Below are positions 1 through 64,000 of a stretch of DNA of 64,000 bases, in pieces. The notes under the pieces were generated by a model. It saw only the letters and a list, made by a program, of their open reading frames with translations, had not been told where the DNA came from and did no database searches. The position numbers were made by a program, and so were the translations under genes. This stretch comes from Rhizoctonia solani. Its lineage: Eukaryota > Basidiomycota > Agaricomycetes > Cantharellales > Ceratobasidiaceae. Every line of letters starts with the position of its first letter. Position 1 is the first letter of the stretch. Location of the stretch: assembly GCF_016906535.1 (NCBI RefSeq), contig NC_057382.1, positions 1,488,001-1,552,000 of the forward strand, given 5' to 3'.

Positions 1-243
1 CTCAGTCAAGGAGAAGAACCGTGGAGACAAGGTCACTGTACACGCCGTGTATGGTGTCCCTCATCATTTCAGGGACCTAAGCGTCCAATTCTGGCAAACC
101 GTTGGTCAGTGGATCAAAGATGAGAAGCTTGTGCCTAACCGGGTACAAGTCGTAAAGGGAGGTCTGGCTGCGCTACCGGAAGCTTGGATCTTTCGCGCAA
201 GGGTGTGAGCGGTGTGAAGATCATAATCCACCCTCAAGAGTAA
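1..243 (+). CDS. 3' end of zinc-type alcohol dehydrogenase / quinone oxidoreductase-like (MDR) protein, partial
   Basis: The gene enters from the left edge. The visible part reads as the C-terminus of a medium-chain dehydrogenase/reductase: a stretch around VQFWQTVGQWI, then KGGLAALPEA, then a terminal GVKIIIHPQE just before the TAA at 241-243. Ending in a G-K-(I/V)-I-x-H-P-x-(E) strand is typical of fungal NADPH-dependent enoyl/quinone reductase-like MDRs. The frame is continuous to about 183, then must shift by one base at the TT of 184-185 to reach the conserved end. One extra T there restores it, the same homopolymer pattern seen in other genes of the window. Substrate and the Rossmann core lie outside the window. 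Confidence 0.6.
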
Positions 244-1129
244 GCGCGAGAGGAAACTACTTGTACTTATAGAATGGTCTTCAATCCAAGCGAGTTTAAC
301 TGTCCGATAGTATAGCAAGAGGTACATTAGGACGCTTTAGCTTAAGGCTGTCAGTTAATTAGAAAGATATGGCTCATCATTTGGGTTATTAGTAGCTGAG
401 TGTTGGAGAGATTGTCAGCTCAACCAAGCGTACTATATTCCCATAGGTCGGGGTGGCGTGCGCGAATCAAGTGACATAGCTACGATTCTCTAGTGCTGTC
501 TTCGGTATACCGCAGATGCTTGAGTTTTATCTATCACGATTCGACATCAGAGGCCTGAGTTGCTACCAAATTTTCTCAGATACTATAATGGTTTTGACTA
601 GACTTCGAAACCGAAAGCTTTCCAATAATCAGGGCAACAATGTAGGTGCCATGGCGAATAACCAGATGCCCAAAACACTTGCGTTGAGCTTATCTGCTGC
701 CAAGTAACCAGAACATTAAGCACCAATCCCATCGATCAACCTTGTTAACGTTCAAGCGGGCACTAATATAAGATATACTGGAGGACTAAATTAGTATTGA
801 GTCCCAGGTCAAACAGACGACCAGTTGCTTGTAACATTAAGGTCCTGGAAGACTCGCACCAGTATGGTCAATTCAATACCACCCTCCCAGGGGAATGGTT
901 TGAATGAAAGACAGACATCTTTCGCTCGATCAAATGCGCTACTATGAAAACAGGAGATCTTGTTATGGAATAGAGGATGAGTAGTACCTTGAATTCATGC
1001 ACCAACTCGGTAATTATCATGTACATGTAGAGTAAAAAGTGGTTAGAGTAAGGTCACATAGTTGATAATGTATTTTAAAAGGAATTATGAACCACTGGCA
1101 CAACGAAAGAAACCAAATACCACCTAATA
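244..1129. other. intergenic, no gene seen
   Basis: This is AT-rich sequence between the convergent ends of the dehydrogenase and the transcription-factor gene. The longest open frame (516-707) shows no family resemblance and no splice-linked neighbours. I see no RNA gene or repeat. Confidence 0.5.
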
Positions 1130-3305
1130 TTACATACCAACGACACGCAAGCATGCCAGTCGAAGGTCATGCCATACCACTGGACCCAGACGTTTTGGTC
1201 GCGACCATATCTCGTTCAGTATTTTTATGATATCGTTCCCTGAAGTGGGCCGACGCGAACACTCGGGTTGATTCATCATACGTTGGTGGATCGCGTCTTG
1301 TTCTTCTACCGAGTGTGTGGCTACGCCTAACTGTGGTGGTTTGTGAGATAAAGACTTCATAAAAATACGAATGGGTATCGGACATACCATGATGATTGGA
1401 AGAATCAAAAACACATCGGGGTTCCTCCCCGGCTTTACTCCCCGGAAGAGTTCCATAAACCTCGCTTGTGCAAGCCTGACTCTAGAATCGATAGATTCTG
1501 CTCCACATAGACCCTGTCCTGTATGTTAGTTACGAATAGGCGAGGTAGCAACCACACCCACCATGTATAAGTAAATGTATGCGGCCTGGCGCCAACATTC
1601 CTGTACGACAAGCCTGCTCACTAGCAACGATGGCTCCTCTGATAGCCCCAGTACGGGTCGGAAGCCCGCAATCTCCAATTCCAGCTCTCGGATTGTTGCT
1701 GTATCAACGCAATCACCACAGTCTTCTCGTAGAGCATTCATTCGAGCCAGGGTTATTACCAATCTATCGGGGACGCCATAAAACCATTGCATCCCAAGGT
1801 AATCCTGAATGTGCATTTTGGATTCGGGTACATCTTGTGTGAATGCAACGTCGTATCGGAAGAACATGGGGCGATTCATGATGACGCTCATCAAAATGTC
1901 GAATGTGGCAAAGTATCGGAGCGATAGATTACTTTGAAGTAATAAGCTCGGCAGGTGCACAAACTCATCTTGGGGGCCCGGGCATGCACGACGAAAGATG
2001 GGAGCACTGAGTTGCATGAGCGATAGGATATTCGATAGTGGCAAGTATTTGAACGCCATTGAAAAGAGCTACTGAAGTGTTTAAGCCCCTATACGCGGTG
2101 GTAAACTGGGTCATACCTCGTGCCCGAAGATAAATATGTCAGCAGCAGTGGGTTGATCCAGGGTTCCGCGTGAATAGTTAGTAGTGGCTGCCAGGAATTG
2201 CTGACACATGTGAGTCTGGAAGACGGTAAAACTCGGTAGGTCATCAAGATCATATATGGTGCTACTCCCAGCAGCCCACGTGAAATCTGAGACTAGCTTC
2301 AACTTCCATCTCGCCGATTCTGAGGCTTCATATTGACGAAAGACATATGTACGCCCTATCTGGATAACCCGAAGGGGATCGAACATCATTTGTGTAGCCC
2401 AAAATGCGTCTACGCAACTGGTTCAGAGCATATTAGATTGCTTGCAAATTAAAACACTCACACGCATTTAGGATAAATGGCAACGTGTTGCTTTCAACAT
2501 TCCGATCCAAGGATATCATCCTTGTGAAATTATTATTCACATCGTCCGAAGCTTTGGAATTTCCGGAAACACTGCATTCGTTGCCATGTTTATCTGGTTT
2601 TGACTCGATGGGAGAACACGCTAGATTTGTTTGAGTAACTGTATGGGAAGGCACAGTCGAGGAATCGTGATCTTCGTCTTGTTTTGCGAGACTAAGCAAG
2701 GCATCAAAAAGACTTGCTTGACCTGGTGTCATTGAATGGGGTTTTCGATTATGGGAGTTTGTTTCCGCCAGTTCCTGTATGTTGCTTGGGTCTTGCGTGC
2801 CGCACATGCTAAGTGAGGGTGACCTCTGAGGAAGTTCTTCTTCCCTCTCATCGAATCCTATGCTCAGAGTGGTAATAGATTTCTCTAAAAAGGAAATTAA
2901 GAAGGGTGGAAACACGATCATAGAGAAGATAGAGAACGGTATGATCGAAGCTTACCTGGATCGGTAGAGACAAATGAACGATGTTGTGGGCCAACACTCA
3001 ATTCTTCAACTACATTGTTCAACGAGGACAGTAGGTATTTTGTGGTCACGATTGCATTGTTACTCATCCCGGTTAATTTGGTATGCATACTCGAGGATGT
3101 AGTACGACTGTGGGTAACTTGTGTTCGGTGTTCGGTAGACGCCTCTGTGCTCTGATACGTCTCGCAAGCAGAATAACTCGGGGACTGGTGCCTACGTTGT
3201 CTATCCTGGCTGTGTCAAGGTCAAAATTTGGACAAACGTGGTATTGAGGGCCGGACCTCACCCATCTCGATCAATTTCACGACTTATAGAGCTTGGATAA
3301 AGCAT
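1130..3305 (-). CDS. fungal-specific transcription factor domain protein (Zn2Cys6-family type, zinc cluster not found)
   Basis: Five or more exons read from about 3305 down to 1130. A Ser/Thr/Asn-rich linker (about 3190-2480) leads into NAYAFWATQMMFDPLRV, where a T/AC split codon joins exons across the intron near 2401-2468. Next come VFRQYEASESARWKL and a long exon (1526-2068) with RPMFFRYDVAFTQDVP and a DYLGMQWFYGVPD-like helix. The C-terminal exon has FRGVKPGRNPDVF and WHDLRLACLRVVGM. This order matches the fungal_trans domain proteins that are expanded in Rhizoctonia. Splicing at 1525 onto GLCGAESIDSRV keeps the frame. Members normally start with a Cys6 zinc binuclear cluster. I could not find one upstream, so the ATG at 3305 is a guess and the gene may be a cluster-less paralogue or have an unseen first exon. 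Regulatory targets are unknown. Confidence 0.75.
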
Positions 3306-4715
3306 GAAATCGATATATAAACACTGGTCAGGATGATTGTTTGCATGCTGGCTCCTCGGTTGTCCTCGGCTACAGTTGTCGCCGAGTCACATGACTAATT
3401 ACTGTCTTCACTTTGGAAATGCGTCTCTGCACGGTTGCTGTGCTGTGACATCGGAGGTTGTCAATCACGCGTATATTGTACAATCCATATGAGAACGTGG
3501 AACCGTGTAAATTAGCATTGTTTATGTGGCTGAAGAACAAGCACATCTCATGAAGTTCAGCAGGCTGGCATACATTAGCAAGCTGAAAAATTTAAACATT
3601 CTAAGGCGTTTTGAGGTAAAGTTCTATATGGTGCAGTATAGCTGATAATAGAAGATAGAATGAAATATGGCTGAAGCCAGAACAGACGAGAAATTTCGAG
3701 AGGTCGGCTGTGGATAGCATGCATTAAGCGATGTGATATGAGACAAAAGGGCCAGACCACTAAAGCCCGCGCTCAACCTTGCAGCTGGTACCACGACTGG
3801 TGATCAAAGCAACCATGTGATATCTGTCCATGATGAAGTGAGCTTATAGTAACATGAGGTTGCGGGGTCGGGAACAGAATTTCATGGTGTTGAATGGATG
3901 CGGCTACTTCCATTCCAACTAATTCCAGTTGAATGACTCAATGTTCTTGCTACATCATCGCAACCGTACGTGTCTGCGACCTATTTTGAAACTATTGGCT
4001 TCATGTCCTTTCGCAACTTTTGTTTGGCCAAATCGCTACTATCAACACCGGATCTCATGGAGTGTATATTCGCTCAGGTCTTTAATGTGTACCATGGCCA
4101 TATTCCAACATTAAGAAGTTAACATTGGTCTTGGCTTTGAATGGCACATTACTTACCATTAGCCCGAGCCCCAAAATACAGAAAATAAATGAATGAGATG
4201 TCCCGGCAGCCTAATTGTCGTAACATGAGCACTTAGAGCGAACCATAGCTAGCCAGGCCTCTTTTCAACTTACATTCGCGCATGTCAGCAAAATTCGATT
4301 TTGCTCATGAAGGCTCAGAAGTACTGGAAATAAATAGCATTTCTAAAAAGGAAACGCAGCATTTCATGGAGCGACCAATCAATAGCGGAGATTTGAGGAG
4401 GGAGGGGGGCTAAGAGAGTGCTAACGTATATGCCTTAGCAGACACAGGTAGACTATAATGTATGTGTTCATATATTGGTAGTTTTCAAGGTCGTTTCCGG
4501 AATTTGAAGTAACTCCCATTGTATCTACGTCAATAAGAATGATAACCCAACCATCATACCATGATCAGAAAGGATAAACACACTCCCATTCTTATTGTTC
4601 CATTTACATACAAGATCAAATAAAACAAGAAAGCGAAGCTCTCATCAAAAGATAGCATATAATGATACAATAGCATCACCCACTTTGGTGCCCAAGCCGC
4701 CTATCACGAATCTGA
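3306..4715. other. intergenic, no gene seen
   Basis: This is about 1.4 kb between the transcription-factor gene and the 3' end of the SUN gene. Only short open frames without motifs occur. I looked on the minus strand up to about 3500 for a missing zinc-cluster exon and found none. Confidence 0.4.
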
Positions 4716-7644
4716 CTATGCGCATTGCATCCGAATTGCTGACCCAGTGTCGACGGAGAATCCCCTTGCCTTGCGTCTAGCCCCCCACGTTCGAGGAGTA
4801 GGAGGGGAGACGAGTCGAGGAACACGAGGAACATGCATGTTTTCTTCAACAATTATTTCCTGCATAGGATCCTCCACATCAAGATCCACGTCAGTGTCTT
4901 CCCATTCCGTCCCGTTGTCTGGATACTGTGGCTGGGTCGGCGCAAAACGACGGCCAAGTACACCAGCGGGAACTTTGCGGGCCGGTGCGCCCCCTTGTTG
5001 TTTAACAAGGTGACGAATGTCGCTGGTCCTACTCGCATCATTGGATTGAGCACTGTCGAGCATTGACGACGCATCAAGTGGCTCTGTATCGTGATTTGAG
5101 TGGTCAATATCGTTATCTTTCTCGGCCGGCTCCTCCTGCATGCGCAGCCTTCGTTGAGTATCCAACTCAACCTCATGGAGATGTGCTGTTCGGGCCAAGC
5201 GCTTCATCCCTGTAGCGGGACGCTTGCCTAGGCTAGGGGAGATAACCAATTGGTCGTTCGGTAAGGACATTGATTGGCTCCTTCTTACGCCTCCTGCGAT
5301 CGCTGGGCGCAAGGACGGAAACGGTAGTACCCCTTGAGGAAAGCGAACTCCTTTCGTGGGAGGCTTACTAGGCGATCGAGACTCTGTTCTTGATGGACTT
5401 CTGCTGGCGTTGCCTATGGTGTTCCAAACGTTTGGGGCGGCGGTCCAGGGTGTACGGGGGTAAACGGAGACCCGCCTGTAGGATCGAGGTAGCTGTAAGC
5501 GGGTAACCAAACAAAAAGATGTTAATCCCACCGACCTGGATCTTGATGCGAGATATCTCCACTCGAACGCCGGTCCTGCCGCGTCCAAGAAAAGGGTCGC
5601 CCACTTATGCTTGGCTTGGACTGTGTACGATACCTTGGGTAAAACCCGCGCCCAAGTCCAAGCCCGCTATCGACACGTCGACGCATACCACTCAGCAAAT
5701 GTGTCTCGGCGCGTGATCCACGTGTAAGAGCCATAAACACAAGGACTGTAGTCAAAAGACATAACTGCGCAATGCCAAGTCTTTTTTCAAGAACGACCTA
5801 GCCAAGCTGAGATAAGCAAATTGGATGTTCTGAAGAATAAACATGCTCAATACCTCTTCTGCCAACGCATTCACTTGCTCCAAAAGTGTGTTCCATCGTT
5901 TTTCCATTTCCATCTGCTTCTGTTGGACACTTCTCATAGAACGCTGCAACTCTTGTTGTTCTCGATTGGTAAGTGCTCTCAATCTTCCCACTTCCTCCTC
6001 GAGACGACGGAGTGCTTGTCGAACCGATTGGTTTTGCTCCTCGACATAACGCAAGCTAAGCGTGCTACCTCGCTCGAGCATTTCTAGACGATTCCAAATA
6101 GTGCGGTATATAGACTCCCCACCAGTCGATGGTATTGGTGTGGCGATTTGTGTGGCTTTGAGCATAGGAGATGTTGGAGACGCCGACTCTTGAGTTTTAG
6201 ATTTAGATGGCCTTACACTCCCACTCTTCATATTCGAATCAGTCGCAGTTGGTTTGTGATCTTCTGCGCTATTGGACGACGAATTAAGAGTCTCAGTGAT
6301 GTTAGAGTGCACTGGGTTACGGCTATCCACAGACGAGTTGCGGGAATTGCGAAGGCCGAGTCGTTGGTTCGCAGATTCGAACCGGATGATACTGTCGTAT
6401 CGTTTGTTACAAGCGGAGTTGGCGTCGGCGTACCACTTGGGTCTGTCCTATACGATGTCTCAACCGAAATACCCTCGCCTTTCTGATGCCTATGATGAGT
6501 CGATTCTTCTGTTGGTGGGCGTGATATCAGAGAATCTTCCTCATCTGCGCTAGATATTGTAAGTCCGGCGGGACGTCGTGCTTGCCATTCTTGCTTCCAT
6601 TCCTCTATCCTCCAATCCTCCATCTGTGTCAGCCCATAGACGCGGAGTAGGCTCACTGGGCAAAAGTATTCTTTGCCGTAGTGGCTGAGAAATTCAATCC
6701 GAATGTAGCGATCAAATGTATTTGGGAGGTTGTAAAGGCGAAATGTCTATCAATGGTCAACACAAGTGTTGTTTGTCAAGCACTTGCACGCACCTGTATA
6801 CCACGGACATTCTTGGCACGAAATACGCCTGCACCGACCCAATTTAACTTTGGTGAATGTGGATTGTTGGTTCGCCCTAGATATATGGCGATATCCTTGA
6901 ACACTCCGGAGAAGAACTCGAAGTTTGCCAGTTGCACTGTATCCACTCGTATATCATCACATAGCTCGACGACGATATGCTTATCTAGAGTTGTTGCAGC
7001 GAAATAAGTGTCGGCTCCAAAATACAAGCAGAACGACTCACTTTTTGCCGAGCAAGGTGCCAACATATATTTATCTTTTTTTGAGGATAAAATTGAAGAC
7101 GCGGATTTCATGCTCTTGCCTGCAGAATGCACGCGAGCAGTGCAGTCCACAGAAGCATAGTTAAAACGCCCTTCAATAGGAAAGAACTCGGGAATGGCCT
7201 CTCCCACAGTTTCGACGACCGGAATCAGGATAGTGCTGGTCGTCTCGGATGCCACTGTAGACTCCTCAGAGAAAGGTGCGACAACCGTTGGCGTATGATA
7301 ATCTGTAGTTCTGATCTCCGTAGAACTCAAGGCCAGTGCCTTGCCTTCCACTCTTCAAAAGGGAGTAGATCATCCGCTGGATCTGGGTCAGGCTGAATAG
7401 GATGTAACGGTATCAAGCAGCACACAGGCTCGGAAGGAGGGACAATGAGCCGAAATGGGTTGTTCTGTGAGAAAAGCTGGGTTGGTTGGACACTGGCTGA
7501 TGGTGAAGATGGAGCGGTGGTGGTGATGGCGGTATGCTGAGTCGCTGAATCATAGGACGTCGCCTGACGTGCAAGAGCAAGAGAAGTATAGTGACCTAGA
7601 AGCACAGAGCACAATGACACCCCATTGGTTATCTTTACCAGCAT
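4716..7644 (-). CDS. Slp1-type (mid-SUN) SUN-domain membrane protein
   Basis: The start at 7644 gives an N-terminal hydrophobic signal followed by a Ser/Thr-rich linker and LLPFEEWKA, the FEEWK motif that precedes the SUN domain in Slp1 proteins. The SUN domain follows: RFNYASVDCTA, SILSSKKDKYML, IVVELCDDIRVDTVQLANFE, then across an intron (about 6730-6795) FLSHYGKEYFCPVSLLRVYG. The second half has TIWNRLEMLERGSTLSLRYVEEQ and a coiled coil (about 6090-5870). A C-terminal membrane segment (AQLCLLTTVLVFMALTRG) is split by the intron around 5805-5860. A long disordered tail with SPS motifs ends at 4716. In yeast, Slp1 with Emp65 protects soluble ER proteins. An ER location is inferred. A one-base shift near 5415 is needed to join the Pro-rich and SPSRTESRS parts of the tail. 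An intron with a weak donor (near 6310-6420) is also needed. Confidence 0.85.
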
Positions 7645-8204
7645 TGTCGATCAACGACAAACAATATAGTTGGTATCTGTGACGGCAGCTTCACAAAATC
7701 GTAAGCGCTACCTTTTAATTTTGATATTTCGGACACATACAGACTTCGGGATAGGAGTAACCGCTAACAAAACAGCAACGTGCGTAGTGACGTGTCAGGG
7801 AAGTCAAGCGACAAGTGGGAAACTAAAGCTCGCCGTCTGAGTGTGGATTTCACTTCAATTCGACTCACTTTTTGGGGTTGGACTCCTTGCTTAGTATCCG
7901 GTGTTCATTCTAAATGTACGATTCGACTCCCATAGTGGGGAATAACAAACGCACCGCTGGGCGCTTAGAATGACATAATTGACGGGTCGGCTATGTATTA
8001 GAGATTGTTTGTTCGAATGTTGATCGAGCACAACAAATTATGGTTGAAATGAACACATCTAATTGGAAAATGTACAAGGTGTACAAAGCGTAAAAACACA
8101 ACGGTCAGGAACCACAAAGAAGAGTATACTACTACAGTAAAGGCACAACCAGCTAAATCTATACGAAGTCAATATGCACTGACTGAGCAAGGATGCAAGT
8201 GCTT
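7645..8204. other. promoter region of the SUN gene and 3' flank of the lyase gene
   Basis: This is short intergenic sequence. I see no open frame with family resemblance and no repeat. Confidence 0.4.
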
Positions 8205-9361
8205 TTAGATGGAGCTGAGAGCAGTGCCACCTGCACGCCTATCAATCTCGATCACCTCGTCCAGGCCAACAACCTCGAAGAACTTGCGTGGGTCCATTCC
8301 ACGGGCCGAGGTGTGGTCGGTTCCAGTCTTCTTCAAGAGCGCCATTGCTTCACGGATTCCGTGGGCGGCTGCGACACAAGACACAAGGGAGAAGATGATG
8401 ATCTTTGCACCCATTTCCTCGGCCTCCTTAGTAGTGAATGAGGGGGTCAGACCACCTGAAATGACATTTACAAGAACCTGATGCCTGAGGTCAGTATTTG
8501 TTTAATTTGGATCCAGTGGATAGGAGCTTACGGGAGTGGGGTGGAGAGCTTTCACGGTCTTTTCGAGCAGCTCCTTGGTCTTCACACCCTCGATGAACGC
8601 TACATCAGCACCGACAGAGGCAGCTGCTTGCAAGCGGCGGATAGCCTCGTCCATACCGAGCACCTGAGCAGAGTCGGTACGGGCAATGATGACAATGTCG
8701 CTTCCCGGAATGGCGTCGCGAGCCTGGACAGCTGCACGGATACGGGTCACGAACTCCTCGGTGGAGACGACCTGCTTGCCAAGCAAATGGCCACATCGCT
8801 TAGTTTGAACCTAGTAATATTAAATATCATGTCATCAGTACTGTCAAATAACGTAGATACTAAACGCATATATGCATACCTGATCTTCGATGTGGAGACC
8901 TGCCACACCGGCCCGGTCGTACATTTGCACTGTGCGAGCTACCATCGCAGGCCCGCCGAAGCCAGTGTCGGCGTCGGCAATGAGCGGGGTAGAGTAGCTG
9001 AGACCAGTGATCATGCTGGCGTTTTGAACAAAGTCAGGCAATGTTGCAATAGCAAGATCGGGCATGCCAAGCTTGGCAGCGGTAGTAGCAGCTCCACTGT
9101 AGCCCAAAGTGTTAGTTAAGATCTCATAACTAGAATAAAATATAACACCCACCTCTGGTAGAGGCAGTCGAAACCAGCTTCAAGAGCGCAGCGGGCGCTG
9201 ATACCGTCGCATACACCAGGGGCAACAACGATACCAGGGCGAGCAAGCATCTGGCGGAGACGAGTGCTTGCCTTGTAAGAAAGCGGCTCATCTGCGGTGT
9301 GGCGGAGGTGAGCGGGGATGGTGTATTCGCGCTGGAAGGTCTCGATGGGCTGGACAACCAT
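8205..9361 (-). CDS. isocitrate lyase/PEP mutase superfamily enzyme, copy A (C-C lyase type)
   Basis: Four exons encode about 330 residues, the usual length for this alpha/beta-barrel family (PrpB, oxaloacetate acetylhydrolase and relatives). Visible motifs are RQMLARPGIVVAPGVCDGIS near the N-terminus, PLIADADTGFGGP (Mg2+-binding Asp region), HIEDQ, the active-site loop KRCGH with its catalytic Cys after an intron, IIARTDSAQ, FIEGVK and VNVISGGLTPSF. A Cys in the KRCGH loop favours C-C bond lyase chemistry (methylisocitrate or dimethylmalate lyase, or oxaloacetate hydrolase) over PEP mutase. Which substrate cannot be decided here. Introns lie near 9097-9152, 8814-8880 and 8480-8532. The start fits the paralogue at 13 kb, which has the same intron positions. 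Oxalate formation from oxaloacetate is one possible role in a plant-associated fungus. Confidence 0.85.
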
Positions 9362-11868
9362 GTTGAATGAGTTTGAAAGTGTTGGGTTGAGAACGAAGAG
9401 CTGGAAGCTGAAGAGATAGAAGAGGTGATGTTGTTAGAAAAGAAAATACTACCCTCGGTTATATACACCGTTTTCCCTACCACCCTGTCCAAGCCGGAGA
9501 CAACCAAACCGCTTGGTATCCTAACTTGGACTCGGTTCTTCAGCCAAGTCTTCAGTAATGGTACGAATCTCACGACAGTCACTATTGCCTCCAGCCAAGC
9601 GATTCGAATATTCCCCGTGAATTCTGCCAAGTTCGGAGCCGTGGCACACCACATGGACTATGTTGATATTCTAACAAATATAGAGTTGCGCACAAATTCT
9701 GAGCGACGTGAGAGATTTACTTGAATCTACTCTGCGGAGTAAATGTCAGTAATTCCAACGGTTGGTGATGTGTTCCTCAGCATCGGTTCCAGAAGTCCAT
9801 TGGTGTGGAGGTCGGCTATGGAGCGAGAATATGCGAACTTGAGTAATACTTCCAAGTGATTGGATTCGAAGTTGGAATGAATTATAAGATATCAAATACT
9901 TGGAAGCTAAGAAAGGAAACAGTTCCACGTTATGTTTACCTGCAAACCTGTCGAGGTACAATCTTTGGATGGCATGTCAAACAACAACGCGAACTCCCCT
10001 GGGGTGTCCACGTTGAGTAACACGTCTGATGCCCCGCAGCCACCCCGCAAATGGGATATCGCCTCCCAATAAACGAATGTGACACCATCTGCGAGGATAA
10101 CGTACAAAGCTATCGACAGGGAATTCGGAGATAATTTGACGAGACATCGCCGCGCTTCACACCCGGCGCTTAGTACGCATCAAATTGACTCAAGCCGGAG
10201 GTACCCGCAGTCCGGTAATGGAGAACAATGATCGACAGGGGGTCAAAAAAGGCGATTACCAATATCGCTGAGGAGATCTATTGGGAGCACACTCAACGTC
10301 GCTCAACCAACGAGTAGTATCTCAACACCACCGTAACGTAGCTACACATTTCAATAGCAGGCAACGGAAAGATGGTATGATTGAACATCAATTGGCACCC
10401 AGACTTTGGTTGTGCAGGAAATTGTGGGTTCCGAGAGCCTTCACAGTCGATCAGTAGCAGGGTGAGCACTATCGTACTCCGCACCAAGCGAGTGGATCGG
10501 ACCGAGGCCGGATAGCATTGTCGATTCTGCAGGGGAATACACGGCAAATTCGACAAGACTTGGCACATTGCAACCTAAGGATAACCCGTCTTGGCATTTA
10601 AGCGCTGGGAATTTCTCACAATTTCAGTAATTATCGATTGATATTCGGGATACCACGCATGTGCCAAGATATTTGCGCTGAGTTTGTATGATACATGGCT
10701 CTTGAGCTTTCATTCTATCCTACGGTATGTACTTGGCCTCCCTCCGACCGCCGAACCATGTGTGATCCTTTTTCAAGCTGGTTAATCCAGGCCCTTTGTG
10801 GCAGCTTTGTGATGTCGATATGCCGAGTTTCCGCTTGTACTATGCCAATAGGTGTCACCGCTACAGTTTACATGCGAATAACATGGTCGGAATCGATATC
10901 TCTGTTATTTTAAGCCATGCCTAAGAATTGTGGTAACAAACTTTAATGCTTTTCTTTGATCGGGTTTCTGTAGGCCGTTCAGAATTATTATTAGTATCTC
11001 TCTGTGACTAAGTGAAGATTCAGCTCGGGGATCTACGGCATGTATGATAGACAGCTGGGCGACAGTGATCTAAGAGCGGGGAGCCTGCCGTAAAGCTAAG
11101 ACATACAATCTTAACGAAATCATGTCAATGCTAGTCACACGACTTTCCTGAACTTACGTTGCTCGAAGAGGCACGACCCTGTGAGTGCCGGCGGCAGTCT
11201 TATCAAATAATAATTGCTATCAAACTGAGAGTTGTTTCGCTATAAACTGTATACACTATAGCGGGACGCTTTGGATTAAGGGCGTGTAGTATAACACAAT
11301 TGCAACTCATAAAGAGGGAGCAGTCCGGACGAGTCCCTATGAGAATAATCATTGGCAATATCAAGGTGTCTAATTAACTCTAATATTGATGCGATTGTAC
11401 CTTAAATACTTCATTTTATCACACCCTTAGGCTCAACGCCGTTCATTCACGGGCTTCGTTTAGAATTATTATAGGGTCAGCTATGGTCTCTTGATGTCTT
11501 TCACCAGTATTCGTCTCTCAATTAAACAGAGGTGTTGATAAGTGCACTTGGTTGGATGTTACCATCTTCATGTTATTATCGGCTATATTGTCGTTCAAAT
11601 TGAAGTGAATTGGGTCTGTCGCTCACACTGTGCTTCCACGCATCACAATGCGTACGATAAGGATTCAGTCTTGGGTAGACTTCCTATAGATAAAGGAAAC
11701 GCTCAATGGAGCAAAAAGCAGACCGATAAAAATAGAAAATGGGCTTTATTCACAATGTCTATAAACAAACTTCAAGCCCGAAATCAAGTAAAACTACATC
11801 TAATCGCACAACATACTCAGCCCTATCAACAAAAGCTATCAAAACAAGCAACCATGATATAGAACATC
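9362..11868. other. spacer between the two lyase paralogues, no gene supported
   Basis: This is about 2.5 kb. Short open frames near 9907-10107 and 10293-10568 (-) lack recognisable motifs or convincing splice partners. The first 70 bases next to 9361 are pyrimidine-rich on the coding strand of copy A, as expected for a fungal 5' leader. The spacer does not look like a third lyase copy. Confidence 0.4.
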
Positions 11869-13011
11869 TCAGATAGAGCTGAGAGCAGTGCCACCTGCAC
11901 GCCTGTCAACCTCGATCACCTCGTCCAGGCCAACAACCTCGAAGAACTTGCGTGGGTCCATTCCCCGGGCAGATGTGTGGTCAGTGCCGGTCTTCTTCAG
12001 TAGCGCCATTGCCTCGCGGATCGCATGCACTGCCGCGACGGCTGAGACAAGAGAGAAGATGATGATCTTTGCACCCATTGCCTCTGCCTCTTGGGTAGTG
12101 AACGAAGGAGTCAGACCGCCTGAGATAACGTTCACAAGCACCTGTTATCTGCGTCAATATCTATTCGGTTAGGGTATGTTTAACTCAGACTTACAGGTGT
12201 AGGAGCCAATGCCTTCACAGTCTTCTCGAGCAGCTCCTTGGTCTTCACACCCTCGATGAACGCTACATCAGCACCGACAGAGGCAGCTGCTTGCAAGCGG
12301 TGGATAGCCTCATCCATGCCGAGCACCTGAGCAGAGTCGGTACGAGCAATCACAACAATGTCGCACCCCGGGATAGCGTCGCGAGCCTGGACAGCTGCAC
12401 GGATACGGGTCACGAACTCCTCAGTGGAGACGACTTGCTTGCCAAGCAGGTGTCCGCATCGCTTAGTTTGAACCTGCGACCCCGCAGTCAATTATCTTGC
12501 CAAGTAAGGGTCGAACTCGCATATCTGCTTACCTGATCTTCGATGTGGAGAGCTGCCACGCCGGCCCGGTCGTACATTTGCACTGTACGAGCTACCATCG
12601 CAGGCCCGCCGAAGCCAGTGTCGGCGTCGGCAATGAGCGGAGTAGAGTAGCTGAGGCTGGTAATCATGCCAGCGTTTTGGACAAAGTCAGGCAGTGTAGC
12701 GATAGCGAGATCGGGCATGCCAAGCTTGGCAGCAGTAGTGGCGGCACCGCTGAAAGTACCAGTGTGAGTAAAGTATATGCGTGTGGTAAAGCAATGCAGC
12801 GTTACCTCTGATAGAGACATTCGAAGCCTGCCTCGAGAGCGCAGCGAGCACTGATACCGTCGCATACACCAGGAGCAGCTACGATACCAGGACGAGCAAG
12901 CATCTGGCGGAGACGGGTGCTTGCCTTGGCAGACAACGGCTCATCTGCGGTGTGGCGGAGGTGAGCGGGGATGGTATACTCGCGCTCAAAGGTCTGGATG
13001 GGTTGCATAAC
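11869..13011 (-). CDS. isocitrate lyase/PEP mutase superfamily enzyme, copy B (paralogue of copy A)
   Basis: This has the same four-exon structure and the same motifs as copy A: APGVCDGIS, PLIADADTGFGGP, HIEDQ, KRCGH, ARTDSAQ and SGGLTPSF. Protein differences are few, for example QNAGMITSLSY against QNASMITGLSY, GCDIVVIA against GSDIVIIA, and TTQEAEAMGA in place of TTKEAEEMGA. Introns sit at identical codons but their sequences and lengths differ. The chosen start (VMQPIQTFEREYTIP, ATG at 13011) aligns with copy A. An in-frame ATG four codons upstream (13023) is also possible. The reading frame is intact. Two tandem, same-strand copies with diverged introns indicate an old gene duplication, not an assembly echo. 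Substrate specificity is undecided, as for copy A. Confidence 0.85.
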
Positions 13012-13023
13012 CATGTCGGGCAA

Positions 13024-15064
13024 GTTTTAAATTTAGATGAAGGGAGATGAGAGGCTTTAAGGGCTTAAAAGAGCTGAGGAGATAGGAGGGATTGAAGCTG
13101 AGGAGCTGATGACTGAAAACCAGCTCAGACTGAGGGTCTTTATACCTATGTTCTTGCACATAGAACTCGTACCTGTACGAATCTCAGCACATCTTTACAG
13201 AATGATTTCGTTCGAGCCAAGCCCCACGTATCGCCGCTCACGTAGGCATCCGCCAGAGCTGACGGCCAAGAAGAACCAGAGTTACCGGGGGAACGCTGCC
13301 AAGCAAGTACACTTTCAGCGGCACATGGGTTCTCAGTCAATTTACGAAGATAGAACCGCTGGTGAGCTTGGGTGGTCGTGAATCTTAGGAAATTTGGTGT
13401 CATTCGGAGTAAGCGCGATGAATTCGCCCAAAGTAGCAATCGTGGAAACACGGAAGCAGTGGTGCTAAATGCGTTCGACGGAGAAACAACTGGTACGTCA
13501 TCGGCAAATTCAGGATCCGTTGATCAAACACCAGCTTCTCAAGGTTTGACAGCACCCTGATAATACAGCATGGCATAGAAAATTCTGGGCTCCGAGATTC
13601 CCTTTTTGTTACCGACCATCGATCTGCCATGTAAATTGACTCATCCAGGTACAATCGCGCGCAAGACAGCGAAAAGGCCAGCAACCTTGTTGAGGAAATG
13701 AACAGAATGTTATTGTCATTGTCATTTCGCCCGAACAAATCGGATCAACCATAAACACAGTCATTACTCAAGCTCGAACCAAAGGAAGGGAACGCTTCGC
13801 TCCGGTTATCAGTATAAGCCCCGGCAGAGCAGGTACTTGGCAAATCTCAACCAAGACATACTTGAATAACTTGGCAGGCGCATTGGCCCGAGTTAATCCC
13901 CAAATAGACCTTGCGAGCTGAAAATAATATTCATGGAACAGTTTTGATCGCCTCTGCCTTTACCATTGATCCACTAGTGCCTAGGCGTCCTCAAAAAAAC
14001 ACTCGAATTCGCATTAATTGTTTGCCAAGCCCATGAACATTCGGCCATTGAGAATATCATTACATGGGTTCACAACTGAGTCCCGATAGATAGGTTGATA
14101 TCTTACAATTACAGAAGCAGACGGATCTAGTGTATTATCTATCGATGATGAGTTTGACTGCAGTACTAGAGAGTTGGATATCAAACGTGAAGATAATCAT
14201 ATTCCAGGGGGTGGCTTGAATCTGCAAATCGAGGGTTCAGCCCACGCAGTGTAAATAACGCAAGTACCATAACTATTAGAGTTAGGACAAGAGTTTGTGC
14301 CACATGTGTAGTCTAGATTTTCGTTAGACAAGAGAGTTGGATATCAAACGTGAAGATAATCATATTCCAGGGGGTGGCTTGAATCTGCAAATCGAGGGTT
14401 CAGCCCACGCAGTGTAAATAACGCAAGTACCATAACTATTAGAGTTAGGACAAGAGTTTGTGCCACATTGTGTAGTCTAGATTTTCGTTAGACAAGCCAC
14501 GTGTCATACATAAAGGGTATGCTAAGCGTAGCTAAGAGGTTCTATTGACAACCGTCAGCGGTCCCGAACTCTTAGTCGAGAACTTTGGCTTGGCTTGGCA
14601 GAAGACGCCATTGAAAATCGGCGGTGACAGGGTAGTTTGATTAGTGTCTACTTGTTGTCATAGACCCGAAGATGTGGTTGAGGTACCGCGATTACCCCTT
14701 CTCACCCACACTTCGAATCGGGAAGGCAGGAAAATACTCATGTCACCGATTCTGTTTCACGCGCGATTTGACTTCTGACACTCTTCTCATCGCAAAAATA
14801 ATGCTGGCGGATTTAAGTGTCGAGATAATAATGGTATCCGAAAACATCCGATGAGCTTGACGGGCTTGGATCGGGCCGGATTTACACACTCGCTCTCGGC
14901 ATCATACAAAGCTGAAATCCTTCTTCAACCCGTCGCTAGCGCCAACTCCGCTTAGGTCTCCTCTCCCCATCCGGCTCTTGCTGTAGACCAAAGTATATTA
15001 GCTGGACAAGGTCAGCGGCTCTGGTATTCTCGCTGACTTTGTGGTTACTAATTTTACTATCTAG
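13024..15064. other. intergenic region between lyase copy B and the DUF1275 gene
   Basis: This is about 2 kb without a supported gene. It holds the promoters of two divergent genes and the 163-bp tandem repeat described separately. Short frames (13109-13381, 13400-13738, 14672-14854) show no motifs. Confidence 0.45.
14168..14494. repeat. 163-bp direct tandem duplication
   Basis: Two head-to-tail copies start with AGAGAGTTGGATATC, at 14168 and at 14331. They are identical apart from a one-base T insertion in copy 2 (CCACATTGTG against CCACATGTG). No open frame crosses them. They lie 0.6 kb upstream of the DUF1275 gene. Confidence 0.9.
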
Positions 15065-16443
15065 ATGGCTGATGCTACACGACCCCTCTCTTATGCAAAC
15101 AGCGACGAAAAAATGCCTGTCACTCCATCTGAGCCTTCAAGTCCGCCGAAAGCATACGATCCTCATGCTGTGGAGAGGGGCCATCCTTCCCCTGGGGAGC
15201 CCATAACGGCGGTCAATAGTATCATTCTTGAGGAGGGCTTGATGAACAAGGAGGCTCGTTCGCCCACCACCCCAGCTGCACAAGATTCAGAAGAGCCGGA
15301 AATTCCAGTTTCCGAGCTACCTCTGATTGTGCGCCCATTTTTCGGCCAAGATGCGAAAGTACTTGATGAACGAAGTTGACACCAACATTGCCAGCTTTCC
15401 GTTGGCTGCCTACTGCTTCATGACTGGATACGTGAGTTTTATTATTATTTCTTGTAAATTTACTCGTACTTACTGATATCTCGTGTTGCTATGTAAAAAG
15501 TCAAACTCCATTACATACACCGCCTGCTACGTATGGTCATCATTCCAGACTGGGAACACGATCCAATGTGCCATGGCTATTGCCAAGTTGTTTACCAAGT
15601 ACCCCCATCCTGTAACCGAAAATCCCTGGCCAACCACTGTGCCAGAACAAGTATCGTGGAACCCACTCGCAGCCGAGCAATGGGACTGGCGACGTGACAC
15701 TGGGCTCAAGACCTCTGATGCACAGGCTCTCGCATCCTTGTTGTGCTTCCTGTTTGGTGCATTCTGTGGGCGACTCGGCGACCATATCGGTGCCAGGAAA
15801 CGAGCCTGGCTCATATCAACCACCTTCCTTCAGGCTATGTTTACACTTGGGGCGACACTTTGCTGCCATGCAAACGGTAAGTCATCAGACCTGTCGACTA
15901 TCATGTCTCGTCTGATGTGTTACTATAGGCGAGAGCTCTTTTGCGGGCGCTAGGGGAAGCGAGTTTGCCAATTGGGGAAACGTGCTCGGATTTTGCACCT
16001 TGGGCTTTACAAGCGCTGCCATGGGTCTTCAAGCTCACACTGGTGTCCGAATCGGAAACATTTTCAATTCGTGAGTATATGAACAGGTCCAATGGATTTA
16101 GTGTTAATGGTCATTTCATCTGCAAAGCTCGGTCGTCCTTACCACAATTTGGGTGCAGTTTGTTGGAGAGCCCAAGTTGTTCAAACCGGCTGTGATCAAG
16201 CAACGAGACCACAAAGCTATTGCTGTCTTGGGTCTGATTATTGGAGGTTAGTTATTATTTCGTTGTATCTTAATACTATTTACCAACATATCCTGTACAG
16301 GTATTGCCGGCCGAGCATTGGTTGACGCTATCGGATCTACCTGGACTTTTGGTATTGGTGCAATTATCCGAGTGCTCATTGCTCTGAGCTGGCTCAGCAT
16401 CCCTGCTGCCAAGCGAAAAAGAGCTGAGCGCTCAGTCTCGTAA
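15065..16443 (+). CDS. DUF1275 (YoaK-family) multispanning membrane protein
   Basis: The N-terminal 90 residues are disordered and Pro/Ser-rich. The membrane domain begins with NIASFPLAAYCFMTGY and continues, after an intron at about 15432-15500, with ACYVWSSFQTGNTIQ. This AYC-F-x-TG-Y ... QTGN pattern is diagnostic of DUF1275 proteins. Later segments are LLCFLFGAFCGRLGDHIGAR, CTLGFTSAAMGLQAHTG (split by an intron), TTIWVQFVGEPKLF and LGLIIGGIAGRALVDAIG. A final helix is followed by a basic tail ending at TAA 16441-16443. Function is unknown; a transporter-like role is often assumed. The N-terminal and membrane parts are in different frames. Removing one T from the run at 15338-15342 joins them as RPFSAKMRKYLMNEVD, which fits the family. 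A short weak-donor intron is the alternative. Confidence 0.8.
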
Positions 16444-16718
16444 CACAATGACTTCAGCTAGACTTTTATTTCGTTTTTGTCGTTTCGTCAGTGGTGGATG
16501 GGTTGGCCATCTACCACATTGTTACCTTAGATTCCACTCGTATGTCCTTTACGACCTTGTTAAGAATGTCACACTAGTTATGCCGAGGAAACCATCAATT
16601 ATGCTATCAGAAAAACACAAGAATCAGAATGGACATAAATATGATTAACGGTGGTTAGACTTCAAGTTACTTCTATCCGGGCAGGAACGCAAGGTCTCCA
16701 TCGGATAAATCGCCCAGC

Positions 16719-19556
16719 CTACGACTGAATCACAAGTTCTGTGGGAACTATGTGCTGCGTTCCCAGGTTTGAAGGCAGCATAGGGCACACAGGGTCGTCA
16801 AGCTTCGTGCCAAGAACGTGAGCAATCCAGATAGCGACACTAACAGAGTAGGTTAGATATGAATTCGTACGTCATCTTGAGATCCGCTCTTACCCGTTAG
16901 TCCATCCAAACTACATGTGCAACAGGAATCAGAATCGGCACTTCTAGAAGAAGTGACGCAACTCACCCCAGTTTGGACCTCGTACTCTCCGCCATGTCCG
17001 CGACGGGTACATCCCAAGCATTTAGCTTCTCGTACATTGCACCCGGGAAATGGTCAAGCCACGCATCTTCACGAGGGTTGTCTTGAACGATCGCCTCGAT
17101 CTCGTCGTCCCTAAGCTTCGCAGTGACATTCCTATTCCGGAAATGTATGCGATACGCGTATCAGTCATCGTTTGGCTTGGCGCCGATACCATTGGAAGTG
17201 AGACCACTCACCAGTTGCAAAAGGCTGAGGTCATGTAGCGCATGGATAGCTCCTTGAGCATCACATTCCTCCAACTGGAAGATGTGCTCCCGTCCAACTC
17301 CCTGCCGGTGATATTTTCTCCATCCATAACTGGGAGTTTGTCGTATTCGACTCCAAGCTGACCCTGAGGGGTGCTCGTCTTGGCGAACCTAAAAGCGTCG
17401 GCAGTACTCAAGTTGTATGGAATATTCTGTAGGGCTTTAATTGCGACATCTATAGTGATTCTTCTGTTCAGTCTAATGATTCCTCGAGATGGAGTATCAC
17501 AACCTACATTGCAAGGGCGGCCAAGCGTTCTAGACCCCACGTGGGACAAGGATGAGTGGCATAAACCGAGGTTGTGTAAGAATACATACCGGAAAGTCCC
17601 ATTGCTGACCGGACTTGGTAACAGTCGCAGGCAGTGGCCCTCCATAACTATACTTCTATGAGATGGGTGGTATTATTGCCTAAATTTGGCCTCACCGCTT
17701 CAGCAAGTCTCTCATCCCTGAAAATGCCTCCATTGTTCTGATTGGTTCGTCCTCACAGATTCGGGCCAAATTCCGCTCCAGAATGGCGTAAATGTAGCTC
17801 CGCTCCAAAAGTTTTTGATACGCCAGTTCTTGGTCCCTTCAACTTCGAACCATGTGTATCCAGCTCGAAATCATAGAACCCGGTCTTATTTTCATTCCAA
17901 TGCAAGTCCAAGATGGCGGATTTGAGAAGAGATGCGGCAATTTCGTGTCTTTGCTTGTGCTGCCACGCGTACGGCGACTCGTCGTCAACAGCACGTTCGT
18001 AGAGTTCTGCAATTAGTATGTGACATCGGTAGAGAATGCTATTCAAGTCCACAGGGATGATCCTTCGGATTTGGACCCTTCTCATCCAGTCTTCAGCGTA
18101 AGACTGGTTCACGACTAAAATAAAGTTTTTCTTCGTTACCAGAACCAAAATCACTTACTTCGGGGCGTGGTCCATCAGCATTCACGTTATAATGGTAGAC
18201 GAAGTGGGTGACGGACGAGTCGCGTGGTGATTTGACTGCAATTCCACGATTTTCAGCCCACCACCGAAGTTCTTTCTGCTCCAAGGCTCGGGTCAGCGAA
18301 TTTGAAATATAGGGAGAGAATGAGCTGACCTCTGCCAGTGGTAATGCTCCATGAAGCACACAGTATCATTTGTATTATGAACATACGCATGGAGCATCTA
18401 TGATAATAATTAACCGCCCCCGCAAACGTACGTTAATAAGCCACATACATGTATGAACAGAGGTGGCTGCGACCGATTCAGATAGTACTTCCTGTGTGTT
18501 GATAAGTTCCCTAGTATTATCCTACAAATCTCACTTACCGTCCACCGTTTGGAATGAATCCATAGGATCTTATTTCGTCCAAAAATTGAGAAGAGTGGTA
18601 CGAGCCAAGTAAGTCATATTAGCAGCAAGAAGTCCTTCCATAACAAAGAATGAATCCCAGTAGTATTGCTCACGAAAACGTCCGCCAGCGCACAAAGGGG
18701 TGCTCCAAGCGAATGATAGATGTAGCACATTGCTCATCGGCTGAAGGAGAGTAGCCAGAAGCTCCTAAGGTCGTGCCCACTGATGGTGAGCCGGGGCCAG
18801 GTAGAAGTTGGGCTTGAGTACCGTATGTTTTGTCATTGAAACAGTTCTGGATCATAGTCCGGTCGAGGTTGTTCCAGTAGTGGTGTACAATCTTAGTCCA
18901 TGCCCGGAAAGTCCTTGCTTGTGTGGCCGTATACTAAGAATGAAAGAGGGCGTATGAGGGAATCGTGAATTTTCATAATCTGTTAATTCTTTCCCTGGAT
19001 GGTGCTATTTATAGCTGATGGGTGTTCGGGTTTGGTGGACCAATCGCAGCATACTTACAAATTCAAACATAGAATCAACCTCCTCCAAGAACTCTGATAC
19101 AGTGAAGTTGCGCTTGCTCAACACATGGTATAATGCAATATTAATCTGGGAGCCAGAAAAATTACTGGCACGATCGACAAAGGTTTTGCTATCACCGATG
19201 TGGTCTCTTGCGTCATTCCAAAGATGTATAAGCTGTGCGTAGTCAGCAGCACTCAGATACAGTAGGTACCGTAGAGGCATACCGTCCCGTTGCAATACAC
19301 CGATCCACTGGGTGTCAGACACAAGCTCACCGAATTCGTTTCGTCCTTGACAGACCGAGAATTGAGAAACGATTTCGGGGCCTGGGATGACCAAAGACCT
19401 TTGAGGATTACCGCGCTGGTTGCACATTCCATCGTTGAGGGCGTAGGCATGATAAGCGGCTCGGTCGTTCATAACAATCGATGCAGAAGGCCGGTCATAA
19501 GAGAGAGTAGCAGTAGCAAATGCCAGAGTAAGCCAAAGGTTTAGTGCTCCCTTCAT
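16719..19556 (-). CDS. secreted trehalase, GH37
   Basis: Starting at 19556, the protein has a signal peptide (MKGALNLWLTLAFATATLS). Trehalase motifs follow in order: GGRFREQYYWDSFF (family signature 1), a SADEQCATS region, RSQPPLFIHMYVAY, NADGPRPE, RRIIPVDLNSILY, and HGGEYEVQTG joined to FGWTNG (signature 2). The stop is at 16719. At least seven introns are visible; one splits FCNW and another splits QTG/FGWTNG. It hydrolyses alpha,alpha-trehalose to glucose, and the signal peptide implies it is extracellular or periplasmic. The conserved C-terminal part needs one extra base in the C run at 17013-17015 (a G on the coding strand) to link MYEKLNAW with the GGEYEVQTG block. The divergent upstream neighbours are not functionally linked. 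Confidence 0.85.
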
Positions 19557-20171
19557 GTTGGGAGAACGAAGAGAGCTACGGTGCAAGTTGAATGAAGCCT
19601 GCAGTTTATTATACAGGTCGGCCAAATCACCGCTTGAATCCAAACCGGAACAACTGAGTCCTTATTCCATATCATTCTAGCGACTAAAGGTGCGTCATCC
19701 CTACCATATAGTATATGTTCCACGAAGATTTTGCCGCACATCAGAGAACAGATAGGTAAAAATGGACCTGACAGAAACTTCAAGGCCGAGTTTACGCTGT
19801 GGCTTCCAAAAATGGGTTCCCTAGAGTGTTGGCGCTGCAAAGACTTGTGCACTACGCATGATATCCGGATGACTGAGCTTACGAAGAGCTTGAACAAGAG
19901 GTCCTCCAAATGAGTTCTATCGGCTGAGAAACTAGGAATGCCCCGACGATATGAACTAACGAGGCAGATAGTAGACACGACGGTATTTAGCTTGATCGAT
20001 TTGCTTCCGAGCTAGGCGGTGAGCTCGGCGCTAATTTTGTGCGCTTCGAGGGCTGAGGATTGCATTTATTAGTACTGTACGGCAACGTACGTATATACGT
20101 AATGCATATCGATCGAAATACATTTGTGGTGAGAGGGTAAGGCATACATAAGAATACATAAATAGCGGAGC
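19557..20171. other. intergenic region between trehalase and the calpain gene
   Basis: Holds the trehalase promoter and the calpain 3' flank. I see no supported gene. Confidence 0.4.
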
Positions 20172-23100
20172 CTATCGGATTCGGGTAGGATTTAGCGTGT
20201 TCGTTGTACTATAGAGTAGTATTTGAAAGTCACTTAGGACGTTGGGGTAATAGGTCGACGGCACAAAAAGATAATCCCAGGTCGTAAAGCTGTATCTGGA
20301 AGCATCACGCCCGAGACTGCGTCACTATATGCGCCAGACGTAGCCACTTGTTTCCCTGGTAGTCCCTGAGGATTGCGCTCGAATAGCGTTAAGTTCAATG
20401 CAGGCGGAGGTGGAAGTGATGATTGTTGCTTAGAAATGATTTGAAGTCGTGCACTTGGGTGCTTGTGAGTCTCACAACAACCAGAAGTGACAATATCTTA
20501 CCTGACTTGAGTCGGTGAAGACACTGCGATCTCAAAAGTTGGGTTATGCTCGTATTTTCCTGACGAAGGGCCACCCATGGCAGACGCCGCGTCCCTGGGA
20601 TGTATTAGCGAAACTTGTGATTTTAGCGAACTATCAATAACATACCAAGCGCCTTTAACAGTTTTATGAAACATACCCGCTCCTTCCGGGGGAAGCAGAG
20701 AGATTTCTACACTCGCATCACATTCAACTCTAAGAGCGTATTCTCCCTGTTGTCCAGCTCTGAACGAAGACAAAACCAACGTATAATCACCAGCTATAAC
20801 CAAAAATTCCATCAGAGAATGGTAATGTTGTATCGAGTTGTACCTACATTGGACTTCTCCTTCAGTGCATGCCAATCCAAAATTGTATGCGCCAGAGTCA
20901 AGAATCACGTCTCCGGCAACTACACTATCAAAAGAACAACAGTTACCTAACAATGACTAACGAAGACGAGTATGAAACTCACTCTGAAACCCTCTTTCCC
21001 CCCGACCATACGAGCTTCATGTTGAGCGGTAATGTACGTGCACCTTCAACTGTTAGTTTCACCGGCACACGCCCTCTGCTACCTCCTTCAGTTCCATTTC
21101 CGATACGAACACGGTATTGTGGATTATTCATGAACGTGGGGAGTGATGCATTACCACCTGCACTCTTGCTGGTGAAATTTCCCTTCGCCTGAACCAGATC
21201 TAAGAGTTGGCGAATACGAGTTCAATCAAGCTTACGGTTTTTATATATCCAAGAACCTTGGTGATGGCTTCAATCTCGATCTTCGCATGAGAGTATATGG
21301 AGAGGGTATACCCGGTTTCGGGACCACTCCCATCTCGAGCCGCGATGAGAGAAATAATTTCGTCCGATGGCGTGTCTTTGATTCGAATCTAAGTACCAAA
21401 CTTCAAATTCAAAGCAGAGATTCAAAGAGGATATAAAAAACCTACTAAGATAGGGGACTATTGTAGTATGTGCCCTATATTGCGTTATGCTCGATTAATT
21501 GCTTGTTACCCAGGCGAATGCGCTTACTTTGTTTGGGACTTGGTCCGCACGAGGTAATCCGCCTGCCTCAAACGGTAGTGATGGTTTGATGCTAAGCAAT
21601 ATCAGCACTCCTCGTTGAAGTAATCAAAAATATTTCGTTCATACCGCTGTGCTCTCCCGACTCATCCGTAGGTGGTCGCCACATTCTACATCAAATCACT
21701 AAGAATTCAAAGATAGTTCATACCGCTGTGCTCTCCCGACTCATCCGTAGGTGGTCGCCACATTCTACATCAAATATCACTAAGAATTCAAAGATAGAAG
21801 GCAAAATTCCCTACCCATGATAACTCTACTATGGGAGAACATGTTGGGGTCCCAGTTAAGATATACACTCTCGAATAAATTGCACACCAGGCCCCACGAA
21901 ATGGTAAGCAGCCACCGCCTTTGAGTGATCAGTCCATACCGTGTGTTAAATCGAAATCAACGTACCTTGACTTGCATCTGTGCGCCTCCATGGATTCAGC
22001 ACCTTGAGATTTTGCGTTGTGCCATCATCTTCAAGACCTGAGTGCTAGATTAGGACTGTGTGGCCACATAGAATCAATATTCACATACCCACGATAGCAT
22101 AGTTATGTGCAGCAATCAGAATGTCTTTCCATCGATCTTCGCTAGTCACCGTCTCCCCAGTGCCGAGAGTAAGTAATGCTTTGCCTATTAACACGATATC
22201 AGATTTCATCTATCCCAGCATCTCGGTCGAACCTACCGTTAATGAATCCATCGTAAATCCGTTTCCAGCTCTTCTCCCGTTGAAAATCGTTACTTCGCAG
22301 ATATTTAGATATGGTACCAAGCACTGCAAGGGAAAACGTACCCATTGAGATACATATGTTCTGGAATCCACGAGGTGATGGCGCTGAGAAATGCTGTTAG
22401 CCGATGCTTGGCTTATGCAAATATACATACTGTAAGTCGATGGAAGAGTTTCTACCAGCCACAGAATCAGTAAGAGTGTTTAGCGAACCTTCTTTGAACA
22501 CTTACGATCCCGGAAAGTCGTATCCTCCCATCAATTTCATATATGCCTTTCCAGCAATGCAGGCCATAATTGGGCCTGCTTCACGGTAGTAGCGCAAATC
22601 AACGACCATCGGGTGCGGTTGGCAAGAGCTCATCTATGACTGTGTGACACTTAGAAATCCATCAGGGTCGATTAGCGGGGCCAAATACCTATCTGTGAAC
22701 GGTCAGTCAGCGAATCCTATCCGAAAGACAGCAGAGCACACCATTCTCCATGTTCCATTAAACATCATCCGCATAGTACTTCCCTTGCGAGTTTCTAAAG
22801 GGAATGTTTTGTTCCGTTTGAGGATATATAGAGCAGAGTGCCAGCTAATGGCGGGATTATCTGTAAGCAATTCAGGCTTGAGCAAATACACATACGCAGG
22901 TACCAAATCGTTGGCGATGCTCTGCGCAAACACCTAAAGCGGCTATTACCGAGCAATCGGATACGACATCTTGCACGATTTCATCGGGGGTTTCAAGGTC
23001 GACCATAGGTAATTCGGCCAAGGGGCGTTCCATCCTGCCAAGGCTGCACTATGGGCTGGAGAGAGTTGCGGCGCGCCATCCGTATCACTAGGCAGAATCA

Positions 23101-23647
23101 AGAACGAGAGCTCATAATGGTTTCGACTGGCCACTCACATGAAAATAGACCTAGATTGGTCATCGCTGCCAAAGCTTTGGCCAATGCTGGATGGCCAAGC
23201 GGGTAAGTTGATACCATTCACACGCGAAGAGCGCTTCAATATGTGCAGTTGCTCCTCTATGTAGATTGAATCATTAGAAGAAGAAGTTATGTAATATTAG
23301 GGGCGAACCTTCGAGAGTGGATCTCGCTGCACTCTTCTCAGCTCCCTGTTTTGCGTTCTTGATCAAGTCTGCTCGGCCCAATGCACGCGACCCGGCCGTC
23401 CTTGCAGCATTGCGTATTTGGGGGCGGGTGGAATTAGTAGCCAGATGAAACAAAATCCTTTGCGCATTCTATATAGAGGTGGTAAGCAGCATCAAGTTGA
23501 CCTGCATGTTCCGCCTGCATTGCACGCGCCAATGTTGCCTAAAACAAACCATATGAGATACCAGAGACAAAATAACCACATTTACTTGAACAAACAAACT
23601 TGGGCATCATCTAGAAGTTTAGTTTCGGATAAACTAGGTTTAGACAT
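20172..23647 (-). CDS. palB: PalB/Rim13 (calpain-7-like) cysteine protease of the pH-response pathway
   Basis: A start at 23647 gives an N-terminal MIT-like domain (ATLARAMQAEHAGQLDAAYHL, later ALGRADLIKNAKQGAEKSAA). The catalytic core has IVQDVVSDCSVIAALGVCAQ with the active-site Cys (about 22960), then AYMKLMGGYDFPGS and a histidine segment (HNYAIV at about 22095). Two calpain C2-like (domain III) repeats follow (RVRIGNGTEGG; GDYTLVLSSF; GYLFVPSTYYP-like end). In fungi this protease acts at ESCRT-III on endosomes and processes the PacC/Rim101 pH regulator. Many introns are present. Two one-base shifts are needed, at AAAA 23452-23455 inside the MIT domain and at CCC 20276-20278 near the end. 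A small 41-nt exon (MWRPPTDESGEHS region) is present twice; see the separate repeat. Confidence 0.85.
21637..21796. repeat. 79-bp tandem duplication containing one 41-nt calpain exon
   Basis: Two copies begin at 21637 and 21716 with GTTCATACCGCTGTG. The only difference is a two-base AT insertion in copy 2 (CAAATATCAC against CAAATCAC). On the minus strand each copy holds an acceptor (TTGATGTAG), the same 41-nt exon and a donor (GTATGAAC). Confidence 0.9.
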
Positions 23648-24366
23648 GGCTGAGGATGGATAAACTGGAACTCGGTGCTCAAGGTGTGCCATATTGTGCC
23701 CAAGTAGATATAATATAAGCTACGCGCATGTACAGCCCGAGTCGCACGCCAAGGTACTGGGTATGTCTGTGACGGAAAGATATTGCCCGAAGAACGGTGC
23801 GGGGGTCTTGGCTCACCTCTCGAGGCACCAGTGGCACCCTAAGCGGGTTCGTAACGTGCTAAGTCAGCAGGCCCGTTACCTTTGTTTTGGCATCGTCCAA
23901 GCGCCCGGCTCTGTCCCTCACGTCTCAACAAATGGCGTGCACGATTGCTCTCAGCACCGATCGTGACTCGTGCATTTAGCATATATTCTAGCTTATAGTT
24001 TATTCTAGAAGCAAATTAATATTGCGATATATCAAATAGATACTATAGAGCGGTTGAATGTTTCAACACTTTCCAGAGAGTATGTAAAAGACCCAGACCC
24101 AGTAGCCGATTGCAGCTTGAAGCAGGTATTCGTATTGACCGCATCTTTTCCCCGGTATGGCTCCCTTACTTCCTTGGGCCTCATGTATGTATCGCATTGG
24201 CTGAATTTCCACGTGCCAGAATTCAGGGGGATCACCACATACCGCAAAGCCATTACCACAGGACTTGGCACCTAAGTCTGCAATATCGGTAAAAGTCATG
24301 GATGTCATATTATGTACAAACTTACAGGAGGAAACCAAGAGTTATGAGTACAATCGGAATTGACCA
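23648..24366. other. intergenic, upstream of the calpain gene
   Basis: Open frames here (for example 23694-23966 +, 24063-24338 -) have no family resemblance. This is probably promoter sequence plus the 3' flank of the next gene. Confidence 0.35.
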
Positions 24367-25100
24367 TTAAGAGTGGGGCTGCTGAAAAGGGAAGGCAATC
24401 GTTTCTCGTCTGGCCTCTAACTGTGTTTCAAAGCTCTTGAGCATATCTGGTTGGATGTACTGTTTCAGCAATGCAGCCTGGAAGTCACAGTTAGCAGAGA
24501 TAATGTAATTGGTGCGGCGATTCTCCTACATCAAGCAAAGGCATAGTTCGTTTCATGTGAGTAAGCATAGGGTCGGCAAATTGTTTAAGAGGCCCAACAA
24601 GGTCTCCAGGATTATACTTGGCACTGTTCTTGCGAACATCCGTACAGAAATTGACCCATGTGCCCATGTCTTTCAGGTTCATTGCCTCCGGAACAAGGGC
24701 ACCTTGCTTCTTTGTGAAACCCATCTCTCTAAAATGGAAAAATGTAGCAGTCGCGATCGCTTTCACCAGAAACAATTCAGATATAGCTTACAGAAAAAGG
24801 ACATAAAGTCTTCGATCATGGCGTGATACTGGATAAAATAGCCTGAAGGGCACAGAGTGAATATGGTTATCGTATGATGCACGCACTACGCACAAGGTTG
24901 CAGCAGTAGCTCATGAATCCTGGATATCGGTTTTGTTTATGGTATAGGCATGATGGATAATGGAATTGATTGTTCGGATCATAATATTGTATATTGCAGC
25001 CATGCGGATAGACTGCAAGGCAAACACGTCTGTTCTCCAATCCCCTGGAGGGTGGGGAATAAGGGATAGCGGGCTTCCATTTCCTAGCTTTCTGCATACG
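24367..25100 (-). CDS. hemerythrin-like (HHE-fold) protein with lost metal ligands
   Basis: Three exons match the layout of fungal hemerythrin-like proteins of about 200 residues. They encode IPHPPGDWRTDVFALQSIRM-AAIYNIMIRTINSI, then GYFIQYHAMIEDFMSFF, then KQGALVPEAMN...KYNPGDLVGPLKQFADPMLTHMKR, and finally KQYIQPDMLKSFETQLEAR ending at TAA 24367. Hemerythrins bind two irons through several His and acidic residues. Here the first-helix His is replaced (AAIYNIM), and the second helix keeps a single His (QYHAMIED) where HxxxE pairs are expected. Metal binding is therefore doubtful. Introns are near 24482-24531, 24731-24793 and about 24845-24890. One extra T at AA 24916-24917 is needed to join the first two exons in frame. 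The start codon is uncertain. The family call is by resemblance only. Confidence 0.55.
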
Positions 25101-25703
25101 TGCCCTTGGGATTGGTGATGGAGGAGTTCAGCCTAAGAAGCAAGGCGGCACAGCCATATCCAATCTGACCCACGTGACGTCATCAACTCATCAACCATAC
25201 TCCATTTGGTCCATACGGCAAGGAATATTCTGCTTCCTCTTCAATTTCTTCTATAGTACTATCTTGGGATACCTCGGCTCAATAATTGGGCACAAACGCA
25301 AAGTCAGCATAGTACAGACCTGATATCGTCGAGACCAACCAAACCCTCTTCAATACTCAACTAGCGTCCAACACGGCCAACAAATAACCATCTCCGACCA
25401 CCATCATAAACACTGGTCGTATCTCTACAAATTATCTGCTATCCATTACCCTTGATTAAGAGCTCCGATTACCTCGGATAGCCAGATATGCCAATCTTCT
25501 CCGCCAGTGCCATCGGAGAAGGTGTAGTATCACATGGCCAGAATGTGAATGTTGATTCTGCACATGTGAGCATGACATTTGTTCCTCAGTACTATACTTA
25601 CCTATTCATATATCAAGGGGGTGCCAGCAGCTGCAGCCTTGTTCCCAGCCCCTCTTCACCATCTTTCAGATTGGGTGAATAGCTTGTATGCACTATTGCT
25701 ATT
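25101..25703. other. divergent promoter region (hemerythrin-like / ceramidase)
   Basis: Between divergently transcribed genes; no supported gene. A frame at 25488-25682 (+) has no motif. Confidence 0.4.
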
Positions 25704-28700
25704 ATGGTAAAGTATCTAGGTAGCTACCTATTACTTCTTACTGCCACATTGCTTGGAGATGGGGGCGGGAACTTTGGCGTTCAAAGGCGAGCGCTCAGCA
25801 GTACCTCCTTGGATTAGGTATCGGGACGTCACCGGGTAAATCCATTTGAAACATCCGCCGCCCATGCATACCTAACTTTTATCCACAAGCCCAATGTTGA
25901 AACGAATATGATGGGCTATGCCGCTCTCACAAACCGATACTGGCCTTCATATGCGTCAATTCTCTAGAGCATACATCATTGCAACTCCGGGAACCATACT
26001 GCCAAGGATCGCATTCTTTTCGTAAATTCTGACCTTCAATCAGGTGACACCGCTATCCGCAGAGGCGTTCTTGAGCGACTTGAGCAACTTACCTGGTCAG
26101 TGCTATTAACCGTGCGAACTCGGAGGGACGCAACGACTAATTACTCATTCAACCTCAGGGCTCTACAATGAAGCGAATTTTGCTCTTGTTGGAACGCATT
26201 CGAACGCATTCACACGCGGGCGTCGGGGGGTTCTTGAATAACCTGTTACCTCAGCTCACTAGTCTGGATTTGTGAAGCAAACTACGATGCAATCGTTAAT
26301 GGTAAAATCTTGAGGGTTTCACAGTAAAATATATGTGTGCTAATATGTTTTCTGATACAGGAACTGTACTAGCCATTCAAAGAGCTCATGACTCACTTGC
26401 TTGGGAACACTGTCACTAGGGAATACAACTATTCTAGATACTAACATAATCGCTCCCCATTCGCATATGAGGCGAATCCTGCGGAAGAGCGAGCAAAGTA
26501 AGTAAAGTAAGTAAACCCCGTTGTATCCATTTGGTCAGAGACATTAACAATGACCCATAAATTTCCTTCAGATACAAGTATGACCAAGACAAGGTATATC
26601 ATATTCGACCTAATACTGGGCCGCTAACGCTTCTCTTGGTTGCCACATAGGAGCTTCATTTGCTGAAATTCAAGGCCACGAATGGAACTGACCGGGGATT
26701 CTTGAGTTTCTTTGCTGTTCATGGAACCAGTTTATATGAGGTGAGTATTCATCGTCCATCAAATAGCACTCAATCTCAATCATCGATAGAATAATACACT
26801 CGTTAGTACCGATAATAAGGGGATGGCGGCCTACCTTTATGAAGGTCAGTAAATTCAAGTTGGTTATAACTGCCACTTGAGCAATCTTTTCTAGCATACG
26901 CCCAACCGAACGTCCTCCCAGGCAAGAACACATTTATCGCGGGATTTGTGCAAGGTGCGCCTAGCATGACTGCGGGAGCAATCTTTTCTAGCATACGCCC
27001 AACCGAACGTCCTCCCAGGCAAGAAACATTTATCGCGGGATTTGTGCAAGGTGCGCCTAGCATGACTGCGGTGTCTACTCATTCCTAACATCTTTCCCGA
27101 ATATAGCCAATGTTGGAGACACAAGGTAAAGATTGAGTTCAAGCCCGATCTGTTCAACCTCTGACTCAATAATAATATTTTTAACCCAAAGCCCCAACAC
27201 GTATGTCATATTTGTTCCCAACAAAAGCCAGTAGTTTCGTAACTTGTGTTCGTTTTGTAGCCTAGGAGCATACGTGAGAGCCCCGGGCAACCTTGGGACG
27301 GCCAGCCTTGCGAATACCAGAGGTCTACCTGCGGTAACCGGACTCAGGATTGTCATGGACGGTACGCTGGATATCATCAACTCAAACCTCTCCATTTGAA
27401 CCTATTTCGTGAATAGTGGTCCAGGTTTCCGCGTTTCCGATTTCGAATCCAACCTCATTATTGGAACCAACCAGTTCAATGGCGCAAAAACGCTAATGGG
27501 TAGCACACTGCCGGGTGTATCTGGCGCTGTGAGGAGCTTGCATAGCTATGTGAACATGTAGACCCATCTGCATTTTTTCTTATGATACGGGTCTAATATT
27601 TGTTCGATGCAACAGGTCGAACTACTCTTTTGTTTTGGCCAACGGAACAACAGTTGCGACTTGCCCTCCTGCGATGGGTACGCGTCCGTTACAGATGTTA
27701 AGAATCTAAACTGAGCTTCTAATCTATAACAGGATATTCTTTTGCTGGTGGAACAACGCAAGTGATTTCCAATTGACCATAGGCAAATATTAAATAGTCT
27801 GTTTCAAGTGATGGACCTGGAGCATTCGATTTTACTCAAGGAGACAATTCTACATCCCAGTAAGACTGTTGGTTACTTTTGTCTGTTTAAGTTATTAAAT
27901 AAATCACTAGGAACCCCTTCTGGGAGATAGTCAAAGGTCCGAAACGATGACATCTAACGAGCACGTTGACACTTACTCGTGTATGATGTAGGCGCGGTAA
28001 CTGCTCCACCAAACGAAGCACAAAAGGCGTGTCATTATCCAAAACCCATCCTTTTGAACACTGTATGCACACGCTATGGTTTCCTATGAAACATTTAACT
28101 AACACCCAGTAGGGCTACGCCAACACGCCGTATCCATGGCAGCCTTCAATTGTTGATATTCAGATGTTCCGTATTGGCCAGCTTGTCATGCTAATATTTC
28201 CGGAGAATTGACTACCATGGCCGGTAGACGATTGCGGTGAGGTCTTATGGATTCACTTAAAACACGGCTTACTCAACATTTTTCAGTGAGGCTGTCCGCG
28301 CGAAACTCATTTTGAACGGAGTGATTGGAAGTAATGCATACGTTGTTGTTGGTATGTCACACCCCAAACAATCTCCTGCGTCGTATTGACTTGCTCAATA
28401 CAGCCGGTCCTGCGAATACCTACGCTCATTATGTAACTACTCGTGAGGAGTACTCAATTCAGCGTTACGAAGGAGCCTCTACGATCTACGGACCTTGTGA
28501 GCACGCCTGGGTGTATGCGAGGTATTCTTCCTATTGACTAATCTGAAATAGTCACACTCGAAGCATACACCGACTTGTTCACCAAGTATGTTCCATTCCT
28601 TGCGGATAACGTAGCCGGAGCACCCCGCAGGGCCTACTCCAGAGGATTTGACCAAGAAAGCCATTTCACTACAGGTTAGTACCAACTCTCTGATCACTGA

Positions 28701-29366
28701 GCTGATAAGACAAGACATCGTAAATTAGACGGGCGTGGTATTTGATGCTTCACCAATTGGGAAGAGCTTTGGTTCTGTGCTCACGGATGTCAATACAAGC
28801 GCGCCGTACAAGCGAGGTCAGACTGTAACAACCGTTTTTCAAGGTGCCAACCCTCGCGTGAGTCGAACCGCATGCCAATTTCGGGGTGTAAAAGACGATA
28901 ATGACACCTAATTTCAGAATAATCTACGATTGGAAGGTACTTTTATGACAATCGACCAACTCATCGGTAGCACCTGGACAACGGTCCGCACTGACTCGCA
29001 CCCTTCCACCAAATTTGGGTGGTTAAGAACCAATTCGGTGGGCCTTTGGATCAATGCGTCCATATATTTTGGCTGAACTTATTTTTATTTGGTTAGGTTG
29101 GGATACAGCACTGTTACTGCCAATTGGTACGTCCTTACTTGATTAGTTAAACCTGCGTCCCTAATGAAGTTACCATCACTCAGGACGATTGAGACCACAA
29201 CTCCAGGTTGGTTTAATAAGGTTCTCCTTGGTGGTAAAGTACTAACGTTGGTTTGACCTCAATAGCTGGCTCTTATCGCATCACTTACAATGGCAATAAC
29301 AAGCCGCTGATAGGATCTATTGGTTCCTTCACAGGGACATCTTCGACGTTTACTATTTCTGCATAG
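25704..29366 (+). pseudogene. neutral (non-lysosomal) ceramidase, frame disrupted at many sites
   Basis: A signal-peptide-like start (MVKYLGSYLLLLTATLLG) at 25704 leads to family blocks: AQQYLLGLGIG, VETNMMGYAA, DTGLHMRQFSRAYIIATPG, GTHSHAGVGGFLNNL, AIQRAHDSLAWG, RSPFAYEANPAEERAKY, LSFFAVHGTSLYE, DNKGMAAYLYE, GFVQANVGDT, WDGQPCEYQRSTCGN, DGPGAFDFTQGDN, FRIGQLVMLIFPGELTTMAG, NTYAHYVTTREEYSIQRYEG and a C-terminal beta domain ending at TAG 29366. Neutral ceramidases hydrolyse ceramide to sphingosine at a zinc site. As written the frame breaks about ten times: mostly single missing bases (25823-25825, about 25939, about 25998, 26403-26405, about 26448, about 27273, 28202-28203), one extra C (28623-28626), and a 10-bp duplication in the zinc-binding GTHSH motif. 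One small exon is duplicated. Either it is decayed or the base calling is poor. A GC-AG intron starts near 27757. Confidence 0.75.
26879..27071. repeat. 97-bp tandem duplication containing one ceramidase exon
   Basis: Copies begin with GAGCAATCTTTTCTAG at 26879 and 26976. Each contains an acceptor, an exon (60 nt in copy 1, 59 nt in copy 2) and the donor GTGCGCCT. Copy 1 reads AYAQPNVLPGKNTFIAGFVQ in frame. Copy 2 has lost one base (AGAAACATT against AGAACACATT) and is out of frame. Confidence 0.9.
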
Positions 29367-29909
29367 CTATGAGAACCAGTGATGAGGATGTGCAGTGTCA
29401 TGAAATATCTCAAACATGATCAATTACATATTACTATATTTGCTCGCTGGTGTGCTGTCAACGTGCGTGATAGGAATTGACGTGCGAGAGTTACGTTGGA
29501 GAAACGCCGTTTACTTCTCGGTTATCATAGGCTGGGATATTTAGCCTTGGCTAGGTGCTATCAGATAGCTCGATGCAAATTAAAGCATTCCGTTTCCCAG
29601 AGCTGGCTGATTACCGTAAGCATACCTTGGCTTGTGATTCCGTCTTGTCCGCGTTGGACCGAAGGGTGGCATGTGATTGACAGACCCCTCACTTCCCGAC
29701 AACTCCGTCACAATTGCCCACTGTATTCCATGACCTGCTCAAGACGCGACTCCTGCCGGGAGCAATACTCTTGGAGCTAGTATTTGAACAGCTGGACCAG
29801 CTGTGGACTATGTTTAATCTCCTCTCCCTCTCTCTTTCTCCGGGCTTTGCGTTCCCTCTCTATTTAACGGATTAGTCCCCTCTTCTCTCTCTGGGTTGAT
29901 TGAAACACA
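29367..29909. promoter_or_regulatory. carrier-gene promoter with pyrimidine-rich tract
   Basis: No gene is supported here. The last 100 bases before the carrier ATG (about 29820-29895) are strongly CT-rich (CTCCTCTCCCTCTCTCTTTC and a second TCTTCTCTCTCT run). Such tracts are common just upstream of transcription starts in filamentous fungi. The regulatory role is inferred. Confidence 0.45.
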
Positions 29910-31139
29910 ATGTCGAAGAATGGAAATGGAGAAAAGGCAAAGGTCCCCTTTGCGATTCATCTTATCGCAGGTGGAACAGCTGGAATGGCAGAGGCGGTCA
30001 GTACGATTTACCGCCTAGTTTACGATTTCTTACATGGCATTACTACTTATTTAGCTTTGTTGCCAACCTCTGGATACTATCAAAGTCCGAATGCAGCTTT
30101 CACGATCTGGTAGAATGCCAGGAGTGAGTTGGAGACGCCCCCAACAAGATGAGCTACCAACACGATGACCGGCATGCAGATCGTTCGCCGTGAAACGCCT
30201 CTTGCGTTGTACAAGGGTCTCGGAGCCGTACTGAGCGGTATCATACCCAAAATGGCGATCCGGTTTACAAGTTTCGAGGCATACAAGGGGTTCTTGACGG
30301 ACAAACAGACGGGTAAAGCGAGTACCGGCATGGTTTTCATTGGTACGAGTGATCCCCTGCTACTGGGTTAGATCATTTCGGCTGACTGTATACACGCACA
30401 AAACGTAGCTGGTTTGGGTGCCGGTGTCACTGAAGCTGTCGCAGTGGTTACACCTATGGAAGTGGTCAAAATTCGTCTACAGGCACAACAGCATTCGCTG
30501 GCCGACCCTCTCGAAGTCCCACGCTACCGAAACGCCGCGCACGCCGCATATACCATTGTCCGAGAAGAAGGTTTCTCTACACTCTATCGTGGAGTCAGTC
30601 TCACGGCTCTGAGGCAGGCTACGAATCAGGGTATGTGCATGCAGCTCGTAGTTTATCAAAGAATAGATATTTATAGACGCTTGAACCATTTCAGGTGCCA
30701 ACTTTACTGCTTACCAAGAACTGAAGAAAGCAGCACACAAATGGCAACCTGATCTTGTCGATCTTCCTTCGTGGCAACACATGTTAATCGGTCTCATTTC
30801 GGGAGCCATGGGTCCGTTCTCCAATGCCCCCATCGACACAATCAAGACGCGATTGCAAAAAGCGCCTGCTGAGCCCGGTCAGACGGCCTTGGCTCGGATT
30901 ACGGCGATTGGTGCGGACATGTGGAAGCAGGAGGGTGTACGATCGTTCTACAAAGGAATCACGCCCCGAGTGCTGCGTGTCGCGCCTGGTGAGGCTACTA
31001 TTCCATACCAGTAGGGTCAAGTGAACTGACGCATGTTTGTATTATAGGGCAAGCTATTGTTTTTGCGGTCTACGAGCGTGTGAGAAAGGTAATAGAGACA
31101 GTTCGGGGAACGAACTTGGCGGACACGTATTCAGAGTAA
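29910..31139 (+). CDS. SFC1: mitochondrial succinate/fumarate carrier, Sfc1 type (SLC25 family)
   Basis: Three carrier repeats are visible. Repeat 1 starts HLIAGGTAGMAEA and continues after an intron (about 29997-30055) with LCCQPLDTIKVRMQLSRSG, carrying the PxDxxKxR signature, then ALYKGLGAVLSGI. Repeat 2 has AGLGAGVTEAVAVVTPMEVV-KIRLQAQ and STLYRGVSLTALRQATNQG. Repeat 3 has SGAMGPFSNAPIDTIKTRLQ and FYKGITPRVLRVAPGQAIVF. The order and the KAPAEPGQTAL loop match Sfc1/Acr1, which exchanges cytosolic succinate for matrix fumarate and is needed for growth on two-carbon compounds. Four introns are clear. The stretch 30122-30160 after MPG cannot be read through in one frame and hides a very short intron or a one-base error. 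The stop is TAA at 31137-31139. Confidence 0.88.
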
Positions 31140-31439
31140 TGTCAGGTATCCTTACATTTTGTTACATTTTCTTGTGTTATTGTAATAGTGAACTTAGGTC
31201 TATAGCATCATTATTGAAACATTCCTTAAAAGAGGATACACTCTAAGATTCGTGTCTCACACCTTGTCGTATCAAAACATGTTTACAGAAAACGAAAAAA
31301 ACAGGCTCGAACCTACACGCAAAACTGCCAACGCCGGATAGGAAGTTGATGATATGTAAGAATAACAGGACGCAGCTAACGAACACGGTGCCGTAATAAC
31401 ATGCTGATTTTTCAGAGCAAGGCGGACAGACACAACCTT

Positions 31440-32379
31440 TCAGGCAGGAAGTTCGAATTTTTCTCCCTGCATGACGCTAAAACAAGTCAAATGAATTAAA
31501 AAGCAAGGCCTCACTTGAATAGGATGAACATACCGGGTGAAGTACACATAGAAGAAGTCAATGTACAATCCCGTCTGAACTAATCCCGCAACGACCGCAA
31601 TGGGATCTACGGTCCCTTCAGTCCAGTACCTATGACATCATGGGTATAAAATTAAAGTGGGGCGCAGATCAAGTAAAAGACTCACCGGTAGATCCAGTTG
31701 GGGACATAAAGTGCACGGTAAGCCCCAAGAGCTGCGATGTAATGTGTTGTTATGGTCTCGGCTTCACCGGTCCTTTGCAACATGAATAGCTGTGGGAAGA
31801 TGGCGACTGCTTCGAGATAAATGGAGAACGCCCAGAGGATTTCGGATAGTTTGAACTCGTAGTTGAAGATTAGGGCGAGCACCACCGAAGGGCCAACCAG
31901 GTATTCAACCTTGAAAGTGTCAATCGAGGGGTCGGTGGTTGAGCTGCACGTATGTCTGATGGTAAGGACCGGGTACGAGTAATCATATGAGAACGAAATA
32001 AGGACGTACCGATACTTGAATTTCATGAGGTAGAGGGTGTATACACTCGAAGCGATAAAGAAAATCTTCATCAAGGTGTTGTACAACGAAACAAAGTGGA
32101 AGGTCAACAAATCGATATATCGGGTCAGGAACACGGTCACATAGAGTGCCTGTGTCTTGAACGAGATACCTAGGATAAACACAGATCTAAGCAAGAGCCA
32201 CCCCCGCTTTTGTGTGGACATACCTCTGGATGACTTGCTCGTCTGAATTTTGTGAAGTAGAATAAGGATAGACGCAAGATGCGACATATCACCTGAATAT
32301 CACAAAGAACATATGTCAGTAGGCATGGTTCCTCGTAGAGTGTGCATCATTACTCACCGAGGAGCCTAAAGGTATTCAT
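31440..32379 (-). CDS. ERD2: ER lumen protein-retaining (KDEL/HDEL) receptor
   Basis: Six exons encode about 210 residues, normal for the seven-helix Erd2 family. A short first exon (MNTFRLLG, ATG at 32379) splices to DMSHLASILILLHKIQTSKS, then GISFKTQALYVTVFLTRYID, FVSLYNTLMKIFFI, TFKVEYLVGP, LWAFSIYLEAVAIFPQLFML, ETITTHYIAALGAYRALYV, YWTEGTVDPIA and a cytosolic tail ending KFELPA. These blocks are near-invariant in Erd2. It recycles HDEL-bearing ER residents from the Golgi. All splice joints keep the frame and no break was found. Confidence 0.95.
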
Positions 32380-33041
32380 CGCTATTCTGGCTGGCAGAAA
32401 ACGTTGACAGGCCGGTTACTCTTAGGTTCCACTTAGGGAGTACACGATTTATGATAGGATTATCTTCAAACTGGTGGAGCGAACGTCAAGTCGTGCGGGG
32501 AGCGTGGTCTTGAATTATGGATGTGGTCGCGGAGTGACGCTTGGGTTTCGACGTGTTCCTTGGGCGTTACTCGATTACATCATCGAGACCGAGCCACGTT
32601 CTCGGCGCTTACATTATAGATCCGTAAACTTTGAGGGTATCCAAGTCATTCGCTCGAGCAAACCGAGTATACATACCACAGTTGTGAACTTGAACTTTGA
32701 TATTGAGAGAATCTAACGGTCACTTGTTCTATAAATCAATACAGATGAGGTAACTATAAAAGTTACCAGACGCGCATCGCACGCGCGCACACGATTGGCT
32801 TCAATCGTAAGAATTACTTGCGTCGTCCTCTCTACTGGACCTTTTCGGACTGATAAAGATGTAATGCGATGCGGAAGTGCGTTTTTTAAACATGGATAAT
32901 CCGCTTATTACGGAACAGTGCCCGGTGTGACTCTATCGCACGATTCGACTTCTTTGATCCCGCATTGACTCGACATCTCGTAGCGGTAGGTATAATTCGT
33001 CAGCCGGGGTCGAATCTCCTACTCCCCTCCCCAGATCCATC
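32380..33041. other. divergent promoter region (Erd2 / P-loop protein)
   Basis: No gene is supported. The frame at 32474-32716 (+) has no motif. Confidence 0.4.
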
Positions 33042-33782
33042 ATGCCCCCATACGAGAGTGCCGGCCCGTTACTTGGCGACGGCCATGGCCACTACAAAAT
33101 TGCTATTGTAGGAAACAGTGGGACAGGCAAGGTATATTCTACCACCGATGTTACTCATTATAGTTTTGCATACACCTTGTTCTAATCCCTTCATTGTACT
33201 CTGAAGAGTACCTTGTGCAGGGATCTCACAGAGGCTCTCAAAATCCCAGCCCTTTCGCTCGATCATGTTCACTGGAACCCAGGGTGGGTTGAAACGCCCA
33301 AACCCGAGTTCCGAGATCAAGTCCAGCAGTTCATGGACTCCCCCCAGAGGGATGGATAATTGAAGGAAATTACCTCAGCCATATAGGGCCAATTGTACAG
33401 GATGCAGCTACAGACATTTTGTGTGAGCGACTTATTTCTACCGTCACCATACTGATGCTTGAAGTCGCTCAAACAAGGGCTTGACCCCCCTCTGTTGCTC
33501 AATTTTTGGCGCGTCCTACTGCGTACATTCGGAAGAATGCTCAGTTACACCCCACCTTGTGCACCGGGGTGCGACGAAAGTCTAACCAGCGTTTTCGCTT
33601 CGAAAGATAGTATATTGCTTTGGACCCTAACTCACCACCATTTGCAACGCAAACGAAATATACCAAAGTGGGAGAGTCAGTGTGCTGAGAAGGGACAAGG
33701 AAAGTGGAGACGATTCGGCGGGTGGGGCTCTGATCTTGACAATTGGTTGTCCTGGGTGAAACGAAGTATCAAGTCTCCCTAA
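33042..33782 (+). CDS. P-loop NTPase, adenylate-kinase / FlaR (topology-modulation) like
   Basis: ATG 33042 begins MPPYESAGPLLGDG followed by a Walker A loop IAIVGNSGTGK. After an intron (about 33132-33210) come STLCRDLTEALKIPALSLD, HVHWNPGWVETPK, FRDQVQQF, then GWIIEGNYLSHIG and, after a second intron, LDPPLLLNFWRVLLRTFGRM. Similar proteins are annotated as DNA topology modulation protein FlaR-related kinases. A small nucleotide-kinase fold is implied; the substrate is unknown. A one-base shift at the six-C run 33340-33345 is needed to reach GWIIEGNY; one more C restores it. The C-terminal half (HHHLQRKRNIPKWESQ) is basic. The stop ends at 33782. Confidence 0.7.
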
Positions 33783-34122
33783 TTCTGCTTCCTGTAAAAC
33801 ACTTGCTTGGAATTATAGAGTCAGGCGCTAAGCAAATTATAGTGGATATACGCCAGACCTTGGTCACACCATAAAGGTGCACTGGTAATCAAACTGGACT
33901 TAATATCAAATTCCGCTCTTTTGATAGCGGGTAAAAACGAATGCGCATATACATGCATCAAAATTAAAGTCTGGGTTTCCACTGTATTCAAACGTCGAAT
34001 CATATTTGATGGTCATAGCAAAGAACCAATACACAAACTACAAACATTGCACATTCCAGAATAAAATCGAATAACAATAAGAACGAAGGTGAACGAATCG
34101 CTTGATGCGCATCTGCCCAAGC
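33783..34122. other. intergenic, no gene seen
   Basis: Short region between the P-loop gene and the first CaaX peptide gene; no motif. Confidence 0.4.
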
Positions 34123-34233
34123 TCATGCGATTACACAGTATGATCCCGACCCAGATCCACCCGACGTCTCTTGATCTACAGGCTGCTCAGCCTCAGCGGC
34201 GTAGCTGTAAGTGTAGGCAATGCAGGAATCCAT
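34123..34233 (-). CDS. candidate lipopeptide mating-pheromone precursor 1 (CaaX peptide, 36 aa)
   Basis: An intronless frame starts MDSCIAYTYSYAAEAEQPVD and ends in GSYCVIA followed by TGA. CVIA is a canonical CaaX farnesylation box. Basidiomycete pheromone precursors are short, start MD(S/T), and end in CaaX with a Gly/Ser-rich mature region. The paralogue at 35356-35463 shares MDS, YSY, EQP-DQETSGG, GSGSYCVIA and the intronless structure. Conservation at the protein level between two copies in otherwise different flanks supports a real gene. The usual E-R/D-type maturation site 10-15 residues before the Cys is not obvious; DQE-T is the nearest candidate. No STE3 receptor gene lies in the window. 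It could instead be another prenylated small peptide. Confidence 0.65.
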   Translation of the reverse strand: MDSCIAYTYSYAAEAEQPVDQETSGGSGSGSYCVIA

Positions 34234-35355
34234 GAGCGTGATAGGTGTGCTCTAGAGAAGTCGGTGTGCGTAAAGCCAGGTAGAAAAGTACAAGAGAGCT
34301 GGACTACTGAGGAAATATGGCTCTGCGCAAGTTGTGATATATACCTCTCATTTGCTCTTGGGTTGAATTGTTCGGCGGTAGCTTGGAATATGACGAGGGG
34401 ACATTCATCAGATCCAGTATCTGAGAATACAATATGATGGCTATTGTCGCGTGAGAGAGCGTTGCTGAAATCGGGTGCTAGTTACGTTTGATATGATAGA
34501 GGGATGGTGGGTGGACTGCAGTCGAATTAAAGGATCTTCAATGCACGAGTGAGAGCCAGTCGTTTACGCACTAGCGCAATCAAGATGATCTTCGTCCGGA
34601 AGTACAGAATGGGTGCAATGTGCGTCGAAGCAGTGTGTCAATCGATTTGGTCGGGACACTCCGTCCGTGGTGACGACATTGCTATGTGAATTGCTCCGCT
34701 CTATTGTCCTCAGCCGGACTGAGACGATAACGATCAAGCTATGTTTATACACGGCATGTGTCAATCGATTTGGTCGGGACACTCCGTCCACGTGGTGACG
34801 ACATTGCTATGTGAATTGCTCCGCTCTATTGTCCTCAGCCGGACTGAGACGATAACGATCAAGCTATGTATTATACACGGCAGTGCACAATGATAATGAC
34901 TACACAAAGAGGCTTGTCTTCGTACAAAGCAGCAGCGCGCCTGGGTCACATCTATTAGGACTTGCCTGTCCTAATCGAAAGCTAGACTGCAAATGCATTC
35001 GAGGTGAATCGACGCGACCCAAACACCAACTCCATTCCGATCTGGATCCCGGAAAGTTCCATGAAATCCCGGCATCACACACGGCTGAAAGGTACCAGAA
35101 TTTGGCTAGTGCGAACTTTTCCATTGGCTTTGTTTGTCTTCGTTTCAGATCTACTCGTTCAACATCGATATATGCATATACATCTGTATTCAATTTCCAT
35201 ATTCGTATACATGTAAAACATCCAAACCCGTAAAAGTACAATTCTGTTTAATTCATAAGCTCACTATGAGCTGACAAGGTGTCAAGAAAGTGAAAAAAAG
35301 CAATAATAATAAGAACGAATAAAGGCTGGTGTGCTCTTGCGACCTTGTGATCGCT
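34234..35355. other. spacer between the two CaaX peptide genes
   Basis: This is 1.1 kb containing the 123-bp tandem repeat. Opposite-strand frames at 34883-35241 show no motif. No third CaaX peptide was found by eye in this interval. Confidence 0.4.
34616..34885. repeat. 123-bp tandem duplication between the two CaaX peptide genes
   Basis: Copies starting TGTGTCAATCGATTTGGTCG lie at 34634 and 34757. They differ by small insertions (GTCCACGTGG against GTCCGTGG; ATGTATTATAC against ATGTTTATAC). No coding potential is evident. Confidence 0.9.
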
Positions 35356-35463
35356 TTATGCAATAACGCAGTACGACCCGGATCCTCCACCGCTGGTCTC
35401 TTGGTCGATGGGCTGCTCGACTTCGGTAGTGTAGGAATAGGAGTAGACGGTAGCAGAGTCCAT
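35356..35463 (-). CDS. candidate lipopeptide mating-pheromone precursor 2 (CaaX peptide, 35 aa)
   Basis: An intronless frame starts MDSATVYSYSYTTEVEQPID and ends GSGSYCVIA then TAA. It matches the 34.1-kb copy at about two thirds of positions with one Gly/Ser-loop length change. Farnesylation at Cys, removal of VIA and carboxymethylation would be the expected processing, as in other fungal pheromones. A 10-bp microsatellite (TATGAGTAGG three times, 35475-35504) lies just upstream of the ATG, in the presumed leader. The mature N-terminus is not clear. Confidence comes from the paralogue and the perfect CaaX end. Confidence 0.65.
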   Translation of the reverse strand: MDSATVYSYSYTTEVEQPIDQETSGGGSGSYCVIA

Positions 35464-36135
35464 TGCTAGTGGGTTATGAGTAGGTATGAGTAGGTATGAG
35501 TAGGTGTGGTAAGGCAAGTATGCGCAGACGAGAGAGGATGCCCGGTTACTGAGGAGATGACGACTCCCGAGTCGAGTAGCTTTATAGCTCGAGCTGCTCA
35601 CATCGTCTTTTTGTTCTCGACGACTGTGCTGAGGAGAGGGGGAAGGCATTGTAGGCCATGTGGGTGGCCAGAGTAGGAGACGCTATTGTCGACAGCATGA
35701 TTTAGTAATGTGAATAGGGGGTCACGATGACTGACAGAAATGCCTGTGGTCTGCCGGCAAGCTCGCTGAAACGGGCCTAGTGTCCATTGCGGCATATGCA
35801 TGGTTACAGATACCGTAAATTCGCATTAGCTAATCAGATCGCCTCACTTTGAACAATAATACAGTTTATCGAGGATGTTTGGAGGATAGAGATCCTTCGA
35901 GATAGAATACTGTATTCGAATGTAGCTCTAATGGTAGCATGTCCGACACTAAGCTTATATGACACGGTTGTTTTTGAGTGAGATGAGACGACGCAAACGA
36001 TATATTATTATACAGCTTGGGATAGTCCGTCGCGTATATTCAAGATCCAAGGGCGTCCGCGCAAAAGTGCAAAAGTGCAAAAAAAGAAGGAAAGGGGAAT
36101 AACCAAAAAATCACCCAAACGTAGTAAAGAATTAA
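35464..36135. other. intergenic between CaaX peptide 2 and the aspartic protease
   Basis: Holds the CaaX-gene promoter and the protease 3' flank. No gene is supported. Confidence 0.4.
35475..35504. repeat. 10-bp microsatellite, three units
   Basis: TATGAGTAGG is repeated three times without error, 12 bases upstream of the second CaaX peptide start on its coding strand. Confidence 0.9.
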
Positions 36136-38759
36136 TCAAAGAGTTGGAGGTAAAGTCACTGGTGTGGATTCGCCTGGGTCGGCGGGCACTTCCGTTATGG
36201 GTGGCATAGTAAGGCTTAATTGATTGGCAAAGTCCGCCGCAGGTCCGAGACCAACATCCACACTGGGTCTAGCTCGAGCCAGATCATCCTCTTCGACAAG
36301 TTGACTGGTGGCAGGCCTCGAGTCCACATGCGTGTTGGTAGGAATCACCAGCTGGTCCGGCAAGAAATTCATTTGCCCAAGCGGAGAGCGCGATCCACCA
36401 GCGAGGAGCGGCATTCCAATACTCCGGCCGAGTCGTCCCGCGAGTACGTCGGGCGATGGTGCATTCCGCCCTGGCTCGATCCTTGAAGGCCCAAAATTCC
36501 TCCCGGCGAACCTGCTGCTTGGAGGATATCCGCGGGCATCGAGCTCGGTCGCCCGAAATCAACACTACCGCCGATAAAGTGTACCTTTGCTCCACCTGCA
36601 CCTGCACCCACTGCCAACGACATTGTCCGGTTCGCACGTTCCAGCACGTCGATATCGCCGGTTTCCCTCGGTCGTACCGTGGCCCAAGAATCCCGTACAG
36701 TGAGATTATCGCGCTAGAACTTGTCGGCGCATTCGAGTTCCTCAACCCACGGCTCGTGGACTCGCACTCGTCGTCTGAATCCGGCTCGACCCATTCTCCC
36801 ATCAATCCAACACGCGACCCCGCAAACGAATGTGTCTTGCCGGGCTTCCGGTTCTTTGCGCGACTCGTACGAGATCCAACGGCCGTAGCGCCATCGTCCC
36901 ACAAGACGCTTTCGCGGTTGTAAGCAGCGAAGGTCGCGGGACAGCCAATCATCAACGGAATCCTTCTCCGCATCGACCTCGTTGGCTTGTGCGGCCGCAC
37001 GTAGACGTTTCCATCGTCGCTGCATCACCCACCACCTCGCCCCAAACAATCCAGCTGAAAGACCAAAAAAGAGAAGGATGCCAATCAACGCTATTATCCC
37101 AGCGCTGAGTTTTTTGCTTTTCTCGGTCATCCCTGGCAGACCGTTGATACCATTGGATGAACCACCGCCCCCTGAAGATCCTGAACTTGAACCGGAAGAG
37201 CCAGATTCGAGAGACTCCTTGAGAATCCGCACTCGATAAAAGTCCTGGAGACCAGTTTGCCAAGAGGTAAGCGACATCAAGCCGAGCTGAGGGCGAGCTG
37301 TTGAAGGATCGTAGTCTCCTGTCGCCACGCCAGTCTTTGGTGAATCGTATTGCAGGACAGTGTAGACGTTACGCATAAATGCGGCTCCAAGGACACTAAG
37401 TAATAGGTCCGGTGTCATCGGATTAGGGTTGGTAACCATGGAAGGCTGAGAAGAATGCTTACATATCTGTCGAATAAAGCGAATCTGAGGCCTGCCATGA
37501 TCCAATGCAGTTTCCGACATATGGGTTATAAGAATCGGGGTAAGTCATATCGAGTGGATGAGCTGCATACTCGACGCCCCCGATTCTAAAAGTGACATTG
37601 ATGGGGAGGTTGCAGGGAACGTAGTCTGCGTAGAAAAAGAAAAGAAAACATCAGAAAATGTCATCAAGGATTGCGAACACAATCGGTGACGAGCGGGCGT
37701 GATCCTAAAATAGAAAACTGCCAAGGAATTTGTCTGAAACTCCAACTTACACATTCCATCTGACGCAGGCCCAATACCAAACGCTCCCCAGAATGCGTTC
37801 GCCAGGGCTCTAGTGCTGATGATGTGTGCCCACCGGTGTCGATGTCGCCAGTGGCCAGATGGAGCGGGAGCCGGACACAACAGATGAAGTCAATGAACCT
37901 CCCTGCGAGTGTTGAAGTTGTACGCCTGTGTAGTAGTATTGTAGCTGCCGACCAACCAAGCGGCTATCTCGGTGATGGGTAGTCTCCAGTGTGTCGCATC
38001 GGTAATGGGGGAGTAAACTATTTTGGATGGATCGGGTACGACTTTTGAGGGGTGTCTGCCGATCGAGAGGAGCGATGGGATACCGGAGTTCGACTGCCCG
38101 GGACGTTCCAGAGAAATTCCAACCCAACGATTGGAAGGAGAGGTGGGAGAGGAGAAGAGGTTGGTCGCGACGGTAGAAACGGAAAATTCCAGCTTGTCCT
38201 TGAATTGGTCAACGAACAAGGAGTTGTACTCGAGGGCAAGGCCCAGTAATCCAACAAAGTTGGAGGTGAGCCGCTCGTTTTCGATCTGTGATGCCGAGAC
38301 TGAGCTCGAGGTGAGCACTCGAGCACAAGAAATGAACAAGAGAAACTTACGCAAAGCTTGGTTGGCAATGGGGTAGCTGCCAAGCCTGATGTTCTCAAAC
38401 ACAATATTACCTTGCACACTTCCAACAAGGTAAGTAAAATCGGTGACCGCCCCTGAGTCGACTGTTGTAGGCGACCAGCCGTATAGGGATGTTCCAGCCC
38501 GTTGGCACACTGTCGACTTGCATGAGCTCGATGCAAGCCATGCGTCCGACGAGCCGCAGTCGACTTGCATCTCGAACGTCGCTCCAGAGCTCACAGTCAC
38601 CCCAATAGAGTAAATTCTGTATTTAAGCGTGTTTTTTCAGCCATAATATAAAATCGAGGGTAACCAAGTCGTACTCACGCCTCGGTAAAACCGTCGCCAG
38701 ACATTGTCATGGGAAGCACAATGCCCCCCGCACCACCAGTTCCCTCAATAGCAGCCATT
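36136..38759 (-). CDS. membrane-anchored pepsin-type aspartic protease (A1 family)
   Basis: ATG 38759 starts MAAIEGTGGAGGIVLPM. After an intron (about 38610-38680) come SIGVTVSSGATFEMQ and the first active-site region VDCGSSDAWLASSSC. VGLLGLALEYNSLFVDQF, RWVGISLERPG and LLSIGRHPSKV follow. The second site reads DIDTGGHT, followed by STRALANAFWGAFGIG. Further on are NVTFRIGGVEYAAHPLD and LLGAAFMRNVYTVLQYD. A Gly/Ser-rich linker leads to one membrane helix (SAGIIALIGILLFFGLSAGLF) and a cytosolic tail of about 270 residues ending at 36136. This layout (A1 domain, linker, TM, tail) is common in Agaricomycetes. The first motif is D-C-G-S in place of D-T/S-G-S. Several one-base frame changes occur (around 37825-37850, 36935, 36650 and 36420), so the exact product is uncertain. 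Confidence 0.75.
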
Positions 38760-39020
38760 GTAGTCAAGTTAAAGAGCGATTCAATTAGTAAGAATTAAGT
38801 AGCTAGTCATAGAAATCCACGATTCAGAAGACACCTTTTTAGGAGGATGTCCACAGAGGATTGTCGGGGTCAAGTCGATTCTAATTCATACAGGGACAAC
38901 TCTTGGCACTGCTCTCAGGGTCTACCTTCGGACCAACCCATTTCCCAACAATATTGCCGTCCCGGGCCGGTCAACATACCCGCCCCATTCGCCTAAAATT
39001 ACATGTACTTCTGTATGTTG

Positions 39021-40475
39021 TTACATAGCCTTGTCTTTAACAACAGCACCCCATACTTCTCTGAACTGTGTGATGGTTTCATGACCAAGTATGGAAAACT
39101 CGACCTCTTCAAAAGCATTCTCAAATGGTGCACCAGGGAGAACCAACAACTCTGCCCAAATCTCCGCAATCGTGCGCACACGGTTCTGAAAAACACCCGT
39201 CCCAAAAGATCCTAGCACGAGTTTGGCATCGCCTTGTTGAAGGAAGAGCGCTAGAATACGATGCATCCGCGAGCGCATCAACTGCGTAATATGAAGTTCC
39301 AAGGCAACCTCGTCCACGCGCCGTCCCTCGTCTTCTGCTTCCTTGTGTGCCTGCTGTCTGACAACACCTGCGTTGACCGCCGCGCTCGTGACCACGTTTA
39401 CCAAAACCGGACTTGCCCAGCTGTCCCACTCGTCTCGCACCATGATTACCCCGGGCGTATAGACCATCGCATCCGTGTACACACCACGTTCGTACTGCGA
39501 CCGGTCAGGTAAATCGCCAGCCAAGAACCAGTATCGCCACGCCCGCGACCCCTCCTTGCGTTTCCACGCATCCGACGATGGTACCCATAGAAACTCTCGG
39601 CCCATTCCGATATCAAAGACGCATAGAGCGTCGACGCTCGGCACAACGCCTCCTCTTGCGCCTGAGCGCCACTAACAAATCCACCACCCGGGTTCATGGC
39701 CGACGCAAAATTCAACACACCCGTGCGCGACGGGCGGTCATCGCCAGATGTTGGGAGGTGCCATGTAGTATCAGTCGGCGATTGGGGTTGTCCACCTGGA
39801 ATAGTTCCTAGCTCCCGCGCGCCCCCTACAGTCGATCGTTCGAGTATGGTAAACCTCGTTCGTGAACGGACGGGCGTGAAGTCCGTTTGAGAATGTATGT
39901 CCGACGCGGTGTATGTTGGTGGACCCTCTGTTCCCGTCTCTTCGATATCCCAAGCCGGAGATTCGTATCGCTGCTTCACGAGGTCAGGTCCCGCTCTCTG
40001 GGACGTCCGGCCTCCGGCCTCGAGTTGTGCCAAACGACTGGCAAGACTGTCTTCAATAGGCTGAGGCGCAGGAAGGTCGTTTGGGCCAAAATATAATGTA
40101 TTTCGAGTACTTTCTTTGACGCAATCACGTACGGCAACGGTAGTTCCTTCGGGTGTAGCATAGCGGTAAGGCTCTTTAAATATGAGAGTTAATATTTCGT
40201 CTGCTATTTGAGCCCGAGCTGCGCGCGGCTGGTGGGCCGCCGTGTCCTTGCCCTCTTCCTCGTCCACGCCCGCGTCCACCGCGTCCATTTCCTCGAGTAC
40301 CTCTTGCGTTTCCGTGATTACCGCCGGAATTGGAAACCTCGGGTGAATCTGGTGCTCCACGCCCTCTACCAGTGCCTCGATTGCTAGTGCTCGAGCCAGA
40401 AGCAGTCCCACGACTAGATCCTTGGACACTGAAATAATTCATTAAAGTCGGTTGAGATTTATTCTTGTCGGTCAT
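39021..40475 (-). CDS. microbial-type poly(ADP-ribose) glycohydrolase (PARG/macrodomain, DUF2263) with N-terminal PIP-box-like motif
   Basis: ATG 40475 opens with MTDKNKSQPTLMNYF. The QPTLMNYF matches the PCNA-interacting consensus Q-x-x-L-x-x-F/Y-F. An RGG/RG-rich stretch (40430-40230) follows, then QIADEILTLIFKE, YRYATPEGTTVAV, and the catalytic signature GVLNFASAMNPGGGFVSGAQ followed directly by AQEEALCR (the GGG-x(6-8)-QEE of PARGs). TLYASLISEW, YERGVYTDAMVYTPG and LVLGSFGTGVFQNRVRTIAE come next. The end is TAA at 39021. Such enzymes remove poly(ADP-ribose) from proteins in the DNA-damage response; a nuclear location is inferred from the PIP box. A frame change is needed between the RGG part and QIADE (about 40230-40200), and another near 39590-39540. 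The family call is strong. Confidence 0.85.
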
Positions 40476-42231
40476 AGTGGAAGAACGCCTGGGAACGCAG
40501 CGAGATTTATCACGGAAGATAGAGCAACAGAAGTAAGTTTGCAAGGGTTTGCCGGACACTCTGAGACGAACTAGCATGCAGGTACTCCAGCGGAGAATTT
40601 ATAGGACTAAAACTTATAGAGTCATATGCCCACTAGCAGGTCATTTCGCGGGTGTGAAAGTGGGGAGAGTAGCGCTAACAGAGGCAGAGTCCTTTCGCTT
40701 TGGCTGTGTTGATTGTCGATCACGGCGTTCCTAGCGCTTACATCCACCAGCGCTATGCTATTTAAAAAAATGTGCCTCTCTGTGACAACTAGCTCTTTTT
40801 ATACTTTTATATTTACAATGCCTTGACATTCTGCTAAATCCTTGTTTCGATATTACACCACAGGATCTAAAGTACTTAAAATACATGCGGACTAAATATG
40901 CTCTCGGGACCTCTTCCACAATAGTTACTCATGGCCTTTAAGACGAGCCATGTGGAAGTCAGAGTAACCCAGTGGCCACCCAGCGTGCGTGGCTGATGGA
41001 AAAACTTTGAGCAATCCGGCAGATACGAATCACTCCATGGTTTAATTTAGACAGGTGAATCCAATACTGTATGATCCACAACAACGGTAATAACGTATAC
41101 AAAGTACGCCGATTGTATCTCAAGAACTCATTGAGCTTCATTTAACCTTGTTGAGTCCAAGCTCCCGTGTAATTGAACGGGACCCTTTGACGCTACCTAG
41201 GCCTACGAAGAACAAATTTGGAGGTCCAAATCCTCCGATCAGATCCACGCATAGAGGAGGCTTAAGAGGCTCCAAGAAGAGCACATGGACCTGAACAGGT
41301 TGCTTTAGCAGCCCCTGTCTCCTCGGTCTCGGCCCTAGTTCGAACCCTCGACAGAAGCGCTAGCCTAATGACGATGTTGCGTTTGATTTACCCAAGGGCC
41401 ACCCGTCGGATCTTCGCATCCCCCCGGACCAAATCACCATACGGACCAGTGGGTCTATCAATTAGAACCCAGTCGTAGCATGAACAAAGCTTTATTGAAC
41501 TTGGACCTTGGCTAGCTACGGACCAAATTATCACCGATTAAAAAGCGATGTAAACCCCGAAACTCTCCTTATCTCCTCTGCTGAAATAGCTCCTTGCTAC
41601 TACGAACTATGAGTTTTCTGAAACATGTGCTATCTCGGGTAGTTAACAAAAAATAGTGCCAAGTTAGATCTGATTAAAGAACTCATGAGTACATGATAGC
41701 ATAGAGCCGGGTGTTTGGCAGTACTATGCATGAGGGCGACTGAAAACGTTTCTTTAACGTTGACTTCTGACAAGACGACCTATAAGATTGTGTTTGTACG
41801 GTATGAAATTGAACGAAAAGGGATTTTGAATGATACTCCCAAGCAATTCAGGATCTATAAGTTAAAAAGGGTGAGTTGTATAGTGATGCACTACTACCTA
41901 TATGCCACCATAGACCCAACTGAAAACAGACTCCAAATAGGTCTATTGTGGCCCAGTAGCTCGAGTAAGCTGCGTGCTATTTCTCTTTACTCACTTCGAG
42001 TAGAACTGGTGTATCACTCGACACCACCCAATTTACGAGCTAAAATTGTGGCACAAGCAAGGGCTCTTGACATCATTGTGGGTAAAGTGGCTTTGCATAT
42101 GGTCCTATGATGCACCATGGTATTTAACCCCTTCCTCTGAGGCAGCCTACATCTTCACTGCGACTTCTCGACCCCTCCCCTTCCTGCGCCTGAACGCAAT
42201 TTACCGCTTAGACAATAGCATTTCGGTCACC
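40476..42231. other. intergenic, no gene supported; possible SINE-like remnant
   Basis: This is about 1.75 kb. Around 41330-41350 a TAGTTCGAACCC block resembles a Pol III B box, but no tRNA cloverleaf forms. A CT-rich leader lies just upstream of 42232. Frames at 41715-42110 (+) have no motif. Confidence 0.4.
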
Positions 42232-42863
42232 ATGCCCGCTGCTTCGCGCTCAAAGCTAATCAGGGCTCTTCGGAAGGCTTCTGCTCAGCGTGCACATGCT
42301 GCTCGGCGCGCTGCTCGGCGTCGGACAGAATCGTCCGATGAGGGCTCCGATTTCATTCCCGAAGTCTCTGTAGTCACTCCCGAGGCCACTCCCCTCGCCC
42401 CCGAGGTCGTTGAACAGACAGCGGATGAGCTTCGGGACTTAATTATCTTATTCCGTCTCAACCAGATCCATAATGGCTTCCTCACGTTTCGCAAGGTCTC
42501 ATTGGTTCCCTATTCTAATCTTGGGTTATTAAGGACCCCAATACAAGAGTACCGGGCCATCATTAGCGGGACACCTCGCTTTGTGTTCAAGCAAAATGAT
42601 TGGGATAGGGCGTTTGAGGTTTTGGGCGAGGTTGGGTTCCATGTATTTAGAAGGGAGGAGTTGCAAATCGCGGCAAGGGAAAGTAAGTGGTATTTAGTGT
42701 TTTTCGTGTCGGAATCTAACCTGACGCATGCTTTGCTCTTATAGAAGTTATCCTACCCAAGATGGAGAAAAGGCTTAAATCCTACGTTGAGCGTTACCCT
42801 CTAGACGCAGCAATCGATCGACACTTCAGGAGCTTCAAGCTTCCCACTCCGACCAGTCTTTGA
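42232..42863 (+). CDS. protein of unknown function, basic N-terminus
   Basis: The start MPAASRSKLIRALRKASAQR follows a pyrimidine-rich leader. The first 40 residues are Arg/Ala-rich, then acidic/Pro-rich (TPEATPLAPEVVEQ). A folded-looking part follows (ADELRDLIILFRLNQIHNGF, AIISGTPRFVFKQNDWDRAF, EVLGEVGFHVFRREELQ). One intron (about 42684-42744) joins AARE to VILPKMEKRLKSYVE, and the protein ends with LPTPTSL at TGA 42861-42863. About 190 residues. I do not recognise the family. Codon use and the clean intron make it credible. Confidence 0.6.
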
Positions 42864-44100
42864 GTAGTGGGGGTGATTACCTGTAACTCTCACTTAAGAG
42901 ACAACTTGTTTATCACATACTACGAACATCCCCCCCTCTCCAATACACGTCTATCATGATCACCATGCTTTTCACGCTGTTCTATGTACGCGATATCATT
43001 CTTGCTCTTGCTCTATTCGTCTCATTGTGTTTTCGCGTTTTAATATATCTTTGTTGAATCTTCTGTCCCACAACCCTTTATTAGTTGGTTATATTTAAAT
43101 ATCATGCCTGTCATAGATATCGGCTATAGTTTGAGTAGATTTGCTCATACTGATTTGCCAATGAACTTGCAGCTAGGTAGATCCAGCTACATTACGTTGG
43201 TTAAGGTCTCACGAATGGACCGTGTACATCAGATTTTCCCAGCGCTCACAACGCGGACTGGTGTATTACAATTCCATAATTTTGAGTAGATCTGTTCGTG
43301 GGTGGGGCGACAGAAAGGGCTACCATCGCAATTGCGGCCTGCAGTAGATAAAACAGTAAACTAGTGATTAATTAGACCCTTGAAAGGAATATTTCAGTTG
43401 CGCCCAGGGTTGTATGCATATAATGGAACCTGCTCCGGAACACTCTCCCTAGATGAGATGCGTCTACTAGATCCATGTATACCATATAACTATGTCCTAG
43501 TCAAAATCTAGCTACAGCGTTGCTCCAATCAAAAAGATTTGCTCTCCCACTCATTATTGAAATAAGCAGTGCACCATCTAGCTCGAGAAGCCTCATGTGC
43601 ACGGAAGGAGGCTGTGGAGCTTTGATGGCCGCGATCGGAAAGGTGCAAAAGACGCGTGAATTTTAGTGTGCACATAGCTTGCGCATTCAAGACAGCACTT
43701 GCGCTTTTTTCGTGAATTGTATCCCACATGAATTCCATCGGGAGATAAGTCCTTGTACATGTATGCTTGTATGGGGAAATATTTAATCTCGGAGTGTCGC
43801 AGCGGTTGTTCTGAGCTGATCCGTTCACCTCTATCTCTGAACTAATCTTGCAGTAGAACAAAATAAAATCTAACTCCGAAGACATAACTGAAACTATTTC
43901 TCTCTGTTCTTGATATCCCTACTGGAAGCCCCCTTCGTATCGGATCTTCGATTTGCGGTCTCAATCAAATAATTGAATCATCGAAATTGAATTTATCGTG
44001 GTAACGTGTTGTAAAAAAGCGTACATAACATTTGCAGTGAGTACATAACTTGGTGAGCATACAATATCATAGGAATCAGTTTTAGAGAGGCATCAACCAA
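42864..44100. other. intergenic, no gene seen
   Basis: This is about 1.2 kb of AT-rich sequence. Frames at 43104-43289 (+) and 43529-43885 (-) show no motifs or splice partners. Confidence 0.4.
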
Positions 44101-46054
44101 CTATTTTCTAATACCACCCACAAACTGAACAAAGGCAGCTATATCCGACCAATCCGAAACCCACCCTAAACTAACTCTGATAACACCTAATTCCCGCCCA
44201 ACAACTAGCTCTAGTGAACGTTGGGTAGCGCCAGGTTGGAGGAGTTGCATATATGATTCTATGCCCAATAATGCCGCAGCGCCCCCTGGATTGCAAGCAC
44301 ATCCAGTACGGAGAGAAATGATTCGCTCTGTGGTGGTAGAATCTGAGAAGGACTGCTGAGCTAGCGGAGGAAGTGAGTGGGTGGGCAGGTCACTTTGATG
44401 TGTTCGGCTTCGAGGATGCTTGGAGGTGGATTTGAATGCGGGGGAAACAGCTGGAAGCCCTTCTCGGCCCTTTCTGGCAGCGAGTGCCTCTATGTGTGTC
44501 AGAGGAACAATGTCCCCCTTACGGTCAAGTATCAGGAAGGAAAGGACATAGCCGTGAGGAGGGGCGGTAGATGGAGGGGAGGGCTCCCTAGTAAGAATTT
44601 GGACAACAGGGGTTTTGGTGTCTGGATACTGGAGCATGGATAGCTGGTTGTAAAGATAATGGTACAGCGAAGAAAGCCGGATAGGAAGCAAGTCGATGTA
44701 TTTGGACAGCATATTGATACCAGTCGTTACGGCAGGGAGTGTTAGATAGTTTATTGTCCCTTCCTAAACTCAGATGATCCCGTTAACAAGCTATGGCTAT
44801 TATTTGCCGATAAAACGCATACCTCGAAACGAGAGCTGACACATTCAGCCGGAGTCGCAATAACACCAGGGACCTGTACCAAGTCTACCGCGCCTCCAGC
44901 AAACCATGGTCGTTCCAAAATGTCCAGGAAACCTTTTTTCGCGATCAAGGCCCCGACTCCGGTAGGGAACCCAAACATTTTGTAGAAACTGACAACCATT
45001 GAGTCCACGGGTGTGTTCCTCAACGATATTCGGGTAGTGGGCGCGAGAGCAGCGGCGTCCAGGATGGTATGAATGCCATGGGCCTGAGCGGCCGATACAA
45101 TTTGTGACAGTGGTAGTTTACGATTTGTGAGATTGGAAAGTCCAGTGAGGGCCATCAGTGATCTCGGTCGTGTCCCCGAAGAGTTCGTCGGCTCGGCTAA
45201 ACCCCGCAGAATTTGCTAAACAAACCAGGATTAGACTGATTAAATACATTTAATTTCAACAGACCGACCAGAGCTTCTTGTAGGTCGGACCCCCCCTCCT
45301 CCAAGCAGGGCACATACTTGACACTTGCTCCTGCTCGGCCTGCGAACGCCCTGATTCCCTGAACGCTATTGTGGGCATCCACAGGTAGCACCAGCGAGCT
45401 CCCTAAGGTAAACGGAAACGATTCCCCAACAAGCTTCAGTCCGGCCGTTGCATTGGCTGTCCAAACAACCAAATACTCGTTCGGATCTGCATCGAAAAAC
45501 GACAAAACTGTCCTGCGCGCGTCCTGAGAGTATTGTTCCGAAAGCTGAGAACTAGATGGATCCACATTTGGTATCAGTCAGCGGCTTAGCTAGCATCAAT
45601 CGTGTGCTACCCCGTGGGTAGATGTCCATGACGCGCAGTGATAGAAGAGAAGAAAGGATGCACATGATGAAGAAAATTAGGCGTACCTCATGCTTTCTGA
45701 GTGGGTGTTTCCAAATACGTTGTTCTGGAGAGTTTCAGCATAGCTACGAATCAGGCTTTCCGGGTATTGCCCCCCACCCATATAGTCCAGATATACAGCG
45801 CTCTGGCTCAAACGTGTAAAATCTCGTGCGCGCAGCTCATCGACAGCAGCAGATTCGACGAAGCGAGGGTAAACGCGTAGAAAGTCGTCATAGCCTGGGG
45901 GAGGTTCATATGTAGGTTCTGAGTCTTGAGCTTTGGAGGCTTCATCGCTGCCTCCCTCAGTTGAGCTATCAGCAACATTCTTGGGGAGTGGTGCAGGATG
46001 TCGAAGTCGCTTTTTTCGCGGTTTAATTCGGGAAGAAAGGTTGCCCATCGTCAA
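44101..46054 (-). CDS. molybdenum-cofactor-sulfurase-like PLP enzyme (class V aminotransferase fold)
   Basis: Four exons cover about 560 residues. The N-terminus reads MTMGNLSSRIKPRKKR. Then come YLDYMGGGQYPESLI, NVFGNTHSES (the NPHS-like PLP loop), VVWTANATAGLKLVGE, YVPCLEEGGSDLQEALV, MALTGLSNLTNRKLPL, ILDAAALAPT, and MVVSFYKMFGFPTGVGALI with the PLP lysine. The C-terminal lobe has ISLRTGCACNPGGAAALLG with the conserved Cys and ends GWVSDWSDIAAFVQFVGG. These are marks of the N-terminal domain of Mo-cofactor sulfurases, which move sulfur from L-Cys to the cofactor. The C-terminal MOSC domain is absent, so the true acceptor may differ. If translation starts at 46048, MGNLSS would suit N-myristoylation. 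All introns keep the frame. Confidence 0.85.
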
Positions 46055-46867
46055 GTCGATTGTTTGTCCCTTGAGTCCAGAGGGGCAAGAACGTGGGATC
46101 CATCAGGTTAGTTGGCTTTCTATCATAGTTTTTTATATGGCAAAGTTTGTCGGTGTCTGTTGATGAAGCCGACCGGCCATCGAGGGTGACTGCATGACGG
46201 AAGGCAATCAGAAAACCACACATTTGGCACAGCACCACATAAGCGGAGCACGGGCTTTCATACCCACTCCGATTGATACACTGCATCGCGTCGAATCTCG
46301 CCTTTTTTTGGCAGCTCAGTAATCAACTTTACTGGAAGTTCGCAACCACAGATTTCCCGTCGGAATCTAACTTTGGTTCGACCAGATAAATCGGAGCCAA
46401 TCGGGACATCTAGCTCTTTTAGGAAATGATTTGATAGGAACTGAAAATCAAGCAGATGGGATGGACTCCGTGAGACGAAATGTTGGTTACCAGTAGCCTT
46501 TTCTTCAGAGCAGACCCGTCAATTGGAGTCGGAGCCAAAATACTACTTACAAATGCTAATTATTTTTATGATAAATCATTGATGACGTAATATACGCCAA
46601 ATGTAAATGACTTGATCTACACCTGGCGACCACGATTGAAATGCAATCCGAGCCACTCGTAGCCACACATCAAGTAGGATTGATACATACCGATTAACTC
46701 GCACAGGCTCGGCAATTTCATTCTAAATGGGTCATGAGACTCTGCCGGGGTTCACGCCGATTGGCTGCTGGGCATCTTTATAACAAGATCGCCCATCAAG
46801 CAGATTGACTTCATAAACGCCGCAAATAACCCCTACCCCGCATACTTTCATAACTCCTACTAAAAAA
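46055..46867. other. divergent promoter region (MOCOS-like / beta-mannosidase)
   Basis: No gene is supported; only short frames occur. Confidence 0.4.
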
Positions 46868-49800
46868 ATGTCTCGACAGACGCTAACACTCTCTGAAAAC
46901 TGGCAGTGGAAGCAGCGCGATCCTAAAATAGAGAACGTCTTTGACGAACTCAAGCGACCCGACACATCAATCCAACATGATCCTAAAGATACTAGATCAA
47001 CTTGGAGAAAGGCCATTACATCCCCATCCGAAATCCACGTTGAGCTTCTAAAAGCTGGTATTATACCAGATCCTTACAAGGGCTTCAACGAGCATAAAGT
47101 ACAATGTGAGCCAAATCTACGCAAGTACTGGGTTGTATAGCACTGGCTCATCATTTACAGGGGTCGGGAAAAGGGAATGGCTCTATCGATATGCTTTTGA
47201 GCTATCACAACAGCAACTCTCAAGTTCGGTTGAGTTGGAGTTTGAGGGGCTAGACACCTTCTGTACTGTATACCTGGTGTGTTATTGTTGCACATCCGAG
47301 GATATATCATTAATCGTAGCTTTAGAATGAGCTTGAGATCCTCAAATCCGACAATATGTTCACCCCGTTGACCGTTTCATTGGCACCCGTTGATGCCGCT
47401 CCATCTTCGCAATCAAAAGGAATTGTTAACACCGTCAAAGAAATTGTCTCTACTCTATCACTTTCTTCAAACGCCCAGCCAAAGTATGTCCTCAAGCCCG
47501 GGATCAACGTCCTTCTGCTTCATTTCAAGCCCGCCTTGCTCGAGGCCGAGGCGTTAGAAGATAGGTATGGTAAAGTGCGAGCAGGTAGCTGCAACTTAGG
47601 GTTACCGAATCGGGTATACGTTCGCAAGGCTCAATTTGGGTGGAGATGGGATTGGGGTAGGTTTGGTCCATGTTCACTGATCCTTGGGATCTCATAGAAA
47701 AACTTTACTCGTGTAGGCCCGGAACTCATGACTGCAGGGCCATACAGGCCAATTCATCTTCATACACACAAGGCTCGAATCGCTGATGCGTACGTCAAGA
47801 CGATTGTATCTTCCGCTCCAGAGCTAGCATGCGCTATTGAGATCGAGCCTACACTTCACGGAGATGTTTCAGCGGTGTCCAAATTTGATATCTCCCTTCG
47901 TCATCCCGAAGGCACTGTTATTCGCACTCAGGTGTTTGACATTGGATCTAAGATTAGGTGGAAACTAGAAGATGGTGAGGTTTCGTTGTGGTGGCCTGTT
48001 GGCTATGGTCAGCAGACCTTGTACCATGTCGATATCATTGCAACGGGTGAGGTGAGTACAGTAATAGTGTGGATTAAATTATACCATTTGATTTCCTGAT
48101 ATGCATATATTCAGGACGGCACAGTACTGGATCGTGTTGCCAAACGAATTGGGTTTCGTCGGGTCGAACTAGTACAAGAGCCACTAGTTGACGCACCGGG
48201 CACGACATTTCTATTCGAGATAAACGGAGTACGAGTTTTTATTGGGGGTAAATACAGTATTTTTCCCTACGTACCAAACCTAAATAGTTATTAGGGTCTA
48301 ACTGGATCCCCGCCGATAATTTCCTGACTTCTATCACACCCAAAAGATACCAAGCGTGGCTCCAGCTTCTCAAGGATGGCAACCAGAATATGGTTCGTAT
48401 TTGGGGTGGAGGTGTATACGAACCCGACGTGTTCTATGATACATGTGATGGTCAGTACCAACAAAATAAATGGACATGTATTTGTACTTACCACTGTAAA
48501 TGTAGAGCTTGGCATTCTTGTCTGGCAGGATTTTCAGTTTGCATGTGGACAATATCCAGCACACAAGGAGTTCTTGGCTAATGTCGAGGCCGAAGCAGAG
48601 GCAAATATTAAGAGACTCCGTGGACACCCAAGTCTGGCTTTGTGGTGTGGAAACAATGAAGGTATAGTTCGTTCACTCTTGACCCTAGATACAAAACTGA
48701 GGTCAACCTAGACTATCAACAAGTATTTCAATGGGGTCTCTCGACTCTTCCCGCAGTTGTTATCTATGAGAAGTTGCTGCCGCGTGTAATCAGTAATCTT
48801 ATGGGTGATGCTGTTCCCTATCACCGCGGGAGCCCTTATGGCAGGTAAGTCGGATTGGCTGCTATACTTAAAATCCCTTTTAAGCCCTTGAACCAGTGTA
48901 AAGGAATGGGACACCGCGGACCCTACCATCGGTGATATACACCAGTGGGAAGTATGGGCGGGAAAAGGTGCACCTTATCAAGATTGGGATATAATGGGCG
49001 GAAGATTCGTCAGGTCAGCCGCCCACATGCGTCGCCTTTAACCAAACCTTTACTCATCGAAATGTGCATATAGCGAGTTTGGTTTACCATGCATGCCTAA
49101 TATGCGTACTATAGACTACTGGCTCCAAGATACCGACTCTTCTCAACGTCGGGTTCAGTCCAAGGCCATGCAACAGCACAATAAAGCCGGCGCCCATGAA
49201 CGTCGCCTGGCAGTTTACATGAACGAGAACTTCTGGATCACCAATGACCTTGAGAGGTTCGTCGTCCATGTACCCAGCCCATACCTCCTGATATGCTCAA
49301 CTTGTAATAGATACGCCTATCTCACACAAGTAATGCAGTCAGAGGGTGTATCCTCCGCCTATCGGATGTGGAGACGGGAATGGAAGGGAAAGGGGAAACA
49401 ATATGTGCGTGTGTATGAACCCGTGGCCTACGATCCACAACTGATTTAGTTGACGATAACGGCAGTGTGCCGGAGTAATTGTGTGGCAATTGAATGACTG
49501 CTGGCCGGTCAGCTCTTGGGCCATAGTTGACTATTTCGTGAGTTTATGAACAAGGCTTAAAGAGTTATTCATACTGAGTAGGCATCCTAGTTGCGGCCAA
49601 AACTGGCGTACTATACTATTGCTCGGGAGATGCTTCCGTACACAATTGGTATAAAGCGCACTGTAAGTCCTGATTAGACCTTATGTAGTATCCTTTCATA
49701 TGATGGCGTCATGCTAAGGTCAAACAAAATCGCGAGACGGATCGCCCACGCCAGTTCTATGAATTTGGCGCATTCCAAAGCATCGGAGCGTCGATCGATG

Positions 49801-50326
49801 TCTGGGGCACCAACTCCACGCTTCTCAAAAAGAAAGCACTCGTTAAATTGTCCTGCTTTGATCTAGCCTCGGACTGGAATCACGTCGAGGAGCATTCTGT
49901 GACCCTCTTTCCAAACCAAGCCACTGAAATTTTAGCCATTCCGTGCCCTGCCCCCCGCATATAGGACCGGTTCCTGGACCTGATGACGATGCCGATGCTC
50001 TACCGACAACATCGCATTCTGTCGTTGTTTTTGCTTTACTTTTAGACGAGGCGGGGCGAGTGCTATCTCGTTATGCAGATTGGCCACAGCCGTTCCGAAG
50101 TTACGATATGCCCAATCCCGAGCTTCAGTTGTCTGTGGAGGGAGAAAGAGTCGTAGTGACAGCGAAAAGACCTGCCAAGGCAGTAATGCTTGGTGTCGAT
50201 GGTGAAGATGATGAAGTTCGATGGAGTGACAACGCACTAGATGTAATGCCTGGTGATCCACAAACGGTGACGGTGCGGGGACTTAATGACAGAAAAGTGA
50301 CCGCACAATGGCTACGATCTGACTAG
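46868..50326 (+). CDS. beta-mannosidase, GH2
   Basis: ATG 46868 gives MSRQTLTLSENWQWKQRD with no signal peptide, as in intracellular (clade B) fungal beta-mannosidases. The GH2 jelly roll follows (VGKREWLYRYAFEL, ELEFEGLDTFCTVYL, FGWRWDWGPELMTAGPYRP), then the Ig-like middle domain and the barrel: NWIPADNF, MVRVWGGGVYEPD, LGILVWQDFQFACGQYP. The acid/base Glu is in LALWCGNNE, and the nucleophile Glu is in SEFGLPCMPN after an intron near 49016-49074. WQLNDCWPVSSWAIVDYF and RPKLAYYTIARE come later. It releases terminal beta-D-mannose from manno-oligosaccharides and N-glycans. More than twelve introns are present. The last exon needs one more C at the six-C run 49951-49956 to join IPCPAP with PHIGPVPGPDDDADA. 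Confidence 0.9.
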
Positions 50327-51128
50327 CTGGGACTTTTATGTTGATATTAAAATGCCCCCTGTACATCGTTTAATATGAACAAATAAGGCCTTGTATTGTC
50401 TCAGGGTACGGCAAAAAGCCGGGAAATTTTTGCTAATCAAGTTGTAATCAAGGCTCGGCCAAACATCCCATTTTAGGATCAAAATATATCAACCTGTTGC
50501 TCGCTTCAAAAAAGGTTTTCGCAATTCATCACAATGGTATTCACACCCTTTACGGTGGCAAGAAAATGGTCTGGATCGTCAGACTTCTAGTTGTGGGGTA
50601 AACAGCATAACAGAAATAGTCTAAAAAGACCTTCAATACGAGATTAATTTTAGTCGCGGACCGTTGGTATGCGTTACTGACCGGGTACGCCGAAGGTAAC
50701 GGTAACAAAAGTCTGGGGGTGCCTTCCTATCTTTGTCTCCCATGCTGCCGTCTGTATGAGTCAACTGTGGGCGGGGGTAGTGAGGACGAGGATCGTGACT
50801 CGTCGTGAGATAGCGCAGCTTGTATTGCTTACAAATAACCAATGACCGTGTTTTTAGTAACGCCCATGTAAGACCTCAGTGACTCGAGCAATCTTCTTCT
50901 ATGAAGGGCCATTGCGGGCACAGCACTGATCCACATGAGGTCAACTGCGGTCCCGAGTCATCATCGTAGTCAGGCGCCTCTTCAGTTCAGAAAAGCTATA
51001 AGAGGTCTTTGTACGGTAGCAAGATGTTCATTATACCAGCTCTCACAAGCCCTCTACTCCAAGTAAAATCTAGCAGCCATTGCTCTAGCCCTCTTACATC
51101 TTATAAACTTCCTTAATACATCAGACGC
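50327..51128. other. intergenic, no gene seen
   Basis: About 0.8 kb; the frame at 50633-50842 (-) has no motif. Confidence 0.4.
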
Positions 51129-51470
51129 GATGCCCAGCTACGCTGCCTCGACTACTTCTACTATTCTTTGGTCCACCACCAGCAGCCTCGTGATTACTCT
51201 GCTGCTTTTGGCAATCTCGCATCGTCTTATGGTGCCTCTGGGACCGCACCTTCCCGCCCATCATCCAAGACTGCCTCACATCTAAACGCAGGAGCGAGCT
51301 CGCGCTCTGACACTAGTACAAAACGATGGCGTTCGATATTCTCTAAGCAACCGTTGTCCTCTAATCCGGCTGCTGAGCCGGAGAAGTACGTCGTACCCAA
51401 GTCCCAAGATTTTGGTGCATTGATAAACAAGTATGGTGCCAAGTCTGCTCCCACGGCCAGCCTGCTTTAG
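51129..51470 (+). CDS. small soluble protein with two FG-x-L-x-x-x-YG motifs
   Basis: The ATG at 51129 starts MPSYAASTTST. The rest lies in a frame that reads HHQQPRDYSAAFGNLASSYG, a Ser/Ala-rich linker, TKRWRSIFSKQP, and EKYVVPKSQDFGALINKYGA ending at 51470. AFGNLASSYG and DFGALINKYG look like two copies of one short motif. I recall similar short Agaricomycete proteins without a known role. A one-base shift near 51160-51175 is needed between the start and the main part. Alternatively the start is the in-frame ATG of VHHQQPRD at 51168, which needs no shift. Confidence 0.55.
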   Translation, partial: DAQLRCLDYFYYSLVHHQQPRDYSAAFGNLASSYGASGTAPSRPSSKTASHLNAGASSRSDTSTKRWRSIFSKQPLSSNPAAEPEKYVVPKSQDFGALINKYGAKSAPTASLL

Positions 51471-51734
51471 CTCAAGTATAGGTTAGTTAAGAGTCATAGG
51501 TTTTACCAAAATCTCCCAGTACTAATCATGATATTCGCACTAGGCACTTGAAAAAAATATAACCATATACCTGCCGGACATTCAAGCTGTTCCTAGTGTG
51601 CTTCGTTTCTAGAATACCCCTTACTTTTAATTGGCTATATTAAATCACTTCGTCATGGGTGTAACTTTACATGTAATCCAAAACTAATGATGTTGGAAAC
51701 ATCACCCCATTTGAATGAGTTCTGGGGCTTTTTA

Positions 51735-53045
51735 CTAAGCACTTCTCAATTCCTTCTCAAAAAGGATGAACTGGGCGAATTTGTCCTTTAGTGAATCTTC
51801 GAACTTGGTATACTTAATACCAAGTATATCTCTTGAAGCACTGGTATCGGCCGAGTAGACTCCTTCGGGAGGGTACCCAGAAAACTGGGTGCCTGAATTG
51901 CGCATCCCATAAGTTTACTGTACACCAAAAGCACATCTAAACTTACTTCTTGGGATACCCTTGGCTTTAGCCCGTTCGGGATAGTGCTCCCAGATGTAGT
52001 TGGCTACTTGCCCAACATTAAAGTTTCCTTCAGCCAAGAGGAATCGTTTTCCGCCTGCTTCGGGTTTCTCCTGTAGGGGAAGACTGTCAATATTTCCCAT
52101 CTCGAATATTGAGTGTTTATCGCTTACCAGAGCAGCAACGTGTGCCTCTGCAACATCTCTCACATCAACCCACAACCAGACTCCATTCCCTTTCAAATCA
52201 TTGTTTTGACCGTTGAAGATTTGGTAAAATTGGAGCTCGTGGCATTGAGGGTCTCCAGCGATGTCACCTCTTGAAGAGCAGGACCATATACCTGACGCGT
52301 GTTTGAGTCGAATACAGTAATGCCTGATGCGAATATATCACGTACCATTGTAGGGCATATGGTGACAAGATCAAACTGTAGTTTCTCCTTTTCCACAAAG
52401 TCCCAAGCAGCCTTTTCAGCGAGCGCCTTGGAAGCAAAGTAGGCAACTTCCGGATTCTGCACTGCATATTCGTATGTAATCTGAGACAACACAAATGAAC
52501 TACGTTTTTGTTACAAAATATCTTCGACCTACCGGATTCCAATCCTTTTCGGAGTATACATGCTTAGTAGAGTCGACACTACTATTTGCCAAAGCTGCAA
52601 AGGAAGATGTGATGATAACTCGTTTGACTTTGGAGCCGTGTTCTTTTGTAGATTTGAGTATCTCGGTAGTTCCTTTGATAGCTGGCTGTAAAATGTCCTT
52701 CTCCGGGTCTTCACTAGATCGCAAAGAATCAGCGCATGCCCCATCAGTCTAAAAGATTCATACGCACACGCCAAACACGAGCGGGCTGCTCGTGTGCAAG
52801 ACAGAGTCGAAAGCATTGTCCTTGAAGACTTGATCAAAGGCACCTGGAGCAGTCATATCCTGTATGATCGCAAACTTGAGTTGACCACTCTCGGTAGCTT
52901 CGGGGAATGTCTTGCGTAGATGTGTGGTCTTGCTTTCTGAGCGCACAGTCGTAGTTACGTTGTGTCCATGTTTTAATAGTAGGAGCAAGATGTGGACAGC
53001 AATGAATCCATTGCCTCCAGTCAAAAGTACGTTGGAAACGGTCAT
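51735..53045 (-). CDS. extended SDR, Gre2 / cinnamoyl-CoA reductase-like NADPH-dependent reductase
   Basis: ATG 53045 begins MTVSNVLLTGGNGFIAVHIL, with the glycine-rich NAD(P) loop right at the start. TTTVRSESKTTHLRK holds the NADPH-selecting basic residue. HTSSP, RVIITSSFAAL and the catalytic YFASKALAEKAAWDF (Y-x3-K) follow. DLVTICPTMVYGP reads across an intron, then VWLWVDVRDVAEAHVAAL and a C-terminal domain ending FILFEKELRSA at 51735. About 340 residues in five or six exons, all in frame. Relatives reduce aldehydes and ketones such as methylglyoxal; the substrate here is unknown. Confidence 0.88.
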
Positions 53046-53728
53046 GGAAGAGATATATGCGCTAAACGGTGTCGATGAAGTTAAGATGGGTTGAAAAGAG
53101 CACGCTCGATTTCCCCTTTTAAGCAGCGTTGGGTCCGGATGACTCTCGGCGTTCGGCATTTATCCCGAGCGCATGAGTAAGTACAAAGCACGCAAGAATT
53201 ATAATACGAGGCAAGCTTTCAAAAATATCGGGCTACCATGACCGGAGGGCTGAACATTGATTTCGAATTTCATCTCGCTTTTGGTGAGCAAGAGTAACAG
53301 TGTTATCGTGTAGTATTAGAGGCCAAAGCAATGGGAGTCAGCCTGGTAAGCCCTCGGTGAAGCCTGCGGTCCCAACCGCGCTGGCGAATCGGTTGAGTGG
53401 GTGAATTGGCAATAGCTACCCGCGTCTCGCCCGACCTACAGTCCTCGACCCGTATGTTGGCGTGGGTGACTGCGGGTTGGAGGAAGCAATGCCTAGTAAT
53501 TTAAATTATAATATCTTAGTGTCGGAGCTGTGTTAATTCATTGGTAAATAACATGAAATCTGAATTCATGCATTGGTAGAAAACTTCAATACGCAAAGTC
53601 ATTTAGTGGCTGTGTTTCGTTCACTACCTGCGTGACTAGCCATAGGCTCCCTCCATCATGTGACTCGTGGCCCAAACGCTCAGCGCTACGCATTCAACCT
53701 CGCTCTCTCGTCACCAACCCGATAAACA
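53046..53728. other. divergent promoter region (Gre2-like / Cwc15)
   Basis: No gene is supported. Confidence 0.4.
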
Positions 53729-54831
53729 ATGTCGACAGCTCACAGGTATGCCACAGAATGTTTGATACATTATATCTATTAAAAATAAAACAGACCAACA
53801 TGGGATCCTGCGCAGGCAAAGGATGTAAAGAGTGGCTCACGACAATATTCGTCGCGCGACATGGCGTCGCAGACGAAACTCAAGTTTAGGTAAGTTCTAT
53901 CTAGTTTAGTACATTCTATTCCAGAGTTTACTCTCAAATCACCGTGGCTTAGACAACCTGGTCAACGTCTGTAGGAGACGTCAAAAAGCGAGACCTTCGC
54001 ACAGACTTGCTGCTGGCAGAACATGAAGCCAAGAATAAGAAGCGCAAAGCGGCCGGGCAGGACCCGTACCTCTCCCCCCGGCATTGGCTGCCCTCACCAG
54101 CAATGCGACGCCAGTTGCTGCGATCGAGAATGGCCCGTCCGAGGAAGAGGATCCTGCGAGTAAACGGCAGAAAATGCTGCAAGAGGCGCTGGAGCTTGAC
54201 AGAGATGATGACGATGATGATGCTAAAGTGCAGGACAAAGGCAAGGGCAAGGCTACAGCTGATGATATGTGAGTTTCACCATTTGGTCGGCCACCACTTC
54301 AAGGGAACTTTGATCGCCGACATGGCATAGGGACGTGGACGATGATGATGATGATGACGAAGACGAGGATTCCGACGATGATGAAGATGAGACAGCCCAG
54401 TTATTGGCCGAGTTGGAGAGAATAAAGCGAGAGCGTGCGGCAGAGGAAGAGAGGAAGGCGAGAGAGGTCAGCGAAGGAAAAGCACGGGACTTGGAGGAAG
54501 AGATTGCCACAAGAAATCCGTTACTGAACCTCGAAGCAGCACTTGGGCAAGGTTCCAAGTCAGGCAAACCTGGCACGTTTGCCGTGAAGAAGAGGTGGGA
54601 TGACGGTGAGGATCCTTTCTTGCTAAGACAATCAATCCCACGCAATCTAAGTACTCTACGGCAGATGTTATCTTTAAAAACCAGGCCGTTAACTCATCAG
54701 ACTCCCCGAACGGACAGTTTGTCAACGACTTGCTGCGTACGGAATTCCATAGGTTAGTCGCTGTTTTCTAATTGCTAGCCCAAGCTGAAACCCCGGACTG
54801 CAGGAAATTCATGGCTAAGTTCATTAAGTAA
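53729..54831 (+). CDS. CWC15: spliceosome component Cwc15/Cwf15
   Basis: The start MSTAHR splices (intron about 53746-53793) to PTWDPAQAKDVKSGSRQYSS and RDMASQTKLKFRQPGQ. This is the near-invariant N-terminus of Cwc15. KKRDLRTDLLLAEHEAKNKK, a long acidic/Ser stretch (DDDDDDDEDEDSDDDEDE), a helical ELERIKRERAAEEE region, KRWDD spliced to DVIFKNQA, and FVNDLLRTEFHRKFMAKFIK complete it, with TAA at 54829-54831. Cwc15 belongs to the Prp19-associated (NTC-related) complex of active spliceosomes. Two one-base losses break the frame as written: AA at 53964-53965 and the six-C run 54074-54079. For an essential gene this argues for base-calling error. Confidence 0.92.
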
Positions 54832-55325
54832 TTACTTAATTTGGAGAGTTTTTATGCCAGACTTGCACTTTCAGACAACCTTCGGCTATTCGCTCGAAGA
54901 ACTGTGTTTTACTCAAGTCTCCAGCAACCTTGTTGTATGTTATCTAGCGTCGACAGTCATAAATAAAATATGCGCCTGGCGCTTTTTCATAATACTATTA
55001 GAGTCATCAAAATGTGTTCTAAACAAGTGTGAGGCTACTATGCAAAGTGACGTTGGAGCTTTTTGGCCGGTGTATTAAGGGGTGCTGTGCTGAAGTGATC
55101 AAAAATAAGTTATCTACAATGAAAAAAAGCGCCGAGTACCAGTCCATATGATCGAATCAAAAATAACATAAACAAAGCGAAAAAAAGAGGAAACAGCACA
55201 ATACTATCATTTACACAATCGTCAAATCATCGTAGGATAGCACAAAAAGTGGCTCGTAAACAAACAAACAAGTCCCCAAATAAAACCCAGAATGAGACAT
55301 AGAGCAAGTAAACATGACTCCTGCG
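54832..55325. other. intergenic between convergent gene ends
   Basis: No gene is supported. Confidence 0.4.
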
Positions 55326-58300
55326 TTACGTCTCGGGAGAGGTCCTCTGCACTTGCGAACGAATGCTTTCCAACCTTGCGCGACGGCCTCGGCGGAAGAT
55401 GCGACGACTGAGTTCAACGACTTTGCCAGCAACACCAAACTTGGGCTTGGGACAAATGGCGACGAGTTGCGTGAATGGATCGAGTGAGTGCGTACTCGTG
55501 TCCCGCGGCCGGTGATTTTCCCTACAAGCTCCTTGAGCGTACGCTTCCTTGACATTGCCACGGGGGTAACGATTCTGCTGCTGGGTGACCTGGGATGGGT
55601 GGATGGGCGTCTTGGCGATGAAATTGTCGATCCAAGCGAGAGCCTCGAGGCCAGTGATCCCGAACGGGAATGCTCGTATTGCTCAGCTGGTGCTCCATGA
55701 GGGTCGGAACCGACGGAGGCAAAGGCGGCAGCGCGGACAACGAGTCAATCTGGAGATTGGCATGGCTCGTTCTGAACCCTACATCAGGATAGACAGTCGG
55801 GGGAGGGGGAAGCATCATGTTGCTCCGGCTCGAGGTCGTAGAACTCGTCGAGAACGAGTAAGTCGTCGCATGGTTCTGCGTCGTGGCAGGTGTCGGGAAG
55901 TGTTGTCTAGCATTCAGAGGCGAGTGAGGCGAGTGCGCAGGCGGTAATTGAGAAGGTACGGGGACCTGAGCCTAGGAAACAGACAGTCAGAAACTCGTCT
56001 CGAAAATAAGCCCGGCGATCATACTCACTTCAAAATTAGTAATTTCCCACAAACGTTCAGGCGAAATGTGGCATATCGGTCTCCAAAGATAGGGCATAGG
56101 GGGACCCAGCGCGCTCGGCGAGCTGTACGTCCGACGGGTAACATACGTATCAGGAATAGGCCACCGGCCGGCAACATAAATCGTAAGCCAGTGAGGTTCT
56201 AAAGAGCGGGGACGGGGGCGCGGCGGGGGAGGAATTAAGCTGGAATAACCAGAATGGGAAGACGTAATATGAGTAATGCTCGTAGCTTGACTGCGTGTCG
56301 TCTGACGTGAGACTGAGCGTGCAAATCGGATGCGGGGCGAGACAGGAGAGGGAAGAGCAGGCCATGGGAGAACATTCGATCCCTGGATGAGGATTGGAGG
56401 CGGAGGACGATGTGGCGTGCCCGGTTGCGGGGTCATGATGCTTCGAACGAAATCCTCGACAATCTCATCATCATCCGGCAAAGCGCTATCGATATCTGAA
56501 GACGAAGACGATGTGATGTGAGATCGCTAGGCACAGGCGGGGGAGCCGGAATAGTCGACCCGGCTTCATCACGACCAATCTCGTCATACAGATCTTCGTA
56601 GCGTGGACCAGGTTGGCTAGGCTGTCGACGAAGGGGACGAAGTACATTCTCGACCATGCGCTGAGACCGGGGAGGCGCCCCAGTACGCAAAGCGCCCGCA
56701 ACGGAGAGCACAAACTGAATATACTTGTTGCGCGACTGGCGGTCGGTGGCATTAGGGGTATAGTCGACGGGAGCCTCGACAGGAACAGCCGAGTTGGTCG
56801 TCGCGCGGCTCTCGGATCGTCTGCCAACGTGTTCCCAGTCACCGCCGTAGAGAATTACGTCTTCGCCTTCTTCCAGTGCTCGTTGGTCGTCGTCTCGTAA
56901 ATAAAGCGAATGTCTATATTCGGCAAGAACAAGCGAATCCGCAAACCAGTTGCGGTTTTCAGAGGGGACCACTAGGGATGGAGGAGGAATCGTCGATAAC
57001 GAGGGGCTGGCCTCGCTAAACGTGATGCTGACCGCGCCGGGCGAGAGGGTTCTAGACGGTGCAGAGTGTGAGCTTCGGTACGGAGGCGGGTTCGCGAACG
57101 AGGGCGGGGTAACGTATGCCGCGCTGGTAGTCGCCAGACTGGGTGGGCCACGGAGGTGGGAGGAGCTAGCCGATGGGATCGGAGTCCGCACGTTGAGCTC
57201 ATGGACAATAGACGCTACGGTTTGCAGCCGATCAACAGTGCGGCGGTTGGATTCAGACGTGTCGCTGCCGAGAGAGAACGCAGAGGTGTTGCCGTCCTCT
57301 TCTGCCCAGTCGAGGTCCGACGTCTGGACGGTAAGGTGTCCGTTTGCGCCAGCAGGAGCAGCGTCCGCAAGCCATCCCGAGTGACGAGAGCCGGACCGAG
57401 AGGGCGAGGGCGTGGTACCGACATCGGACAAACTCTGACCGGCGCTCTCCCGCTATCATTGTCGTAATCATGCGGGAGCATATCGTCCAAGATAACCGCG
57501 CTGTCGGGCCTGCGCGCGCTATGGCGACTAAGCACCTCGGCAACCGCCGCACTCTCGTCCTCGCTACTCTGGAGCTCATCAAACGTTGCGCGCGTGATCG
57601 GGAGACCGTTGGCGTCCATGTTGCCCATAGTAAACGCGATCCAGCTCTCGACGGGGAGACGAATATCGCTGTCGGCCGCGTGAGCGCTATAAAACGACTC
57701 GTTTCCGGGATGAGAGTTTGACCGTTCCGTGGGTGGCCTCGATGCATCAGTAGGTGGCGTGACTGATTCAGGCAGTGACTCTGGGGGAGAGTAGTGCTGA
57801 TCGTGGCGTACGGGTATGCTGCAACCACCGTTGGACGAGTTGGGCGTGTGGGATAAGCCGGGGATGGACGGGGACGGGGCCAACGAGGCAGGAGGAACCA
57901 AGCCGCCCGGAACGAACGAGTGAACGCTGGCGGCTCGACGAGCCGGGGTCGAACTTCCATGTGCACTGGGCGCGAATTCGCCGCTGGGACGACGGGTGAT
58001 GGTCATCGTCACGGGACGAGATACCATGGCCCTCATTGCGGACTGAACGAGCGGGTTCTCCTCGGCCGTGACGGCAGAATGGCCCGCGCTCGACGAGCCC
58101 TCTTGGTTTTCCACCATGTGCACGGGCGTCTCGGTATGCGGGAACGAGCCTGGAAAGTCGACATCGGTAGATTGGGCAGGACTATCCCGAGCGGTGTGGA
58201 AGGACCCGTCGCGAGAAGCGGTTTCCATTCGGCTGAACATATGTCTGGGGGGTGACCACGGTAAGCGTTCGAGAGGCTGGACGGCTGAGGTTGGACGATA

Positions 58301-61300
58301 ATCGGTTCACGAAGTTCAATCGACGGACGACGAGGCAGTTCTTGAGACGACGTCATGAATGGCTCTGCACCCAGAGTCCCAACATTGGAGGGGGAGCCAG
58401 CTGAGTGGGCGAAGCGTCGGCAAGGGAATGCTACTCCTACGAATCATCGGCGGCGGCATAGGTCGACTCGGCTTGCAACGGGCGCAGAGGCTGCTTGGCT
58501 GGGGACGGAACCGGGCCTTGCTCGGCGAAGGCACACGCGACTTGCTCGGCGACGAGGGAACATACGACTTGGAAGGCGACGAAACTCGCGACTTGGAGGG
58601 CGACGGTATCTGAGATTTCGAAGGCGAGGGCACTTGGGACTTGGCAGGAGACCCAGCGCGCGACTTGGTAGGCGACGCAGCTCTCGAAGGCGGACCCAGA
58701 CTCTTGGGCACAAATAATACGACGTCCCGCCCATCGCTCGACACCTCGCCTCCGTCCCCGGTCTGCTCCTCCGAATCAACGACTGCGCCGTGCGCCGTGC
58801 GCCCCCACTCCCGCTCCCGCTGCGTGTCCTCCCACCGGCCTCGACATTTATCTCGCCCGAACGGCTGAAATCGGCGCTGGGGATGTGGATGAATCCTTCG
58901 CTGTGCGCGCGCACGGGCAACCGGGTCCGACGGCGTTTCCGCTTTTGAGGCGTGGACGAGGCCGAGGAGGACGACCTCTAAAGACGACTTCGTCGGATGC
59001 GGAACCGGGATCGGGCGTCATGCGACGTAAACGTGCCGGGATCGGGCTCAAGGCGCGAGCAGGGAACAGAGGCGGCGCGCCCAAGGGTGTAGTCGACATC
59101 ACCTCAGGAGTAGTAGTAGTGGGCTTGACAGGCGTAGAAGCCGCATTCGGAGTCGAAAACCCGTTCCTCTCCGGGGTCGAAAACACATTCACGGGGGACG
59201 CACTAGCAAACCCTCCATTCCTATTCCCAGGGCTCGAAAACGAATGGCTCGGCAAGGGCGTCGAGGGCGGTGTAGGGGTCGCAGGCGGAGGAGGCGTCCA
59301 TTCTCGAATCGATGGTCCTTGTTCCCCATTTAGGTGCGGTTCTTCGGGTGATGTTGGGCCCAGCGACCTATCGGACGCGAACACGTTCTCGGCGGCCATA
59401 GTGACAAATCACGCATGGCGCGAATGGGCGAATAGCCGAGCGCGAGGATCGACAAATCCTCAAACGCGCGAGTGGACGAATCTTGACTCTGGCTCGTGCT
59501 CGTGTGTGTATGGACGGAGGAATCGAGTATCGAGCAGACCGACGTATCCCCGCGGCTCTCGTGACCGACAAGTCCTCGACGGCAAGCGTGGACATGTCCC
59601 CTCCAACCACCTCGTCCACCCTCGAATTCACACTTGCACCAAACATGACGTCGCCCAACAACGAACCTCGTTTTAGGGATTTCGCATCGGCGCGGGCAAT
59701 GGCAGACCGTGCGAAGGAAGCGGGCTTAAACCCCTCAACAAGTCCAGGTGCGCATTGAAGGCGGACGCTGGATGGGTGTGGCGCTTGTTCGAAGAGGGTG
59801 GGTTTTCGCACGGGCGTTCCGGCCGGCGGGCAGCGATGGGAATGCTGGATTGGAACGGCGTGTTTGGGGAAGGTTGGCTGTAGGATGTCGCAGGGGATGA
59901 ATGTACCTGTTGTCCGAGGATGAGGTCTGACGGCGACTGGGATGCGGGATGATGTAGGAGTCGACTGTTGCTGCTGCTGTGTTGTGGGAACCGACCGCCG
60001 GTGGGTGAATTTTGATAGGGCGAGCTGTGATACGCGATGTCGAGGGGGAGTTCTGGAGTACAGTGGTAGAGGGAGCTCTGAAGCGAGAAGCGGAAGGAGA
60101 CTGCTGAAACCTCGTCGTAGTCGTTTGATTCCTCGTCGCAGCGGGGGAAGCCTGTACTCTCATCATCGTAGGAGACGAATGGACCGTAGCACGCATCATC
60201 GTGGGGGACGTTTGAACTCGTACAGTCGTAGGGGATGCCTGCACCCTTGGATTCTGAACTCGCGTTGTCGTCGGGGACGTTTGAATTCGTGATGTTCGAG
60301 GCGAAGTCTACGTAAAATGATATATGCATATAACATAAAATGAGCTCTAAATGCGAGAGGAACGAAAGCACGAGCCGCATCTCACCGTAGTAGGATCAAA
60401 ACTCGTCATCGCGTCATCATAGACCTCGACACCAGGACACTCTCCCTCTCTCCAGCGGCCAAAGCCTCAAAACTCCTCTCGATCATCGAAAAGCGCAAAC
60501 TGGTCGGACTCATGCTCTCGACCGGACTCACGTAGACACCGCTCGTAGGGCTACCGTGCATGACAAAGGACACGCTCCGTGCGTCTTCGTGGAACATGAC
60601 GGGCGAGACGGGCGCGGGGTCCTGGTCAGAGTACGGATCGAGGTTGGTCTGGACGGTGAGCGGGACACGGGTTTGGATGTGGAGTTGGTACGAGGGCATG
60701 TTTGCGTTTGTGCTTGCGCTTGTCCCAAAGTGCGAGGGAGGCTGGGACCCAAAGTGCGACGATGGCTGGGCGAAATGCGACGACGATGGCTGGGGCAACG
60801 ATTCCGACTCGGGCTCACGTGTAGGCGGGGACAAAGGGCGAGGAACAGAGGGAAACGTAAACGTGTTCAACAAGTCGTGAGCGCCGGGCGGAGACTGCCT
60901 CTGCTGCTGCTGTTGTGGTTGTGCTGCTGCTGCAAGCTCGCAGATCCAACACCGCCCACACCAAGCCCTTTACTCTTCGGGGCACGCGGCCAAAACGGCT
61001 GGAGCCTTCTTGAGGGGATCGGTCGTCGACAACGACGGGTGGAGGAAGCAAGAGTGCAGAATCGCGTTTGGACTCGACTAGATTAAGTACCACGTTAGCT
61101 CCGGCGAGTTAATCAAAAAGTGGCGGGCGGGATCAAAAAGGCAGTGACATCAACACACTACTAAACGATGTCATAATATCGGGAAGTGAACCCAATAAGA
61201 AATTACAAAAAAGGGGGGGGCCAAATGAAACTGATGGGAAAGGGACAAGAGGCTTACCAGGTTTGGACCCCTCGCCCACGACGTCGAGAATAGACTGGAT

Positions 61301-62139
61301 GCGCAGGCGTGAGTGAGCGTTGGCTGTCGACCGATCGTCGGCCGTTGGAATCAACCGATCGTCGACCGCTGGCAACGCTCGAGTGTCGGCTTGACCGTCG
61401 GGACGACCCGCTGATGGCACGTGTGGCAGCGGCGGCCCGGCGTGCGAGTATCTGGCCCATCTTGAGCGCAAGCGGATCATCATACCCAATCTCATCCGCC
61501 GTCGACTCCATTCATAAAGTTTTCTGGAACGGGGCGAGACACGGGTGAGAATCGAACAAAATGAAAAAAGCACATAAAGCAAAGACACACCCAGGTGGGA
61601 ACCCTTGGAAGGAAAGGGAAAGACACGGGCCGCAGCGGAGGTGGAAGTAGAGGTGGAGGTGGATGTGCCATTCACAGTCATGAGCGAGACTTTTGTTCGG
61701 GGCGGGGCACAAAGCGTGAGATGAGGCGGTGAGCATCTCCCGGGTCGGACACGCTGCGTGTTTTGAGCGAGGGTTTGGCCTTTGCAACCTGCTCATCTCT
61801 CATCTGTGAGTCGATCTGATCATCTAACTAACATAACGGTATGGGCTACACACATGTTCCAGTTGCCGGATCTGTATAGCACCGCTTGCGAGCTTGGGCT
61901 TCGGATGTTGCAGTTGAGCGTCGTACGGATATACCTGCGCAGGAGACTCGGGCCGCTCTTTCTGGAACGGGAACAGGCCGTCTGCGGCTGCTGCGAGCTG
62001 GTACAGAACAACAACAATACGGTTAGTCCTACACGTCTGAAACATGTGTCTTTACCCACGCGGATGTCAGCATCTAGCTGCAAGAAGCGCCGAGCCAGTT
62101 GCAGCTGGTGCGAGTCGCTGTGTCGTTGTCTGTGCTTGG
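55326..62139 (-). CDS. very large Ser/Pro-rich protein of unknown function
   Basis: The most credible reading starts at 62139 (MPKHRQRHSDSHQLQLARRF) and splices to LAAAADGLFPFQKERPESPA. It then runs through a TADEIGYDDPLALKMGQILA helix, (S/R)-rich repeats, Gln/His runs, HFGSQPPSHFG repeats, SVSFVMHGSPTSGVYVSPVE and SFDPTT. About 2 kb of Ser/Pro-rich sequence and an SPSK array (about 58680-58540) follow. Later come DLDWAEEDGNTSAFSLGSD, NRNWFADSLVLAEYRHSLYL, QSRNKYIQFVLSVAGALRTG, and a C-terminal folded-looking part: PERLWEITNFE, then PFGITGLEALAWIDNFIAKT and PKFGVAGKVVELSRRIFRRG, ending at TAA 55326. I recognise no family. Several frame changes occur; one near 57449-57451 is fixed by one base. 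It may be more than one gene, with 59399 as an alternative start. Confidence 0.5.
58540..58685 (-). repeat. in-frame SPSK-type repeat array
   Basis: About nine degenerate units of seven residues (consensus S-P-S-K-S-x-V/I-P) run SPTKSRAGSPAKSQVPSPSK and on. DNA units of about 21 bp are degenerate at third positions, so the peptide, not the DNA, seems selected. S-P-x-K is the CDK phosphorylation consensus. Confidence 0.75.
60110..60300 (-). repeat. degenerate 30-36 bp tandem repeat in the large Ser/Pro-rich gene
   Basis: A unit containing GTxGGGGAxGxxTG (plus strand) recurs five or six times. Translated, one frame gives repeated VQ-SPT-MR units and another gives NVPDD-type units. Both frames are open, so the true frame is unclear. 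Confidence 0.55.
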
Positions 62140-62778
62140 GCATCCTCGGCCGATGCAAGCGTGGAGAGTGGGAACCAACAAGGAAGGACAACAACAGGGG
62201 GGAAGAAAAAAGTGTTCAGGCGGAAACTCGTCCAAAAGAAATAGAGAAAAAAACAGTCGAGGCTCGGGCAGTCGTCGTAATAAGCGCACCGGTCTCGACC
62301 ATGGACCGAGGGGGGATTGAAAGCGTAAAAACCAAAGCGAACCAGATGACGCACCGCCCTTGCCGTGGCTGCAACGAGGCCAATATATATACTCGACTGC
62401 CTCGCCAACACGGCGTGGGATGATGTAATCCGATCACTTCCTTTTCCCGCCCTGATGTTGATCTTTTTCGGAAACCGACTGTCAACACCCAATCACTTCA
62501 CACACGGACATGTTTCATAAACGCTATTATCAATCTAGAGCTACATAATTCGATTACGATGGGCATAGAGTACCATCACCATCCCGTGGTGGACATCGAG
62601 AACTTGAAGGTACTCGACACAAAAGAGAGAGAGCGAGCGAGCATACAAATGAAAAAAGGTACATGACTAAATGAAGGGGGGCATTGGTATAATAAGTAGA
62701 ATAATTAGCGAAGGGTGTAGAGGTAATTAAGAATAAAAGGTCCGTGAGCCCGAATATAAGATAACTAGTTACGTCGCT
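62140..62778. other. intergenic between the two Ser/Pro-rich genes
   Basis: No gene is supported. Short purine-rich tracts (AGAGAGAGCGAGCGAGC near 62623) are present. Confidence 0.4.
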
Positions 62779-64000
62779 TCAACCAACGACCGAGTGTTTT
62801 GGCAAGGGACCCTTTTGACGCGGTCGAGATTCCTGTTCGCCCGCAACCGCAACCGACACCGACGCTCGGCTCTTGATCCCGTCTTCCCATCCGCAAGTCA
62901 CACCCATCCCAGATCCACCTTCGTCCTCCGAGCTCCATCGCTGACTAAACTGCCGGGTCTTGGGCGAGTTGTCCCGGAACGCGACTCGCTCGATCGACAC
63001 CTGCACTCTCAACGGATGACGAACCGCCGTCGGAGTCTCTCGTGACCGTCGAGGGTTCGAGGCAAAGTACGTCTGGCCGAGCGGGGACCTGCCGGCGGTG
63101 GCAGCACCTTCTTCCTCATCGAAATCGTATTCGTTGAAATCAGCTTCGAGTCCGTCGAGGTCCAATTCCAAGTCCAAGTCGTCCTCGTCTGATGTCGCAG
63201 AGGAGGATATGGATCCGACGTGGGATGCGTACGAACGTGCGCTGCGCAGTGATTTTGATCCCGATTTGGGAGTTGTGTGGCCCCAGAAGGAGGACGAGAC
63301 CGCGGACGGAGGGACGGATGATGCTCTGGGTTGAGTAGGAGTCTTGGGAGCACAGAATGGGGAGTAAGTCTGTTCGACAAGTGCCAGCGATGGTCCGGTC
63401 GAGACGTATACCGGGGGAGGTCGGCGGCGGTGGGGACGAGGTGGGGGAGGCAGACCTCTCGGAACACAAGAAGAGGAAGAAGAAGAAGTAGACGGCAACG
63501 AAGGGACACCCGACGACCGGCGCAAATGGGATTGGACTCGAAGACCAACAACCGCATCGCTCGCAATGCGCCTCAATACAGGATCAGGCTTGGTTTCAAC
63601 CCCAGGCTCTGGGAACGTCAAGTTCACCTCGGGGCTCGAGCAGAGCGCCATATTCATGTTGAGGCTCTGTGCAAACTGGTCCTGTTACATTATATATCCC
63701 GTACACAATGCGTAATTCCATACGGAGAAATGACGTTTGGTATTTCGGACGCGAAACGAGTCGGATCGCAAATTAGCGAATTGTTTCAAGTTATGGTCGA
63801 CGTTGGACTTACGGCGCTATGGGGCGAAAGTGCGAGCGCTTCCCGACCCGTGCCTACTACAGCCACCTGGGGTCCCGCTACCCTCTGCACCCGTGCTCGG
63901 GAGGCATTGTGGACTGTTGCAATAGGGGTCTGAACGTCCGATGATAATGATGATAATGAGGATGAGGAGGATGCACATGTAGATGTAGACGCGGTAGAAC
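62779..64000 (-). CDS. Ser/Pro-rich protein of unknown function, 3' part (5' end outside window)
   Basis: The gene ends at 62779 and enters from the right edge. A Ser-rich exon (with DVQTPIATVHNASRARVQ) is read from 64000 to about 63810. An intron of about 130 bases ends at 63681. The main exon then reads DQFAQSLNMNMALCSSPEVN, EPGVETKPDPVLRRIASDAV, a Pro-rich segment (PPPPRPHRRRPPPVY), SSFWGHTTPKSGSKS, an acidic stretch (DEDDLDLELDLDGLEADFNE) and a tail ending KHSVVG. Low complexity prevents a family call. Phosphorylation-rich, disordered regulator is the most that can be inferred. Confidence 0.6.

Follow-up and report, generated by a model that had tools for sequence, protein, structure and literature searches.

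In the Agaricomycetes, pheromone-like peptides without a mating-type role have been described in cinerea, L. bicolor, A. bisporus and P. cinnabarinus; as far as the accessible text of PMC8305134 and PMC4101180 goes, they derive from short CaaX precursors present in several similar copies, scattered away from receptors and carrying a Gly/Ser-rich tail that ends in YC. CaaX processing is established knowledge and is also set out in PMC8305134; the precursor is farnesylated, its three C-terminal residues are cut off, and the new end is carboxymethylated. The same accessible text gives the non-mating-type tail consensus as GGGSGNGAYC in cinerea and GGGSGNNAYC in L. bicolor, places the mature peptides at 11 to 13 residues, and describes four precursors in A. 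bisporus that are unlinked or only loosely linked to the mating locus. Four such peptides are reported for P. cinnabarinus in the available part of PMC4101180, where mating-specific precursors are also said to differ greatly in sequence, and a length of about 10 to 11 residues is given for Trichaptum in that of PMC8970355. The function of non-mating STE3-type receptors and non-mating pheromone-like peptides in mushrooms is treated as an open question in the accessible portions of PMC8305134 and PMC8161036. For strain XN of Rhizoctonia solani, the agent of rice sheath blight, the available text of PMC7884421 names one Mfa gene, XN_Mfa, and assigns the strain to AG1-IA.

Here we describe two CaaX precursor frames in a window of 64,000 nucleotides of R. 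solani (C13:1488001-1552000) and their relatives in the genome (40.7 Mb, 16 contigs). The original prediction placed two paralogous frames with CVIA ends in this window, and both are present on the minus strand, 1122 bp apart. PLP1 (34123..34233; the names PLP1 to PLP10 were coined in this analysis) encodes a 36-aa CaaX precursor, MDSCIAYTYSYAAEAEQPVDQETSGGSGSGSYCVIA, and PLP2 (35356..35463) one of 35 aa, MDSATVYSYSYTTEVEQPIDQETSGGGSGSYCVIA, each with a C-terminal CVIA followed by a stop; the putative mature peptides are TSGGSGSGSYC and TSGGGSGSYC, respectively. A scan of the window for frames of at least 20 aa, counted from their first ATG and closing with a loosely defined CaaX box, gave 15, and by eye only PLP1 and PLP2 resembled one another. 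The likeness is not a product of chance, since a whole-genome search with the PLP1 peptide recovered PLP2 at E = 3.3e-11 and eight more copies with E no higher than 5.1e-4. For PLP2, the longest frame that begins with an ATG would encode 97 aa (35356-35649); the 35-aa start is preferred because the paralogues align there and because the DNA 5' of it, which aligns to its duplicate with gaps of 22, 7, 1, 4, and 10 bases, does not look coding.

Whole-genome searches with five different members as queries returned the same ten loci each time among the matches listed, indicating a family of at least ten. Four members are located on C13 (PLP1 at 1522123, PLP2 at 1523356, PLP3 at 1477072-1477182, and PLP4 at 1478011-1478121), five on C10 (PLP5 at 1465384, PLP6 at 1475072, PLP7 at 1476767, PLP8 at 1512855, and PLP9 at 1514952), and PLP10 on C4 at 436013. 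Three DNA patterns were also searched across the genome. A GSYCV-like pattern with a stop gave nine matches (control 0), eight of them family members, and a YCV-like pattern with a stop gave 14 (control 2), again including eight members; the other six comprised four intact pheromone genes of the MDF type, one frame-broken copy of that type, and one site without a pheromone-like frame. The pattern P(V/I/M)DQE matched 37 times (control 5), with nine members among the matches, and none of 15 inspected non-member sites led to a CaaX end, the remaining 13 (PMDQE) being left out. Together, these patterns argue against many more members, judged from the DNA, and a copy deviating at all three would escape. 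Three candidates were rejected as members: C5:351021, a PF08015 match that has no stop after CVIA when read by eye; C3:1860983, a GSYCV match in a 29-codon frame without an ATG; and C3:2059883, a YCV match with only MKYCVIV after the ATG.

An alignment of the ten precursors (33 to 39 aa) revealed a common plan consisting of MDS, a short variable part, YxYS, usually (E/D)QP(V/I)DQE, and a tail of GSxSYCV plus two residues, from which PLP6 (GQD, MH start) and PLP10 (APVDQE) deviate. M1, two Tyr residues, P18, Q21, S24, G28, and SYCV are unchanged in all ten, and every member ends its short frame with a CaaX box and an immediate stop; nine of the ten begin with Met-Asp, PLP6 beginning with MH. 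The charged dipeptide of known maturation sites (ER, DR, EH, NH, EE, or DE, as listed in the accessible text of PMC8305134) is absent at the expected place in all ten, which agrees with the earlier remark that an E-R-type site is missing. That position is occupied by DQE in nine members and by GQD in PLP6, 10 to 11 residues before the end of the presumed tail. A cut after DQE would leave, on C13 and C4, the tails TSGGSGSGSYC (PLP1 and PLP3), TSGGGSGSYC, TSNGGGTGSYC, and TSGGGGSGSYC, and a cut after DQE or GQD would leave LSTRNGSSSYC, LSGRFGSGSYC, LSNRAGSGSYC, VSSRNGSSSYC, and LSSRNGSGSYC on C10. Use of this putative cleavage site would thus yield nine distinct peptides, each 10 to 11 residues long. 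The tails fall into two classes, Gly-rich in five members (PLP1-4 and PLP10) and with an Arg in the other five (PLP5-9, all on C10), and the five C10 copies also cluster in a codon-based neighbour-joining tree without support values.

PLP1 matched PF08015, the Pfam family of fungal mating-type pheromones, at E = 0.0012 (20.3 bits) and PLP2 at E = 0.044 (15.3 bits), and every score seen for the family lies below the curated cut-off of 22 bits. Residues 10-35 of PLP1 align to positions 41-66 of the 66-position profile, that is, to its end. With E allowed up to 10, six of the ten members matched PF08015 (best E 0.0012) and four did not; none of the ten matched any other Pfam family at this threshold. 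A genome search with the profile gave five matches, none over the cut-off, with 17.8 bits as the best score followed by others that included 16.9, 15.9, and 15.6 bits. The matches to PF08015 bear on the idea that the PLPs, as small prenylated peptides, act inside the cell or at a membrane rather than as secreted signals. Such a role could account for the absent charged-dipeptide cleavage site and for the conservation of the N-terminal half (YxYS) as well, but we regard it as improbable, given that PF08015 is the sole Pfam family matched, with PLP1 at the profile end, and that the part from EQP onwards differs by just 0, 3, and 2 nonsynonymous changes within the close pairs PLP1/3, PLP2/4, and PLP8/9, respectively.

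On visual comparison with the consensus given in the accessible text of PMC8305134, the Gly-rich PLP tail resembles GGGSGNGAYC and GGGSGNNAYC. The Rhizoctonia precursors are 33 to 39 aa long against 44 to 54 aa in A. bisporus, and they number ten against four there (PMC8305134, accessible text). The Rhizoctonia set has in common with the described Agaricomycete class the short CaaX precursors, the several similar copies lying away from receptors, and a Gly/Ser-rich tail with YC at its end. In contrast to that class, it carries DQE or GQD in place of the charged dipeptide and has an additional subclass whose tails contain Arg, and its host belongs to the Cantharellales. From the peptides, the set looks like an enlarged variant of the known non-mating pheromone-like class rather than a plain member, because the charged dipeptide is absent and the scores fall below the PF08015 cut-off. 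Among the literature listed for Rhizoctonia and Cantharellales pheromones and in the accessible text of PMC7884421, no mention of the family was found; nor were four tail fragments found in the literature as printed strings, or homologues of the 42-aa open frame of PLP1 in a collection of predicted proteins from outside this genome.

PLP3 and PLP4, the duplicates of PLP1 and PLP2, repeat the order and orientation of these two genes at a distance of about 45 kb on C13. Upstream of PLP1, a block at 34234..34518 on the minus strand shares 77% identity over aligned bases with the corresponding block of PLP3, and the block upstream of PLP2 (35464..35748, minus strand) shares 84% with that of PLP4; this likeness extends about 285 bp, and the same aligner gave 65% and 69% for more distant flanks of the two pairs. 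A two-gene block was duplicated on C13. PLP1 and PLP2 themselves are 62-66% identical outside the coding part. The earlier statement of a likeness limited to the peptides is thus correct for PLP1 against PLP2 but not against their duplicates 45 kb away, with which the upstream sequence is shared. Between PLP1 and PLP2, a 125-bp unit occurs twice in tandem at 34634-34882 with 97% matches and looks recent.

Substitution patterns were evaluated in the three closest pairs of paralogues, where NG86 dN/dS, calculated over few sites, was 0.16 (PLP1/3), 0.15 (PLP2/4), and 0.22 (PLP8/9). The synonymous excess was significant in each (P = 0.001, 0.0009, and 0.0125, respectively; pooled 1e-7). Pooled pN/pS over all 45 pairs was 0.34, the pairs beyond the three closest being near synonymous saturation. 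Purifying selection on the close pairs, and with it their coding status, is well supported by these comparisons; a dN/dS near one, named beforehand for orthologues as evidence against the genes, was not seen between the paralogues. It is hence very improbable that the PLPs are chance open frames or decaying pseudogenes. The frames are indeed very short, and they go unnamed in the mating-gene section of PMC7884421, whose accessible text has one Mfa for XN, but ten intact copies, the low dN/dS, and shared core promoters speak against this.

The core promoters are marked by TATA boxes: TATATA at 34338..34343 (minus strand) begins 110 bp before the ATG of PLP1, and TATAAA at 35581..35586 (minus strand) begins 123 bp before that of PLP2. 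TATAWA starts between -101 and -123 in seven of the ten members and at -79 in PLP7 and PLP10, PLP5 having none in range. The motif at -130 to -75 was found for nine of the ten members versus 241 of 6625 background ATGs, a background composed of the window and twelve 10-kb loci with the members' own loci included; a binomial value for this difference is a guide only, because the members are related, yet counted as independent. The Ustilago-type pheromone response element, ACAA(A/T)G(A/G)G, is absent from the sense strand in the 800 bp upstream of all ten members, and its core (ACAAAG or CTTTGT) occurs within 800 bp upstream of two, PLP1 and PLP7. Among the four MDF-type genes, a TATA box was seen in one, at -143, and in none of the 800 bp upstream of two others, the fourth having been examined over 107 bp only.

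STE3 receptors (PF02076) were detected at three places only in the genome, C15:0.70 Mb, C15:1.553 Mb, and C10:0.194 Mb. None was found on C13 or C4 in this search, so the prediction that the window holds no STE3 gene extends to the whole contig. None of the ten family copies is near an STE3 locus, the nearest being about 1.27 Mb away, on C10. Adjoining an STE3 gene, on the other hand, is a CaaX frame at C15:699219-699350, with coordinates identical to those of the published XN_Mfa (chr15: 699219-350, PMC7884421, accessible text); on this ground we take the genome to be that of R. solani strain XN. In the two 10-kb pieces taken at each of C15:1.553 Mb and C10:0.194 Mb, the scan listed no MD-starting CaaX frame, in line with the receptor variants without adjacent Mfa-like genes described in the available part of PMC7884421. 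XN_Mfa and its paralogues on C15 and C8 share with the PLPs a CaaX end, an MD start, and the same genome, but they differ in an MDFVF N-terminus, a length of 40 to 43 aa, and an ER, ES, or EH in mid-sequence; PF08015 does not match them with E allowed up to 1, and XN_Mfa adjoins STE3 while the PLPs do not. Given the missing linkage and the assignment of XN_Mfa to another family, we rejected the PLPs as the mating pheromone of the P/R locus.

A wider version, in which the PLPs are true mating pheromones for STE3 receptors of other mating types and lie scattered off the P/R locus, is unlikely. The CaaX box, the MD start, and the PF08015 similarity would suit it, as would a mating system that the accessible text of PMC7884421 calls unclear for R. 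solani. However, a separate ER-type pheromone (XN_Mfa) already adjoins STE3, C13 and C4 gave no STE3, the five C10 copies are separated from the C10 receptor by at least about 1.27 Mb, and the PLP tails are alike, unlike the mating-specific precursors of PMC4101180 (accessible text). Of the original reading, CaaX lipopeptide-precursor genes are thus supported by the size of the family, the purifying selection, the core promoters, and the marginal matches to PF08015, but mating pheromones in the strict sense are not supported. The non-mating or orphan set that it offered as an alternative fits best, with ten copies unlinked to the three STE3 loci, XN_Mfa in another family, and a class of this kind known in Agaricomycetes.

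We consider it likely that the PLP frames are precursor genes of farnesylated, secreted pheromone-like peptides without a mating-type role, which would act in self-signalling, probably through STE3-type receptors. For these peptides we infer prenylation, cleavage, export, a receptor, and a role as follows. The Cys of CVIA would be farnesylated, VIA lost, and the new end carboxymethylated; cleavage N-terminal to the tail, probably at the conserved (V/I)DQE block or directly behind it, would then allow export of a 10- to 11-residue lipopeptide such as TSGGSGSGSYC. The receivers are likely to be STE3-type receptors encoded elsewhere, and our best guess at a pairing is the two without an adjacent pheromone gene, at C15:1.553 Mb and C10:0.194 Mb. 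Because the family lies far from the mating locus, another cell-to-cell signal is likelier than mating, and the outcome may be self-signalling in hyphal growth or fusion instead of mate choice. The proposal of PLPs as self-signals for the two orphan receptors draws on the analogy with S. commune, where, according to the accessible text of PMC8161036, receptors that have no pheromone genes around them influence the direction of growth and self-avoidance, and their possible ligands are proposed to be self-pheromones. Rhizoctonia is a fungus classified by hyphal fusion, and its ten peptide genes and two orphan receptors provide named candidates on both sides. A long shot is that the ten genes together make up a self-recognition code of several peptides, whose nine lipopeptides in two tail classes would be read by non-mating receptors and help hyphae to distinguish self from non-self as they grow or anastomose.

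Further intact MDF-type precursors kin to XN_Mfa were located on the plus strand at C15:650264-650395, C15:399058-399180, and C8:305902-306033; they are 40 to 43 aa long and end in CVVA or CVIA, and PMC7884421 names only XN_Mfa in its accessible text. The candidate pheromone genes of XN would thereby rise from the one named there to at least 14 intact frames (ten PLP and four of the MDF type). A frame-broken MDF-type copy, with its MDF start and YCVVA end in different frames, lies at about 689.4-689.5 kb on C15, with XN_Mfa and the P/R receptor about 10 kb away. Within the window, the minus strand also encodes an ER lumen retaining receptor at 31682-32299 (PF00810, E 2.1e-55), which is not an STE3 receptor and which we take to be a seven-helix membrane protein. 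Adjoining PLP2 at 36717-38636 (minus strand) is an aspartyl protease exon (PF00026, E 1.6e-9) and, after it, a frame rich in Gly and Ser that has an apparent membrane helix, and a microbial-type PARG catalytic domain (PF10021, E 3e-25) is located at 39449-40438 on the same strand.
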